A stretch of DNA of 64,000 bases from a bacterium (lineage in GTDB: Bacteria; Hydrothermota; DG-26; JAUXAN01): assembly GCA_030619885.1 (NCBI GenBank), contig JAUXAN010000005.1:17627-81626 (forward strand), read 5' to 3'. This document shows, one piece after another, positions 1 to 64,000 of this stretch (the first letter of the stretch is position 1; every line of letters begins with the position of its first letter). A model generated the notes under the pieces. It was not told the DNA's origin, ran no database searches, and saw nothing but the letters and a program-made list of their open reading frames with translations. The position numbers were made by a program, and so were the translations under genes.

Positions 1-1143
1 AAACAACTTTTTAAAAGATATAATATCCCTACACCCAACAGTGTCGTTGTTGGCGACTTCAGTGAACTGGATAAGGTGGTCTATCCGGTAGTCCTCAAAG
101 GACAGGTCTTTATTGGAAGAAGAGGAAAGGCGGGTGCTATTCAATTTGCCAATTCAAAAAAAGAAGCAGAGACCAAGATAAAGGAATTGCTCGGTCGTGT
201 CATACACGGTTATGAAGTGACAAAGGTTTTGGTCGAAGAAAAGGTCGAGATCGATAGAGAATTCTATCTGAGTGCAACCATAGACAGGACAAAACATAAA
301 CCGTTGCTGATTGTATCCTCTGAAGGTGGTATGGAAATAGAGGAGATTGCAAAAAAGCCAGATGCAATAATTAAACATTATTTGGAAATTGGAGAAAGGG
401 TTGAGCCATACCTGGGAAGGTCCATCGCCAGGAAGATGGAATTTAAAGGTGATGCGATGCTGAAAGTAGGTAATATTATAGTTGCACTCTATAATCTATT
501 TTTAGATTACGACTGTAAACTTGTAGAGATTAATCCACTCGTTCTCACCGCTGATGGAAAAATCATTGCACTGGATTCGAAGGTGGATTTAGATGAGGAT
601 GCGATGTATCGCCATAAAGAACTCATGCAGATGGGGATAGAGGCGAGGCATGAGATTGGAGAACTTACGAAACGGGAGAAGATTGCCAAAAAAGCGGGTA
701 TACCCTATGTTGACTTGGATGGTGATATAGGCGTATTCCCTGGGGGTGCAGGGTTTGGAATAGCTTCCATCGATTTGATAAAGCACTTCGGCGGAAATCC
801 TGCAAATTTCATGGATTCTGGTGGTGCTCCGACGCAGGAAAGATTGAGACTTATGATAGGATTGTTGATGGATAATCCAAAGGTTAAAGTCATATTTGGT
901 GCTCGATTCGGAGGTATCTCTCGCTGTGACGACTGGGCAAAAGCAGTGGTTCAATATGTATTAGAAAACAGACCACAAAAGCCTATGATAATGAGGATGG
1001 CTGGGAATATGGAGGAAGAGGGGAGAAAAATTTTCGAAGAGGCAATAAAAGAACATTCCGAACTATTTAAAAATATAAAAGTGTATAAATTCGATACACC
1101 GATTGAAGAGGTCATAAAAGAAGCAATAAAAGAGAGCATTTAG
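1..1143 (+). CDS. Succinyl-CoA synthetase beta-like (ATP-grasp) subunit, possibly citryl-CoA synthetase subunit; 5' truncated by window edge
   Basis: Frame is open to base 1 (KQLFKRYNIPTPNSVVVGDFSELDK precedes the listed GTG start). Motifs VEINPLVLTADG and GGNPANFMDSGG are of SucC type. Confidence 0.85.
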   Translation, partial: KQLFKRYNIPTPNSVVVGDFSELDKVVYPVVLKGQVFIGRRGKAGAIQFANSKKEAETKIKELLGRVIHGYEVTKVLVEEKVEIDREFYLSATIDRTKHKPLLIVSSEGGMEIEEIAKKPDAIIKHYLEIGERVEPYLGRSIARKMEFKGDAMLKVGNIIVALYNLFLDYDCKLVEINPLVLTADGKIIALDSKVDLDEDAMYRHKELMQMGIEARHEIGELTKREKIAKKAGIPYVDLDGDIGVFPGGAGFGIASIDLIKHFGGNPANFMDSGGAPTQERLRLMIGLLMDNPKVKVIFGARFGGISRCDDWAKAVVQYVLENRPQKPMIMRMAGNMEEEGRKIFEEAIKEHSELFKNIKVYKFDTPIEEVIKEAIKESI

Positions 1144-1189
1144 TAGTTAGCATTTAGTATTTAGTTTCTAAGAGGATCTGGAGGGATTT

Positions 1190-2071
1190 ATGTCTATTAT
1201 AATTGACGAAAATGTCCAAGTCATCGTTCAGGGAATAACGGGCAGGAATGCGTCGCTCCATACGAAGTTTATGCTTGACTATGGAACAAAGGTCGTTGGT
1301 GGAGTAACACCTGGAAAGGGTGGTGAAAAGATACACGATCTCCCTGTGTATGATACGGTCGCAGAGTGCTTGAAAGAACACCCAGCCGCTGCGGTTTCAA
1401 GCGTATGGGTGCCTCCAAGGTTTGCTAAAGATGCGATTTTAGAAGCTATAGATGCGGGCATAAAGACGGTTGTTGTAATCACAGAGAGAATCCCTGTCCA
1501 CGATATGCTCTTTGTACGTAAAAGAGCGAAAGAAAAAGATGCGCTCGTAATAGGTGGAAACACACCTGGACTAATATCACCAGGGAAATCGCTTGTAGGC
1601 ATGCTGCCAAAAATAGCCTTTTCAGGCGGAAGGGTTGGAACAGTGGCAAGAAGCGGGGCGATAACCTATTACCTTGCCAACTCCCTCAATCTTGCAGGTA
1701 TGGGGGAATCTACATCTGTTGGCCTTGGCGGAGACCCTATACTCGGTGCCAATTTTGAGGATGTGCTGAGATTATTTGAGGAAGACCCAGAAACCGATGC
1801 GGTAGTTATGGCTGGTGAGATAGGAGGGGTATACGAAGAACTCGCTGCACCCTACATCAAGACTATAAAAAAACCTGTAGTCGCATTTATAGCAGGCAAA
1901 GCAGCACCAAAGGGGAAAAGACTTGGTCATGCAGGTGCAATAATTGAGGGGAATATGGGGACTGCGGAGAGTAAGGTAGAAGCATTAAAAGAAAATGGTG
2001 CAATCATCGCAGAGACTTTGAGCGAGATACCAGAACTGGTGAAGGAGGCATTATGTGGAAAACAGCAATAA
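1190..2071 (+). CDS. Succinyl-CoA synthetase alpha-like subunit (possibly citryl-CoA synthetase subunit)
   Basis: Motifs [43 protein letters not shown] and GHAGAIIEG (phospho-His region) are SucD-like; it follows the beta subunit. Confidence 0.87.
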
Positions 2072-2820
2072 CAAAAGTAGAACCAAACCATATTGTAACA
2101 AGAGGGTATAGACAGGAAGATTTAATCGGGACTATCCCTTTCTCTTCCGTTGTATTTCTTCTATGGAAAGGAAGGATGCCAAACGAATCTGAGAATAAGA
2201 TGATAGACGCAATTTTAACTTCCTCTATTGACCACGGTGCTACACCCCCTACCTGTGTTGCATCACGGACGGTTGCTTCAGCAGGTGTGCCCCTTCCTAC
2301 AGCAGTGGCAGCAGGAATACTCGCAGTCGGTGATGTGCATGGAGGCGCGATTGAGAACTGTGCAAAGATTTTGCAGAGATGGGTAAAGAAAACAAAAGAA
2401 GAGGGAAAAACCATTGAAGAAATGGCATCTATGTTATTTTCTGAATTGAATAGAAAAAAAGAGAGGATGCCTGGAATTGGGCATCGTTTGCATACCAAAG
2501 ACCCAAGAACAAAAAGACTCTTCGATTTAGCAGATGAACTCAAAATTGCAGGGGAACATATCAAATTTATGAAAGCACTCGAGTCTGAATTCAATAAAGG
2601 AAGAAAGAAACCACTGCCTGTAAATGTGGATGGGGCAATCGCTGCGGTAATCTCTGATATGGGTTTCGATTATCGTCTTGGCAAGGCATTCTTTCTGTTA
2701 GGAAGGACAGCAGGACTCGTTGCCCATGTATATGAAGAACAGACGAGGGAAAAACCGATGAGAAAACTGGGTGAAATCGAAACAGAATACGACGGACCAT
2801 GGGAAAGAAACTTGACATAA
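2053..2820 (+). CDS. Citryl-CoA lyase / citrate synthase-like protein (255 aa)
   Basis: Citrate-synthase-fold motifs SIDHGATPPTCVASRTVASAG, AVAAGILAVGDVHGGAIE and GIGHRLHTKDPR; overlaps the alpha subunit by 19 bp. Confidence 0.75.
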   Translation: MWKTAITKVEPNHIVTRGYRQEDLIGTIPFSSVVFLLWKGRMPNESENKMIDAILTSSIDHGATPPTCVASRTVASAGVPLPTAVAAGILAVGDVHGGAIENCAKILQRWVKKTKEEGKTIEEMASMLFSELNRKKERMPGIGHRLHTKDPRTKRLFDLADELKIAGEHIKFMKALESEFNKGRKKPLPVNVDGAIAAVISDMGFDYRLGKAFFLLGRTAGLVAHVYEEQTREKPMRKLGEIETEYDGPWERNLT

Positions 2821-2884
2821 TCACATTTTTATATAAAACTGTATACCGGTATCTACAAAAAGTTAAATCAATTAACGGCGAAAG

Positions 2885-3964
2885 ATGAAATCTGTGGCTA
2901 TACTCGTATCAAACGAAAAGAGACTCAAATTGAAATATAAAAAAGAGGCGGATGCTATATTGAAAAAACTTGAAAAGTATAAGACCTTCTTAACTGATGA
3001 AGCCATCGAGACCAGGATACTTCTCACTAAAAAGATAGAACCCTCTGATATTAGAGAGGAATTCTCCTCTTTTGAGAAAAAATATCTGAACAGAAAGGAA
3101 GTTTATTTCCTCATCATTGGAGGAGACGATATTGTTCCATTTTTTAAACTGGATAATCCAACCGATGATGAAGACGATTTCATCTACTCGGATAGTCCTT
3201 ATGCATCGAGGGATGAAGAATACTCCATTCCTGAAAGGATAGTCGGAAGGCTTCCTGACATCAATGACTCGGAAGGTAGTGACTCGAAATTTTTCTTATC
3301 CGTTCTGGATAATTTCATATTTAAACACAAACTTAAAAGGGATGGAAGTAAGAGTTTTGGATATACAGCGAGTGTATGGAAAAAGACATCGAAGGCTGTA
3401 TACAGGGTCATTAAAAATGGAGAAAAACTGATCATAACCCCACCGGTCACAAAAGACAATTTCGAAAAGGAATGGATTGCTAAAAAAAGATACCTCTACT
3501 TCAATTTGCATGGCTCTAAAGAGACAAACTGCTGGTATGGTCAGCGGGGGTTCGGTGACCCGGAAGAATATCCATATTTCCCTGTTGCTTTCATCCCGGA
3601 ATTGGTCAAAGATGTTGGCTCTTCGGTTGTATTTTCAGAGGCATGTTATGGAGGATACATCTTTGGTAAGACGGATTCTACAGCAATCTCACTAAAATTC
3701 CTGACAGAAAATTCAGACCTGTTTATTGGTTCTTCCGCTATCGCTTACGGTCCCATTGAACCACCATCAACAGAAGCAGACCTGTTGTGCAAATATTTTT
3801 TCCAGTATGTGAACAAAGGTCTTACTTACGGCAGTGCTTTTTTAAATGCGAAAATAGATTTTGCTAAAAAGATGATTAGAACACAGGGTTTTCTCGATGA
3901 AGATGACATAAAGACGCTCATAGAGTTCAACTTCTTCGGTGACCCAACTCTCAGAATTGTATGA
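2885..3964 (+). CDS. Clan CD (gingipain C25/caspase-like) cysteine peptidase-like protein, no signal peptide
   Basis: PERIVGRLPD, YFNLHGS (candidate catalytic His), VVFSEACYGG (candidate catalytic Cys), C-terminal FFGDPTLRIV. Confidence 0.65.
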   Translation: MKSVAILVSNEKRLKLKYKKEADAILKKLEKYKTFLTDEAIETRILLTKKIEPSDIREEFSSFEKKYLNRKEVYFLIIGGDDIVPFFKLDNPTDDEDDFIYSDSPYASRDEEYSIPERIVGRLPDINDSEGSDSKFFLSVLDNFIFKHKLKRDGSKSFGYTASVWKKTSKAVYRVIKNGEKLIITPPVTKDNFEKEWIAKKRYLYFNLHGSKETNCWYGQRGFGDPEEYPYFPVAFIPELVKDVGSSVVFSEACYGGYIFGKTDSTAISLKFLTENSDLFIGSSAIAYGPIEPPSTEADLLCKYFFQYVNKGLTYGSAFLNAKIDFAKKMIRTQGFLDEDDIKTLIEFNFFGDPTLRIV

Positions 3965-4001
3965 AGTTATACGACCCGTCCGTATGGATATGGGAGGTTA
4001 T

Positions 4002-4289
4002 ATGGAACTATCAAAAAAAATAGTTGAGAATGTGAAAAAGGAGATTATAAAAAAATTTCCTGAAATGGCTCAAGTTGAGCCGACCTGTGTGAGTAAAACA
4101 AAAAAAGTATCACCAGAGTTATTGAGTAAATTAAAGGTATCATTTCCAAAGGCTGTAGTGGGTGAAGAGGTGTTTGTCTTGAGTTTCAGAAAAATGTTTT
4201 CTACCACTGATGGATTTAAGATTACGAAGATAGTAAAGGCAACTGTTGATAGACACGGAAAGTTGCTCAAAACTATAGTATCAAAATAG
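4002..4289 (+). CDS. Hypothetical protein (about 95 aa)
   Basis: Start chosen at ATG 4002 after GGGAGG; open frame between the C25-like gene and coaX. Confidence 0.5.
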   Translation: MELSKKIVENVKKEIIKKFPEMAQVEPTCVSKTKKVSPELLSKLKVSFPKAVVGEEVFVLSFRKMFSTTDGFKITKIVKATVDRHGKLLKTIVSK

Positions 4290-4293
4290 GAAG

Positions 4294-5070
4294 ATGCTCT
4301 TGGCAATAGATATAGGTAATACCAGTACGCATCTTGGACTTTATAGAAATAAAAAACTGAAGGGAACGAGACGAGTTTCCACGAGGGAAAATTTGACTGT
4401 TGATGAGTATTGGTTTCTCCTCAAATCTATTCTACAGGACTTGAAAGTAGATAGGGATAAGATTTCTGCAATCGCACTCTCTTCTGTAGTTCCTTCACTT
4501 ACCCCGGTAATTGATGGTGTTTCAAAAAAATACTTTAACATCGAACCATTGATAGTAGACCACAATTTGAATTTAGGCATTAAAATTGATTATTACGACC
4601 CATCACAGGTGGGAGCGGATAGGATATGTAATGTTGTTGCTGCGTACACAGACTATGGCGGTCCAACGGTAGTTATAGATTTTGGGACTGCTACTACTTT
4701 CGACTTTATATCAGAGGATGGTTCTTATCCAGGAGGGATCATAGTTCCAGGTATCCTTATAAGCCTTACTGAACTCCAGCGAAGGGCAGCCCGACTGCCA
4801 AAAATAGAGGTGAGAAAACCGCTCGCTCTGATAGGCAGAAGTACGGAAGAATCTATGAGAGCAGGTGTCTACTATGGACTGATTGGTGAAGTGAATGAAA
4901 TAATCAAAAGGATGAAGGAGGAAATTGGAGACAATTTAAAAATCATCGTTACAGGCGGACTATTCGAGTTAATTATCGAGGATATTGAATTCGATGCGGT
5001 TGAGCCAGATTTGACATTGAAAGGTTTGAGAATCATATATGAGAGAAATAAGACTAAAAACCCGCTCTGA
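4294..5070 (+). CDS. coaX: Type III pantothenate kinase
   Basis: MLLAIDIGNTSTHLGLY, DPSQVGADRICNVVAAY, VIDFGTATTFDFI. Confidence 0.93.
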   Translation: MLLAIDIGNTSTHLGLYRNKKLKGTRRVSTRENLTVDEYWFLLKSILQDLKVDRDKISAIALSSVVPSLTPVIDGVSKKYFNIEPLIVDHNLNLGIKIDYYDPSQVGADRICNVVAAYTDYGGPTVVIDFGTATTFDFISEDGSYPGGIIVPGILISLTELQRRAARLPKIEVRKPLALIGRSTEESMRAGVYYGLIGEVNEIIKRMKEEIGDNLKIIVTGGLFELIIEDIEFDAVEPDLTLKGLRIIYERNKTKNPL

Positions 5071-5497
5071 AACCCAGACGATAAAATTTGGTCAACTCTT
5101 GGCAGGACAACTTGTTGCAAAGGATGTGGTCGCTCTCTTCGGAGATTTGGGGAGTGGAAAGACCGTTCTCGTCAAAGGTATAGGAAAGGGGCTCGGGATT
5201 ACAGAGGAGATAACGAGCCCGAGTTTCACAATCATATCCGAGTATACAGGTAGGATTCCTCTATTTCATTTCGACCTCTACAGGATAGAGAATGTAGCCG
5301 AGTTCTTCGATTTGGATTATGAAAACTATTTCTTCGGAAATGGCGTGAGTGTAATAGAGTGGGCTGACAAGATAGAACCTTATCTACCAGATATGCGAAT
5401 TGACATAAAAATCAAAAGGGTCGATAGAAATAGGAGAGAGATACTATTGATTACACACAAAAGAAAGTTGGACCTGCAAATGCCATCTCTTGATTAA
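5039..5497 (+). CDS. tsaE: tRNA threonylcarbamoyladenosine biosynthesis ATPase TsaE
   Basis: FGDLGSGKTVLVKGIGKGLG Walker A, SPSFTIISEY, FHFDLYRI, VIEWADKI. Confidence 0.93.
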   Translation: MREIRLKTRSETQTIKFGQLLAGQLVAKDVVALFGDLGSGKTVLVKGIGKGLGITEEITSPSFTIISEYTGRIPLFHFDLYRIENVAEFFDLDYENYFFGNGVSVIEWADKIEPYLPDMRIDIKIKRVDRNRREILLITHKRKLDLQMPSLD

Positions 5498-5565
5498 ACG
5501 AAAGTAAATTTAATCCCGACGGATCCGTATGGAAAGGTTTGACCTTATCGTTGCTGATTCACACG

Positions 5566-5766
5566 CTATCTGTTAGAGCTTTGCTTGTGCCGGTCGATGA
5601 TCAATTGCCCCTCTACACCGACATTCTCAGGAGCGTTTTCCCGAATGAGTACGGTGATGTGCTTGATTCCGTATATTTCAACTGCTACATCGGTGAGCTT
5701 TTTCACCAGCTGTCTCTTTCGTTCAATTTCCTTAATCGGCGGTCCTTCTACCATAATCGTTGGCAT
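5566..5766 (-). CDS. 4-oxalocrotonate tautomerase family protein
   Basis: MPTIMVEGPPIKEIERKRQLVKKLTDVAVEIYGI with the expected Pro-1; 66 aa. Confidence 0.8.
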   Translation of the reverse strand: MPTIMVEGPPIKEIERKRQLVKKLTDVAVEIYGIKHITVLIRENAPENVGVEGQLIIDRHKQSSNR

Positions 5767-5860
5767 TGCAATTCACCTCCTTTCTTCATTTTTATAAGAC
5801 ATAGGCTTAAACTAGAAGATAATTAGTTTGAAGATAAATCCATGAAACGAAAACTTTTAA

Positions 5861-6826
5861 CTAAATAGGTTCAATAGTTGATGGCGGTTTTTTCGTTATG
5901 TTGTAAGTAACACTTACAACACCTGCAACTTCTATAGTTATCCTTTTTGCCAATTTGTCTAAAATATCATACGCAAGTCTCGTTGGTGAACCTATTTTTG
6001 CATCCTTGCTTTCCCAACACCGTATCTCTATCTGCAACCCATAATCTCTTTTTCCTTCTCTTATTCCGGTGACTTTATCTTCATGCAAAATCGCTAAATA
6101 CTGAAATGCATCGGTATTACATAATTCTTCTTCTACAATTTTTGTAGCTTTTTTTACTGTTTCTACTCTTTCTGGCGTGACTTCTCCTATTATCCTCGCC
6201 GCTAAGGCAGGACCAGGAAAGGGTGGCCTCTTATATATTTCCTCTGATAATCCCAGAGCTTTTGCCACTTTTCTTATTCCTGATTTTCTAAGTTGGATTA
6301 AAGGCTCTATGACTTTGTATCCATAGCTCTCTTCTGTATCTATCCCAAGCTGCGCTAAGATATTGTGCTGTCTTTTAATTCCTGCAACAGTTTCCTCTAC
6401 ATCAGTATAATTTGTACCTTGTAAAAGATATTTCGCACCACTTTCTTTTACCAACTTACCAAAAACATCTCTGTAAAATACTCGGGTAATAGCTTCCCTT
6501 TTTTCTTCAGGATCTGTTAAACCCTTCAGGGCACTAAAGAACTGTTTTTTAGCATCAACTATTTCTACAGATACACCTAATTTTTCAAATAATGAAACAA
6601 CCCTTTGTGGTTCACCCTCTCTCATTAAGCCATTTTCAATGAAATATGTTTTAAGTCCATCACCTAAAGCCCTGTGTCCCAACATAGTAACAGTCGAGGA
6701 GTCAACACCGCCAGACAGGGCATTGATAGCCAACTCACTCCCAACAGTGGAAGAAATCTCTTCTACTTTTTGTTTTATAAATTCTTCAGGATTTAATTCT
6801 TCTATTTTTATTTCGTTAATTTCCAT
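5861..6826 (-). CDS. guaA: GMP synthase ATP-pyrophosphatase subunit (stand-alone, split type)
   Basis: LSGGVDSSTVTMLGHRALG P-loop, RPPFPGPALAARIIGEV, C-terminal NITKKPPSTIEPI dimerization domain; no GATase domain. Confidence 0.88.
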   Translation of the reverse strand: MEINEIKIEELNPEEFIKQKVEEISSTVGSELAINALSGGVDSSTVTMLGHRALGDGLKTYFIENGLMREGEPQRVVSLFEKLGVSVEIVDAKKQFFSALKGLTDPEEKREAITRVFYRDVFGKLVKESGAKYLLQGTNYTDVEETVAGIKRQHNILAQLGIDTEESYGYKVIEPLIQLRKSGIRKVAKALGLSEEIYKRPPFPGPALAARIIGEVTPERVETVKKATKIVEEELCNTDAFQYLAILHEDKVTGIREGKRDYGLQIEIRCWESKDAKIGSPTRLAYDILDKLAKRITIEVAGVVSVTYNITKKPPSTIEPI

Positions 6827-7255
6827 TTTATTCCCTCCTTTTTAAGAGATAACTAACATAATTTCCCTATCGTGTCAATATATTTTGGGTTTTTTTTTTG
6901 AAGTGGGTATGTGAGCTATACTTAAATTGCAGATTCCCGTATGGAAAGGTTTGACCTCATCGTTCACTCCGTGGTCTCTGCGGTTAGTTTTTTCTTGACA
7001 ATGGTTTTATTTTTTTCAAAATAGAATCTGCGGCATAAAAATATGGACGCAGATGAACGCAGATTTTGAGGATTTTAAATATAAAAATATAACCGATAGA
7101 TAAGGAAATTGAAAGGTTATGAAGATTGAAAGATTTGAAGATTTGGAATCACTTACTCGATTTATAAAATATCTCGAATCTTATAATCATGGATTCTCAT
7201 CAATCTGTGGTAATCTGTGGAAATCAGCGTCCTATTAAAATGTTTTTGAATAAAG

Positions 7256-8548
7256 ATGAAAAGGATATTGTTTTTTATTTTACTCCTCGCACCATCCGTG
7301 TTGTTTTCTGGGTGGATGGTGCAGTCGAGCGGGGTTAGCAACCATTTGAACGGCATCTTCTTTTATGATGCGAATAACGGATATGTTTGCGGTAATAATG
7401 GGATAATACTCCGCACAACAAATGGCGGTGCACACTGGGATACTGTCCATACCGGCATATATGACCCACACCTCAACGACATCTTTTTTGCAACTGTCAA
7501 TGAGGGTTGGGCAGTGGGAAACAGTGGGAAAATCCTTCACTCGACGGATGGAGGTCAAATTTGGAAAGACCAGGACAGCGGTGGAAGTTTCTGGATAACT
7601 TCTGCTTGGTTTGTCGATGAGGATGTTGGCAGGTGTGTAACAAAAGGTGGACGATACATACATACATCTAATGGCGGTTCGAACTGGATTACTGACGTTG
7701 TGACCGGTAACGATCTTTATGGTGTCTATTTCTACGATGCGAATAAGGGATGGATTTGTGGGACTTCGGGGTATATTGGCAAAACTACGAATGGGGGTTC
7801 GAGCTGGACTGATCAACGTCTAACCCCACAAACACTCCATTCCCTTTCTTTCACCGATGCGGCACATGGGTGGACCTGCGGAACATTTGGAACGATTTTT
7901 CATACCACTGATGGTGATACATGGATTTCCCAGACCAGTAATGTTTCCAATGATTTATACGGGATCGCATTCGTTGATACTAATAATGGCTGGGCAGTTG
8001 GAAGCTTCGGTAAGATAATACATACAACCGACGGCGGTGCAAACTGGTTTTCAGATACAAGCGGTGTGGAAGTTCACCTCAACGATGTATGTTTTGTAGA
8101 TGCTAATAATGGATGGGCATGCGGCAATGGGGGAACTATTTTACGCTACACCTCTGTGGGTATAGAAGAAACAGAGAGTTTAAAGTTTAAAGTTGAAAGT
8201 TTAAAATTATATCCCTGCTACCCGAATCCATTTCATTCGTTCACCGTTATTCGTTATTCGTTATTCGATAATCGCACACCGATAACCGACGATCAGTCCA
8301 ACGGATCCTGTGGACACGCAGTGCTCAAGATTTTTGATATATCTGGACGCCTTGTTCGTACATTACCGATAACCAAAAACCGACAACCGATTACCGAAGT
8401 TATATGGGATGGGAAAGACAGCGATGGAAAATCTCTGCCATCAGGTATCTATTTCCATACGATACACACTGATGCACAGTTGTCTGCCATACGACCCGTA
8501 GGAGCGAATAATTTTCAAATGAGAGGGAAAGTGGTCTTGCTTCGCTGA
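7256..8548 (+). CDS. Secreted Ycf48/sialidase-like beta-propeller with C-terminal sorting tail
   Basis: Signal peptide; repeated D(A/T)NNGWAVG...GxIxHTTDGGxxW units; CYPNPFHSFTVIRYS tail. Confidence 0.82.
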   Translation: MKRILFFILLLAPSVLFSGWMVQSSGVSNHLNGIFFYDANNGYVCGNNGIILRTTNGGAHWDTVHTGIYDPHLNDIFFATVNEGWAVGNSGKILHSTDGGQIWKDQDSGGSFWITSAWFVDEDVGRCVTKGGRYIHTSNGGSNWITDVVTGNDLYGVYFYDANKGWICGTSGYIGKTTNGGSSWTDQRLTPQTLHSLSFTDAAHGWTCGTFGTIFHTTDGDTWISQTSNVSNDLYGIAFVDTNNGWAVGSFGKIIHTTDGGANWFSDTSGVEVHLNDVCFVDANNGWACGNGGTILRYTSVGIEETESLKFKVESLKLYPCYPNPFHSFTVIRYSLFDNRTPITDDQSNGSCGHAVLKIFDISGRLVRTLPITKNRQPITEVIWDGKDSDGKSLPSGIYFHTIHTDAQLSAIRPVGANNFQMRGKVVLLR

Positions 8549-8603
8549 TATCATAATCCACTCTAAAGAGTGGACTCCCTTCAAAAACGATTCAGGTGTA
8601 AAT

Positions 8604-10106
8604 ATGCAAAGAATCATAGGAACTTTTTTAGAATTGAAGAAACTGTGTGAGAAAAGAGATCCCCACGGTTTCTCAACTATCAAGGTGCTTGCTAAGATAA
8701 AGATAGAAGGAAAAGCAGCCAAGAATTTCAAACTCCCAAAAGGAATAAAGGGAAGGGTATATTGGGTAGTTCGCAGTTACATTCACCCACGGAAGATGAA
8801 AAAAGGTGATAAGATTATTCTGAACCCGAAAGAGTCGAGGGATTTAATCTCCCCCCTCTATATTGAGCCGCCAATAATACGTCCTGAAGATAAGAAGATA
8901 AAATTTACACTGAATTTTTATAACCCTCTAAAAAAAGATTTAAACTGGGAGATAAATTTCTTAAAAGAGAGAATAAGCGGCAACTTCAATGGGAATGAGA
9001 GCGTCTCTTTGGACCTTCGAATTCCGAATCTGCCAGATGGTGCATATCCTGTCAGAGTAAAAGCGGCTGGTTTTTCTTCCTCTGCCATCGTTCCTGTATG
9101 TTCTGAAGGTGCGGTCATCTCGTATAGATTGGATGTGAACAGAGATGGTTTTGAGGAATGTATAATTGAGAACAATTATCTAAGGGTCGTCATCCTCCCT
9201 CATCTCGGCGCAAGGATAGGAGAACTACATTATAAACCGTCAGGACATAATAAATTTGCACCAAGTTTAGAATACAAAAAAGATGAGTATATTGAGTTCG
9301 GCGGCAGTGATGACCGTATAGGGGATAAATCACCCGAAATGTGGAACGGAGAGTTTAAAAAGAAGAAAGAAACCCCTGCCTCTTTTGTCTATACTTATGA
9401 ATCAAAAGGTATGAAGGTAACAAAAGAGGTGAAACTTTTCTCGTCTATGCCGATAGTCTATCAGAGATTGACTTTCGATGTCAAAAAGAAAAAGGAGATA
9501 CTCTATTATCACAGATTACCCCTCTTGGTTGGTGAACGTCCATCTATGAACAGACTGTATATACCTACCAATGAAAAACTCGAAACGGTCAGGCATACTG
9601 AACCCTATGGTTCACCATTCTTTTTTGATATCCCCAAAGAGTATTATGGGCTTGAAACGGGATGGTTTTTAGTTGATAATGAAGATATCAAAGAGCAGTT
9701 TGCCTATGTAACGAATCCGCAGACCATAACTCTTACGAGAGTCAGATTCGAACCAGGATTTCTTATCATAGAACCGCAGAGAAAAAGGGTAGAATTGAAA
9801 AAAGATAAAAGGGTTTCCTATAGTTCAATCTATGTGCTTGGAAGCGGATACTTTGTGCAGAATGGGGTTTTAGGAATTATAGCAAAATCCAGAGGAAGGA
9901 TATATGTATTCATTAAATCTTCGAGGGGATATAGTTCATCCTCTGTAGGACTCTGTTGTAAAGGAAAAAAGAGAAGGATCGAACTCCACTCGGAAGATAT
10001 TAAAGGTGTAGGAACAATATATACGGCACAGGCAGATATAGACGAAAAGGAAGAAATGTATGTGGATGTTGTTTTGGATGGTAAAAAATATCATTTCAAG
10101 GAGTGA
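8604..10106 (+). CDS. Hypothetical protein, possible galactose-mutarotase-like domain
   Basis: Long ORF; central LRVVILPHLGARIGELHYKPSGHNKF is reminiscent of mutarotase-fold proteins (weak). Confidence 0.55.
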   Translation: MQRIIGTFLELKKLCEKRDPHGFSTIKVLAKIKIEGKAAKNFKLPKGIKGRVYWVVRSYIHPRKMKKGDKIILNPKESRDLISPLYIEPPIIRPEDKKIKFTLNFYNPLKKDLNWEINFLKERISGNFNGNESVSLDLRIPNLPDGAYPVRVKAAGFSSSAIVPVCSEGAVISYRLDVNRDGFEECIIENNYLRVVILPHLGARIGELHYKPSGHNKFAPSLEYKKDEYIEFGGSDDRIGDKSPEMWNGEFKKKKETPASFVYTYESKGMKVTKEVKLFSSMPIVYQRLTFDVKKKKEILYYHRLPLLVGERPSMNRLYIPTNEKLETVRHTEPYGSPFFFDIPKEYYGLETGWFLVDNEDIKEQFAYVTNPQTITLTRVRFEPGFLIIEPQRKRVELKKDKRVSYSSIYVLGSGYFVQNGVLGIIAKSRGRIYVFIKSSRGYSSSSVGLCCKGKKRRIELHSEDIKGVGTIYTAQADIDEKEEMYVDVVLDGKKYHFKE

Positions 10107-11321
10107 GTGATGTTTGAACCCCTGACTTTTGGTTATGAATGGGAAACTTTGTTACTAAAGCCAAATATGATGCCTCTTGAGAACAAAGAGGTGAAGGATA
10201 CGGCATCTCTTTTAAGAAACCGGCTTCCGTGGTGTAGAACAGGGCTCGATATTATCCCCTATTTTGGTGTAACACTTTTAGAATTGAAAAGTGGCATATT
10301 GGAGGGATGGGATGAGTTAGTTGAAAGGACTGAAAGTTTGATAGAAGAGGTTACAAAAATATGCAAGAAAAAAAACTGGGTATTTTTGCCAGGAGGAACT
10401 CATCCTGCATATGGGGGTGCTCTTGGTCTGCATACCCATATCGGTAGTGTTCACAACTACAGTGATGCTACTTTCCTTGCAAATGCTATGACCCCATATA
10501 TCCCTGCCCTTGCCGCTCTGATGGCAAACAGTCCTGTATGGGCAAGTCTTGGTGACGAATATAAAAGTTACAGGATATTGAGACACGCTGATAGATGTTC
10601 TGTCCCCAGAAGAATCTCTGACCCGGATTTTGCTTATGGAAGCTGGGGTGATGATACTTCTGTAAAGATAGGGTCGAAACCGACAATAGAATTGAGGATT
10701 GCTGATGGAAGTTCATTCCCATCCATCGCCTGCGAGTATATCGCTTTCTCCTCCAGTTTCTTATTCGGACTTGCAGAGACCAAGGTGAAATTACCAACAA
10801 AAGAAGATTATATAGAGAGTAATTTAAACAGATGGCGAGCAGCAAAGGATGGACTCCAATCTACATTCATTTTTAAAGGAAGAAGGGAATCAGTTTGTGA
10901 CATATTAGGTGATATGTTAAAGATAGCCCAACCAAATCTGGCTCGCATAGGATGTAGGGAACTGAAACTGATACCGATGATGATTGAAAAACGCCAGGCC
11001 CAGGCAGATATGCAAAGTCTGATATTTAAACAGACCGAAGACAGTCACAGTTTTTCATGTCAGATGGCTAACATACTAAAGGATGTCACCGCTTTTGCAA
11101 AATATCTAAAAATGGCTCCAGTATTAGAGCCATTGGAACTGCTCAATATCGAGGAATTCATACTTTCAAAAATAGGAATTGAGACCCCTTATAAGGAACT
11201 ATACGACCTTCTGAGGTTACCCCACAACATCCTTCAGGATAGATTGAATCTGCTTGAAAAGAAGGGGAGGATTAAAATTGAGATGACTCCTGAAAAGGGT
11301 GAACTATATACCCGCAAATAA
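10107..11321 (+). CDS. Glutamate-cysteine ligase-like (GCS2) carboxylate-amine ligase with C-terminal winged-helix-like tail
   Basis: FGYEWETLLL, LELKSGIL, LGLHTHIGS, PTIELRIADGSS; tail LRLPHNILQDRLNLLEKKGRIKIE. Confidence 0.7.
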   Translation: MMFEPLTFGYEWETLLLKPNMMPLENKEVKDTASLLRNRLPWCRTGLDIIPYFGVTLLELKSGILEGWDELVERTESLIEEVTKICKKKNWVFLPGGTHPAYGGALGLHTHIGSVHNYSDATFLANAMTPYIPALAALMANSPVWASLGDEYKSYRILRHADRCSVPRRISDPDFAYGSWGDDTSVKIGSKPTIELRIADGSSFPSIACEYIAFSSSFLFGLAETKVKLPTKEDYIESNLNRWRAAKDGLQSTFIFKGRRESVCDILGDMLKIAQPNLARIGCRELKLIPMMIEKRQAQADMQSLIFKQTEDSHSFSCQMANILKDVTAFAKYLKMAPVLEPLELLNIEEFILSKIGIETPYKELYDLLRLPHNILQDRLNLLEKKGRIKIEMTPEKGELYTRK

Positions 11322-11485
11322 ATGGGGACGGTTCTCTTTTTTTCTTGAAAGGACTCTTCTATGGATCCGATAAATTCATAGATGAGATGGAGAGAAAATA
11401 TGGAGTCAAGAGATTCCATACCAAACGAGGCAGATCCAAAAAGACATGAAAAGGCAAACCAAAAAGAGAACCGTCCCCTATTTTT
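11322..11485. repeat. REP-like inverted repeat pair flanking a RAYT remnant
   Basis: GGGGACGGTTCTCTTTTT near 11323 and its exact reverse complement AAAAAGAGAACCGTCCCC near 11462. Confidence 0.75.
11342..11449 (+). pseudogene. C-terminal remnant of a REP-associated tyrosine transposase (Y1_Tnp/RAYT)
   Basis: In-frame FLKGLFYGSDKFIDEMERKYGVKRFHTKRGRSKKT* with no upstream transposase body. Confidence 0.6.
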
Positions 11486-13670
11486 TCTGAAAATCCTCGA
11501 TGTCAAACTGCCACAACAAAAAAGACCATTCATCAGCCAATTTCTCAAGATATTGGGACTTTTTTGAACCGATCCCATGGCCGGAACCATAGTCGACTCG
11601 GAAAAGGATGGGTTTTCCACTTTCAGTGGCAGTCTGTAATCGTGCTGTCATTTTCGCTGAGTGCCAAGGATCTACCCTGGGGTCATTCATGCCACAGGTA
11701 AGCAGTACAGCAGGATATTTCACCCCGTCTCTTACATGATGATACGAACTCATAGCATAAAGGCCCTTGAAGCCTTCTTTTGTTTTAACCGTTCCAAATT
11801 CTTGAATGTTTGGAACACCATTAGCTGTAGTCTCCATACGGATCGCATCCAAAGTTCCTACATTTATAATAGCAGCCGCGAAAAGATCGGGCCGCTCTGT
11901 GATCGCTCTACCAATTAAGATGCCACCAGCACTTCCACCTCTTCCGGCAAGCCTTTCATTAGATGTATATTTATTCTCAATAAGATATTCGGCACAGGCG
12001 ATAAAATCTTTCCAGGTATTGGGTTTCGTCAGCATTCGCCCAGCGAAATGCCACTCTTTGCCATATTCACCTCCTCCGCGCACATGGGCAATTGCAAGCA
12101 CGCCACCATGTTCTAGCCAGGCGATATTTAAGGGATTAAAAGATACATAATAAGTGGAGCCATAAGCACCATAGCCATTCAGAAGTGTGGGATTATTACC
12201 ATCCAAAGTGATGTCACTCTTGTAAATAATGGAAAGTGGAACCATCACACCATCATAGCCTTCCACTTTAACTTCCACTGATTCAAGGCCGGGCAGATCG
12301 TCAAATTCGCCCTTGGGCTGCAATCCGGAATCTTTAAATTTGTTTGAGTAGGGATTGTAAGTGTAAATCACGCTCCCTTTCGTCCAGGAATTGGTGTAAA
12401 CCAAAACGCCATCAACTCTGGAACTTGCGGATATGACATATCCCGACGAGCGATTGGGTAGTTCAAGTGCTTTGAATTCACTGTCTTTATCAAAACCCAT
12501 TCGAAGAATACGTTTAAATCCATCATCAATAACGCCAGTATACAGACCGTCTTTAGCTACGGCAATATAATCAATGACCACCTCACTTTCAGGAATGATC
12601 ATTTCAGCTTTCGAAATGTTGGGTTTGGCAAAGGAAGTACGAATAACTTTATATCGAAATGCATCTTTATAGGTCATCAAATAGAGATCATCATGATGTA
12701 CCGCAAAAAGCGTGACCGCGTCATCCACATCACAAATTTTTTCCCAGGGTGTTTTTGATTTCCAAATACTTTTTACAGGTGCAGCGTATAAGGTGAGTTC
12801 ATCTGTATCACCATGTTTAATCTTACCAATCGCATATTTTGACCCATATGGAATGTATACGCTCGGGAAATCGACGTCTTCCATCTTTACTGCTGGCGAT
12901 AGATCCATTGCAAATACTGGTTTATCTTTTTCTGGATCAGATCCAAGTATATGCAAATAAGTTTTCGTCTTTTTGTACCTTTCTGTTGCTGGTGCGTTTA
13001 CCGGAAGCTTCTGGCGATGGCAATAAACAAATGCATGTCCGTCAGGAAGCCAATTGGGGGTATTATAAGCGGTTTCGATGCGGTCAATTGTTTCTTCCAA
13101 ATCCTTTCCAGTGGATACATCGAGAATGTGAAGAACCGATTCCTCTGACCCCCCTTTGGAAAGACCATACACCACATACCTGCCATCAGCTGAAGGATTA
13201 TAGAAATCCATGGAATAATGCTGTTCATCTGACGATTCGTACTTTCCTGGGTCAATCAGTATTTTTTCTTGTGCCGTTTTCCCATCGCGCCAATAAAGTT
13301 TTGCCACTTCATCTGTAGCCATTAGTTTCATATAGAAAAGATCCCCATTAAGTTGGCGTCGAATTCTAAAGATTCTGAAAGGTTTTCCTCTATCCAAAGT
13401 CTGCAATCGTTCAAAAAGTACATCTCGACCGGGAATACTTTTAAGTACTTTAGCTGAGTAATCGGCCTGCGCTTCAATCCATGCCTGTACTTTTTCATCT
13501 TTCAGGTCTTCCATATAACGGTAGGGATCAGTAACTTTTATCCCGTGATATTCATAAACCACTTCACGAACAGGTGCGACTGGGGGTGTTTGTGCGTTTG
13601 ACCGTGATGAGGTCAAAATAAGTATTGCTATAGATATAACTATTTTTGCAATTGTATTTTCCTTTTTCAT
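11478..13670 (-). CDS. Prolyl oligopeptidase family (S9A) serine peptidase
   Basis: Signal peptide; VTDPYRYMEDLKDEKVQAWIEAQ, GGGEYGKEWHFAGR, GRGGSAGGILIG nucleophile motif, YGSGHGIGS. Confidence 0.93.
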   Translation of the reverse strand: MKKENTIAKIVISIAILILTSSRSNAQTPPVAPVREVVYEYHGIKVTDPYRYMEDLKDEKVQAWIEAQADYSAKVLKSIPGRDVLFERLQTLDRGKPFRIFRIRRQLNGDLFYMKLMATDEVAKLYWRDGKTAQEKILIDPGKYESSDEQHYSMDFYNPSADGRYVVYGLSKGGSEESVLHILDVSTGKDLEETIDRIETAYNTPNWLPDGHAFVYCHRQKLPVNAPATERYKKTKTYLHILGSDPEKDKPVFAMDLSPAVKMEDVDFPSVYIPYGSKYAIGKIKHGDTDELTLYAAPVKSIWKSKTPWEKICDVDDAVTLFAVHHDDLYLMTYKDAFRYKVIRTSFAKPNISKAEMIIPESEVVIDYIAVAKDGLYTGVIDDGFKRILRMGFDKDSEFKALELPNRSSGYVISASSRVDGVLVYTNSWTKGSVIYTYNPYSNKFKDSGLQPKGEFDDLPGLESVEVKVEGYDGVMVPLSIIYKSDITLDGNNPTLLNGYGAYGSTYYVSFNPLNIAWLEHGGVLAIAHVRGGGEYGKEWHFAGRMLTKPNTWKDFIACAEYLIENKYTSNERLAGRGGSAGGILIGRAITERPDLFAAAIINVGTLDAIRMETTANGVPNIQEFGTVKTKEGFKGLYAMSSYHHVRDGVKYPAVLLTCGMNDPRVDPWHSAKMTARLQTATESGKPILFRVDYGSGHGIGSKKSQYLEKLADEWSFLLWQFDIEDFQKK

Positions 13671-13901
13671 GGCTTACCTCCATTTTTAAAAGTTCAATAA
13701 TTATAACATCAATTGATGTTGACCTTCTTCGCAAGCCAACATGAGTTTATCTGTACTAATAAAATTACAATCACGGCTATTTTTAACCATATAAACCTCC
13801 TTTTTTATTTATTTTTTGTTCACTTATTCACTTTATTTATAAGTACTTGGATAAAAAATCTAATAAACTCACACATTCTTCCTCAAAACCGCATGATTTT
13901 T

Positions 13902-13979
13902 CATATAACGGTTTGCGTGTTTGCGAAGTGCAAAAGGCATTTGGGAGAGAGTAGCGAACTGCAAACACGCTGTTATATG
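13902..13979. other. attC-like site flanking an R-M module
   Basis: CATATAAC-GGTTT-GCGTGTTTGC ... GCAAACACGC-T-GTTATATG: complementary outer boxes with AAC/GTT cores plus complementary inner boxes. Confidence 0.65.
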
Positions 13980-14000
13980 AAGTTCGGCTTGGCAGTGAAT

Positions 14001-14708
14001 TCATTCTCTCTTACCTTTCTTAAGAACTATCTTCCCAAGTTTATGTGGTTCCACTCTGTAAACATCAAATTCAAAAATATTTTTGTGTGTTATTCCTATT
14101 TGGTATTCTATTCCTCCTCTATGTTGAGGACTATAGTATTTATTTTCCTTAACTTCTTTGCTTGACATAACCCAATACACCATCTTATCAATCCAGATTC
14201 CGATAAAGATAAAAACGTCAGCCATCTCCACTTTAATCTGCTGAAAATTCATCCAAAATGGTTCATCTGATTTATACTGCAACGCTTTTGAAACCAGACT
14301 CCCTTTCTTTTTTGTATTTATCGCTCGGCAAGATTTGACTTCGACTCTGACACCATTTATCCATAAGTCGTATTGTCCATCATAATCTTGATCGAGATTT
14401 TTGTCAGGCTTCTTAAATCTACTGTCTAAATCCATAATATGTTGATGCCACATCTCGCCAAATATTCGGGGAGCATATTCAAAAAAGTTCCTATATCGGT
14501 TAGATGAAACATAATCTTTTCTCAATTTTTCGTATTGTTTGAAAGTAATAGCCTTCCTATCAAGTAAAAACATTAACATGTACTCATATTTGTTAAAAGG
14601 GAAAGCCTCGGCCAAACTTTTTATTCTCCCCATTAATAGCTGTTGATTTTTTGCATTCAAAGATAAATTTAGTACTTCTAAACGTTGTTTCAGATGGTTT
14701 AAGTCCAT
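14001..14708 (-). CDS. Type II restriction endonuclease (PD-(D/E)XK type)
   Basis: DYDGQYDLWINGVRVEVKSCRA active-site-like motif; overlaps the start of a DNA methyltransferase gene. Confidence 0.75.
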   Translation of the reverse strand: MDLNHLKQRLEVLNLSLNAKNQQLLMGRIKSLAEAFPFNKYEYMLMFLLDRKAITFKQYEKLRKDYVSSNRYRNFFEYAPRIFGEMWHQHIMDLDSRFKKPDKNLDQDYDGQYDLWINGVRVEVKSCRAINTKKKGSLVSKALQYKSDEPFWMNFQQIKVEMADVFIFIGIWIDKMVYWVMSSKEVKENKYYSPQHRGGIEYQIGITHKNIFEFDVYRVEPHKLGKIVLKKGKRE

Positions 14709-15751
14709 CTTATTCTCTCCTTTTTATCTTCTATTTCAGGAAATGGATTTCTCCATTGCCATCCCGTCTTTTCAGTTTTTCTAAAATGTTCTAACCTCCT
14801 TATTGTAATCTCAGCAAATATTGGGTCAATATCAAATGTATAAGCCTTTCTTTTTAATCTTTCTCCAGCAATTAAAGTTGTCCCTGAGTGAGCGAAAAAG
14901 TCTACCACTATGTCTTTTTCACTTGTTGCTGATGAAATTATTCTTTCTATTGCCTTTAAAGGTTTTTGGGCATAGCACCCAGGGACATTTTCTTCCATTC
15001 TATAAAATACTTGCTGAATATCTACCCACACATTTCCGGCTCTTATATACTTTGATTTGCTCCGTTCCAAGTTTTCTGTAATTCTGCCATTCACTTCTTT
15101 GTAATATCCTCTCAATATCTTAGGAATGTCTGTATACTCAGCTTCCACATTAAATTCTGGATTTCCTTTAATATAATATAAGAGTTCCTGTCTAACCCAC
15201 ATCCAGTTTTTCTGTGTTCCATAACCTCTCTGATTTCTTAATGTAATAATATTTCTAGGTTTTAGTTCCTTAAATGTTCTCATCATAATAATAAAATCTG
15301 GAAGAGGTTGAAGATTGTCTTTGTAATCCGCACCTAACCATATGTATATATGGGCATTTTTATCCATCGCTAAAATCGCATTTCGCATCCATTTCTCTGA
15401 AAACTCCAAATATTTTTCTATGTCTATCTTAAAGAGCGCGTTTGTGTTTGCATTTCCCACTGGCACATTATAAGGTGGGTCATTTACAACTAATTTTGCT
15501 TTTTCCACACCCATTATTTTTTTTACATCTTCCAGTTTTGTTGCATCTAATACGCCTACCTTGTGTCCATTAACTGGGTCCTCCCATATATCTCTATACT
15601 TTAACCTGCATAATGGTAATATCTTTTTTTGTGATTTTCCATGAAGGTCTAAGCGCTCAAGTTCCTCAGTAGTTCTACCTTTCTTCTCTACGCCTTTCTT
15701 AGTCAACAATTCACTACCAAATAAACTCAAGGTTTCTGTCTTATTTCGCAT
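14699..15751 (-). CDS. DNA methyltransferase (amino-MTase, DPPY type)
   Basis: VNDPPYNVPVGN catalytic motif IV; VVDFFAHSGTTLIAGERLKRKAYTFDIDP SAM motif. Confidence 0.9.
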   Translation of the reverse strand: MRNKTETLSLFGSELLTKKGVEKKGRTTEELERLDLHGKSQKKILPLCRLKYRDIWEDPVNGHKVGVLDATKLEDVKKIMGVEKAKLVVNDPPYNVPVGNANTNALFKIDIEKYLEFSEKWMRNAILAMDKNAHIYIWLGADYKDNLQPLPDFIIMMRTFKELKPRNIITLRNQRGYGTQKNWMWVRQELLYYIKGNPEFNVEAEYTDIPKILRGYYKEVNGRITENLERSKSKYIRAGNVWVDIQQVFYRMEENVPGCYAQKPLKAIERIISSATSEKDIVVDFFAHSGTTLIAGERLKRKAYTFDIDPIFAEITIRRLEHFRKTEKTGWQWRNPFPEIEDKKERIRWT

Positions 15752-15997
15752 AATCTATCTCCCAAAATACATTTATAAAATCTGCCAAGCCGAATGTCAT
15801 ATAATTTGTTTGTATACGACATAGTGTCGTATATACCCCCCTATGGATGATACCTGCCTCCCAATATGGAAGAGCGACTGTAATCTTTCTCGGTTGTTCA
15901 GGTTCTATTCTGATTCTATTTGTTTCCGTCCCTCTCATTTATATCAATTATATATGTCCCACTCGGTTTTTGTCAAGGAAAATATTGCAACTACAAT

Positions 15998-16678
15998 TTA
16001 GGTGTTTTTTACAAATTCGACAAAGAGTTCTTTGAATAGAGGAATGGATTCCCAGAGGTGTTCGATATGGAACTGGACACCTACGACGAATTTATGGTTT
16101 TTGCTCTCTATCCCCTCTATCACCCCGTCTTTTGCCTTAGCAGAGGCTATGAATCCAGTCCCAAGAGCACGAACGGACTGATGATGAAATGTGTTCACTC
16201 TGAGTTTTTTGCTTTTTAATAGATTGAATAGTATAGTTCCCTTTTTGATTTCAATCTCATGAGTTGGGTATTCGACAGGAGCACTCTGCCAGTGTTTCAG
16301 CCCCTGGATATGCTGATTTAATGTTCCACCTGTTGCCACATTGAGCACTTGACACCCCCGGCATATCGCAAGAATCGGAATATCTTTGCGCAGTGCAAGT
16401 TTGGTTATTTGCAACTCTGAAAAATCCCTGCCAGGGTCTATTCTCCTCACCCCTGTCGGCTCTTCGCCATAGAGTATGGGGTCGAGGTCTCTGCCACCTG
16501 CGAGGAGAAGTCCATCTACTGCATTTAATATCCGTGTAAAATTGTCTTTCAGTTCCAAGGGTGGAACCAAAAGCGGCGTTCCCTCTGCCTTCTCGATTGC
16601 ACGAACATAGGGGGTTGGAAGGTAATATTTCTCACCGTCAACGGTCGTTCCACAGGTTATTCCGATGATGTGCTCCAT
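15998..16678 (-). CDS. Gamma-glutamyl-gamma-aminobutyrate hydrolase family class I amidotransferase (peptidase C26)
   Basis: IGITCGTTVDGEKYYLPTPYVRAIEKAEGTPLLVPP, LLAGGRDLDP, ILAICRGCQVLNVATGGTLNQHI, GVQFHIEHL. Start set to MEHIIG. Confidence 0.88.
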   Translation of the reverse strand: MEHIIGITCGTTVDGEKYYLPTPYVRAIEKAEGTPLLVPPLELKDNFTRILNAVDGLLLAGGRDLDPILYGEEPTGVRRIDPGRDFSELQITKLALRKDIPILAICRGCQVLNVATGGTLNQHIQGLKHWQSAPVEYPTHEIEIKKGTILFNLLKSKKLRVNTFHHQSVRALGTGFIASAKAKDGVIEGIESKNHKFVVGVQFHIEHLWESIPLFKELFVEFVKNT

Positions 16679-16709
16679 ACTGAATGTCTTTTCCACAGGA
16701 TCGTTCGGA

Positions 16710-16988
16710 CTATTTCTTCTTCTTTTCATGGTATGGAGTCTTCTTAACGGTTTCAATCGCATCGAGGATTTCGACGGTTACCTGTGCACGGAGTTGGTCC
16801 TTCGTTAGATGAAACTTCGTTACCACCGTCCCCAAATCACTTATCGCATATTTCGTCGGAAGTCTGTTCAATGTATGGGTAACCATATCTTTATAGCAGT
16901 TCTTGCACTTGCAAACATCATCCCGTTCTGCGAGTAGACGGTTGAGTTCCTCCCTCACCATATCTTCAAGAAAATTTTTTACTCTCAT
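16710..16988 (-). CDS. ComFB-like late competence family protein
   Basis: MRVKNFLEDMVREELNRLLAERDDVCKCKNCYKDMVTHTLNRLPTKY with conserved Cys cluster. Confidence 0.75.
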   Translation of the reverse strand: MRVKNFLEDMVREELNRLLAERDDVCKCKNCYKDMVTHTLNRLPTKYAISDLGTVVTKFHLTKDQLRAQVTVEILDAIETVKKTPYHEKKKK

Positions 16989-17000
16989 AATTCTAACCTC

Positions 17001-18425
17001 TTAATATTTTACCTTCAAATCCTTTGCAGCCTTGACCTCATCCAACCTCTTTACAACTGTTGAATGGGGCGCACCTTTTACAACATCAGTGGGTTCTTTC
17101 GCTATCTTTATCATAGCATCGATGAACTGATCGCACGACTCCTTGCTCTCTGTCTCGGTTGGTTCTATCATCAACGCTTCGGGAACTATCAACGGAAAGT
17201 ATATCGTCGGTGCATGGACACCAAAATCCAAAAGCCTTTTAGCGATGTCGAGGGCACGAATACCCTTCTCTTTCTGGTTTCGTCCAGAAAATACACATTC
17301 GTGCATACAGTGCTGTGTATAGGGCAAAAAATACAGGTTCTCAAGTGATTTCTTTATATAGTTGGCATTGAGGATTGCACATTCACTCATCTCTTTTAAA
17401 CCTTCTTCACCCATCATTCTCAAATAGGCGTAAGCTTTCACCATCACACCGAAGTTTCCAAAAAACGAGTGAATTTTACCTATAGAGTCCTTCCTGTCAT
17501 AAACAAGAGAATACTTCCCGTTATCTTTTCTTACAAGAGGTAGGGGCAAAAACTGGGCGAGTTCTTTTTTTACACCCAAAGGCCCTGAGCCAGGTCCACC
17601 CCCACCATGAGGCGTAGAAAAAGTTTTGTGCAGGTTAAAATGGACGATATCAAAGCCCACATCTCCAGGTCTCGATATACCGCATAGCGCATTTAAATTG
17701 GCGCCATCCATATACATAAGTCCACCTTTTTCGTGAACGATATTACATATCTCAACAACATTCGTTTCGAATAGCCCTAATGTGTTCGGGTTTGTTAACA
17801 TCATTCCCGCTACATCTTCGTCCATAGCCTTTTTCAATTCCACTAAATCGACAAGACCATTCTCATCGGATTTTATCTGAACAGTTTTATATCCGGATAG
17901 GGTGACACTCGCTGGATTGGTTCCGTGGGATGAATCGGGAATTAAAATTTTCGAGCGGGAATGGCCCTTCTTCTTATGGTATACCCGTATTATCATAACT
18001 CCGGTCAATTCTCCATGCGCCCCTGCTGCTGGCTGTAAGGTAATCTCATCGAGACCCGCTATTTCGCATAATAGTTCTCCAAGTTCATACATAAGTTGTA
18101 AACTGCCCTGTACAGTCTCTTCTAATTGGTGAGGATGGACTGCGGTAAAACCCGAAAGTCTCGACAATTTCTCATTGATTTTAGGATTGTATTTCATAGT
18201 ACACGAACCGAGAGGATAGAACCCAAAGTCAACATGGTAATTCAATAAAGACAGCTTTGTAAAATGGCGCACCACATCAACCTCACTGACCTCAGGTAGA
18301 GATGGTTCACTATCCCTTTTGTATTTATCAGGTATTAAAGACTCTTTTGTTGGTACATCTATTTCTGGCAGAGAAAAACCACACCGTCCTTCCTTAGATA
18401 ACTCAAATATCAACTTTTCTGACAC
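17001..18425 (-). CDS. gcvPB: Glycine dehydrogenase (decarboxylating) subunit 2
   Basis: [66 protein letters not shown]. Confidence 0.95.
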
Positions 18426-18468
18426 AATTTTCTTTTACAAAAAAGAGGGAAAAAAGTCAATAAAAATA

Positions 18469-18496
18469 TTGACAAAAAAATTTCATTTAGTATAAT
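18469..18496 (+). promoter_or_regulatory. Sigma70-type promoter (TTGACA-16-TATAAT), 7 nt before a GTG start
   Basis: TTGACA at 18469 and TATAAT at 18491; GTG start at 18504. Confidence 0.75.
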
Positions 18497-18503
18497 TATT
18501 TTA

Positions 18504-19217
18504 GTGATAGAGGAGTTAAAGCAGCTCTTTTGCCTTCAAAAGATAGACGATACGCTCTTTGACATAGAGAAATTGAAGAAGGAAATACCTGAAAAATCTG
18601 TACATATTGATGCGGAAATTAGAAAGAGAGAAAAAGATTTCTTAAATATAGAAAAGGAACTCAACGATACGATAAAGAAAAGGAGACGTTTAGAAGGAAA
18701 CCTCGATACTGAAAATGAAAAATTGAAAAGGTATCAGAAACAACTCTTTGAAGTCAAAACGAATAAAGAATACACTGCGATGTTAAGTGAGATAGAAAAT
18801 GCGAAGGCAAAGATATCGGAACTCGAGGAAGAGATATTAATCTTGTTCGATAAAACAGACCACCTTGTGAAAGAAGTGGAAGTTTTGAGGAAGAAGTTGG
18901 AAGATGAGAAACAAAAATTGTTGAAAGAGAAAGAATTCCTATCTGAAAAGATGAAAAGTCTGGCTCAAGATCTTCTCATAAAGAAAGACGAAAGAACGAG
19001 ACTCATTGTAGGGATGAAACCAGAACTGCTCAAGAATTACGAGCGGATAAGAAAAGGCAGAAATGGTTCTGCCGTAGTTCAGATAAAAAAAGGGTTCTGT
19101 TCGGGATGTTTCACCTCACTCCCAGCACAATTCATTCATGACCTGAAAAAGAGAGATAAGATTTATACCTGTGAGCAATGTGGAAGAATCCTCGTGTGGG
19201 ATGAAAGAAATGAATAA
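18504..19217 (+). CDS. C4-type zinc-ribbon coiled-coil protein
   Basis: Coiled coil followed by CSGCFTSLPAQFIHDLKKRDKIYTCEQCGRIL. Confidence 0.85.
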   Translation: MIEELKQLFCLQKIDDTLFDIEKLKKEIPEKSVHIDAEIRKREKDFLNIEKELNDTIKKRRRLEGNLDTENEKLKRYQKQLFEVKTNKEYTAMLSEIENAKAKISELEEEILILFDKTDHLVKEVEVLRKKLEDEKQKLLKEKEFLSEKMKSLAQDLLIKKDERTRLIVGMKPELLKNYERIRKGRNGSAVVQIKKGFCSGCFTSLPAQFIHDLKKRDKIYTCEQCGRILVWDERNE

Positions 19218-19635
19218 AGCCAGTATCCTTTACATAGACGGGTCGGTGAAAGGAAATCCAGGTGATGCTGGCATAGGGGGAGTTATTTTGAGCCATGAGG
19301 AGAAGGTTTTATCAGAATTCTCAAAATATATAGGAATTACTACAAACAATGTGGCAGAATACAAGGCTTTGATCTATGGGTTGGGTGTATGTAAAAAGTT
19401 GGGAATCGAAAGAGTAGAAATAAGAACAGACTCAAATCTCTTAATAAATCAGATAGAGGGCAAATTCAGAATCAGGAATTCTAAATTGATAAAGTTAGCG
19501 ATAGAAGCAAGAAGGTCTTTGCGAGATTTTAAAGAGTGGAAGTTGGTATCGGTAAATCGCAAAGATAACAAAATTGCGGATTCTCTTGCCAATTTGGCAA
19601 TGAGAAGATGTGATTCAGAAAGTAGACACTGGTGA
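19210..19635 (+). CDS. Ribonuclease HI family protein
   Basis: LYIDGSVKGNPGDAGIGGVI, NNVAEYKALIYGL, VEIRTDSNLLINQIEG, VNRKDNKIADSLANLAM. Confidence 0.88.
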   Translation: MNKASILYIDGSVKGNPGDAGIGGVILSHEEKVLSEFSKYIGITTNNVAEYKALIYGLGVCKKLGIERVEIRTDSNLLINQIEGKFRIRNSKLIKLAIEARRSLRDFKEWKLVSVNRKDNKIADSLANLAMRRCDSESRHW

Positions 19636-19809
19636 ACACAGATTATAAAAAGAATATTGAACCAGTGAACATCTGTGTTAATCTGTCATACGATCTCTAC
19701 GGGTCCGTATGGGCCCGTAGGGGCGTCTAAAAATAGTATCAGTGTCTGAATTGTAGGGTAAGAAAAAGGATGGAGGAGATCGGGTGATCGCCCCGCACAT
19801 AAGTTGCCT

Positions 19810-20202
19810 ATGTATTACGTTTACTTACTCAAAAGCATGAAAAGTGGAAGACTGTATATAGGTTGCACGGCCAACTTAGAGAAACGCCTTTATCAACATA
19901 ATGAAGGAAAGTCTGCTGCTACAAAGTCAGAAGCTCCGTTTGAATTGATCTACTTTGAGGGTTACAAGTCCAAGAAAGATGCCATATTACGCGAAAGGAG
20001 ATTAAAGCACCATGGTCAAGGTATTAGAAGATTGAGAGAGCGTCTTAAGGAGAGCATCAAGTTAGGCAACTTATGTGCGGGGAGGAAAGTCCGGGCTCCA
20101 CAGGGCAGGGTGCCTTCTAACGGAAGGATTTCGATGTGCAGTCGGAATGGAAAGTGCCACAGAAACGAGACGTCCCTATTCGGGGTCAAGGTGAAACAGT
20201 GA
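19810..20202 (+). CDS. GIY-YIG nuclease domain ORF nested in the rnpB P3 loop; the domain ends near 20063 and the frame continues into rnpB to a TGA at 20200
   Basis: MYYVYLLKSMKSGRLYIGCTANLEKRLYQHNEGKSAATKSEAPFELIYFEGYKSKKDAILRERRLK has the GIY-YIG tyrosines, Arg and Glu. No stop before 20200. Confidence 0.75.
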   Translation: MYYVYLLKSMKSGRLYIGCTANLEKRLYQHNEGKSAATKSEAPFELIYFEGYKSKKDAILRERRLKHHGQGIRRLRERLKESIKLGNLCAGRKVRAPQGRVPSNGRISMCSRNGKCHRNETSLFGVKVKQ

Positions 20203-20354
20203 GGTAAGAGCTCACTTTTATCTCTGGTAACAGGGATAGAGGTAAACCCCACCCGGAGCAAGACCAAATAGAGGACATAGGTTGCCCGCCTCAATGGTCC
20301 TCAGGTAGGTCGCACGATCTCACTGGTGACAGTGGGACAAGATTAATGATCACC

Positions 20355-20382
20355 ATCCCGCACATAAATTTATGTGTGGGAT
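20355..20382 (+). repeat. Hairpin inserted between P2 and P4 3' strands of rnpB
   Basis: ATCCCGCACATAAA/TTTATGTGTGGGAT; shares CCCGCACATAA with the P3 stem. Confidence 0.7.
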
Positions 20383-20484
20383 ACAGAACCCGGCTTACAG
20401 GTCTTCTCCATCTATTCTTTATCCGCGGTACTCGGTGTCCGCATCCGTCCATGCGGATCCAGAGATGGTATTCAGTGTTTTTCC

Positions 20485-20513
20485 TTGACAATCTCTTTCA
20501 AAATTTATATAAT
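20485..20513 (+). promoter_or_regulatory. Sigma70-type promoter of clpC
   Basis: TTGACA-17-TATAAT followed by AGGAGG and ATG at 20537. Confidence 0.8.
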
Positions 20514-20536
20514 AAATCGTTGATTAGGAGGTATGT

Positions 20537-22990
20537 ATGAATGACAGATTTACTGAAAGAGTAAGAAAAGTCCTTCACCTCGCGAGAGAGGAGTCTGCAA
20601 GACTTCACCATGATTATATAGGAACTGAACATATTCTTCTTGGCTTAATAAGAGAGGGTGAGGGGGTGGCTGCAATAGTAATGACAAATCTCGGATTGGA
20701 TTTGGAAACTTTGCGACAGGCGGTAGAAGATGCCGTAATTGTAGGTGGGGGAACGATGACCGTCGGCGAGATACCCCTAAACCAGAGTGCCAAGAATGCC
20801 CTTGAACTTTCGATTCGACAAGCAAAGAAATTTGGGCACAACTATGTAGGAACTGAACATCTGCTATTAGGACTTCTCCAAGAAACCAAAGGTGTAGCAG
20901 CGAGGGTATTAACAAGTCTTGGTCTCGATATAGAGATGGTGGAACGCGAAATTTTGAGACTTTTGGGTGGAGAGGACCAACTCTATAAAAAGAAAGGTAA
21001 GAAGAAATCGAAGACCCCAGCACTCGATACCTTTTGTAGAGACCTTACACAATTTGCAAAGGAAGGGAAACTCGACCCAATAGTTGGAAGAGGGAAGGAG
21101 ATGGAGAGAGTAATTCAAATCCTTTCCAGAAGGAAGAAGAACAATCCTGTCTTAATAGGTGAGCCGGGGACTGGAAAGACTGCTATCGTCGAAGGTCTTG
21201 CCCAGAAAGTAGTGGAAGGAAAGGTTCCCTTCGTATTGAGAAATAAACGAATATTACAATTAGATATGGCTGCTATAGTCGCAGGCACAAAATATAGAGG
21301 TCAGTTTGAAGAGAGGTTGAAATCGGTAATAAATGAGATCAGAAAAAGTACAAATGTTGTCATATTTATGGACGAACTCCATACCATTGTTGGGGCTGGT
21401 GCAGCTGAAGGAGCGATAGATGCATCGAATATGTTAAAACCTGCTCTCGCAAGAGGCGAACTCCAATGCATCGGCGCAACTACACTCGAGGAGCATCGCA
21501 AGTATATCGAAAAGGATGGAGCCCTCGAGAGAAGGTTTCAGACGATAATCATAGATCCACCATCGGTCGCAGAAACTATAAAGATATTGAAAGGGTTAAA
21601 AGAAAAATACGAACTTCATCATAGAGTTAAATATACAAATGATGCACTTATCGCTGCATCAAAACTCTCCAATAGATATATATCGGATAGATACTTACCT
21701 GATAAGGCGATAGATGTTATAGATGAAGCAGGTGCGAGGGTGAAACTTTCCATGATGCCAGAGTCTCCTGATATTAAGAAAGCCGAGAACGAATTGAAAA
21801 AGATAATCGAACAAAAGGAAAAAGCGGTTAAGGAACAGAATTTCGAGCAGGCAGCAAAATTGAGAGATAGACAGAAAGAAGTAGAAAATGAGATAGAAAA
21901 AGTTCAAAAAGAATGGGAAGAGAAGAGCGCGAAGATCGTTGGCGAGGTTACTGAGGAAGATATCTCATATGTGATATCAAGATGGACAGGGGTTCCTCTT
22001 ATCAAGTTAGAAGAGAAAGAACAGACAAGACTCCTGAAGATGGAAGAAGAATTGATGAAGGATGTAGTAGGACAGAATGAGGCGATTCAGGTGATTTCTA
22101 AGGCAATAAGAAGGTCAAGAGCAGGACTGAAGGATCCCAGAAGACCTATAGGCTCTTTCATCTTCTTAGGTCCCACAGGCGTAGGAAAGACCTATCTGGC
22201 AAGGATGCTTGCAAAATTTTTGTTTGATGATGAGGATGCCCTTGTCAGAATAGATATGTCCGAATATATGGAGAAATTTTCTGTCTCTCGACTGGTAGGT
22301 GCACCTCCTGGATATGTAGGTTACGAAGAAGGTGGACAACTTACAGAGAAAGTAAGAAGGAAACCATACTCCGTGGTTCTACTCGACGAGATTGAAAAGG
22401 CACATCCAGATGTCTTCAATATACTCCTTCAGGTTTTAGAAGACGGTCTTCTGACCGATAGCTTTGGAAGGAAAGTGAATTTCAAAAACACTGTGCTTGT
22501 GATAACCTCTAATATCGGTACCCGTGACATAAAGAAAGGTGTTTATTTAGGGTTTCATAAGGTTTCAGAAGATGGAAGTTATGAGAAGATGAAAGAAAAT
22601 CTTCTCAACCAGTTAAAGAACACCTTCAACCCTGAATTTTTAAACAGGATTGACGAAGCCTTAGTATTCAAACCACTGGGGGAAGTTGAAATGGAAAAAA
22701 TCGTAGATATAATCTTCAGTGAAGTTGCGGAGAGGATGAAGGATAAAGGAATAAGACTCTCTATAACAAAAGATGTTAAAAAACTTCTGGTGAAAGAGGG
22801 GTTCGACCCAAACTTTGGTGCACGCCCGTTGAAACGAGCCATTCAGCGGTTGATTGAAGACCCATTGTCAGAAGAACTGCTCTCAGGCAAGTTTGCAGAA
22901 ACTAACAAGATAAAACTGGATACAGAAGAGAACAAAATCATATTCATCGAAGAAAAGAAAAAAACGCTCGCCAGTCCTGGCCAAAAATGA
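20537..22990 (+). CDS. clpC: ATP-dependent Clp protease ATP-binding subunit ClpC
   Basis: Two N-terminal Clp repeats, [16 protein letters not shown] and [19 protein letters not shown] Walker A motifs, UVR-type linker [15 protein letters not shown]. Confidence 0.96.
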
Positions 22991-23904
22991 GAGTTGGAAG
23001 AAATTTTAAAAATTTACCAAAGGACTCAGTTATCACCATGGGTTCTTTTGATGGGTGCCATTTAGGTCATCGGAAAATCGTATCCCAACTCGTCTCTGAA
23101 GCTAAAAAGAAAAATCGACAGAGCCTGATCCTAACCTTCGACCCACCGCCACAATTTTTCTTGAAAAAGAGTAAGATTTTAACCCTTGTTGAGGAGAAAA
23201 AACAGATATTTGAAAAGTTGAGACTGGACAATCTGTTGGTCATTAAATTTGATTCAAAAATTGCATCTAAAACAGCGGAAGAGTTTATTAGAGAAATCCT
23301 TGTTGACAAGTTATCCATATCTGATATTTTAGTAGGCTACGACCACAAATTTGGTAAAGAAAGAAAAGGAGACTTTTCACTTCTTAAAAAGTTAGGCAAG
23401 AAATACAACTTTGGTGTCAGTGCTGTTTCACCACAAAATCATAATGGTTCACCCATATCGAGCACAAGAATAAGAGATGCAATCCTCAAAGGGAAGATCG
23501 AAGAAGCGAACTCTCTACTTGGCAGACCTTACTCATTTCGAGGAAGGGTCTTCAAAGACAGAGAGAGGGGAAGAAAACTTCTCTATCCTACCTGCAATTT
23601 GAAAGTGAATGAAAAGAAATTGATACCCTGTATGGGTGTGTATGTTGTGTATGTTATTTGGAAAGGGAAAAGATTTGGTGGTATTATGAATATAGGGACA
23701 AGACCGACTTTTTCTAAATTGGGTAAGGTTTCGGTAGAGGTTCATATCTTCGATTTCAAAGAGAGATTATATGGAGAGACGATCGATGTTGAATGTGTTA
23801 AAAAAATAAGAGAAGAGCGAACATTCAAAGATGAACAATCGTTAAGACGCCAGATTGAAAAGGATGAAAAGATAGCAAGGGCAAGTATCGAGGTCGGCTC
23901 TTAG
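22987..23904 (+). CDS. ribF: Bifunctional riboflavin kinase/FAD synthetase
   Basis: VITMGSFDGCHLGHRKIV, PISSTRIRDAILKGKIEEANSLLGRPYSFRG, MNIGTRPTF. Confidence 0.94.
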   Translation: MRVGRNFKNLPKDSVITMGSFDGCHLGHRKIVSQLVSEAKKKNRQSLILTFDPPPQFFLKKSKILTLVEEKKQIFEKLRLDNLLVIKFDSKIASKTAEEFIREILVDKLSISDILVGYDHKFGKERKGDFSLLKKLGKKYNFGVSAVSPQNHNGSPISSTRIRDAILKGKIEEANSLLGRPYSFRGRVFKDRERGRKLLYPTCNLKVNEKKLIPCMGVYVVYVIWKGKRFGGIMNIGTRPTFSKLGKVSVEVHIFDFKERLYGETIDVECVKKIREERTFKDEQSLRRQIEKDEKIARASIEVGS

Positions 23905-23914
23905 AATCATTAAT

Positions 23915-24028
23915 ATGAAAATTATGAAAGAGATAGAAATTGAAGGCAAAAAGGCGATTGCATTATTTGATACTTATGTAATCCCCATTGATGATTTGGG
24001 AAGTATAGATGGAAAAGTCATTATTTAA
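23915..24028 (+). CDS. Small ORF (37 aa), hypothetical
   Basis: MKIMKEIEIEGKKAIALFDTYVIPIDDLGSIDGKVII*, between ribF and the YceD-like gene. Confidence 0.3.
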   Translation: MKIMKEIEIEGKKAIALFDTYVIPIDDLGSIDGKVII

Positions 24029-24036
24029 TTTGGGTT

Positions 24037-24540
24037 ATGAAAAAGATAAATGTTAGTGAACTTTTAGATGGCGAAAATAGATTGGACTTTTCTCTGCAAC
24101 CTTGTATAGATGGAATAGTTGACGAGGTTCACCCCGTTAGATGTTCACTATCTAACGGGGTAAAAGTAAACCTCTTGTTAACAAAGGCAGGCAAATCAAT
24201 TCATACCAGAGGAGATGTATGTTTCACCACTGAACTGGAATGTGCAAGATGCCTCAAAAAATTTGAAAAAGACTTTTCTGACTATATAGATATACGCTTT
24301 TTACCTTTCACGGAGGGCAAAGACGAGGTGAATGCCGAACTCACCGAAGAGGGTATGGGTGTAGCGTTTTACGAAGGCGATGAGATAGACCTGGAAAAGA
24401 TAGTAGTGGATACGGTCTTCCTCTCAATTCCTATGAAATCTCTGTGCAAAGTAGATTGCAAAGGATTGTGTCCAAAGTGTGGCAAGGATTTGAATGAAGG
24501 GGATTGCGACTGCACAGAAGGAAATACCGACTCGAGATGA
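24037..24540 (+). CDS. YceD/DUF177 family protein
   Basis: VCFTTELECARCLKKFEKDFSDYIDIRFLP and C-terminal CKVDCKGLCPKCGKDLNEGDCDC. Confidence 0.85.
   Translation: MKKINVSELLDGENRLDFSLQPCIDGIVDEVHPVRCSLSNGVKVNLLLTKAGKSIHTRGDVCFTTELECARCLKKFEKDFSDYIDIRFLPFTEGKDEVNAELTEEGMGVAFYEGDEIDLEKIVVDTVFLSIPMKSLCKVDCKGLCPKCGKDLNEGDCDCTEGNTDSR
24131..24161 (+). repeat. Palindrome inside the YceD-like CDS
   Basis: ACCCCGTTAGAT-GTTCACT-ATCTAACGGGGT, 12-bp perfect arms. Confidence 0.9.
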
Positions 24541-25106
24541 GGGAAAGATTGCCGAAAAAGTTTTTTTCCACAATTGTCATTGCGAGTAGGGAACAGGTAT
24601 GCCTGTTCCCTACAATCCTATTGCTCATGCTTGTAAGTTTGAATCTACATTCGGATGTGGGTGGTGGGGGTTCGCTCTCCTACTTCTCATTCGTGGGTGA
24701 TTGTGGAAGAGATGTAACCGGTGGCATCTATCCAGAACTGTGTGGAAAGAAAAGTTTTTCTCCCAGCGAGTCTCTCGAACTCAAAATAGGCGCTACAAAA
24801 CTGCGGGGCAGAGAGAATGAACATTATGCCCTTGTCCTTACTTCCTGCAAAGCCAATTTAATCCTCTCACCATTAGACAAATCCTACTTCATAAGATATG
24901 GAATATCTGTTTTCAACATTGACAGAGGAATATCTGACCACAGGGAGAAAGGAGTGAGTGGTGGATTTGTTTTCGGGTTGGGATACTCAATCCTAAAGAA
25001 GGAAAATTTTAAACTCAATCTTTCCATCAATTACTTCAAACTAATAGGAAAAGGAGGGTCTGCGGATGCCATATCGCTGGAACAGAGTATTATATATCTT
25101 CATTAG
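24537..25106 (+). CDS. Hypothetical secreted protein
   Basis: ATGA overlap with the upstream gene; hydrophobic N-terminus CLFPTILLLMLVSLNL; outer-membrane-like beta pattern. Confidence 0.55.
   Translation: MRERLPKKFFSTIVIASREQVCLFPTILLLMLVSLNLHSDVGGGGSLSYFSFVGDCGRDVTGGIYPELCGKKSFSPSESLELKIGATKLRGRENEHYALVLTSCKANLILSPLDKSYFIRYGISVFNIDRGISDHREKGVSGGFVFGLGYSILKKENFKLNLSINYFKLIGKGGSADAISLEQSIIYLH
24586..24613 (+). repeat. Palindromic repeat
   Basis: GTAGGGAACAGGTATGCCTGTTCCCTAC; near-identical copy at 32754-32781. Confidence 0.9.
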
Positions 25107-25719
25107 TATTGGCTTCATTTCAGGATGCAGTAGAAATCCTCTGGTGTATAGAACTGGTGCAAACTACCTTCCAATTGAAAACGCAGGTTCGAAGTGGATA
25201 TTCGAAACCGAAGATGGAAGGATACTAACTATGGAAACAGGAGGAAAAACTACAAAGGACGACCGTGACTGTTATATTATAGAAAATAATTACCGCACAG
25301 AATACTGGTATAAAACGACAGGCGAACTGTCAAAATATGTTACCCATACCATCCAATATGGGGGAGAAGATTTTCTACTAACAGAGAGATGGATGAAACA
25401 TTTAGAACTGCCCCTCATCCTCGGAAATTGTTGGGAAGATAGTTTTGAAATAGAAAAAACTATTCTTGGCGAAAAGATAAGACGAACGCTAAAGAGTAGA
25501 GGTGAAATTGAGGAGATAGAAGATTTGGTCGTCCCTGCAGGTAGATTTATGGAATGTTATAAAGTAAAAACAGAGATAATAATTGCAGATTCATCAGAAT
25601 TTTTCCCAAGTTTTTCTGATACATCAATTGTTTATGAATGGTATGGACCGAACATAGGAATTGTCAAAAAAATAGAAGATGGAGAAACGCAAAATCTAAT
25701 TGAATTTGAGATAAAGTAG
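25066..25719 (+). CDS. Hypothetical lipoprotein
   Basis: Lipobox FISGC after a hydrophobic stretch; overlaps the preceding gene. Confidence 0.6.
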   Translation: MPYRWNRVLYIFISIGFISGCSRNPLVYRTGANYLPIENAGSKWIFETEDGRILTMETGGKTTKDDRDCYIIENNYRTEYWYKTTGELSKYVTHTIQYGGEDFLLTERWMKHLELPLILGNCWEDSFEIEKTILGEKIRRTLKSRGEIEEIEDLVVPAGRFMECYKVKTEIIIADSSEFFPSFSDTSIVYEWYGPNIGIVKKIEDGETQNLIEFEIK

Positions 25720-25998
25720 AAGCAACCTAAAGGACAGACACAAGACTTGCCCCTGCGTGGTTGTCCAAAACAAAAATGGGTCCGAGTTTTTTTTGACGGA
25801 TAGTGACCACAACGATTTTTCTTTACCAAAAATTCACATTTCCTTTATACTCAGTTTATAATATATATATAAAAAAAGTAGAGATGGGAAAAGGTAAATT
25901 ACCTTACATTTTTTTTCTTGAAAAGTTTTTTGAAAACTTTAAAATAATAAGGAATTTATAAGTTTAGATGTTTTTGTATAGTATCCCCTTCCATATGA

Positions 25999-26026
25999 GT
26001 AGGGCAAGGCTAAAGCCTTGCCCTAT
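25999..26026. repeat. Palindromic intergenic repeat
   Basis: GTAGGGCAAGGCTAAAGCCTTGCCCTAT. Confidence 0.8.
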
Positions 26027-26459
26027 TTACTCAAATGTTTTTAAGGGATTATAAAATCTTTAAAAAGGGGGTGAGAGATAGTAGTTAGTATTTAGGGTAG
26101 ATTACCTCACATTTTTTCATTGACAAGTTTTTTGAAAACCTTAAAATAATGCGGTGTCAATGAGTTCGTTCACTCAAATATTTTTTATGGTGTTAGGAGC
26201 ATTCCTAATCAGTTGTTCTGACAAAGTTCCTTATACAGAATGTGAAGACTATAAAAGAGTTGGGAGAGAGAATGGGTGAGGGGTTTAAACTGATGAGAGA
26301 GGAAATGGATACAGGATTTAAACTGATGGACGAAAGGACAACGAAGATTGCCGAACTCATAGTTTCAGAAGGGGATAAGACAAGGGAGATTATAAAATTT
26401 TTAAAAAGGGGGTGAGAGAATAGTAGGCAGTAAGAAGTAGGCAATAAAAAACTAAACAA

Positions 26460-26506
26460 GGATCCAGGCTCAAGTATCCCATACGGGTTGTGAAACCAGG
26501 ATCCAG
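26460..26506 (+). repeat. 5'UTR repeat copy 1
   Basis: GGATCCAGGCTCAAGTATCCCATACGGGTTGTGAAACCAGGATCCAG, just before the RBS of the 26522 gene. Confidence 0.88.
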
Positions 26507-26521
26507 TTGAAGGGAGGTAAA

Positions 26522-29167
26522 ATGAGAAAAATTTTGTTTCTGTTTATTTTATTAAACCTGATAACAGCTGCGAACGGGGATAGTTTCTTTTTGGGCACCG
26601 AGTTCCCTTTCGATACGACCGCTTACTACATGCCGGAGACACATACCCAACAATACCCTGAGGTTGCTTTCGACGGAACAAACTACTTCGTTGTCTGGCA
26701 TGACTACCGAAACGGCAGCGACTATGACATCTACGGTGCAAGAATAGATACTACAGGTGAAGTGCTTGACCTTGTAGGAATTCCTATCTGCACAGAAGTT
26801 CAATCACAATACTATCCTACAGTTGCCTTCGATGGCACTAACTTTTTTGTAGTATGGCGGGATAGACGCATTGGACAGGACTACAAGGTGTATGGAGCAA
26901 GGGTTAGTCCCTCAGGCATAGTTTTAGACATTGATGGTATCCCTATCTGTACTACTCCCGATGACAAATACTATCCCAAGGTTGGTTTTAACGGAACTTG
27001 CTACTTAGTGGCATGGTATGAATGGTATAGTGATTCCTACTATGACATATACGGAGCAAGAGTATCTCCAGACGGAACTCTGTTGGACACTGACCCCATC
27101 CCTATCTGCACTGCACCGAGCTATCAATACCGACCTTCGGTCAGTTCTGATGGAACGAATTTTCTTGTAACCTGGTACGACCAGAGAACTGGTAATTTGG
27201 ACATATACGGAGCAAGAGTTGACAATGATGGGATGGTTTTGGATACAGCAGGAATAGTTATCTCTGATGCGACTAATTCTCAATACTACCCGAGGGTTGC
27301 CTTCGATGGAACAAACTATTTTGTTGTCTGGTATGACTATAGAAGCGTTAGTAGCTACGACATCTACGGTGCGAGGGTAGATACAGCAGGAACCCTGCTC
27401 GACAGTACTGGTATTGCTATTAACACCTCAGCAGGTCATCAATACCGACCAACCATTGCATTCGATGGTAATAACTACTTTGTGGCATGGTATTACAATA
27501 ACGATATTTATGGGACGAGGGTGGATACATCCGGAACAGTGCTTGACCCTGCTGGCGACACTATCTCCACTGCTCCTAACAACCAGCAGTGTCCAACAGT
27601 TGCTGGATGTGGTGAGAACTGGCTTTCAGTGTGGTATGACTACCGCAATGGCAACTGGGACATCTATGGTGCGAGGGTGGATACAGCAGGAGTGCTTTTA
27701 GATTCAACCGGGATTTCAGTCTCTACGGTTGGTAATACACAGTCACTTGCTGGTGTGGGTTTCGATGGGCTAAACTATCTTGCAGTGTGGCAGGATAACC
27801 GAGATGGTAATAATGACCATAATATCTATGGTGCGAGGGCAGATACATCGGGAACAGTATTGGATTTCACTGCAATCCCAATTTGCACAACTGCTAATCA
27901 TCAGTATTCACCTGCAGTTGGATTCGATGGAACCAACTATTTAGTGGTCTGGTATGGGTATCCGAGTGTGGTTTCGGACTATGAGATATGGGGAAGGAGA
28001 GTGGACAAATCTGGAGTGGTGGTAGATACCATCGATATCGAAATCTGTGCGGCAAATAACTACCAGCGATACCCGAAAGTTGGATTTGATGGAAATAACT
28101 ATTTGGTTGCATGGGAAGATGAGAGGTCAGGAGAATATGATATCTACGGTTCAAGGGTGGATACTTCTGGTACGGTTCTCGATACGATTGTTATATGTGA
28201 CCAAATATATGACCAGTATAACCCTGCAATCTATTTTGATGGAGAAGACTATCTGATTGTCTGGACTGACTACCGAAACGGAACTGACAAAGGAGACATC
28301 TATGGAGCGTTGATAGATACTGCAGGAACAGTTCTTGGAGAGATTGAAATATCCTGTGCTGTTATGGACCAGAGGGACCCAGAACTCGCATTCGATGGGG
28401 AAAATTACTTTATTGTATGGGAAGACTGGCGTGAAGGGGTTTGGTCTGTTTATGGGACTCGTGTGAGTAAGACGGGCGTGGTGCTTGATGGCGAAGGGAT
28501 TCCGATAGCAAATCTGCCAAACAGCGGTCAATCGAATCCTGCCGTCGTTTTCGATGGGACGGACTATATCGTATTTTGGCAGGACCTTCGCAGTTTCACC
28601 TACTACGATGTCTATGCCGCAAGGGTTGATACTGCTGGAGTCGTGCATACCCCTGATGGTGTGATCTTCACCGACAGTTTATCCCATCAGCACTCACCCC
28701 TACTTGTGCAGGGTTCTGACGGACAGTTACTTGCGGTCTATCAGAATTTCGATGCAGATTATAGTTCCTACAGAATATATGGAGAGTTATTCAGAGGGAG
28801 TGATATACCAATAACAGGGGTGGAAACGGATAGAGTAGTTGAAGGTTCAAGGTTAAAAGTAGTAAAATTGATGCAGAACTATCCAAATCCGTTCAATTCA
28901 ACTACAGTTATCAAATACATTGTCCCAGGAGTCGAGGAGTCAAAGAGTCAAGGAGTCGAGAAATCCTCAAATCTTTCCCTCAAGATTTATGATACGAGTG
29001 GAAGAGTTGTCCGTACTTTCCCGATAACCGATAACCGACAACCGATTACCGAAATGGTCTGGAATGGGTGTGCCGATTCAGGAGATAAACTGCCGAACGG
29101 GATTTATTTTTATAGAATAGAGATGGGAAAATATTCAGCGACAAGAAAGATGATTCTAATAAGATGA
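26522..29167 (+). CDS. Large secreted repeat protein with C-terminal sorting domain
   Basis: Signal peptide MRKILFLFILLNLITAANG; many repeats of VAFDGTNYFVVWxDYRNGxxYDIYGARVDTAGTVLD; QNYPNPFNSTTVIKY tail. Confidence 0.88.
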   Translation: MRKILFLFILLNLITAANGDSFFLGTEFPFDTTAYYMPETHTQQYPEVAFDGTNYFVVWHDYRNGSDYDIYGARIDTTGEVLDLVGIPICTEVQSQYYPTVAFDGTNFFVVWRDRRIGQDYKVYGARVSPSGIVLDIDGIPICTTPDDKYYPKVGFNGTCYLVAWYEWYSDSYYDIYGARVSPDGTLLDTDPIPICTAPSYQYRPSVSSDGTNFLVTWYDQRTGNLDIYGARVDNDGMVLDTAGIVISDATNSQYYPRVAFDGTNYFVVWYDYRSVSSYDIYGARVDTAGTLLDSTGIAINTSAGHQYRPTIAFDGNNYFVAWYYNNDIYGTRVDTSGTVLDPAGDTISTAPNNQQCPTVAGCGENWLSVWYDYRNGNWDIYGARVDTAGVLLDSTGISVSTVGNTQSLAGVGFDGLNYLAVWQDNRDGNNDHNIYGARADTSGTVLDFTAIPICTTANHQYSPAVGFDGTNYLVVWYGYPSVVSDYEIWGRRVDKSGVVVDTIDIEICAANNYQRYPKVGFDGNNYLVAWEDERSGEYDIYGSRVDTSGTVLDTIVICDQIYDQYNPAIYFDGEDYLIVWTDYRNGTDKGDIYGALIDTAGTVLGEIEISCAVMDQRDPELAFDGENYFIVWEDWREGVWSVYGTRVSKTGVVLDGEGIPIANLPNSGQSNPAVVFDGTDYIVFWQDLRSFTYYDVYAARVDTAGVVHTPDGVIFTDSLSHQHSPLLVQGSDGQLLAVYQNFDADYSSYRIYGELFRGSDIPITGVETDRVVEGSRLKVVKLMQNYPNPFNSTTVIKYIVPGVEESKSQGVEKSSNLSLKIYDTSGRVVRTFPITDNRQPITEMVWNGCADSGDKLPNGIYFYRIEMGKYSATRKMILIR

Positions 29168-29186
29168 AAAATCAAACCAGCATCCT

Positions 29187-29226
29187 GGATCCAGCATCCC
29201 ATACGGGTTGTGAAACCAGGATCCAG
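29187..29226 (+). repeat. 5'UTR repeat copy 2
   Basis: GGATCCAGCATCCCATACGGGTTGTGAAACCAGGATCCAG before the RBS of the 29242 gene. Confidence 0.88.
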
Positions 29227-29241
29227 AGAAGGAGGTAAAAA

Positions 29242-30594
29242 ATGAAGAAGAAAATTTTAATATTCTCTGTCTCAATTTTGACACTAATAGTTGCCCTCTC
29301 CTTTGCAGTTGAAAAGAGAACAGGGAAGGGACCACAGGGGAGACACCGTGAGCAGAGAGGATACAAGGCAAAGGAGAAAAAACCTGTTAGGGGAGAGGTC
29401 GTTTTAACAGAAAAGGGGAAACAGATTCAGTCGATAGCGAGATTGAGGGTCCTGGTTTCGAGCGATGAATCACCAGATTGGCCGATATGGAGTCCTGATG
29501 GGGAGTGGGTCGTGTTTATGTCTTATGCATATGATGACTATGAGATTTGCAAGATCAGGGTTGATGGTACTGGATTCGTCCGGCTGACAGAGTATTTATA
29601 CTGCTCTGCACAACCTCAGTTCAGTTCGGATGGGTCGAAGATAGTCTATATACAGAGGGTGGATGGAGATGGTGATGGAGACCCATGGGATCATCCTACC
29701 GATGGGGCACGAATATGGATAATGGATGCTGACGGCTCAAACCAGCGTCAGATTACACCCCATCCACTTTACTGCTCACACTTTCCGGAGTTCAGTCCTG
29801 ATGGAAGTAAGGTCGCCTATAGGCGTGATGACACCTACGATTTATGGATGATGAACAGTGATGGGACGGACCCTGTAAAACTAACAACTTTAAGCACGAA
29901 ACCACACCGTTACCACTGGAGCCCTGACGGGAATAAGATTGCTTTCGATATGAGTAAAGAATCCCCTTTCACCTCCTACGAGGGTGCTATCGGTGTGGTC
30001 GATGTGACTACCACAGAGACGATATTTCTTTCAGACATTACCGACTCGATGTGTCAGAAAAAACCGCACTGGAATGCAGATGGCACAAAGATCATATATC
30101 TGGACGATGTTGACCGAACAGGTAATATATGGGTGATGAATCCCGATGGTTCAGGCAAGACACCTCTCACAGATGCGGCGAGTCATGAATACTGCTGCTA
30201 TGCAAAATTTTCTTTCAGCGAAGATGGAAGATACATCGTCTTTAGAAGTGATGAAAATTATGAAGATATCCCTGGTGGAGGCGACTATAAGATATGGGTA
30301 ATGACAGAGGACGGAAAATGGCGACTGCCTTTAACATTAGACGGACAACTGGATGGCAGTGATCCTTACCATATCAGTGCTAACTACAATATGAGCAGGA
30401 TTCTCTTTCATACTAATGATATCTATGTGATTGACCTGGATATACGAGACAGCGACAGCGATGGACTTTTAAACTGGGAAGAGGTCTTGTATAGAACGAA
30501 GATGGACAATCTAGATACAGACGGCGGAGGCGAATCAGATGGCTCAGAAGTTGAAAATGGCAGAGATCCATTAGACCCGAATGATGATGTATAA
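29242..30594 (+). CDS. Secreted TolB-like (PD40) beta-propeller with C-terminal TSP3-like Asp repeats
   Basis: WSPDGEWVVFMS, FSPDGSKVAYRRD; DSDSDGLLNWEE...LDTDGGGESDGSEVENGRDPLDPNDDV. Confidence 0.83.
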   Translation: MKKKILIFSVSILTLIVALSFAVEKRTGKGPQGRHREQRGYKAKEKKPVRGEVVLTEKGKQIQSIARLRVLVSSDESPDWPIWSPDGEWVVFMSYAYDDYEICKIRVDGTGFVRLTEYLYCSAQPQFSSDGSKIVYIQRVDGDGDGDPWDHPTDGARIWIMDADGSNQRQITPHPLYCSHFPEFSPDGSKVAYRRDDTYDLWMMNSDGTDPVKLTTLSTKPHRYHWSPDGNKIAFDMSKESPFTSYEGAIGVVDVTTTETIFLSDITDSMCQKKPHWNADGTKIIYLDDVDRTGNIWVMNPDGSGKTPLTDAASHEYCCYAKFSFSEDGRYIVFRSDENYEDIPGGGDYKIWVMTEDGKWRLPLTLDGQLDGSDPYHISANYNMSRILFHTNDIYVIDLDIRDSDSDGLLNWEEVLYRTKMDNLDTDGGGESDGSEVENGRDPLDPNDDV

Positions 30595-30687
30595 AAATAG
30601 AGTATCAGAGTATCAGGACATCAGAGGTAGTGAACGGTCTTTAGACCGTTCATCAAAGCTAAAGACCCTGCTCTACAATCTAAACAA

Positions 30688-30734
30688 GGATCCAGGATCA
30701 GGCATCCCATACGGGTTGTGAAACCAGGATCCAG
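30688..30734 (+). repeat. 5'UTR repeat copy 3
   Basis: GGATCCAGGATCAGGCATCCCATACGGGTTGTGAAACCAGGATCCAG before the RBS of the 30753 gene. Confidence 0.88.
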
Positions 30735-30752
30735 TTAAGAAGGAGGTATGAG

Positions 30753-32684
30753 ATGAAGAAAATTTTATTTAGTGCGTTAATCATCACTCTCACAACTGGA
30801 CTGCTCTGGGCAACTACAAAGACAGCTCCAGGTGAGCCATTCTGGAAATTTGAAATAGCCCGCTGGGAGGACCAGCCACTCGGACTCACCTTCGATGGAA
30901 CCTATCTGTGGATGTCCGGTTCAGGGAGTGGAACAGGAGCGAACTATATCTACAAGTTCGATTTGAACGGTAATTTAGTCGCGTCCTTTAAACAGCCTGG
31001 AGTTCCAGTGTCCTGGGGATTCAGAGACCTCGCATTTGATGGAACGCATCTCTATGGTAGCGTAGATGACGATATAGTCGTTTTTGATACATTAGGGAAT
31101 CTAGTTAGAACATTCAGCGGACCACTTGGTCCAAATCGTGCACTCGCCTGGGACCCAGATAGTTTTTGGTTGTGGGTGACGGACTGGAGTTCAGACATCT
31201 ATGCGATCGATGCTACTGGTGGTGTGATTGCAAACTATGGAAATCCAAGAGATATCTATGGACTCGCCTGGGACCCAGACCCATCAGGTCCATATCTGTG
31301 GGCTACTGCGTATGAGGGCGAGAATTTCAATTACATCTATCAACTCGACCCAAGAGATAACTGTAATGTGCTCGATTCATTCCCTGGTTATGGTAATATT
31401 GCAGGGGGATGTGCGTTCATTCCACCCAACACTGTGGTTGAAGTTGAGCAAGCGAATAACATTATCTGGGGTATCAAGGCTTATGCGTTTGCTAACGAGC
31501 CAGGAGCACCTGTGAGTCTGACCGCTTACAGTGACACTACGATGAGAGAAGCGATAGAGTTGGAATTCGATGAACCTGATACCAATGTAGATGGAACATC
31601 CTTGACCAACCTTGTATACCTGCGAATATATAGAGACGATGTGTTAATCGACTCCATTGCTGCTACCGGTGTTACTGGCGGTGGGCATCAGGTATATACA
31701 GATAGCGGATTGACTTTCCTTGCACATCACATCTATTCCGTTTCAGCGGTAAATAACCTGGGTTACGAAGGTGCATCGAGTGAAGAGGCATTTTCCTTTA
31801 TAGGCGCAAATGTAATCTACAGTGAGGACTTTGATAGTACCGACGGTGGATTTACCTCTATACCGAGTGGTTATGGATGGGAATGGGGAGAGCCGACTTA
31901 TGGTCCTTCTTCTGCTTACTCAGACTCTTTCTGTTGGGGCACCGACCTTGGCTCTGATTACTTCGACTGTGTGAGTTGGAAATTGACCAGCCCATACATA
32001 GACCTATCCAGTTATGACTATGCTAAAGTTGCCTTCTATCACTGGTATGAATTTGAATGGCTTAACGACGGTAGTAATTTGAAAATTTCGACCGATAATG
32101 GGAGTTCCTGGGATATACTGGTTCCTTATGGAGGCTATCCATTGGAGAGTGTTAAGAACACCAATTTCGGAATTGGAGATGAACCTGCCTATTCTGACAC
32201 CGTATGCGAATGGGATATTGCCGTCTTCAACCTATCTAACTGTACTGGATACGATAGTGTCCTAATCAGATGGCATCTTGGCTCTGATTTTGAGAATACT
32301 TATGCTGGATGGTATATAGATGATGTGGTTATAGCGATAGGAAAAGAACTCGTCAAAATTGAAGAAGAAAGGGTCAGTCGTGAATCGGGAATCAATTACC
32401 TCTTCCAGAACTATCCAAATCCATTCAGTGCGTCCACCGTTATCAGTTATACCCTTGCGGGCACAGGTTCGTTATCCGAACCCAACCATACCACTTTGAA
32501 AATTTACGATGCGAGTGGAAGATTGGTAAAGACATTAATGAACAGGGATGAGAAATCTGGCTACTACACCGTAAGATGGGATGGTCGAGACGATGGTGGA
32601 CACAAAGCTGCTAATGGTATTTACTTCTATACCTTAGAGAACGGAGACTACAGCGCAGTGAAGAAGATCATTATGCTGAAGTAG
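30753..32684 (+). CDS. Secreted beta-propeller protein with C-terminal sorting tail
   Basis: Signal peptide; LTFDGTYLWMSG-type repeats; NYPNPFSASTVISYTL...GRLVKTL tail. Confidence 0.82.
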   Translation: MKKILFSALIITLTTGLLWATTKTAPGEPFWKFEIARWEDQPLGLTFDGTYLWMSGSGSGTGANYIYKFDLNGNLVASFKQPGVPVSWGFRDLAFDGTHLYGSVDDDIVVFDTLGNLVRTFSGPLGPNRALAWDPDSFWLWVTDWSSDIYAIDATGGVIANYGNPRDIYGLAWDPDPSGPYLWATAYEGENFNYIYQLDPRDNCNVLDSFPGYGNIAGGCAFIPPNTVVEVEQANNIIWGIKAYAFANEPGAPVSLTAYSDTTMREAIELEFDEPDTNVDGTSLTNLVYLRIYRDDVLIDSIAATGVTGGGHQVYTDSGLTFLAHHIYSVSAVNNLGYEGASSEEAFSFIGANVIYSEDFDSTDGGFTSIPSGYGWEWGEPTYGPSSAYSDSFCWGTDLGSDYFDCVSWKLTSPYIDLSSYDYAKVAFYHWYEFEWLNDGSNLKISTDNGSSWDILVPYGGYPLESVKNTNFGIGDEPAYSDTVCEWDIAVFNLSNCTGYDSVLIRWHLGSDFENTYAGWYIDDVVIAIGKELVKIEEERVSRESGINYLFQNYPNPFSASTVISYTLAGTGSLSEPNHTTLKIYDASGRLVKTLMNRDEKSGYYTVRWDGRDDGGHKAANGIYFYTLENGDYSAVKKIIMLK

Positions 32685-32753
32685 GAGGGACAACCCTCGT
32701 GGTTGCCCTAAAAGGGGCAGGCACAAGGGGCCTGCCTCTACATGGATTCTTCT

Positions 32754-32781
32754 GTAGGGAACAGGCATGCCTGTTCCCTAC
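32754..32781. repeat. 28-bp perfect palindrome
   Basis: GTAGGGAACAGGCATGCCTGTTCCCTAC. Confidence 0.9.
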
Positions 32782-32817
32782 TTAAATAAATGGGCGTCCT
32801 ATAAAATCTTTATTAAG

Positions 32818-35800
32818 ATGAGAAACTTGATTTTTATCCTTCTGTTCTTCTTTAGTTCTTCATACGCATCAGAGGTAGATAGCCTGCTGTTTCATCTAAA
32901 AAATGGAGACGAACTTCAAAGGATGCGTGCGGCTGAACGACTGGGTAGACTGAAAGAGAAAACTGCAGTGGATGTTTTAATCAATACCCTTAAAGATGAA
33001 TCTGATGGTGTGAAGAAGTATGCCTGTTTTGCTCTGGGTGAAATAGGTAGCCCGGAGGCGATCAAGCCCTTGATTGCTCTATTCTCTGACCCCAACAAGT
33101 ATGTTAGAGGATATGCAAAGACAGCGCTGCTCAAAATAGGCGAACCGGCGAGTGAGCCTTTAGCCCGCTTACTCAATAATATAGATAAAAATGTTAGATG
33201 GAAGTCTGCAGTAGTCCTTGGCAGGATGGGAGATAGAAGGGCAGTAAAACCGCTGATGGAGGCATTGGAATATGGTGGCAAGGAGTATAGAAAAGAGGCT
33301 GCTCTACTGCTATCACAGTTGAAAGAGAAGAAGGCAATAAGACTTCTGATTCGTGCACTCGGTGACGATGAAAAACATGTGGTCAAAGCTGCAAAAGTTG
33401 GAATTATCGAATGGGGGAAGGAAGATGAAGAGGTGGTCATACAACTAATCACAGCACTGAAAGATGAAGATATGCCTCGTGCAAATATATGCGGTGCTCT
33501 ATCTGCAATTGGAGATAGTTTAGCCGTGGAACCTATAATTGATGCTGCTTACTCTACAGACGATACATTGAGGGCTGCGGCTGCCCTTGCACTGGGTGAT
33601 TTTATGAGCGGTGAGGTCTCTCAAACGGTCTTCGGAGCAGATGGAGTTGAAGTAGAAGGAGAGGGGATGGGAGTGGAAGGGGTGGAAATTGAAAATGTCC
33701 CAATTCAAGATGAACGAATTCCTGAGGTACTTCTCACCCTCCTTGGCGATGAGCGTAGTATAGTCCGCAAATATGCCTCAGAAGCAGTGGGAAAGATAAA
33801 AGAAGGGAGAGCAATACCGCTTCTCATCGAGTTATTAGATGATAAAGATATTTCAGTGAGATTCTCTGCTTGTGCATCTCTCGCAAAGATAGGAAAACCG
33901 TCTATTGATAAACTCGCGGATGCATTGAAGAATGGGAGCATACAGGTAAGGAAGTATGCTGCAATTGCCTTAGGAAAAATCGGAGATGAAGAAACAATTT
34001 CTGTGCTTCTCAATGGAATCAAAGATGAAAACTGGCAAGTAAGGGAGGCGGCTGTTCAGGCGCTCGGACAACTTAGAACAGAAAAAGCCCTTAAAGGGAT
34101 TATATCAATATTTGGTGACGATGATATTCGGGTGAGAGAATCTGCATCGAGAGCCGCATCGCAGTTCGGTGATGCGGCGATAAGACGAGTTAAGAAAATG
34201 CTTGTTTCGAAAGATGAAAAGGTGAGGGCAACCTGCATTCAAACACTCGGAAGGGTTGGAGATGAAAGTTCCTACCCGCTGATAGTTAAATCCTTAAAAG
34301 ACCCTGCGTTGGAAGTAAAAAAAGAGGCGGTTACAGCACTTGGAAAATTTGGACAGAAAGCAATAGAACCACTTTTGAGAATTTTTAGCGATGAAAATGA
34401 TATAGTAACAAGAAGAGCAATAATAAATTCATTAAAAAGGATTCAAGGCTCTGAAAAATATATCCTTAATGCATTGAGAAGTAAGGATAAGAAAGTTAAA
34501 TCAGCATCCGCTTTAGTATCTGGTGAGTTGAGACTCAAAGAAGCAGTACCCGATTTGTTACACCTTTTAAATGACAGAAATCCATCGGTGAAAGAAAACG
34601 CCACATCTGCTCTTGGAAAATTGCGCTCCTTTGAAGCAGTTGAGCCAATAATGAAGCGGATATCCAAGGAGAGAAATCTTGAAGTAAAAAGGGAGTTAGT
34701 TTATGCACTTGGTGAAATAGGCGATAAAAAGGCGACTCCATTTCTGATAAACCTATTAAAAGATACCGAAATGCGGTCGTCAGTCATACTTGCACTTGGA
34801 GAACTTGGTGATAAAAGTGCGATTCCATATTTATTCACTCTGTTGAATTCTCGACAGGGTATACACGAAATAATTAGTTCTTTAACCAAACTGATAGACA
34901 GACCACAGGATTTAGAAACCATAACCGAAGAAGACATCAAAAATTTCGTTGGACTACTCAAATCAGATGATGAATTTGTGAGGATTAAGACGAAATATCT
35001 TTTGAGCAAGGTGGGAAAAAGGGCTACTCAGCCGCTTCTTGAAGTAATTACATACGGGAAAAAACGGGAAAAAATCCTTGCCATCACGGCGTTAGGAGAA
35101 ATCAAAGACCCTGAATCTACACCTGTATTGAGGAAACTCTTGAACTCGGAAGATGCTAATATCGTGAGGGCGGCTATAATACCTCTTGGAAAACTGTGTG
35201 ATGAGAAGTCGCTTGGAAGGATGATAGAACTTTTAAAAAGCGAGGATTTCAGAACGAGATATAATGCCATCTACGCCATAGTGAGGATTGGTGAGCCAAC
35301 TTCTGCCATCCCTCTCGCACTCCTATTCGATGACCCGGTCTACAAGGTGAGGAAATCTGCACATGCAGCGATTGAAGAACTCACAGGAGGTCAATGCAGA
35401 ATTTTGGGCAGATTTACACCTATTTCGAATATAGATGTCATCTGGTTTGGTGTGCTCGCCTTCGTTATAGCAGTGCCTTATGCAAATAAATGGATTCCTA
35501 ATTTTAGGAATTCCCTTGTAAAAATTGGGCGCAGGTTGGTAATTTCCGATAGAGTAAAATGGTGGATTGCCTTCGTTCTTGGGATAGGGGCGATTGGACT
35601 CTATGTTTACTGTCAGATATGTAATGTTGGGGACCCGAGCGGACTCGGACTGACCCAGATGAGTTTTTTTCAGGCTATTATGGTGTTCACCATAAAAGTA
35701 TTTCCTTTCTTCATTGGAGGATGTCTGGCAGCAGGATTCATCCTTCGATATTTTTCCTTCTTTCAAAAAAATCTTCCATCGAGTATGCTCGGCTCTACCA

Positions 35801-36510
35801 GCCTCGGCGCTGTCCTTCCACTCTGTTCATGTGCGGTAGTGCCCATTTCAAGGGGGATGCTCTCGGTGAACATTCCCCGCCGTGCGGTCATATCCTTTTT
35901 GATGGTGACACCCGTGCTCAATCCATTCGTAATCATTCTATCCTATGGTGTCATAGGTCTCGAGTTCACCCTTGCCCGAATTTTTTCTATCTTTATCCTT
36001 GCTATTGCAAGTGGCATTTTGATTGAGAAACTGATAAGTGAAGAGGAAATAGACCCTGATAGTGGACTCTGTAAGTTGTGCAGTGAGTGTGCTGGTGCGA
36101 GTCTTACTCAATCTTCTTCAGCATTCATCGCCGGGTGGCGAATGATGGGTTTTTTGCTGAGATATATGGTCATTGGAATATTTTTGGGTGCAATCGTATC
36201 CATCTATCTACCGCCCATAGTTGTAGTCAAGTATTTGAGTTCAAACATTCTGGGACTGTTAGCAGCAGTCACTGTAGGACTGCCAATGTATCTCTGCACT
36301 GGGGAAGAGGTCTTATTTTTAAAACCACTTATGGATATGGGTCTTCCCTTAGGACATGCGATTGCATTCACACTTGCCGCAAACGGTATCTGTCTCTCCT
36401 CGATTGCGCTCTTAGTAGGGGTAATAGGGAAGAAGACCACTATACTCATATCTGCTGCCTTTTTAATTGGTCCTTTCATTCTCGGCTATGCAATAAATAT
36501 CTTTCTATAA
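32818..36510 (+). CDS. HEAT-repeat domain (about 850 aa, behind a signal peptide) fused to a permease domain of the ArsP/SO_0444 efflux type
   Basis: N-terminal MRNLIFILLFFFSSSYAS; many ALGxIGDExAVxPLI HEAT units; C-terminal PLCSCAVVPISRGMLSVNIPRRAVISFLMVTPVLNPF permease motif. Confidence 0.85.
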   Translation: MRNLIFILLFFFSSSYASEVDSLLFHLKNGDELQRMRAAERLGRLKEKTAVDVLINTLKDESDGVKKYACFALGEIGSPEAIKPLIALFSDPNKYVRGYAKTALLKIGEPASEPLARLLNNIDKNVRWKSAVVLGRMGDRRAVKPLMEALEYGGKEYRKEAALLLSQLKEKKAIRLLIRALGDDEKHVVKAAKVGIIEWGKEDEEVVIQLITALKDEDMPRANICGALSAIGDSLAVEPIIDAAYSTDDTLRAAAALALGDFMSGEVSQTVFGADGVEVEGEGMGVEGVEIENVPIQDERIPEVLLTLLGDERSIVRKYASEAVGKIKEGRAIPLLIELLDDKDISVRFSACASLAKIGKPSIDKLADALKNGSIQVRKYAAIALGKIGDEETISVLLNGIKDENWQVREAAVQALGQLRTEKALKGIISIFGDDDIRVRESASRAASQFGDAAIRRVKKMLVSKDEKVRATCIQTLGRVGDESSYPLIVKSLKDPALEVKKEAVTALGKFGQKAIEPLLRIFSDENDIVTRRAIINSLKRIQGSEKYILNALRSKDKKVKSASALVSGELRLKEAVPDLLHLLNDRNPSVKENATSALGKLRSFEAVEPIMKRISKERNLEVKRELVYALGEIGDKKATPFLINLLKDTEMRSSVILALGELGDKSAIPYLFTLLNSRQGIHEIISSLTKLIDRPQDLETITEEDIKNFVGLLKSDDEFVRIKTKYLLSKVGKRATQPLLEVITYGKKREKILAITALGEIKDPESTPVLRKLLNSEDANIVRAAIIPLGKLCDEKSLGRMIELLKSEDFRTRYNAIYAIVRIGEPTSAIPLALLFDDPVYKVRKSAHAAIEELTGGQCRILGRFTPISNIDVIWFGVLAFVIAVPYANKWIPNFRNSLVKIGRRLVISDRVKWWIAFVLGIGAIGLYVYCQICNVGDPSGLGLTQMSFFQAIMVFTIKVFPFFIGGCLAAGFILRYFSFFQKNLPSSMLGSTSLGAVLPLCSCAVVPISRGMLSVNIPRRAVISFLMVTPVLNPFVIILSYGVIGLEFTLARIFSIFILAIASGILIEKLISEEEIDPDSGLCKLCSECAGASLTQSSSAFIAGWRMMGFLLRYMVIGIFLGAIVSIYLPPIVVVKYLSSNILGLLAAVTVGLPMYLCTGEEVLFLKPLMDMGLPLGHAIAFTLAANGICLSSIALLVGVIGKKTTILISAAFLIGPFILGYAINIFL

Positions 36511-36673
36511 GCAGATCGTAGGAACAACCTAAAGGACAGGCACAAGGCCTGCCCCTGCGTATACATATTTAAAAAAGTAGAGATGGGAAAAGGTAAATTA
36601 CCTCTTTCTGGCTTTATGGCATATTCAACCTGATTACTCGTGTAATTCGTACAATTCGTGGTTTCTTTTTTTC

Positions 36674-36702
36674 TTGACACAATGCTTATTTTTCTATATA
36701 TT
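36674..36702 (+). promoter_or_regulatory. Sigma70-type promoter 7 nt upstream of ATG 36710
   Basis: TTGACA-17-TATATT-aaatctg-ATG. Confidence 0.7.
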
Positions 36703-36709
36703 AAATCTG

Positions 36710-39160
36710 ATGATAGAGAGACTCATATTTGAAATCATTCTGCTGGTTACTTTTCAAGGACAGGCGCGAGACCTGCCCCTACAAATGGTTTTAAAGCAGA
36801 ATGCTCTACCTCTTCAATGGCAGGTACAAGGCATGCCACTACAAATCGATTCACTTTGCATCAATATACCCCGACCCCATGGTGGGCTCGGTTTCGATGG
36901 AAATTATCTGTGGTGCGTTAGTAATGGAGATAGTCTGAGTATTTTCTATAGGATTGACCCCACAAATGGAAAGGTTAAAAATTTTTTCTATGCACCCTAT
37001 CAAGGTTATACGAAAGGATTAACAAGCGATGGGATGAATGTTTATGCAGTTAATCATTCTGATAACGCTATCTATAAATTGACCTTCGATGGAGCCATCG
37101 TTAATAAACTTTCGCCTCCAGGTATACTCCCGAATGGAATTACTTTTGATGGTGTAAATCTATGGGTTACAGATTACTCTACCCAGAATTTGATAAAGCT
37201 CGATACTCTGGGTGCCATACTCAACTCATATACAAAAGCAGAAGGTATTATATTGTTAGAAGACCTTGCTTTTTGTCAAGATAGACTCTGGGCAGTAGAT
37301 ATAGGTGGTATTTATGAAATTTACACCTATGGTTCATACTATTATATCAGGAAAGAACTTTCTTTGCCCGGAAAATATTTCTTTCCACAGGGTCTTGCAT
37401 CTGATGGTGCATTTCTCTATTACTGTAGTGAAGCGGATTGTTATATCTACAAACTTGATATGAGGGAAGATTTTGAAACCGATGATGGAGAGTTTATATC
37501 CGATCCCGACTTTATAGCATTCGAGTGGGGGATACCAACTTATGGTCCTGTGAGTGGATATTCTAAAACGCATTGCTGGGCAACCCGTCTCGATGCCACT
37601 TATTCTGATTCAGTAGATTGGAAACTCACTTCACCTCCGATAGATTTATCCTGGTTTAATTTTACAAAGCCGTGTCTGTACTTCTACCATTGGTATGATA
37701 TAGAAGATAATTGGGACGGTGGAAATGTTAAACTCTCAACAGATAGTACAAATTGGAGTATTATAATGCCTCTGTCTGGTTATGATGACCAGATCAATAA
37801 CGAAAATGCAGGCATACCAAACGAGTGGGGATTCACAGACTCGGCTAAATATTGGCACAGAGTGATTTTCGACCTCACCCCTTATGCCGATTCTACAGTC
37901 TGGATTAGATGGCATTTTGGTTCCGATGGCGAGGGAGTCGGGACTGGATGGTATATAGATGATGTTGGCTTTTCAAACTTGATACACGATTTGACCGTTA
38001 AATTAATTTTAACACCAGAAAGGGTAGTCAAGCCTGCTCAACCGATAATACCGGAAATTATGATAAAAAATATCGGCGTATATACAGAGAACAACTTCAA
38101 TGTGACCTGTAAGATAGATGGAGAATATTCCGATGCTTTTCCTGTTGACAGCCTTCTACCAGATTCCTCTATAATCATTTCTTTTAAATCGTGGGAGCCA
38201 GTATCAGGAGACCATACAGTTAGTACATATATTTCATCCACAGATGATGAGAATAAGGCAAACGATACCCTATCCTTGATGGTGAAGGCTTTGGAGATAG
38301 TAGATATGACCTCCACTCAGCCAGCTACACCAGTTGTGATTGACGGAAATCTGAACGAGTGGGATTTATCAAAAGGGATAGATGTCTCGGATATAGTCGG
38401 GGGATATGATGCGGCAAATCCCTGCAGTTCTGCTATCATTTACTTTATGAACGATGCGGATTATCTCTATATAGGATGTGACTTTCTTGCAGATGAGAGT
38501 ATAGAACCCCTCGACCAGATAGGTATCTATATTGATGAGAATGGAAATGGAGAGTGGGATGGATGGGATGAAGAGGGCATTTACCTTCTTCTATCTGATA
38601 CAATCATATACTATGGACAACCGAGCGGCAACCCTTACCCCATACCTGATGCAGATGCGAGTTCAAGTTTAGATGGCAATCTGAAATATGAGGTGAAGCT
38701 CCCTTTCGGAGATAATTGCTGGGAGATAAATAGTTTTGACTTGGAAATTTTTATCTATGCATATGATGGGAGGAATCATCAATTTTTTGGCTGGTATCCA
38801 CAAAATCTGTTGGGTATGAACTGGACTGACCCTCACTATTATGGTAGACTGGCACTTGCCACTGTAAGTACTCTGGAAGTAGGGGAGAGGAGAGAGTATA
38901 AGAAAGTTGGATTTTCTTTTTCCCCGAATCCTGTATTTGAAGAAGCGAATATTATACTATATCTGCCTGAGAATAGGGACTTTTCTCTCACCCTCTATGA
39001 CCCATCAGGCAGAGTTGTGAAACGGTTGTATGAGGGAAAGAGTGGTGGAAGAGTTTTTAGACTAAGATGGGACGGGATAGAAATTCCATCTGGAGTCTAT
39101 TTCTTTCTCCTGGCGATGGGAGATACGAAAATCGTTAAAAAAATGATTCTTTTAAGGTGA
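36710..39160 (+). CDS. Large secreted beta-propeller/CBM9-like protein with C-terminal sorting tail
   Basis: Signal-like MIERLIFEIILLVTF; IDGNLNEWDLSKGIDVSD CBM9-like segment; FSFSPNPVFEEANIILYL...ILLR tail. Confidence 0.78.
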   Translation: MIERLIFEIILLVTFQGQARDLPLQMVLKQNALPLQWQVQGMPLQIDSLCINIPRPHGGLGFDGNYLWCVSNGDSLSIFYRIDPTNGKVKNFFYAPYQGYTKGLTSDGMNVYAVNHSDNAIYKLTFDGAIVNKLSPPGILPNGITFDGVNLWVTDYSTQNLIKLDTLGAILNSYTKAEGIILLEDLAFCQDRLWAVDIGGIYEIYTYGSYYYIRKELSLPGKYFFPQGLASDGAFLYYCSEADCYIYKLDMREDFETDDGEFISDPDFIAFEWGIPTYGPVSGYSKTHCWATRLDATYSDSVDWKLTSPPIDLSWFNFTKPCLYFYHWYDIEDNWDGGNVKLSTDSTNWSIIMPLSGYDDQINNENAGIPNEWGFTDSAKYWHRVIFDLTPYADSTVWIRWHFGSDGEGVGTGWYIDDVGFSNLIHDLTVKLILTPERVVKPAQPIIPEIMIKNIGVYTENNFNVTCKIDGEYSDAFPVDSLLPDSSIIISFKSWEPVSGDHTVSTYISSTDDENKANDTLSLMVKALEIVDMTSTQPATPVVIDGNLNEWDLSKGIDVSDIVGGYDAANPCSSAIIYFMNDADYLYIGCDFLADESIEPLDQIGIYIDENGNGEWDGWDEEGIYLLLSDTIIYYGQPSGNPYPIPDADASSSLDGNLKYEVKLPFGDNCWEINSFDLEIFIYAYDGRNHQFFGWYPQNLLGMNWTDPHYYGRLALATVSTLEVGERREYKKVGFSFSPNPVFEEANIILYLPENRDFSLTLYDPSGRVVKRLYEGKSGGRVFRLRWDGIEIPSGVYFFLLAMGDTKIVKKMILLR
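36757..36840 (+). repeat. Two imperfect GGCAGG(C/T)...CCTGCC(-) palindromes read in frame near the N-terminus of the secreted protein
   Basis: AGGACAGGCGCGAGACCTGCCCCTACAAATGG and GGCAGGTACAAGGCATGCCACTACAAATCG, encoding GQARDLPLQ and QVQGMPLQ. Confidence 0.7.
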
Positions 39161-39217
39161 GGAACATGAAGGAAAGAGCACCACGAATCACATTCGTGTT
39201 TATACTTTCAATCTGAT

Positions 39218-41110
39218 ATGAACGAAAAAAAGAAAAAGAAGGACAAAGAGAGGTCAAAAAAGATCAGAACTATGACTTTCTGGGTCATATTATTTCTGTC
39301 TATTTTAGTAATATTCAATTTGATTGTAGGAAGAAAAAAACACGGGCAGGAAATTTCGTATTCAGAGTTCAAAGAACAGTTGAAATCCGGAAACATCGCA
39401 TCCGTAACTGTGGATAAAAAAGAGATAAAGGGAAAATTAAAAACAGAGTCCTCATTGTTCATTCCTGCAATGGAGAAAACTATCACTTTTAAGAATTTCA
39501 AAACCTACATACCTTTTGAGGACCAAGACCTGGCAGACGAACTTGTTGAAAAGGGTATTGAAGTGAATGCGAAACCTGCTTTCTCCTTGTGGGGAACGAT
39601 TGGTCCTTACATACCTCTCATTCTTCTGCTTCTCTTCTGGTTCATTCTTCTTGGAAGAATGCAGACAGGTCCCACAAAGGCATTCACTTTTGGCAGGAGT
39701 AAGGCGAAGGTAGTCTCTGAGGATAAACCAAAGGTAACATTTAAAGATGTGGCTGGAATTGAAGAGGCAAAACAAGAACTCTATGAGGTGATTGGATTTT
39801 TAAAAAATCCTCTAAAGTTTAGAAGATTGGGGGCGAGAATCCCCAAGGGTGTTTTATTACTTGGTGCTCCAGGAACAGGCAAAACCCTTTTAGCAAAGGC
39901 GGTGGCTGGTGAAGCCCAAGTCCCTTTCTTTTCAATAAGTGGTTCTGACTTCGTGGAGATGTTCGTAGGTGTTGGTGCATCTCGAGTGAGAGACCTGTTT
40001 GAACAGGGGAAGAAGAGCGCACCATGCATAATTTTTATAGATGAGATAGATGCGGTAGGAAGGTTGAGGGGAGCAGGTATAGGCGGGGGTCATGATGAGC
40101 GCGAACAGACGCTAAATCAGTTGCTGGTAAGTATGGACGGCTTCGACACACAGGACGGAGTTATTATACTTGCTGCTACCAACAGACCGGATATATTGGA
40201 CCCTGCCTTACTTCGTCCGGGTAGATTCGACCGACAGGTGATCATCGATAGACCCGATTTGAAGGGACGGGAAGGTATTTTTAAAGTACATACTAAAAAG
40301 AAACCCCTTGCAGAAGATGTCGATCTGAAGGTCCTGGCAAGAGGGACACCTGGTTTTTCAGGGGCTGATATAGCGAATATGGTAAATGAGGCGGTAATAC
40401 TCGCTGCAAGACACAACAGAAAAAAGGTCACCAGGATAGATTTTGACGAGGCGAGAGACAAGATACTCATGGGTATGGAACGAAAGAGCATGATCATCTC
40501 CAGTAGTGAGAAAAGAAACGCAGCATATCACGAGGCAGGGCATGTCCTCGTATCAAAGATGATCGAAGGGATGGACCCTATTCACAAGGTAACCATTATC
40601 CCGAGAGGAAGGGCACTGGGTGTAACCCAACAGCTGCCAATAGACGAGCGCCATAATCTTTCGAGGACCTACTGTATGAATCAGCTCGCATTCACCCTTG
40701 GAGGCAGGGCTGCAGAGAAAATAGTCCTCCACGATGTGACAACAGGTTCAGGTAACGACATAGAACAGGTTACAGGGATAGCACGGAAGATGGTTTGTGA
40801 ATGGGGGATGAGCGATAGTTTGGGTCCACTCACCTTCGGGAAAAAAGAAGAAGAGGTATTTCTTGGAAGAGAGATAGCAACCCATAGGGACTATTCAGAG
40901 GAGACAGCAAAGATTATCGATAAAGAGGTTAGAAAGATTGTGGAAGAAGCACAAAAGAGGGCAGAAGATATAATATTGAAAAATCTCCCTAAACTCCATG
41001 CCATTGCAAATGCACTTTTAGAGAAGGAATTGTTAGATGGAGATGAAGTAGATGAAATTATTAAAGGAGTGGCGGATGGACAAAAAAAAGATAAAAAAAG
41101 CGGTAGTTGA
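39218..41110 (+). CDS. ftsH: ATP-dependent zinc metalloprotease FtsH
   Basis: [36 protein letters not shown] region; TM N-terminus. Confidence 0.97.
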
Positions 41111-41630
41111 TTTCCTATCTGCAATTGGAGAGGACCCCACACGGGAAGGGTTGAAAGATACACCACAGAGGATTGCAAATATGTTAGAAGAAATCTTCTC
41201 CGGTGTAGGTAAGGATGTGGAAACGGAGATAAAACTGTATCACACAAAGAATGAGGATGAGATGATATTGATTAAAAATATTCCATTCTATTCTATGTGT
41301 GAGCATCATCTACTACCGTTTTTCGGAAAGGCACACATAGCATACATCCCAAAAGATAACAAAATTCCGGGTTTTTCAGGATTGGTAAGGGCAATAGATA
41401 TGATGGCAAAACGACCACAATTGCAGGAGAGACTGACCACCGAGATTGCCGATTTATTTGTGCGCATTTTGAAACCAATGGGTGTTTTAGTCGTAATTGA
41501 GGCAGAACATCTATGCCTGACGATGAGAGGCGTAAAAAAGCCTGGTTCTTTAACAATAACATCCGCTATGAGAGGGGTAATGAGAAAACAGCCCACCAGA
41601 GCCGAAGCCTTCTCATTGTTAAAGGGGTAA
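41076..41630 (+). CDS. folE: GTP cyclohydrolase I
   Basis: [46 protein letters not shown]. Confidence 0.95.
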
Positions 41631-41833
41631 ATAAATTAAAGGATTTTCTTACAAAAAGGAAATAAGTCTTTTTGCTTCAAGAACTTCAAGAGGGCTCCAG
41701 TGTCAAGTCTTGACATAGGACTTTCATATTGCCAAGCACCCTCCTCGAATTTAAAAAGTACATTTTATCCCTACGGATCCGTATGGAAAAGTTTGATTCC
41801 ATTGTTGTGACTCAATCAGCATGTTATCTGCCA

Positions 41834-42303
41834 GTTGCGGGCTTGTCCGAGTGTGATGCGACAGTTATGCTTACGCAGCCTTGGGCCGAGAAACTATAAA
41901 AAGAATTAACAAAACCAGATCTGCGATCATGTGAATCCACCAAAAAGTAGCAAGCGAACCTAACATAGCAAGCGTGATAAAGTATGAAACGAGCGCCAAG
42001 GCATATCGAAGGATCCCCATGTTTATGACGAATTTGTACTTCACGGGATCTTTAGATGCAATGAAAAACATCACCCCAAAGACCAGCATAAGCGCACCAA
42101 AGGGGTGAATATAAACCAAAGCCTCCTCAATGTACTCAAGTCCAAAAAGGTTTGAAATCGCTTTGCTGCCAAAAAAAGCAGGGAGCCCGCGGAATACAAA
42201 TTCCACGATGGCTGCGATAATCAAAATAACTTTAGCCATTTTATCCTCCTTTTGTTTCTAAATTCTCAGAATTTAGATTAATTTTATTAAACAAGCCCGC
42301 AAC
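41834..42303 (-). other. Cassette-like module bounded by inverted GTTGCGGGCTTGT/ACAAGCCCGCAAC
   Basis: 13-bp inverted repeat immediately flanking a single minus-strand CDS. Confidence 0.5.
41871..42239 (-). CDS. Hypothetical four-TM membrane protein
   Basis: 122 aa, hydrophobic; MAKVILIIAAIVEFVFRGLPAFFGSK. Confidence 0.7.
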   Translation of the reverse strand: MAKVILIIAAIVEFVFRGLPAFFGSKAISNLFGLEYIEEALVYIHPFGALMLVFGVMFFIASKDPVKYKFVINMGILRYALALVSYFITLAMLGSLATFWWIHMIADLVLLILFIVSRPKAA

Positions 42304-42445
42304 CCGCAAATAATGTGTTTATATACGAACCAGGTTCATATATACCTTCCTATAAATGTCTTAATTCTCCGATACCACCCCCTTTTTGATACATGCTGTC
42401 AAGTCTTGAAGAGCTCTTTATATAAAATAGAATGTATTATTATAA

Positions 42446-42510
42446 ATTGTCAAGTAAAAAAACACTGAATTTGCAAAAAATTTATTAAAAATACTTCCAA
42501 ATAAAATTCC
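42446..42510. repeat. Dispersed about 65-bp AT-rich repeat, copy 1
   Basis: TTGTCAAGTAAAAAAACACTGAATTTGCAAAAAATTTATTAAAAATACTTCC. Confidence 0.6.
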
Positions 42511-42553
42511 ACATTATGAGCTTCTCCGTTATGTCATAGATTTTGTTAACTCA

Positions 42554-45500
42554 CTACTTGAGCAATTTATTATGCCAATAAATAGAAATTAGGACTATCA
42601 AGATAATTGCTAAAATAGCACCGGGAATAGCTGAAGGATGGGCATTCAATATGCCTTGCTTCAGCTCACCGAGGACAGCAACAGACCCCAACGCCAGAGG
42701 AACGAGTGCCAACTGAAAACGAAACACGAACAGGTAAGCCAAGAGATAAATAATGCCTGTAAGCAGACCCGAGAATAACCAGAAACGTAAGCTGTTTACG
42801 GAGGCTCCAGTAATGATAAATATCAATAAAATAAGCAATATAGAGAAAAGAATTTTCCTTTGGGTCCAACCTTTTGAGAAACGAGCTATCGCTGTAAAAA
42901 TAAGTAAAAACAATGTCGTTCCTATGATGTAACCCGTAAGAGGATTAAACCCGACGCCTAATATAGGTATAAAGCTACTCAAGGCGCTATATTTGGCCCA
43001 AAAAGGTTCCAGTGATGGCTCAAACAGCGCGGAAATACATGCTGATAGGCCAGCAATCAAAGCTCCCAAAGAAAAACCCAACCAGATAGAGTTCATATGA
43101 GACCGTAGAGTCTTCCAAGTCTGAATGAACCCTAAAACGAGCGCCGGACCGGCGGAGATAAATAGTATCCCCACAATAGGAAAAGCGATAGCTGCAAAAA
43201 TTTGATTCAACAGAGGTTCAGTAGTGGAAAATTTAGCTATTGTAGAAGGCCATTTATTAATTAAGTTTATGATTCCCAGACCGAACAATAATGCAAAGAA
43301 GCTAAGAAAGACCGAAACAGAAAACTTTTTACGACTCCAACTAATAATAGCTCCTATAACTCCAGCCAGAAATATTAGGAACATTATTGTGCCACTGAAG
43401 ACTTGAAATACTCTGATCAGATTCCTTTGATTGCGCTCTTGTCGAGCCCATTCCTCTGGAACATGAATGTAACGATAGGAATCCACCACTTTATCGCCAG
43501 AAATTTGCACTGCAATACGGGCTTCGCCTTCTTTCAATGGATAATTCAATGTGTCTGCAAATGTGAAAAGCCAATCTTTACGTTCAGGAAGCTTTGAAGG
43601 CTCAGCCGAAACTTCTTTCATCTTTGAAGGGTCAAGTTGATACTTTTCTGAAAGAACCGAATGTGCTATCTCACGTGCTTCATCTTCTGCTAAGCTGGCG
43701 CCGGCTCTTGCCTCAGGCAATTTATGTCGAAATCTTAAAACTTCACCTTCTTTTGCAATAAAAACCTGATACTCTTCGGCACGTTCAGCTACATCACCTT
43801 CAAACTGTACAAAACGAATTTTCCAGTGAGGGGATAATAAATAACTGCCAATTAAAACCTTATATTTTTCTCTACCACCTGTTTGCCAGATAAAGCGATC
43901 ATCTTGTTCTAAAGGAGTCTCGACACAACTAAGAAGTTTCCAGGAATCTGACAGTTCAATACCATGTTCAGTCAGTGTATTTCGCGCAAGCTTTTTAACA
44001 TCGTTGCGTCCTATGGTCAGGGAAAGTGCATAATTCTGGAAATTCGTAGCAAAGAACCAGATGACCAAGCCCAATATTCCTCCAACAAGCAGCAAACGAC
44101 TTGTTCTTGAACTGAATGCAGGAATTTCTGCAACTTTGATTTCTTTCGGTTCAGGCTCTACTTCTGCTTTTTCAGGGGGGTACCAGGAACGGTTGTAGTG
44201 TTCTTCTTTTACCTCACGCCATTGTTTGGTACGAAGCCTTGCCCAGACTATTACCCAAAGAGGAACAAGTGTCAGGATAATGACCAGTGCCTGGTTAACC
44301 CAGATACCCGGAGCAGAAGAGACGAATAAGGGCAGCGCAATCCAGACCACATCAACTGCAAAATGTAAAACAATTGCTGGTAAAAGACCAAAATAAAGGT
44401 AGATTAGTCCAAAAGCCAATGATGGAATAATCAACTCCACCACACGGGCATAGGCTGGTTGTTGTGGATAATTTGCATGACCTGCGCCGAAGATTAGGGC
44501 CTGAATAATGAAAGCAGAAATGATCCAGGTTCGGCGGTGACCAAACCTTTGACCGAGAAGAGCAGCTCCTGCAATGGGAATGGCACGGAACAGACACTCT
44601 TCCATAAACCCGGCTCGAAGGGAAATTGCTATCGAGGTGAGCCAGGGGAAATATGTCGCCAGTACATCAGGTTCAAATAGCGCCTCTGAGGGAGTCCACC
44701 ATCCTAACACCTTAGTTGCAAAAAAATACAGTGCGATATCAAAGGCAAAAAAGAGACTTACTGCCAGATAGCCACTAATGGTTCTTCCAAGAATAGCCGG
44801 GGAGCTTGCCACATCAGATGACCACAAACGCCACATTTGAACATGATGCGGAAAGGCCTTACGGGTAAGACTCTCTGCCGCCATAAATGAAACAGTAAGC
44901 AAGAGGCCAAAGCCCACAAAGATTAGAAGCAATTGCATAATTTGTTGTAACAGAAACCCCTGAGCAGATAGCGCAGTGTCATAATCCATCCAGGCTAATG
45001 GCCAGTGGTTGATACTTGCCAGAACTTGAATAAAGGCGACGAAAAGTCCCCAGAAAAGCGGCTTACGCCAGATAACCCAATGCTGGCGAAGTAGAAAGAA
45101 CAATCCAACGATGCATCCTCCAATAATATACAAAACGACCCCTGCGATTATGGCAGTATTAGCAATCGTATTATTGGCAGAGCGCATCTCTTCATAGCGA
45201 CGTAAAAATGCTTCCGGTATTTTTATAAAATGAACAAGTTCTGTGAGTTTATCACCTCCTACAACTAAAGAAAGGCGGTAGCGTCCTTCACCGATTTGCA
45301 CATCAAGTCGCTCGTAAACAAATGTGTGATCTGTTCGCCCACCTGGACGGACTTCCTGTGATTGTTCAACCAACTCGTAAGCAGTCAAATCAATCTTCCA
45401 TTTTTCTTCAGTAGTTGTTTCAGCAATTACCTGTGCAGAATCAGCAGTTAGACTTGCACCTGGTTCATCTTCAGGGAGCTTTTCAACAAAGCCGTAAGGT

Positions 45501-45871
45501 TGACCGCTGGGGGTGAAGCGAATAAGTGTCTCGTTTGTTTCACCCTCATTGAAATGGCGAACACGCCAGGTATAAGGAGAATACAGTCCTTCTTCCAACA
45601 TTTTAGCAAAAGCTTCAGTTCCACCTGACTCAAGTTCTACAAAATTTTGCACCATTCGATCAAGTTTAAATGACGCAGCCTGTTTAAAATCTTCTGGTTC
45701 CCAATCGTGTTTGTTTGCTAAATCCTGCGCAGATTGAAGAGCCGTCTGTCGATCCATTTTAAGATCAAGGGTTACTATAGGATATGCGCTTGAAAAATAC
45801 TTGAAAGTGAAAATCACGCTTCCAATAAATATTAAGGTAAATACGATCCAAAAAATTGGTTTTTTAAACAT
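42554..45871 (-). CDS. Very large CPBP (CAAX/ABI) family intramembrane metalloprotease with duplicated membrane/soluble halves
   Basis: RAGFMEECLFRAIPIAGAALLG, GAGHANYPQQPAYARVVE, LHFAVDVVW; two repeats of a DxxxARxxAxxxL soluble domain. RBS GGAGGTACT before MFKKP. Confidence 0.82.
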   Translation of the reverse strand: MFKKPIFWIVFTLIFIGSVIFTFKYFSSAYPIVTLDLKMDRQTALQSAQDLANKHDWEPEDFKQAASFKLDRMVQNFVELESGGTEAFAKMLEEGLYSPYTWRVRHFNEGETNETLIRFTPSGQPYGFVEKLPEDEPGASLTADSAQVIAETTTEEKWKIDLTAYELVEQSQEVRPGGRTDHTFVYERLDVQIGEGRYRLSLVVGGDKLTELVHFIKIPEAFLRRYEEMRSANNTIANTAIIAGVVLYIIGGCIVGLFFLLRQHWVIWRKPLFWGLFVAFIQVLASINHWPLAWMDYDTALSAQGFLLQQIMQLLLIFVGFGLLLTVSFMAAESLTRKAFPHHVQMWRLWSSDVASSPAILGRTISGYLAVSLFFAFDIALYFFATKVLGWWTPSEALFEPDVLATYFPWLTSIAISLRAGFMEECLFRAIPIAGAALLGQRFGHRRTWIISAFIIQALIFGAGHANYPQQPAYARVVELIIPSLAFGLIYLYFGLLPAIVLHFAVDVVWIALPLFVSSAPGIWVNQALVIILTLVPLWVIVWARLRTKQWREVKEEHYNRSWYPPEKAEVEPEPKEIKVAEIPAFSSRTSRLLLVGGILGLVIWFFATNFQNYALSLTIGRNDVKKLARNTLTEHGIELSDSWKLLSCVETPLEQDDRFIWQTGGREKYKVLIGSYLLSPHWKIRFVQFEGDVAERAEEYQVFIAKEGEVLRFRHKLPEARAGASLAEDEAREIAHSVLSEKYQLDPSKMKEVSAEPSKLPERKDWLFTFADTLNYPLKEGEARIAVQISGDKVVDSYRYIHVPEEWARQERNQRNLIRVFQVFSGTIMFLIFLAGVIGAIISWSRKKFSVSVFLSFFALLFGLGIINLINKWPSTIAKFSTTEPLLNQIFAAIAFPIVGILFISAGPALVLGFIQTWKTLRSHMNSIWLGFSLGALIAGLSACISALFEPSLEPFWAKYSALSSFIPILGVGFNPLTGYIIGTTLFLLIFTAIARFSKGWTQRKILFSILLILLIFIITGASVNSLRFWLFSGLLTGIIYLLAYLFVFRFQLALVPLALGSVAVLGELKQGILNAHPSAIPGAILAIILIVLISIYWHNKLLK

Positions 45872-45906
45872 AGTACCTCCTAAAATAGGGACAGTGCCCA
45901 TTTATT

Positions 45907-46075
45907 TGTTCCGTCCCTTACCTTCTAAACTGTTTTCTTCATTCTCAAACGGAAGGTCTATTTTCTCCAACACAAATCTTTCAATTTTATCTACTGCCTC
46001 AATAGCCTTCTTTGGCTGAGGTTTTCCCGGGCAAATCTTAACCAACCTTTGACCAATTTGATTTCTTCTTCATTC
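45907..46075 (-). pseudogene. HEPN-domain remnant downstream of an MNT antitoxin-like gene
   Basis: Translates as EEEIKLVKGWLRFARENLSQ, then a frame break and KKAIEAVDKIERFVLEKIDLPFENEENSLEGKGRNK*. Confidence 0.5.
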
Positions 46076-46079
46076 TTTT

Positions 46080-46460
46080 TCAAAGTATTTTCCCATCCTT
46101 AAAGATATGGTATAGATAAAACGGGTTTTTGGCTCTGAAATTCCACGCCACTTCCTCCGGTTTTCGTACCAACAAATCTACCGCGAACTTTCGTCCCCGT
46201 AATAATGCATCTACCTTTCGCCTTATCACTTTGCTGGATTCTTTACCATCTTTGATTATAAACAGGTCTAGATCACTATCTTGGTTAAAATCACCTCTGG
46301 CATACGAGCCAAACAGGATGATTTTTTCTGGTTGAATTTCTCGAACAATTTTTTCAACTATATAGTTTATTAACTCGGGTGTTATCTTTTCTGTATTTAA
46401 TCTTTGGTCTATGGACATTTCTATTTCCTCCAAAAATTGGAGCAATTGATTTCGTTTCAA
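46080..46460 (-). CDS. Minimal nucleotidyltransferase (MNT, antitoxin-like)
   Basis: IILFGSYARGDFNQDSDLDLFII. Confidence 0.82.
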   Translation of the reverse strand: MKRNQLLQFLEEIEMSIDQRLNTEKITPELINYIVEKIVREIQPEKIILFGSYARGDFNQDSDLDLFIIKDGKESSKVIRRKVDALLRGRKFAVDLLVRKPEEVAWNFRAKNPFYLYHIFKDGKIL

Positions 46461-46485
46461 TACATTTAAGTCAATTATTAAAACT

Positions 46486-46555
46486 TGTCAAGCCAAAAAA
46501 AACACTAAATTTGCAAAAAAATTTATTGAAAACTCTTCACAATTGCCAGCATACT
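46486..46555. repeat. Dispersed about 65-bp AT-rich repeat, copy 2
   Basis: TTGTCAAGCCAAAAAAAACACTAAATTTGCAAAAAAATTTATTGAAAACTCTTCACAATTGCC. Confidence 0.75.
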
Positions 46556-46567
46556 ACAACAAACCCC

Positions 46568-46595
46568 TTGACTTTTACAAATCTTGTGGTATAAA
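46568..46595 (+). promoter_or_regulatory. Sigma70-type promoter 6 nt upstream of ATG 46602
   Basis: TTGACT-16-TATAAA-agccct-ATG. Confidence 0.65.
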
Positions 46596-46601
46596 AGCCC
46601 T

Positions 46602-48638
46602 ATGTTTAAACTCATATGGTTCATAATCATACCTTCCATTGCATTGGCACAACTTCAGAGTCCTGTCGTCCGTGCAGTTCGTGTCACCGCACCACCCACT
46701 ATTGATGGAAAACTTGACGATGCTTGCTGGCAGCACTGCAATTCTGTAACTGACTTCTATATGGTCGATCCCAATCCAGGTGCTCCTGTAACGCAACCGA
46801 CAGTTGTTTATCTCTGCTACGATGATGAGAAGATTTATTTCGGTATCCATATGTCAGAAGATAAACCCGATGCAATCCAGGCGACAGTCACTCAGCGAGA
46901 TGGTGGTGTCTATATGGATGACTCTTTCGAACTCATGCTTGATACCTACTGCGACCGGCGCAATGCTTACTATTTTATGTCCAACCTCCTCGGAGCAAAG
47001 CTTGATGGTCGAATCATTGATGATGGTCGTAATGTCGATGAAACCTGGGACGCCTACTGGGAAACGAAGGCCAAACGCGTGGAAGATGGTTGGGAAATGG
47101 AAATAGCAATTCCGTTCTCTGAGCTCAATTTTCCTCGTGCTGATAGTCTTGTCTGGGGCATCAATTTCTGGCGCATTGAGCGGCCGCACTGGGAAAATAC
47201 CAGCTTCTCCCCAATAGAACTATGGTGCAAGGTCTCCAAATACGGTACCCTTATTGGCTTATCTATAAAACCTAAAGTTAAGAGATTCGAACTATTGCCT
47301 TACGCTGCCGATCGTTACGAACAGGACTCATTAACACCCAGAGCAGGCATCGACTTCGAATATGATGTCACATCAGATCTTATTTTTAATGCAACCCTCT
47401 GGCCTGACTTTGCCCAAATAGAAGCCGATCCTTACGGATTCAATCTCTCCTATGAGGAGGGTGAAGAACTCTATTTTCCTGAAAAGCGCCCCTTCTTCCT
47501 CGAAGGCAGCAGTATTCTGAGAACTCCAATCCAACTTTTCTATACTCGCCGTATAAATGAAATTCTCGCAGGCGGTAAACTCTATGGTAAAATTAAATCT
47601 ACCGAACTGCTGGCTCTCGATGTTCAGACCGAAGATAATGAGGAGAATTTCTCCGTTTTTCGACTTAAGCAAGAGCTTTTTACCACTACTACTCTCGGCG
47701 CTCTGGTAACGCATAAACAGCGCTCCGACACCTTCAGTCAGGCTGTAAGTATCGATATCAATCATCCAGTATATGGTCCCTTTCTCCTCACCTCTCAATT
47801 CTGCTCAACTCGAAATACAGGTGTTTCCGGTGACCAATGGGCAGGTCATATCGGCATCGAAGGTGAAACAGGTACCTATGGTGGGGAACTTATTGCAGGA
47901 CGCATCGGTCCTGATTTCTGGGTCAAGCAGGGTTTCATCAGTGTTTATGATATCAACAGACAGGGTATTTCTGGCGAATACTGGCATAAGTTATTACGTG
48001 ACAAAGGCATATCTAAGTGGCTCGAAGTTGGTGCAAATTTTGATTTTGCCCAGGAAATCGGAGATAAACTGGCGGTTGCAAATACTGAATTCTTTTCAAA
48101 TTTTGTCATGAGAAACAAATGGCGTATTGGCATTAAGGGTGTAAGGAATTATGAACGCTACGGTGATGATGAATTTGTCAACAGACTTATAGGATTCCAT
48201 ATAGAGAGTAATGTTGGTGGTGCGACTGGTATTGCTTCTTCCTATTTTATTGGCAGTTTATACGACTCATCATTTAGGATGTTTCATATTAGTTTCCTAT
48301 TCCTTCCAATCCAGCGGATCTCAGCCTTTCAAACTTTACGAGCTTTACGATTGGGTGAAACGAAATGGGAGTGGCTCACGAACACACGTATTTCATATAA
48401 AATAACTGATAAAGCATTTTTCCGTATCTTTCTCCAGGCAGATTCAGAAACCGGCACTGAAACAGAACAAACATATGCCATGGAAGACATCATGAATTTA
48501 AACGCCAACTTCCTCTTTGGCTACGAGTTTGCACAAGGAACCATTCTTTACCTCGTTTATAACCAGCCGCACAACTTCACTGACGAAACTGTTGACCATA
48601 TCTTCGTCGCCAAATTCACCTTTTCTTTCCAGTTCTAA
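46602..48638 (+). CDS. Secreted DUF5916/CBM9-like protein
   Basis: APPTIDGKLDDACWQHCNSVTDF, DDSFELMLDTY, FPEKRPFFLEGSSIL, C-terminal beta-barrel-like strands. Confidence 0.85.
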   Translation: MFKLIWFIIIPSIALAQLQSPVVRAVRVTAPPTIDGKLDDACWQHCNSVTDFYMVDPNPGAPVTQPTVVYLCYDDEKIYFGIHMSEDKPDAIQATVTQRDGGVYMDDSFELMLDTYCDRRNAYYFMSNLLGAKLDGRIIDDGRNVDETWDAYWETKAKRVEDGWEMEIAIPFSELNFPRADSLVWGINFWRIERPHWENTSFSPIELWCKVSKYGTLIGLSIKPKVKRFELLPYAADRYEQDSLTPRAGIDFEYDVTSDLIFNATLWPDFAQIEADPYGFNLSYEEGEELYFPEKRPFFLEGSSILRTPIQLFYTRRINEILAGGKLYGKIKSTELLALDVQTEDNEENFSVFRLKQELFTTTTLGALVTHKQRSDTFSQAVSIDINHPVYGPFLLTSQFCSTRNTGVSGDQWAGHIGIEGETGTYGGELIAGRIGPDFWVKQGFISVYDINRQGISGEYWHKLLRDKGISKWLEVGANFDFAQEIGDKLAVANTEFFSNFVMRNKWRIGIKGVRNYERYGDDEFVNRLIGFHIESNVGGATGIASSYFIGSLYDSSFRMFHISFLFLPIQRISAFQTLRALRLGETKWEWLTNTRISYKITDKAFFRIFLQADSETGTETEQTYAMEDIMNLNANFLFGYEFAQGTILYLVYNQPHNFTDETVDHIFVAKFTFSFQF

Positions 48639-48885
48639 CAATACCTTACCAATTCACCAAAACTACAGATCATAAAAAACCAATAGGGGAGAGGCGGATT
48701 GATAAAAGGGGTTAGGGTCACTATCCTTAATATATCAACACTATAAAATTGTCAACTAAAAAACAGAAAACCTGACCCCAGGTGGTTTGGTATAACATTT
48801 TCAGTAAAAAAATGCAACTATAAATTTATATTTAGGTAGTTTTTCGACAGGCTCCCGTAGTTTGTGGATAAGTAATTTAAAATCT

Positions 48886-49170
48886 TTAACCTTCTTTTAT
48901 GATTTCAAAAATTACTGTTCCGCCACCAGTGTATTCGTAAGGATCTAAGCATTCTACATAAGCTTTGTTGTTATCTTTTGAGAGACCCAAATCTTTTGGT
49001 GCAATTCCTCTTGCAAGGACACTATGATAAGGAAGGATTGATGCAAGTGAATGCATGCATAAGGTAATATTGGATTTGAGCTTGTAGCCATCCTCGATCA
49101 CAAATTCATCACCATCCTTATATACGGGACAATGTCCTTTTATCTCCTTAACTTTGATAATTAGTTTCAT
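48886..49170 (-). CDS. TIGR04076-like small protein
   Basis: MKLIIKVKEIKGHCPVYKDGDEFVIEDGYKLKS...LCMHSLASILPYHSVLARG. Confidence 0.7.
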   Translation of the reverse strand: MKLIIKVKEIKGHCPVYKDGDEFVIEDGYKLKSNITLCMHSLASILPYHSVLARGIAPKDLGLSKDNNKAYVECLDPYEYTGGGTVIFEIIKEG

Positions 49171-49183
49171 ATTTGACAATTAT

Positions 49184-49783
49184 TTATCTTATTATTCTCA
49201 ACCAATCATGTAGCAAGAATTGCATTCTTCCAATAAGCAATGATACCCTTGCCATAACCGTGTATCCAAATCCTGCACCAAACGCAAGCATTATGAACCA
49301 GATACCGATACGCGCCACACCTCCAATTGCTCCCTTATGCTCTGCAGAGAAGTAGAAATAAACAACAGTTGTAATTACTCCTATTACCATAATAATGCCA
49401 CTCACAGTCAATGTGGTAATTAGCGTTCCTTGAACTTGCTCAAATATAAGTCCTTGAAAGTTGCGTGGTATAGATATGCCAGACCATACTCCTATAGTAA
49501 ATGCGATAGGATATCTAACAAACCAAGAGTACTTAGGCACCATTACAGAAAAAGAGAGAAGTCCAAGTAGAGTAGGTATTATTATTATGAATTCTTTATT
49601 TAGAAGGGGTTCCCATACCATTGGTATAAATGAATTATGATAGTAAATACTAATTATATACCCTAGCGATACTCCAACTAAGAGGTGCTCAGCAAATTTA
49701 AAGAAAGGGTTATCTTTATAGAGAAAAGTTAAAACACATAGAGTAAGAAATGCTGCAGCCCATACCCATAGATTAGTAGACAT
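49184..49783 (-). CDS. Membrane protein, conserved-looking four-gene operon member 4
   Basis: Hydrophobic; FLYKDNPFFKFAEHLLVGVSLGYIISIYYHN; tightly packed with the next gene. Confidence 0.7.
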   Translation of the reverse strand: MSTNLWVWAAAFLTLCVLTFLYKDNPFFKFAEHLLVGVSLGYIISIYYHNSFIPMVWEPLLNKEFIIIIPTLLGLLSFSVMVPKYSWFVRYPIAFTIGVWSGISIPRNFQGLIFEQVQGTLITTLTVSGIIMVIGVITTVVYFYFSAEHKGAIGGVARIGIWFIMLAFGAGFGYTVMARVSLLIGRMQFLLHDWLRIIR

Positions 49784-50629
49784 CTACTTTTTCCTCCTTA
49801 AGATAAAGAATGCAATGTTGCCAAATATTACAAGTGCAATCATCATTAAATGAACCGCTGATTGTGCATCCATACCTATTGAAGCCACCTTTCTAATGCC
49901 TTTTTTTGTGTATCCATGCTTTTCAATCAAATCCTCATATTCAGCTGCCCCTTTAAGTCCTCCTAACATACCAACAAATTGACCAGATTGTAGAAATGCG
50001 TAAAACTCTGCAGCTGACACTGCTGTACAGCCAACTCCTATCTTTTGATGATAAGAGGTGCCCACATAAACTGCCCAATCTCTGGGAGAAACAGTGCTTG
50101 AAACAGTAGCTACAAGTGCTATATCGTCATAGTTGTGTATATCTCTCATCATTGGGAGGCTGTCGATTGGGTTACCGTAGAAATCTTCAGGGAATGTACG
50201 ATGTATATCTTCACCTATCGAAAGCATTACTGCATAATAGCCCGGTACAAACATCAAGTAGACATAATCCTCGCCGTTTTTTACATCGTACTCGTCTATT
50301 ACACTTGCTAAAGCCATCTCAGCCATACCCGTATATTGTGCATAAAGTGCAAGAACAAGGACTCTTATATTTTTTGCAAAGCAATGCCTGAGTATGGCTC
50401 TTGCCATAGGCATAAGCTCAGGTGCTGTTGATGGTGCGAAATCAATAGCAAGGAGAAGGGCTGGACCATCGGGTGGAATGGAATCAATCTCATTGAATAG
50501 ATTCTGTGCATGCTTAGTTGTATAAGTAGGAAGGCCAAATGGCAACAAAAGAGGAATAAGTACACACAGACCCACTAAAAGAAAAATATACCTTCTATCT
50601 ATACTCGCCAATTTTTCTAATACATTCAT
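49784..50629 (-). CDS. Membrane-anchored protein, operon member 3
   Basis: N- and C-terminal TM segments around a soluble Rossmann-like domain (PDGPALLLAIDFAPSTAPELMPMARAILRHCFAKNIRVLVLALY). Confidence 0.7.
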   Translation of the reverse strand: MNVLEKLASIDRRYIFLLVGLCVLIPLLLPFGLPTYTTKHAQNLFNEIDSIPPDGPALLLAIDFAPSTAPELMPMARAILRHCFAKNIRVLVLALYAQYTGMAEMALASVIDEYDVKNGEDYVYLMFVPGYYAVMLSIGEDIHRTFPEDFYGNPIDSLPMMRDIHNYDDIALVATVSSTVSPRDWAVYVGTSYHQKIGVGCTAVSAAEFYAFLQSGQFVGMLGGLKGAAEYEDLIEKHGYTKKGIRKVASIGMDAQSAVHLMMIALVIFGNIAFFILRRKK

Positions 50630-50631
50630 TG

Positions 50632-51252
50632 CTACTTTCCACCTAAGTACTGTCTCTCAATGCCCAATATTATTTTTAAAGAAGTAGCTATCATGCCAAG
50701 CCCTACCCCAATAAGAATTCCGCGCTGTGCTGCCATATTAGGCACCATGAGTATCCACTCAACGATGTCTGGCATCCTATGTACAAGTCTCTCACCTACC
50801 GGTACTCTTCCAAACATAACAACTAAAGCAACAACGAGAAGGAGTGCAGCCTCTTTTGTACGTGCCTTAAATGCACGATATGCAGCAGAAGCCATAAAGA
50901 AGGCAAGTAATGCGAACAGTGTCGATTCCAATGGAGTCTGAACATAGTTGTATATTTGTGTTAGGGTTGTGCCCGTTCCCACTCCACCAAATATACCAAT
51001 GCAGGCTACTGTAAATAGACTACCTAAAGTAATAATACTGTAGCTCCACCCTATTTGCTTCCTTTTAATCTTGCGTATATGAGATACACATAAAGAGCGT
51101 ACTGCAAGCACTAGCATAAATATATAGATAATTTCATACCATATTAGTGCCTCTTGATAAATTCTGCTTGATACAGGGTGCGGAACAAAGAACTGTACAA
51201 TTAGGCCCATCCCGGCAATAAATGTAATGGCAAGTGGTATACGAAAGCGCAT
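50632..51252 (-). CDS. Polytopic membrane protein, operon member 2
   Basis: 206 aa with multiple TM segments. Confidence 0.7.
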   Translation of the reverse strand: MRFRIPLAITFIAGMGLIVQFFVPHPVSSRIYQEALIWYEIIYIFMLVLAVRSLCVSHIRKIKRKQIGWSYSIITLGSLFTVACIGIFGGVGTGTTLTQIYNYVQTPLESTLFALLAFFMASAAYRAFKARTKEAALLLVVALVVMFGRVPVGERLVHRMPDIVEWILMVPNMAAQRGILIGVGLGMIATSLKIILGIERQYLGGK

Positions 51253-51259
51253 AGTTTAA

Positions 51260-52405
51260 TTACACATTAAATAACTTTGCAATGAAAGAAATACCTAAAA
51301 TACTTAATACGACACCTACAATAATGAATATGAGTAAGATAATCTTAGAATAATCTTGTGCCTTAATAGCTCCTAGTAAAGTTGGTTCTCGTGATAGATA
51401 AGCAGATGCTGCATAGAGTTCCTCACCTAGAAGTGTATAGTCGCATGCAGTTACAAAAAATGGCAGTTGATGCACTTTATCTGTACCAGCGATCTGTATC
51501 GCACCTGTAGCATTCCCTGTCTCAGCAAGAAGAAGTGATTCTGCATAAAAACAGCCCATGAATAGATTTGTAGCTGGCTTCTGCCTCAGCATTATACCAT
51601 CTACTGCTGCAGCATAACCAAACTGACTAGTTGTTACAAAGAATACGTTGCTATCGTCGTAAACATCCGGTCTACCTGCTGCTGTATAACCTTCTTTGAC
51701 AACCTGGCGTGCTACCATCAATACAATAGGATCGCGATTTGGTACAATTAGTGGTGTTCCGTACTCTGCTACCTTTCTTGCTACCCGATTGAGTATGTTC
51801 ATAGCAGCGATTGTTCCTACTTCTTCTATATAGCCTATGCCAGGGACATAAAGGAGGGGTTTGCCCATCTCTGTAGCACGACCAATTGCTTCATCCAAAG
51901 CATCCAAACCTGCTATTTTACGTAGAAATAATTGTTTGCCTCTCGTTTTTGCACGTAATACAAATAGAATAAGAAGAGAAGTAAATGTGAACAAAGCAAC
52001 TAATACGTTTGTCTTACTGGTGTTATACCATTGATAGCTCGATACAGCTGTAGAAAAAGCAAACGCAAATGGTGAATACTCGTATGCTCTTGTTCTTGCT
52101 CTTACTTTATAATAGTATTTTATTCCATCTTCAACGTTCTTATCGTCCTTGTGCCGAACAATCCCTTGCCCCATATATCCAATCATCGTGTAACCTGTAT
52201 CTGGAGATTCTGACCTCCAGATTTCATAACCAGAAATTATACTGTCATCAGGTGATAACTCCCAATTAATCGTTATTGCACCTCCTGCATCATTAGGAGT
52301 ATCAAAAGCCTTTACATTTGATGGAGGGAGAATTTCTTTTCCATTTGCAATTAGGGGAAAGAAAATAAGGGCAAGAACCCATTTTGCCCAGTATCCTGTG
52401 GACAT
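51260..52405 (-). CDS. Fibronectin type III plus DUF6754-like membrane protein, operon member 1
   Basis: Signal peptide MSTGYWAKWVLALIFFPLIANG; FnIII NVKAFDTPNDAGGAITINWELSPDDSIISGYEIWRSE; C-terminal GNATGAIQIAGTDKVHQLPFFVTACDYTLLGEELYAASAYLS. Confidence 0.75.
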   Translation of the reverse strand: MSTGYWAKWVLALIFFPLIANGKEILPPSNVKAFDTPNDAGGAITINWELSPDDSIISGYEIWRSESPDTGYTMIGYMGQGIVRHKDDKNVEDGIKYYYKVRARTRAYEYSPFAFAFSTAVSSYQWYNTSKTNVLVALFTFTSLLILFVLRAKTRGKQLFLRKIAGLDALDEAIGRATEMGKPLLYVPGIGYIEEVGTIAAMNILNRVARKVAEYGTPLIVPNRDPIVLMVARQVVKEGYTAAGRPDVYDDSNVFFVTTSQFGYAAAVDGIMLRQKPATNLFMGCFYAESLLLAETGNATGAIQIAGTDKVHQLPFFVTACDYTLLGEELYAASAYLSREPTLLGAIKAQDYSKIILLIFIIVGVVLSILGISFIAKLFNV

Positions 52406-52662
52406 ATTTATCATTTTATCATTTATGTTACAGATTGTCAAGATAAAAATAACCACGAATTCCGCTAATTACACGAACCCACCTACTAAATTCCTATCCG
52501 TCAAGAAAAACTGACCACAGAGAACACAGAGAAAAAAGGACACCCCTTCCACTCATACAATTCTGGGTGGGGATGGGAGGACACAGAGATTAAATCTCTC
52601 TATGTGCTCTCTGATGTCTCTGTGACCTCTGTGGTTTAATGTATACTTTTCTATGCGATCAA

Positions 52663-52725
52663 GCCAAAAAAAACACTGAATTTGCAAGAAATTTATTGAA
52701 AACTCTTCGCAATTGCCTGTATCGT
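52663..52725. repeat. Dispersed about 65-bp AT-rich repeat, copy 3
   Basis: ATCAAGCCAAAAAAAACACTGAATTTGCAAGAAATTTATTGAAAACTCTTCGCAATTGCC. Confidence 0.75.
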
Positions 52726-52804
52726 TTTGGACTAAAATAGAGACCGTCCCCATTTTTTCGTCTCTGTTCCTACCTTATAAACTGTTTTCTTCACTCTAAA
52801 TTTT

Positions 52805-52908
52805 ATTTCCTGTCGCAGACCCGTCCCGACTAGTCGGGATTCGTAGGGATATGGGATCCGTATGGGAAGACACCGAGTTTTGTAATTTGGTGGACTGACC
52901 CCAAAAGC
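52805..52908. repeat. Partial copy D of the accessory-island repeat
   Basis: TTTATTTCCTGTCGCAGACCCGTCCCGACTAGTCGGGATTCGTAGGGATATGGGATCCGTATGGGAAG...GACTGACCCCAAAAGC. Confidence 0.85.
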
Positions 52909-52915
52909 ATTCGGG

Positions 52916-53455
52916 TTAGCCGGCTCCAGGCTTCTCTACAAGGTGCATCAACAAACTAACCACCCCGGTCGTGATTACAGTCTTGAAGACGAGCGCGCCG
53001 ATCGCGCAGGCCCCGTAGAAACCAAGAATCGTGTTTAGCGGGAAGGGAAAGAAGCGAGGGATACCTAGCTGACCCCCTTGCGCAGCGCTCAAGACGTGAT
53101 GGCCGCCAAACCAGAACAATACGGGGATGATGATGAAGGAAAAAGCGGGCAGGCTTGAGTACAGGGCCAGAAGAAACGACAGTTTCACGGCAGGGCGCGC
53201 TGACGTGCGACGCCTGAGCCAGAAACCGAGAGCAATACCCCACACAAAGGCAAGTCCAACACTAAACACCGGAATCCCCATCCCCATGACGAGAAAAACA
53301 CACTCGAGAAAATAGATGCCAATTACGACCCCAAGGCAAGGGAAGATTCCTCTTGCAGCATCGTTGATTCGCCGAAGACGGCTTGCGATGGGAACGGCAC
53401 ACGCAAGACCAGTTACTAGATTCACTATGACTAAGACGTATTCAGGCGCTTCCAT
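52916..53455 (-). CDS. Hypothetical polytopic membrane protein (GC-rich, likely recently acquired)
   Basis: 179 aa; visibly higher GC than neighbours; TAA stop lies within GGCTAACC. Confidence 0.65.
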   Translation of the reverse strand: MEAPEYVLVIVNLVTGLACAVPIASRLRRINDAARGIFPCLGVVIGIYFLECVFLVMGMGIPVFSVGLAFVWGIALGFWLRRRTSARPAVKLSFLLALYSSLPAFSFIIIPVLFWFGGHHVLSAAQGGQLGIPRFFPFPLNTILGFYGACAIGALVFKTVITTGVVSLLMHLVEKPGAG

Positions 53456-53487
53456 CGCCCCCTTCTTTCAATCCGATGTCCGATAAC

Positions 53488-53742
53488 GTCAGACTGTGTG
53501 AAAACTCTTGCACAAATTTATTCATTCTATTATAATTATAATCATATAAAAATATCAGAATGTCAAGTCCGAAGGATCCGTATGGAGAGGAAGAATGCAA
53601 TACATGGAGGGACAACCAAGAAACCAGACAATTTTATTTCCTGTCACAGACCCGTCCCGACTAGTCGGGATCCGTAGGGATATGGGATCCGTATGGGAAG
53701 GCACCGAGTTTTGTAATTTGGTGGACTGACCCCAAAAGCGAC
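53488..53742. repeat. Accessory-island repeat copy A
   Basis: GTCAGACTGTGTGAAAACTCTTGC...GACTGACCCCAAAAGCGACC; near-identical to 58618 and 61602 copies. Confidence 0.92.
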
Positions 53743-53894
53743 CTATATTCTGTTCATAGGATACAGGTTTATACCTGGGCATAAAATCCACCTCCCTGAA
53801 AGAAATGTCATATAAAAATTATACTATTTTTCTACCCGAAAGCAACTAAATTTTTTTTGAATTCTCTAAAATAAAGGACTTTTTCGACAGTCTC

Positions 53895-56734
53895 GTTATC
53901 TGCCGTAGCCCGTAGCCTTAAATCCCATATTTCTCCTCCCTTTTTTTAAATGCCTCTTTACCACCCTCTAATATTGGCATGATATCTTCACGTATCTTCA
54001 AATCTTCTAATGCCCCTAACTTGTAAGAAATCTTGTTATTCTCAAATTCTGCAACAATTATCTGTTCTGCATCGGTATTGACAACAAGATTTGCATTATT
54101 TGTGGCGATTAGAATTTGCCTTTTCTTTTTAGCCTCTCTAAAAGCTCCGACAAGTTCACCATAAATAAATTTGTTATCTAAACTCTCTTCTGGTTGATCT
54201 ACAATCAACGGATAATCTCCCTCTGCCAAGAATAGCTTTAACAAAACCGTTCCTTTCTGTCCCATTGATAGTTTGTCCATTGATATTCCTTTGAAAAGGA
54301 TTTCTGTGCTCAATGAAAAATAATTCCCAAAAGTCCATTTATAAAAATCGTAACTCGTTCTTGTTCTCTTTAAGAATTTCTTATTCTCAAATATTTTTTG
54401 GATAAACTCCTTAAGAGACTCCACCAATTTCTCTAAAGTATTCTCAGTAATTGCAATATCCAGCAATTCAGCACATTTTTCTACTTCGTCTATATTGATT
54501 TTCCTCTGATCCAAAATATCTGATCCAAATTCTACAAATCTGTCCTTGTCAAAGTAGATGCTTGATTTGAAATCAATTCCACTCATTATTTCACTTTTAC
54601 CTATTGAAAACACCTCAATAACCTTTTTATAATATTCTTTCCACTCCCAATATTTGCTTAAGAGAGTTTTGTATTTTTCCATTCTCTCACTTTCAAGCGA
54701 CTTTATTTTCTCTTTTTTGTTTTCCAATTGTTCTAATTGTTTTTCCAAAGATCCAATATCGGTTCTTATACTCTCTATTTCTTTAAGGAGTTCAGCATGT
54801 GTTTTTTCAACTCCAGAAAGTTGACTTAGCTGTTCTTTTTTCTTTTCAATTTGTTTTGTAACATCCTCAATTCCTTGGGGGATAAGTTCAAGACCTTTTT
54901 TGATTGCATCGAGTTGAGGTTTGAAATCTAATTGTGGAATTGTCAGATCAATCATTAACTCAGACAACTCACGATTCAAGTCATTTATAGTGTAGTTAGA
55001 ATCATCCAAAAACCTCTCCAAATCACCTTTAAATTGTTCCAACTTAGTTTTAATACCTTCGAGTTTGGAATGGTTTATTCGTAGTTCAGTCTCTTCTCCT
55101 TTTAGTTTCTCAATGCTTTCTTTAATACCTTCTTCCATACTTTCTGTAAGTTTTCTAAGTTCATCTTCTTTGTTTTTTAACTCTCCTTCTTTGATTCCTT
55201 TTTTACCTGTAATTTCGTCCACAACTTGCTTTTTTGTGTCTTCTTCGAGTTCATATATTTCCCTGTTAATTTCATCAATTCGTTTGGTAATTTTATAAAT
55301 TTCGTCTCTTATCTCGTCAAATTTTTGTTTATATCCTCCATCTATTACCTCTTTATTGCTGAAAATGATTTCTTGTATCTTATTATCCAGTTTTTGTCTA
55401 TCTCCACTGTATTCTTCTATCTTGCCTTGTGGAAGATATGTAATCATTGTATCCTGAAAGAATTCTTCTTCTGTAAGTTCTTTTGAAAATTCTCCTATAT
55501 CTTCTCCGATGAATTCTATTTTAACTTCTAAATCATGTTTCTGGTCTTCAATTCTTTGAACAAAGGAATTTCTATCTTTCCCTGCTCTTTTACACCTATC
55601 TTCAAAACAATTCGCTATCAGGTCTAATAATGCTGTCTTCCCACTTCCTTTCCCGCCTGCAACTGCAATTAAGTTTCTATTTAATAGTATCTCCTGTTCC
55701 TCAATTGATAGTTCATCACTTATCCGGGAATTTTGGATTTTTATAGAGCTTAATGTATAGATATTTTTTCGGTATTCTGGATTTTTGAGCTGAACTCTAA
55801 CCCTTTCTTCGGGTTCGTAAACGATTTGCTTTAACCCTTCAAAAGTAGGATCTGCTTTTATCCAGCAAAATCTATCTTCATCAGGTTTACAAAGTTTTTC
55901 AAAAGAGTGAGCGTCTGAACCATGAATACAGGGTTTTAGAGAATCAAACTCATTCATAAAATCTTCAGGACTTGAATGTTTTTTTCCGAGGCCAAAATCT
56001 CTTGTATTTAGATTAGAAGAAAAGATCGCGTGTGATTTCACAAGAATTTCCTTTCGTGTAAGGTGTCCTTGACCATTCCAACTAATAGAATCCCACCCTT
56101 CTTCTACAAGCACCAGCAGATATTTACTGCCAAAAATAGAATCTTTTTCCTTTAAAACTTTCGTTATTTCACCTAAGGAAACAGTAATGTTCTCACAACC
56201 CACAATATAATCAGATTTTCCACTAAATTTTTCGTGTTGTTGTTTCAAAGTCTTTCCTATCTCTTCAATATTTCCTCTTGTGAGTTTTCTTGGTTCTGCA
56301 TTGGGTGCCTGTATGTGAAGCTCTTCAAGAAATTCTATCTCAATTTTGTCGAGGGCTATTTGGTCACTGAAAATTACGTGATAATTTAGCTTTTTCCCTC
56401 CAATAAGCTTATCAAGCCTGAACTCGATATTTGGTAAAATCAAGTCAAAATTTTGAAGCCTACCTTCCTTCCTATACTCTAACACTTTTTTATAGCCATC
56501 GATGGTGAAGTAATCGGTTATACCTATTACAGAGATATCTGATACTTCCTCAAGTTCGCTAATATATTTCTCCCAAATATTGCCTTTGTATTTCTCCTTT
56601 TCTTCTTCATTGAGGAACCTAAACTGATGATGGAAAGATGCTGGTGTATGGACATGCAAATCCCATTTTCTCCATACAGATCCTCTGTTCATCTAAATAT
56701 CCTCCTGCTTTTTAACAAGGCTATGGCAGATAAC
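53895..56734 (-). other. Cassette-like module with complementary ends GTTATCTGCCGTAGCC/GGCTATGGCAGATAAC
   Basis: 15 of 16 bp complementary ends around one CDS. Confidence 0.65.
53918..56692 (-). CDS. TrlF-like protein: PHP phosphoesterase domain fused to SMC/ABC-type ATPase
   Basis: WDLHVHTPASFHH (PHP), PCIHGSDAHSFE; VAGGKGSGKTALLDLIA Walker A, long coiled coil, QKGTVLLKLFLAEGDYPLIVDQPEESLDNKFIY signature/Walker B. Confidence 0.85.
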   Translation of the reverse strand: MNRGSVWRKWDLHVHTPASFHHQFRFLNEEEKEKYKGNIWEKYISELEEVSDISVIGITDYFTIDGYKKVLEYRKEGRLQNFDLILPNIEFRLDKLIGGKKLNYHVIFSDQIALDKIEIEFLEELHIQAPNAEPRKLTRGNIEEIGKTLKQQHEKFSGKSDYIVGCENITVSLGEITKVLKEKDSIFGSKYLLVLVEEGWDSISWNGQGHLTRKEILVKSHAIFSSNLNTRDFGLGKKHSSPEDFMNEFDSLKPCIHGSDAHSFEKLCKPDEDRFCWIKADPTFEGLKQIVYEPEERVRVQLKNPEYRKNIYTLSSIKIQNSRISDELSIEEQEILLNRNLIAVAGGKGSGKTALLDLIANCFEDRCKRAGKDRNSFVQRIEDQKHDLEVKIEFIGEDIGEFSKELTEEEFFQDTMITYLPQGKIEEYSGDRQKLDNKIQEIIFSNKEVIDGGYKQKFDEIRDEIYKITKRIDEINREIYELEEDTKKQVVDEITGKKGIKEGELKNKEDELRKLTESMEEGIKESIEKLKGEETELRINHSKLEGIKTKLEQFKGDLERFLDDSNYTINDLNRELSELMIDLTIPQLDFKPQLDAIKKGLELIPQGIEDVTKQIEKKKEQLSQLSGVEKTHAELLKEIESIRTDIGSLEKQLEQLENKKEKIKSLESERMEKYKTLLSKYWEWKEYYKKVIEVFSIGKSEIMSGIDFKSSIYFDKDRFVEFGSDILDQRKINIDEVEKCAELLDIAITENTLEKLVESLKEFIQKIFENKKFLKRTRTSYDFYKWTFGNYFSLSTEILFKGISMDKLSMGQKGTVLLKLFLAEGDYPLIVDQPEESLDNKFIYGELVGAFREAKKKRQILIATNNANLVVNTDAEQIIVAEFENNKISYKLGALEDLKIREDIMPILEGGKEAFKKREEKYGI

Positions 56735-56813
56735 GTTCCCAGCATAAAAGAAGTTTTTGCGAAGCAAAAATTTGGGTGAGCCCATAGGGCGAACCTTTTA
56801 TGCTGTGTTATAC
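56728..56813. other. attC-like site
   Basis: AGATAAC-GTTCC-CAGCATAAAAG ... CTTTTATGCTG-T-GTTATAC. Confidence 0.7.
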
Positions 56814-56833
56814 GCCGTATGGTGCAATAACTT

Positions 56834-57754
56834 TTAAAATAATCTTCCTTGTCTTTGTTCATCTTTCAATCTGTTTTCTGCGGTTTTACAATATTCCTCT
56901 GAAATATCTATGCCAATATATCTTCTTTTTAACTTATATGCTACTAATGTAGTAGTTCCCACGCCGTTGAATGGATCCAGAACAATATCATCTTGATAAC
57001 TAAACAGCTTTAATAATCTTATCACTAGTTCTTCTGGAAACATCGCAGGATGGTTATATTTTTTCATGTTTCTTTCTGGTGCAATATCCCACTTTGCGTA
57101 AACCCACTTTTTAAATTCATCCCCTATAATATCTATCTTATTAGAATCACCTACCTTTTTGTGTGATTCTTTACAAAATACCTCAATAAATTCCCAGGTA
57201 TATTTCAAATAAGGCATACTTGGACTTTTCCAACTTCCCCAAGCAGTATATTTACAATTATAATTATGCTTTTCCCAAAGAATTTCAGCTTTCCAAAGTA
57301 ATCCTAATTCTAATAATTGTCTTGAAATAATATGATGTGTAGGCATGTAATCTGAAAACAAAGGCTGAATATTAACGCATAACCTTCCAGCAGGTTTTAG
57401 AACACGATAGCACTCTTTCCATATTCGATTTAATTTGTCAAAGTAATCTTGCCAATATACAGCGTCCTTATTCTTGTCATCTTTATATTCCAATCCAAAA
57501 TTATACGGTGGTGAGGTTATAATAATATCAATAGAATTACATGGGAAATCCTTTAAAACAATTTCACTATCCCCACAAATAATTATATTTACTAAATTCG
57601 ATATATCTATTTGGGGAATACCCTTTGTCTCTTTTAAATGCTTTGTTCCCCCACGAATTTTTTCTTTCTTTTCTCGGTCAATAACTTTTTTTTCTCGATT
57701 CAAAAGTTTAGCATCAGGATATATATTCTTCATTTTTTGATGGCTCTCTTTCAT
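56834..57754 (-). CDS. DNA methyltransferase (TSPPY type)
   Basis: IDIIITSPPYNFGLEYKDD; VLDPFNGVGTTTLVAYKLKRRYIGIDISEEYC. Confidence 0.9.
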   Translation of the reverse strand: MKESHQKMKNIYPDAKLLNREKKVIDREKKEKIRGGTKHLKETKGIPQIDISNLVNIIICGDSEIVLKDFPCNSIDIIITSPPYNFGLEYKDDKNKDAVYWQDYFDKLNRIWKECYRVLKPAGRLCVNIQPLFSDYMPTHHIISRQLLELGLLWKAEILWEKHNYNCKYTAWGSWKSPSMPYLKYTWEFIEVFCKESHKKVGDSNKIDIIGDEFKKWVYAKWDIAPERNMKKYNHPAMFPEELVIRLLKLFSYQDDIVLDPFNGVGTTTLVAYKLKRRYIGIDISEEYCKTAENRLKDEQRQGRLF

Positions 57755-58575
57755 ATCATCTTACCTCTTTTTATTCTTTCTTTAACATTATACCAGTCAG
57801 AATTTATATGTGACTCAACAAATTTAAATAAGTCATATACAACATCTTCGTATATCGGGTTTTTCCTTCTTTCTCTTTTCAAGACATATATTTGGTCTAT
57901 GGAAGAATATTTTGGATCAACATCTAAGCTGACTTCATAGGTTTCTGTAACTATCAAAAAGATACAATATGGATTACCTTTTTTAATCTTCTCTGCCGTT
58001 GAAGCTGAACCTTCATACATTGTTTTATCAAGGTAGGTCTTACATTCAATAGAAACTATTGGGACATAGATTTTGCGTTCCTGCCAAATTTCGTTATTTG
58101 AAACCCTTGATTTTAGAATTACCTCTTTAGAAATAGAAAAATCCTGGTTTTTAACATTTATAACAATATTTGAACTATCCTCAAATGCATCAATATTTGG
58201 CGGAGCAAAAAATAAATTAGTATATGCCTGAGTCCGTCCCCAATATATATGTTTATTGGTCAATTTGCCAATGTCTTTGAACAAGTAATACATAAATTCT
58301 TCTGTAACGGAAGAATGTAATTGTGATTGTGAAGTAAAACCATACTTTCTCCCAGATTCCTTCTTGAACTTTTGTTGGTCTATAAATGTTTTGTAGTTGT
58401 TTAGAAGTTTTACTTTCTTTTTTATATCCTTTCTGGTTGTTCCAGTAATCATCAGATTATCTTCTTTCCATTTACGATACTTTGTCTTAATTTCATCCAG
58501 TAACTTCTTATTTTGGGATTGCTTTTCAACTCTAATTTTGTGTTCTAAATTGTCTCCGTGAATAAAATTACTCAT
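57751..58575 (-). CDS. Type II restriction endonuclease, Bpu10I-like
   Basis: VPIVSIECKTYLDKTMYEGSASTAEKIKKGNPYCIFLIVTETYEVSLDVDPKYSSIDQIYVLK; overlaps the MTase start. Confidence 0.72.
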   Translation of the reverse strand: MSNFIHGDNLEHKIRVEKQSQNKKLLDEIKTKYRKWKEDNLMITGTTRKDIKKKVKLLNNYKTFIDQQKFKKESGRKYGFTSQSQLHSSVTEEFMYYLFKDIGKLTNKHIYWGRTQAYTNLFFAPPNIDAFEDSSNIVINVKNQDFSISKEVILKSRVSNNEIWQERKIYVPIVSIECKTYLDKTMYEGSASTAEKIKKGNPYCIFLIVTETYEVSLDVDPKYSSIDQIYVLKRERRKNPIYEDVVYDLFKFVESHINSDWYNVKERIKRGKMI

Positions 58576-58617
58576 CTTTTTTCCCTCCTTAAATTATCGC
58601 ACTATATGGCGTATAAC

Positions 58618-58873
58618 GTCAGACTGTGTGAAAACTCTTGCAAAATTTTATTCATTCTATTATAATTATAATCATATAAAAATATCAGAATGTCAAGTCC
58701 GAAGGATCCGTATGGAGAGGAAAAATGCAATACATAGAGGGACAACCAAGAAACCAGACAATTTTATTTCCTGTCACAGACCCGTCCCGACTAGTCGGGA
58801 TCCGTAGGGATATGGGATCCGTATGGGAAGGCACCGAGTTTTGTAATTTGGTGGACTGACCCCAAAAGCGACC
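58618..58873. repeat. Accessory-island repeat copy B
   Basis: Near-identical to copy A over about 250 bp; ends before the GACCCCCGTCGGGGGC hairpin. Confidence 0.92.
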
Positions 58874-58904
58874 CCCGTCGGGGGCAAAAGATAAAAATTC
58901 ATTC

Positions 58905-60299
58905 TTATCCTCCTATAGCTTTTGAAACTATTATACCGATCAACGAAGTCAATTGTTGTTCAAACTCACTGCTAACATCAGAGGCTCCACTTTTAGCATG
59001 AACTATTTCATGTAAAAGAGTTCCAGCATAGTCTTTAAGACTTCTAAGTTGACCTCGCTTAATAATTATCCTCCCTGTTGATTCCTCCCATAATCCCGAT
59101 GCTTCTGTGAAAGAATGCGATTCCAGTCTCATAGTTTCTGATATCTTTATCTCTCTCACTTTTCGAGGCTTTCCGCCTATAAAACTTATAATTGCATCAG
59201 TCATTCTGAAAATTTCTTTTTCTTTGGGAGTCATGTCTTTTTCGTCAATAAATTTAAACTCAAAACTTTCATTCCATTCTCTCTTGAACTGATCCATATC
59301 TCGAATCAGATTACCTGAGATATCACGCAATCCTCTAATCTTCTCCTTTATATTTTCAGGTATAGTAACTATCTCATATCCATCGCTCCTCGCTTTATCA
59401 ACCATATCCGTCGCATACATGAGTTCCTCAGGTGTAAAGAAAACAACTTTTTCGAGAGAGTTCAGTAACTTACATGCATGAACGCTAACATCCGTCCACG
59501 TGAGTTCGTCATGAAGCGTTCCATCCTGATAACCCTTTAAATCGTTAACCAAGCTTTTTGCAATAATTTTACTCTTGCACGAAAGGAGAATGGATTTTAC
59601 TCTTTCGGAATAAGCACTCCGACCAACGTTGGTTCTTTCTCTATTTAATGCTTTACGAATAGCTTTAGTAAGAGAGGTTATGTTATAAGAAAATATGAAT
59701 CCCTCTTCTTCTGCAACTTTAACACCGTTGACGTAAATTCTGGCTGTCTCCTCCTTTTTCTCTAAAACTTCTCCATATTGTGTTGGTTCGAGAATTTTCT
59801 CTCCGGAAAATCTCAAGAATAAATCTTTTGCTTTCTCAATGTCCTTACCAGTGCAACCCTCTAGAATAAATTCGGTTCCAATGGAATTGAAGTCTGAAGG
59901 AGGATGAATATATGCGTGCAGTGTTATTACATCTTCAAAGTCATGTTTCTCTGATTTTCCAAGTGTTATATCTCCATGGCGGGATTTAATAAATACCTTT
60001 ACTCTTTTTCTATCAAATGTTGCAAGAGCATCTTTTAATCCGATGCCAAACTTTCCAATAACATTAGGATTTTTTAATTTTTCTTCATCCTCTTTTTGGG
60101 TCAGATGCTCGTATCTTAAACCACGTCCAAAATCCCTAATGTGCCACAGCCTCTTCTTATCCTTAAAGATTTCTATCTTTTTTGTACCAGTTAGGATTTC
60201 TTCATCTATGGCATTTGCTATTACTTCTCTAATGGCATGATATACTTCCCAATCCTCCAATATTTTTTCGATATTGAGGTCAAACTTCTTTCCGTCCAT
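58905..60299 (-). CDS. GHKL (Hsp90-type) ATPase domain fused to C-terminal HEXXH metalloprotease-like domain
   Basis: REVIANAIDEE, IRDFGRGL, NVIGKFGIGLKDALATF (GHKL N, G1, G2 boxes); LLHEIVHAKSGASDVSSEFEQQL at the C-terminus. Confidence 0.75.
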   Translation of the reverse strand: MDGKKFDLNIEKILEDWEVYHAIREVIANAIDEEILTGTKKIEIFKDKKRLWHIRDFGRGLRYEHLTQKEDEEKLKNPNVIGKFGIGLKDALATFDRKRVKVFIKSRHGDITLGKSEKHDFEDVITLHAYIHPPSDFNSIGTEFILEGCTGKDIEKAKDLFLRFSGEKILEPTQYGEVLEKKEETARIYVNGVKVAEEEGFIFSYNITSLTKAIRKALNRERTNVGRSAYSERVKSILLSCKSKIIAKSLVNDLKGYQDGTLHDELTWTDVSVHACKLLNSLEKVVFFTPEELMYATDMVDKARSDGYEIVTIPENIKEKIRGLRDISGNLIRDMDQFKREWNESFEFKFIDEKDMTPKEKEIFRMTDAIISFIGGKPRKVREIKISETMRLESHSFTEASGLWEESTGRIIIKRGQLRSLKDYAGTLLHEIVHAKSGASDVSSEFEQQLTSLIGIIVSKAIGG

Positions 60300-60340
60300 T
60301 ATACTTACACCCCAATAAACCCTTTGCCCCCGATTTCACT

Positions 60341-60640
60341 TAACGGCTCGGCGGGTATGCGAAGCCTTCGGTTTCGCCTTGGCGAAAGCAAGACTTCTGC
60401 CGAACCGAAGGTTCGAGTGGAAGGCTTGTCCATACGGATCCATCGGACGTGCCGAAGGTTTGGGCGAAGTGAGGCGAATCGTGTTTACGCTCTCGCTGAA
60501 ACTTCGCTGCATACCTGTTTGATAGTCCCGACAAGTCGGGATTCGTTCCGTTTGCCTCGCCCCGTGAGATAGCCAGCATCTAACGGGGCTCGCCGAACGA
60601 AGCCCAAACTATACCCGCCGAGCCGATAGGCAAAATGGAG
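60341..60640. other. attC-like GC-rich site with nested palindromes
   Basis: ACTTAAC-GGCTCGGCGGGTAT near 60341 and ATACCCGCCGAGCC-GATAGGC near 60614; long variable loop. Confidence 0.5.
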
Positions 60641-60653
60641 CGAAGCGACATTT

Positions 60654-60745
60654 TGCCTATCGTTTCCAGCATATACGACGTTGCGACCGAAGTGAGCAAT
60701 GTCCCGAAGGGCAAGGGCGTTAGCCCGCAGTGTATATGTTGTGTT
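60654..60745. other. attC-like site interrupted at its GTT core
   Basis: CCAGCATATACGACGTTGCGACCGAAGTGAGCAATGTCCCGAAGGGCAAGGGCGTTAGCCCGCAGTGTATATGTTGTGTT; close match to the 62495 site. Confidence 0.65.
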
Positions 60746-60863
60746 GAGACTGTCGAAAAACCCCTATAAACAACAAAAATGTTCTCCTTCACCTCTAAAA
60801 TCTCCTGATATTTAAGCACTTTCAAAATCTCCTTTCTCAAAAATCAAGTTTTTCGACAGTCTC
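60746..60863. mobile_element. 118-bp MITE-like element with IS1182-type termini
   Basis: GAGACTGTCGAAAAAC ... GTTTTTCGACAGTCTC, flanked on both sides by GTT. Confidence 0.7.
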
Positions 60864-61601
60864 GTTAGGCGACGTTTCTATCTCCCTTTTCTCCCTCTGC
60901 ATAATACCACATCTTCAATATCTATCTGACTTCTTATAAAGTCAGATAATTCTTTTGAACATTCAGCTAATCCAGTCACTATTCCTTCCTGTTCCTCTAT
61001 TCGCTCAAAAATTGAGATTTTCCTTTTTTCAGTACGCCGTAATATTTGAGCCGCATAGGAGCTACCTTCTTCAATAAATCGGTCATGGTTCCATTCATAT
61101 ATTGCTGAATTGATATAGGGAAATCGCTTTTCATCCGACCTATGTAAATCGAAAATTAGATATTCTATTGCTCCACCTTTTATGTGAACTAAATCAATAA
61201 TTCTTCTGCGAATATTTGGAGCGAATAGTTTCATAATCTCTTCTGATGTATCATCGCGTAGATGAGCCAATAGTAAATGCAACCTATGACGTTGTGAGTA
61301 TAATAGCCTTTTTAATACGTCAATTTCTTCTTTGCTAAAACTTTTCTTCTCTGCGTTTCTCTTAATTAGTGATAATATTTCTTGGGCATTATCTATAATA
61401 TCCTCAAGAGAAAGCTGTATTTCGATAATTTTTCTCTGAATATGTTTTTTCTTTTTGACCTTACCTTTGTCATAAAGTGACTTCAAACTATCTGTTATCA
61501 GTTTATATAAAGAAATCACGGGACCTAAATATTCTATCATCTTATTACCTCACATTTACTTTGTGAATATTTTAAACATATATATGAAATGTCGCCTAAC
61601 G
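60864..61601 (-). other. Cassette-like module, ends GTTAGGCGACGTTTC/GAAATGTCGCCTAAC
   Basis: 14 of 15 bp complementary ends around one CDS. Confidence 0.7.
60878..61540 (-). CDS. Hypothetical helical protein (220 aa)
   Basis: Full-length ORF filling the module. Confidence 0.65.
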   Translation of the reverse strand: MIEYLGPVISLYKLITDSLKSLYDKGKVKKKKHIQRKIIEIQLSLEDIIDNAQEILSLIKRNAEKKSFSKEEIDVLKRLLYSQRHRLHLLLAHLRDDTSEEIMKLFAPNIRRRIIDLVHIKGGAIEYLIFDLHRSDEKRFPYINSAIYEWNHDRFIEEGSSYAAQILRRTEKRKISIFERIEEQEGIVTGLAECSKELSDFIRSQIDIEDVVLCRGRKGR

Positions 61602-61882
61602 TCAGACTGTGTGAAAACTGTTGCAAAATTTTATTCATTCTATTATAATTATAATCATATAAAAATATGAGAATGTCAAGTCCGAAGGATCCGTTTGGAG
61701 AGGAAAAATGCAATACATAGAGGGACAACCAAGAAACCAGACAATTTTATTTCCTGTCGCAGATCCGTATGGGAAGGCACCGAGTTTTGTAATTTGGTGG
61801 ACTGACCCCAAAAGCGACCCCTACCCGAAAGCAACTAAATTTTTTTGAATTCTCTAAAATAAAGGACTTTTTCGACAGTCTC
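61602..61882. repeat. Accessory-island repeat copy C, with an internal deletion relative to A and B
   Basis: GTCAGACTGTGTGAAAACTGTTGC ... GGACTTTTTCGACAGTCTC; lacks the CCCGTCCCGACTAGTCGGGATCCGTAGGGATATGGGA segment. Confidence 0.9.
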
Positions 61883-62501
61883 GTTAGGCGACGTAAAATT
61901 GCTCATTTTCCATTTGTTTCTTTTTTCGTTTTTTCCCAAAATTCGACCTCCTTTTTTCTTCCTTTTGTCGAAACATTGTAACTTTTTATCAATAATGAAA
62001 AGAAAATAACCATGAATACAAAAGCTATCACAACCATAATAATCGTATTTACTCTGATTAGTAAGAATAATCCTAAAACACTATTTAATGAAAATAAAAG
62101 AGGAAATTCAGCATTAGAGATTACTCTACTGATAAATGACGTTTGTATTTTATGTTTTCCTCCTAAAGTTTCCCATTTAAGTCCAGCAATCTCTGTTTCG
62201 ATAAACACTTCAATATAGGCTGCTACTCTAAAAATAGCCTGAAGCCTTCTAATTTCATCAAACCATAAAAAGGCAATCAACAACGCCGATGAAAGAAATA
62301 ATATATAGTTATTCCATGCAAGCCCCACACCTATAACACCTAATGTAATTATTATAGCAAGATTGATAATTTGATGGCGTCTCTCCAAATAGTGTCTTAT
62401 TTCTGCACGTAATTGCCGATATTCTTCTAATTTGGCTTCCATGGTATTATTTTCGGAATCCTTACCCATTATATTTACCACCAGATTTTATTTCGCCTAA
62501 C
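61883..62501 (-). other. Cassette-like module, ends GTTAGGCGACGTAAAAT/ATTTTATTTCGCCTAAC
   Basis: About 15 of 17 bp complementary ends around one CDS. Confidence 0.7.
61903..62469 (-). CDS. Hypothetical membrane protein with four predicted TM segments
   Basis: IINLAIIITLGVIGVGLAW, ILFLSSALLIAFLWF, LLFSLNSVLGLFLLIRV, IIMVVIAFVFMVIFF. Confidence 0.68.
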   Translation of the reverse strand: MGKDSENNTMEAKLEEYRQLRAEIRHYLERRHQIINLAIIITLGVIGVGLAWNNYILFLSSALLIAFLWFDEIRRLQAIFRVAAYIEVFIETEIAGLKWETLGGKHKIQTSFISRVISNAEFPLLFSLNSVLGLFLLIRVNTIIMVVIAFVFMVIFFSLLIKSYNVSTKGRKKEVEFWEKTKKETNGK

Positions 62502-62584
62502 GTTCCCAGCATATGCGACGTGCGACCGAAGGGAGCAATGTCCCGAAGGGCAAGGGCGATAGCCCGTAGCGTATATGCTGTGTT
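62495..62584. other. attC-like site, abutted by an IS end
   Basis: GCCTAAC-GTTCC-CAGCATATGCG ... CGTATATGCTG-T-GTT. Confidence 0.72.
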
Positions 62585-64000
62585 GAGACTGTCGAAAAAG
62601 TCATTTTGGAAAAGTTCCATTCTTTCTAAATAGTCATTTTTCAACATCTAATTCTAATCTCTGTTTTGTTGAACTCGCAAAGTCCACATCCACATATATT
62701 TCCTGATCTTTTAGCCATATTGCATCCCATAACATGCAATTTTCCCAATATTATGCACTATACAATATAGCAACCATTGAATATTCGCCTTTGCTTTTCC
62801 TCGCAATGTAAGGTAATCCATCCTTTTTTGTGTCCGTATGTTTGCAAAAACAGGTTCTACTATCTTCATCCTCTCGCTATAAATCTGTCGCCCTTCTTCT
62901 GTATCAATCTTCTTAATCATCTCTTTTGAAAAGTTCCGTTCATGTTTTTCTATCGGTATCGATAAATACCTTCTCTTCGTCTCCTTTTTCTTAAGACATT
63001 TCTCTCTTAACTTACAACCAGTACAATCTTTCTGTCTTGAAACATATTTTCTTAACACATAATTCTTTATTTTGGCTCTCCTGTTATCCAGTCTCAGTTC
63101 TTTTCCATTGGGACAAATGTACACATCCTTTTCTTTGTTATATTGAAAATCTTCTCTCGTGTATTTTTTCCTCTTATCTGGTTTATGTCTATCTGCTGTA
63201 GCAAACCGTGGATCTCTTTTCCGAAAGTTTACATCTGGTATATAAGCATCAAGTTTTTCATCACTGCATTTTTTTAAATTATCTTCGCTATGATAATTGC
63301 TGTCAGCAATAAATGTCTTTCCTTCAAAATAGCTCTCTCCCAGTCCAATTGCTTTCGCATTTTCTTTTGCACCTTCTATCATTGGTCCTACATGCTCATT
63401 GTCCTGGCCGTTCCCAAATGCTTCTGAGTGCACAATAATTTGATGTTTGGAATCTACTAATGCCTGACAATTGTAACCTTGTATTACTCCATGTGATGTT
63501 TTCATTTTTGCCGATTCGTTGTCTGTTATATTACTTTTTATCTCTTTGCCTCGTTTCCCTTGTTTGCTTTCATTCTCTGAAAGCCATTTCTCTATCTTTT
63601 CTGCCTTCGCTTTCAATTTCTTCATTTGTTTCTCCTTACTCTCCTTATCATCATTGATTGCTTCCATCGAATCTTCCTCAGCATCTGTTTTTATATGCTT
63701 CTCCATCAGGTACTTGATTGTTTTTTCCACTTTCTCTTTCTTCTTCCTCAAGTCTCCTTTTGTTCCACTCCATTCTTTGGAAGCATTTGAGGACAATTTG
63801 CACCCATCTATTGAAAACTTTGTACCTTCAAGTAAATTCATTTCATTGCAGACGAGCAAAATATTTCTAAAAAGGGACATAATTTCTTCTTTCATTGATG
63901 ATACAAATTTCGCTATAGTTGAATGATCAGGTTCTGACCATCCTGAAAGTGCTATAAATGTTACGTTTTCTCTGCACACTCTCTCAATCTTTCTTGATGA
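62585..64000 (-). mobile_element. IS1182-type insertion sequence, truncated by the right window edge
   Basis: Left end GAGACTGTCGAAAAAG immediately after an attC GTT; contains the transposase CDS. Confidence 0.75.
62711..64000 (-). CDS. IS1182-family (DDE) transposase, 5' end outside the window
   Basis: SSRKIERVCRENVTFIALSGWSEPDHSTIAKF, KTSHGVIQGYNCQALVDSKHQIIV, FIADSNYHSEDNL, CTGCKLREKCLKK; frame open to base 64000. Confidence 0.88.
   Translation of the reverse strand, partial: SSRKIERVCRENVTFIALSGWSEPDHSTIAKFVSSMKEEIMSLFRNILLVCNEMNLLEGTKFSIDGCKLSSNASKEWSGTKGDLRKKKEKVEKTIKYLMEKHIKTDAEEDSMEAINDDKESKEKQMKKLKAKAEKIEKWLSENESKQGKRGKEIKSNITDNESAKMKTSHGVIQGYNCQALVDSKHQIIVHSEAFGNGQDNEHVGPMIEGAKENAKAIGLGESYFEGKTFIADSNYHSEDNLKKCSDEKLDAYIPDVNFRKRDPRFATADRHKPDKRKKYTREDFQYNKEKDVYICPNGKELRLDNRRAKIKNYVLRKYVSRQKDCTGCKLREKCLKKKETKRRYLSIPIEKHERNFSKEMIKKIDTEEGRQIYSERMKIVEPVFANIRTQKRMDYLTLRGKAKANIQWLLYCIVHNIGKIACYGMQYG

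Follow-up and report, generated by a model that had tools for sequence, protein, structure and literature searches.

A probable decaying cassette array in a candidate division WOR-3 genome and an associated family of integrases without the IntI-specific domain

Layout of the array

The stretch of DNA analysed (64,000 nt, hereafter the window) is part of a candidate division WOR-3 MAG, and its right edge is the end of the contig. Four modules with complementary ends span 53895-62501 (Table 1), and the four end pairs listed in the initial annotation were all located (53895/56734, 56807/58617, 60864/61600 and 61883/62501). The modules abut at GTT/AAC, are accompanied by stem-loop sites and carry their genes in a uniform direction, and in these respects resemble integron cassettes. 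The separating site AAC-GTTCC-CAGCATA..TATGCTG-T-GTT, also proposed in that annotation, was found at 56732-56809 and in a second copy at 62499-62584; for the attC of cassette B, predicted folding as single-strand DNA gave z-scores of -5.0 and -5.7.

Dinucleotide shuffles of 52501-62700 (n=200) served as the null model, GTTANNYGNN[AG]T being the consensus applied to starts. Consensus-matched end pairs were absent from 199 of 200 shuffles and a single pair was found in the remaining one; the real sequence yielded all four modules. Significance comes from the match to the consensus, from how many modules there are and from their abutting arrangement; taken singly, the raw arm scores (12-14.5) are only moderately rare. 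Promoter-like matches in the array showed no excess over shuffles, and terminator-like matches in the region were fewer than the shuffle mean.

Table 1. Features of the array and of the cassette G locus (window positions).
Feature	Position	Strand	Description
Cassette F	52916..53487	-	3' end lost; start GTTATCGGACAT at 53487 fits consensus GTTANNYGNNAT
Cassette F gene	52916-53455	-	179 aa; without family match
Junction b1, IS1182-like remnant	53488..53894	.	Outer ends AGACTGTGTGAAAAC / GAGACTGTCGAAAAAG; between AAC (cassette A) and GTT (cassette F)
Cassette A	53895..56734	-	Ends GTTATCTGCCATAGCC / GTTATCTGCCGTAGCC (reverse complement)
Cassette A gene	53918-56692	-	TrlF-family AAA-like ATPase (NF045780, 2.2e-169)
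attC of cassette B	56735..56806 (with cores 56732-56809)	-	AAC-A-CAGCATAAAAGG..TTTTATGCTG-GGAAC-GTT
Cassette B	56807..58617	-	Two genes
Cassette B methyltransferase	56834-57754	-	N4/N6 DNA methyltransferase
Cassette B endonuclease	57751-58575	-	Bpu10I-like restriction endonuclease
Junction b2, IS1182-like remnant	58618..58877	.	Between cassettes B and E
Cassette E	58878..60344	-	Start GTTAAGTGAAATCGGGGGCAAA; 3' end truncated within end arm (TTTTGCCCCCGA)
Cassette E gene	58905-60299	-	464 aa; weak sacsin-like ATP-binding match
26-nt inverted repeat	60333..60636 (60333-60358 / 60611-60636)	.	Outer ends at GTTAAG and GATAGGC; probably an attC, long or decayed
attC-type stem, core decayed	60659..60745	-	AAC ACAACATATACAC..GTATATGCTGGAAAC GAT
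MITE	60746..60863	.	Insertion into attC core; perfect 16-bp ends GAGACTGTCGAAAAAC; GTT/GTT on + strand both sides
Cassette C	60864..61600	-	Gene 60878-61540, 220 aa, no known family
Junction b3, IS1182-like remnant	61601..61882	.	Between cassettes C and D
Cassette D	61883..62501	-	Gene 61903-62481, 192 aa, no known family
attC immediately upstream of cassette D	62502..62581 (with cores 62499-62584)	-	AAC-A-CAGCATATACG..GCATATGCTG-GGAAC-GTT
IS1182-family element	62585..64000	-	End GAGACTGTCG abuts attC core; truncated by contig end
Integrase N-terminus relic	15860..15938	-	MRGTETNRIRIEPEQPRKITVALPYW; similar to C70 copy MRRMKSNRIRITTAQQEKIAVALPYS
attI	15806..15835	-	Palindrome TATATACGACACTATGTCGTATA + CAAACAA, then cassette G
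Cassette G	13972..15805	-	Ends ATTATATGACATTCGGCTTG / GTTATATGAAGTTCGGCTTG
Cassette G methyltransferase	14699-15751	-	DNA methyltransferase
Cassette G partner gene	14001-14708	-	235 aa
attC of cassette G	13910..13971	-	AAC-A-GCGTGTTTGC..GCAAACACGC-AAACC-GTT

Insertions at the junctions

Some of the separating sites recognized in the initial annotation are stem-loop attC sites; several others, of the AGACTGT/ACAGTCT type, are explained by IS1182-like or MITE insertions and are not plain attC sites. A second class of attC at these junctions was considered and dropped in favour of such insertions, as was a promoter, the matches being at chance level. The interior of junction b1 can be aligned to junctions b2 and b3, and the IS1182 transposase (62711-63979) scored 264.5 bits against NF033551 (cut-off 270). 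Transposon ends are found at some junctions only, where they lie between AAC and GTT and never coincide with cassette ends.

Site anatomy, pairing and strand bias

Pairing was analysed in 31 cassettes, drawn from 14 fetched loci, from the window and from another two contigs of the same genome. The two ends of a cassette are complementary to each other but not to those of other cassettes: own ends matched at 11.7 of 16 positions, a raw level inflated because the cassettes were gathered by an arm-score threshold, as compared with 6.06 (sd 0.36) when permuted (n=10,000; 31 cassettes). The position-11 rule and gene orientation lay outside this selection. Pairing extends over 9-22 bp and keeps an A/G difference at position 11: all 31 starts have A there, 26 ends have G (read as the reverse complement), and the resulting G-T wobble is confined to the bottom strand. 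Among arm mismatches at positions 4-16, there are 37 such wobbles on the bottom strand against 4 on the top strand, and the longest ORF runs in the site-predicted direction in 32/32 cassettes.

Nearly all attC have the AAC and GTT cores, agreement with RYYYAAC / GTTRRRY in the outer core letters is partial (e.g. AGATAAC), and the stem has compensatory changes at 10/10 pairs. The spacer is asymmetric (1 nt on one side, 4-5 nt on the other), AAAT and ACTTC are conserved at the tip, and no constant extra-helical base was seen in the predicted folds. In 26 of 27 sites the bottom strand gave the more stable predicted fold, and bottom-strand folding was also favoured in two of three class 1 controls. 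With canonical core letters required, a strict scan for attC returned nothing in the window, since the sites depart from those letters at the outer core positions and have spacers of 1 and 5 nt; the scan was relaxed to the real geometry. In the relatives and at the window relic, attI is a conserved segment beside the integrase gene that runs to the GTT of the first cassette, and its palindromes vary. All-against-all comparison of cassettes between loci returned distant methyltransferase relatives only, and no recent exchange.

Complementarity beyond 7 bp had been put forward in the initial annotation as a possible sign of a divergent recombination system. Class 1 cassettes also pair over 8, 12 and 16 bp, so that long end-complementarity is not diagnostic; the idea of a divergent system is supported instead by the integrase lacking the IntI-specific domain, by the geometry of the sites, by the wobble at position 11 and by the palindromes in attI.

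Cassette G and integrase relics

The interval 13.8-16 kb, marked earlier for checking, holds an integrase relic, its attI and a restriction-modification cassette (15938-13906), the cassette itself (~15805-13972) having the same hallmarks as the array. The earlier statement that no integrase is visible was thus nearly right: the window has several attC-like sites and no complete integrase, the latter being represented by the N-terminal relic at 15938-15860 and by broken copies on other contigs. At least four broken copies were counted in the genome, the relic in the window being one of them, and no unbroken copy was found. Because all integrase copies found here are broken, the likely options are an inactive array or one made by an integrase since lost or absent from the assembly.

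The integrase family in relatives

Integrases of the family immediately precede such cassettes in WOR-3, Acidobacteriota (Thermoanaerobaculaceae), Caldisericota (Caldisericum), Nitrospirota/Nitrospirae, Dehalococcoidia, Ignavibacteriota/Ignavibacteriae, Bacteroidetes and archaeal MAGs, nearly all loci being MAGs. In intact relatives the order is integrase, attI, cassettes, in a single direction throughout, with 15-234 nt between integrase and first cassette in many phyla. The family is without the IntI-specific domain (~41 residues): the stretch that holds it measures 34-36 aa here, as against 75 aa in IntI1 (34 aa in the archaeal integrases L053 and L056), and matches to both TIGR02249 and 2a3v are interrupted at this stretch. 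The TIGR02249 cut-off was reached by an integrase in 0/61 genomes of the phylum sample. The NF040815 (XerA) cut-off of 220 bits was exceeded (244, 232, 237 and 224 bits), and NCBI already words this model as 'site-specific tyrosine recombinase/integron integrase'.

In the tree, the family is placed as a clade apart from IntI and Xer (branch support: family 100/97, IntI 100/99, Xer 100/97); structurally, the integrase comes closest to IntI4 (2a3v). The N-terminal domain of most members appears HARP-like, weakly by each single method: Pfam HARP was matched in 6/13 members (best 5e-4), and the top Foldseek match was SMARCAL1 HARP 4o66 (probability 0.93, E 0.078). Viral contigs yielded just two relatives, both distant, and plasmids and phages distant relatives only. 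No account of domain-less integrases with cassette arrays was found in the open-licence literature.

Interpretation

The region is probably an integron-like cassette array in decay; the system to which it belongs would use an IntI-related integrase that has no IntI-specific domain, and its recombination is an inference. An integron-like array carrying defence genes, as first proposed, is borne out by the restriction-modification genes, the TrlF-family ATPase, the attC-like folding sites and the uniform orientation. The cassettes and the domain-less integrase are read as a variant form of integron, and appear to be a second, little-noticed gene-collecting route of microbes, archaea included.

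In the proposed mechanism, one attC strand, most likely the bottom, would fold into a hairpin in which the cassette ends pair, followed by a 1-nt/4-5-nt asymmetric bulge, an L stem and a branching tip. Cutting at the GTT core, the integrase would join the cassette either to attI or to a second attC. A plausible reader of the folded single-strand/double-strand DNA is the HARP-like N-terminal domain, which would stand in for the missing IntI domain, and the bottom-strand G-T wobbles (A-C mismatches on the top strand) could plausibly select the strand, by which gene orientation would be fixed. The broader proposal, that a second integron lineage in many bacterial phyla and archaea recombines folded sites without the IntI-specific domain, the HARP-like domain and the strand-specific wobbles replacing that domain and the extra-helical bases, is given an even chance.

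A CALIN, in IntegronFinder terms, is a set of at least two attC sites detected by covariance model with IntI absent nearby. An ordinary remnant of this type, left by a canonical IntI and with the domain-less integrases as unrelated neighbours or recent losers of the domain, would account for the integron-like layout, the GTT/AAC cores and the folded attC; the co-orientation of integrase and cassettes is already known in Treponema, and IntI4 is the integrase's best structural match. It is nevertheless an unlikely explanation, given the phylum sample without a TIGR02249 hit at cut-off, the well-supported clade separate from IntI rather than dispersed within it, the closeness of domain-less integrases to first cassettes across many phyla, and spacer geometry, attI palindromes and a position-11 rule unlike those of the class 1 control. 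That the modules are IS1182-like IS or MITE units, their inverted ends being transposon ends, is very improbable: the IS1182 transposase, its ends GAGACTGTCG at several junctions and the GTT duplicates flanking the MITE point that way, but the IS ends lie inside attC sites, and cassette ends differ from them in sequence, vary by module, surround unrelated genes without a transposase inside, and recur in relatives with plain stem-loop attC junctions (L053 and L058 have such cassettes without IS1182 at the junctions). Terminator-like hairpins are frequent between genes and several of the genes are defence genes, but a defence island flanked by terminators or other hairpins, with complementarity by chance, is scarcely credible in view of the shuffles essentially without consensus-matched pairs, the own-end covariation across 31 cassettes and the paucity of terminator-like matches, and it counts as refuted if the shuffle and permutation tests are sound.

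Because both the definition of integrons and the searches for them rely on the IntI-specific domain, a domain-less lineage would be overlooked or filed as integrase-less arrays. If working, the integron-like system favoured here would show that capture of folded single-strand cassettes can dispense with that domain, provide a natural comparison for the encoding of strand choice, and open a further path by which bacteria and archaea trade cassettes, defence genes among them, its cassettes being comparable to the swappable ones that spread antibiotic resistance. Because the family is placed as a separate clade beside IntI, it also bears on the origin of integron integrases from Xer-type recombinases.

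Comparison with known systems

With integrons (IntI/attI/attC, CALIN included) the system shares small co-oriented cassettes, GTT cores partnered by AAC, attC sites that fold and have R and L arms, an attI adjoining the integrase and an IntI-related tyrosine recombinase. Taken strictly by IntI-based integron criteria, the attI position, attC cores with folding arms and single cassette orientation are present, whereas the IntI-specific domain and the ~5-nt two-sided spacer are absent. The integrases mostly have a HARP-like N-terminal domain; the R''-L'' spacer is 1 nt and the opposite side 4-5 nt, as against an integron norm of ~5 nt on both arms; the R arms (9-22 bp) have the position-11 wobble, attI is palindromic, the tip has conserved AAAT and ACTTC, and no constant extra-helical base in L'' was seen in the predicted folds. 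From the class 1 control it differs as well, in the geometry of its spacers, the palindromes of attI and the rule at position 11.

IntI is defined by its additional domain (PMC9668308). In Treponema-type (reverse) integrons the integrase is transcribed towards and with the cassettes (PMC3607928), a co-orientation common to both systems; the Treponema integrases are reported as IntI, and are set apart here by description. Archaeal integrons (Ghaly et al. 2022) likewise combine an archaeal host with integron layout, and their IntIs are described with the additional domain (PMC9668308), whereas L053 and L056 have the short stretch only. Like XerA/XerC/XerD (NF040815), the family passes that model's cut-off and is without the IntI-specific domain, but it is placed in a separate clade and is tied to cassette arrays in the loci analysed, a single chromosomal dif site being the association typical of Xer.

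Cassette array and host genome

The contig bearing the array (C36) ends at the window edge and belongs to a 2.46 Mb metagenome-assembled genome (MAG) that is 97% complete; candidate division WOR-3 bacterium UBA6260 is a phylum-mate, the phylum being labeled Caldifarciminota in the tree output. All four complementary end pairs reported in the initial annotation were located where it had placed them. In 200 dinucleotide-preserving shuffles of 52501-62700, consensus-matched end pairs numbered zero in 199 and one in the remaining shuffle, while the real sequence contained all four. Each module, read on the minus strand, opens with GTTANNYGNNAT, carries one or two genes and closes with the inverse sequence and AAC. 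Where uninterrupted, the module is followed by a stem-loop site (attC) consisting of AAC, 1 nt, the L'' arm, a loop region, the L' arm, 5 nt and GTT. The modules (cassettes A-F), a separate group of features elsewhere in the window, a further cassette stretch in the same genome and features of other fetched loci (L-numbers) are listed in the table.

Features of the window, of its genome and of related loci
Feature	Location	Content
Cassettes A-F	window 52916-62501, minus strand	
Cassette A		TrlF-family ATPase
Cassette B		methyltransferase and Bpu10I-like endonuclease
Cassette C		product of unknown family
Cassette D		product of unknown family
Cassette E		weakly sacsin-like ATPase
Cassette F		product of unknown family
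Group apart from main array	window 15938-13906	integrase N-terminal relic, palindromic attI, restriction-modification cassette and its attC
Further stretch, contig C7 of own genome	L138 9945-11306	cassette-attC-cassette, methyltransferase-like gene in second cassette
IS1182-type ends at AAC/GTT core of attC-like sites	window 60746-60863; window 62585-64000; L022 147; L024 6814	
Integrases with in-frame internal deletions	L007 1357-1785; L022 664-936; L041 3718-4095	
Sister integrases in units with cassette-like ends (GTTGAAC..)	L063 981-3492; L070 9862-12248	no N-terminal domain
Ignavibacteriae BY39 MAG array	L058 3322-12896	at least 8 cassettes behind full-length domain-less integrase

Anatomy of the recombination sites

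Cassettes were collected using a score threshold, and over the 31 obtained the pairing of each cassette's own ends was 11.7, vs 6.06 (sd 0.36) by permutation. Position 11 of the ends was A in 31/31 starts and G in 26/31 ends, a difference that gives a G-T pair on the bottom strand and an A-C mismatch on the coding strand. Mismatches at positions 4-16 yielded 37 bottom-strand wobbles against 4 top-strand wobbles, or 11 against 4 with position 11 left out. Among 20 attC sites, compensatory change was found at all 10 of the stem pairs, and AAAT and ACTTC were conserved at the tip. The bottom strand was predicted to be the more stable in 26/27 reconstructed cassette junctions; stronger bottom-strand folding was also found in 2/3 class 1 controls, and bottom-strand stability is therefore a trait shared with class 1 integrons. 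Site polarity matched gene direction in 32/32. The site beside the integrase (attI) was made up of palindromes of varying sequence, followed by a short spacer and then GTT.

IS1182-type insertions

At five junctions in the window, attC sites were interrupted or replaced by an IS1182 element and related remnants. Ends of this type fell on the AAC/GTT core of sites resembling attC, both in the window and at two other loci (table), with GTT duplicated in one case; folded attC sites may be a target of this insertion sequence. On two further contigs, C13 (locus L114) and C28 (locus L120), the element end TTGACA..GTTTTCACACAGTCTGAC directly precedes cassette-like starts of the form GTTA...

Integrase family

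Pieces of one integrase family were located on contigs C44, C58, C70 and C52 of the same genome, and on the first three of these they are adjoined by cassettes. Fuller relatives, from the phylum and beyond, lie just upstream of cassettes and in the same direction. Within the cassette-associated group, counting members with at least roughly 1 kb of downstream sequence, a matching cassette was found downstream of nearly all integrases, being absent for L068 and present only further downstream for L050. Downstream of the sister integrases that lack the N-terminal domain, a convincing cassette was found in none. Two of these sisters lie inside units with cassette-like ends (table), which are possibly self-mobile cassettes bearing their own integrase.

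Relative to IntI1, the IntI-specific domain region is missing (~41 residues) from all family members. In the tree, which contained only three IntI sequences, a 100/97 branch set the family apart from both IntI (100/99 branch) and Xer (100/97 branch). The best matches of the full integrase model (pLDDT 78.8, pTM 0.52) were IntI4 and XerA. For the N-terminal domain modeled separately (pLDDT 83), the first match was the HARP substrate-recognition domain of SMARCAL1 (probability 0.93, E 0.078); Pfam HARP matches were obtained in 6/13 family members (best 5e-4), and a profile search with the domain ranked 4o66 third (E 0.33). Singly each of these methods is weak, and jointly they agree on a HARP-like identity.

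In three integrase copies (table), in-frame internal deletions fuse the N-terminal part directly with the catalytic C-terminal part; these may have arisen by chance or been selected. The Ignavibacteriae BY39 array is a good candidate for experiment.

Comparison with known integrons

The initial annotation had proposed a cassette array of the integron type, possibly with a divergent recombination system. The integron-like array is real, and it belongs to a lineage whose integrase falls outside the IntI definition (PMC9668308; attC structure after PMC2727003). Its anatomy is that of something operating like an integron, while the defining IntI domain excludes it from membership; recombination is putative on this sequence evidence. 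No description of such a domain-less integron-like lineage was found among the open-licence papers searched, and WOR-3 is not one of the integron phyla listed by PMC8618304. As a control, class 1 cassettes of a Pseudomonas plasmid showed end pairing of 8-16 bp, and they differ from the present cassettes in being without the position-11 rule.
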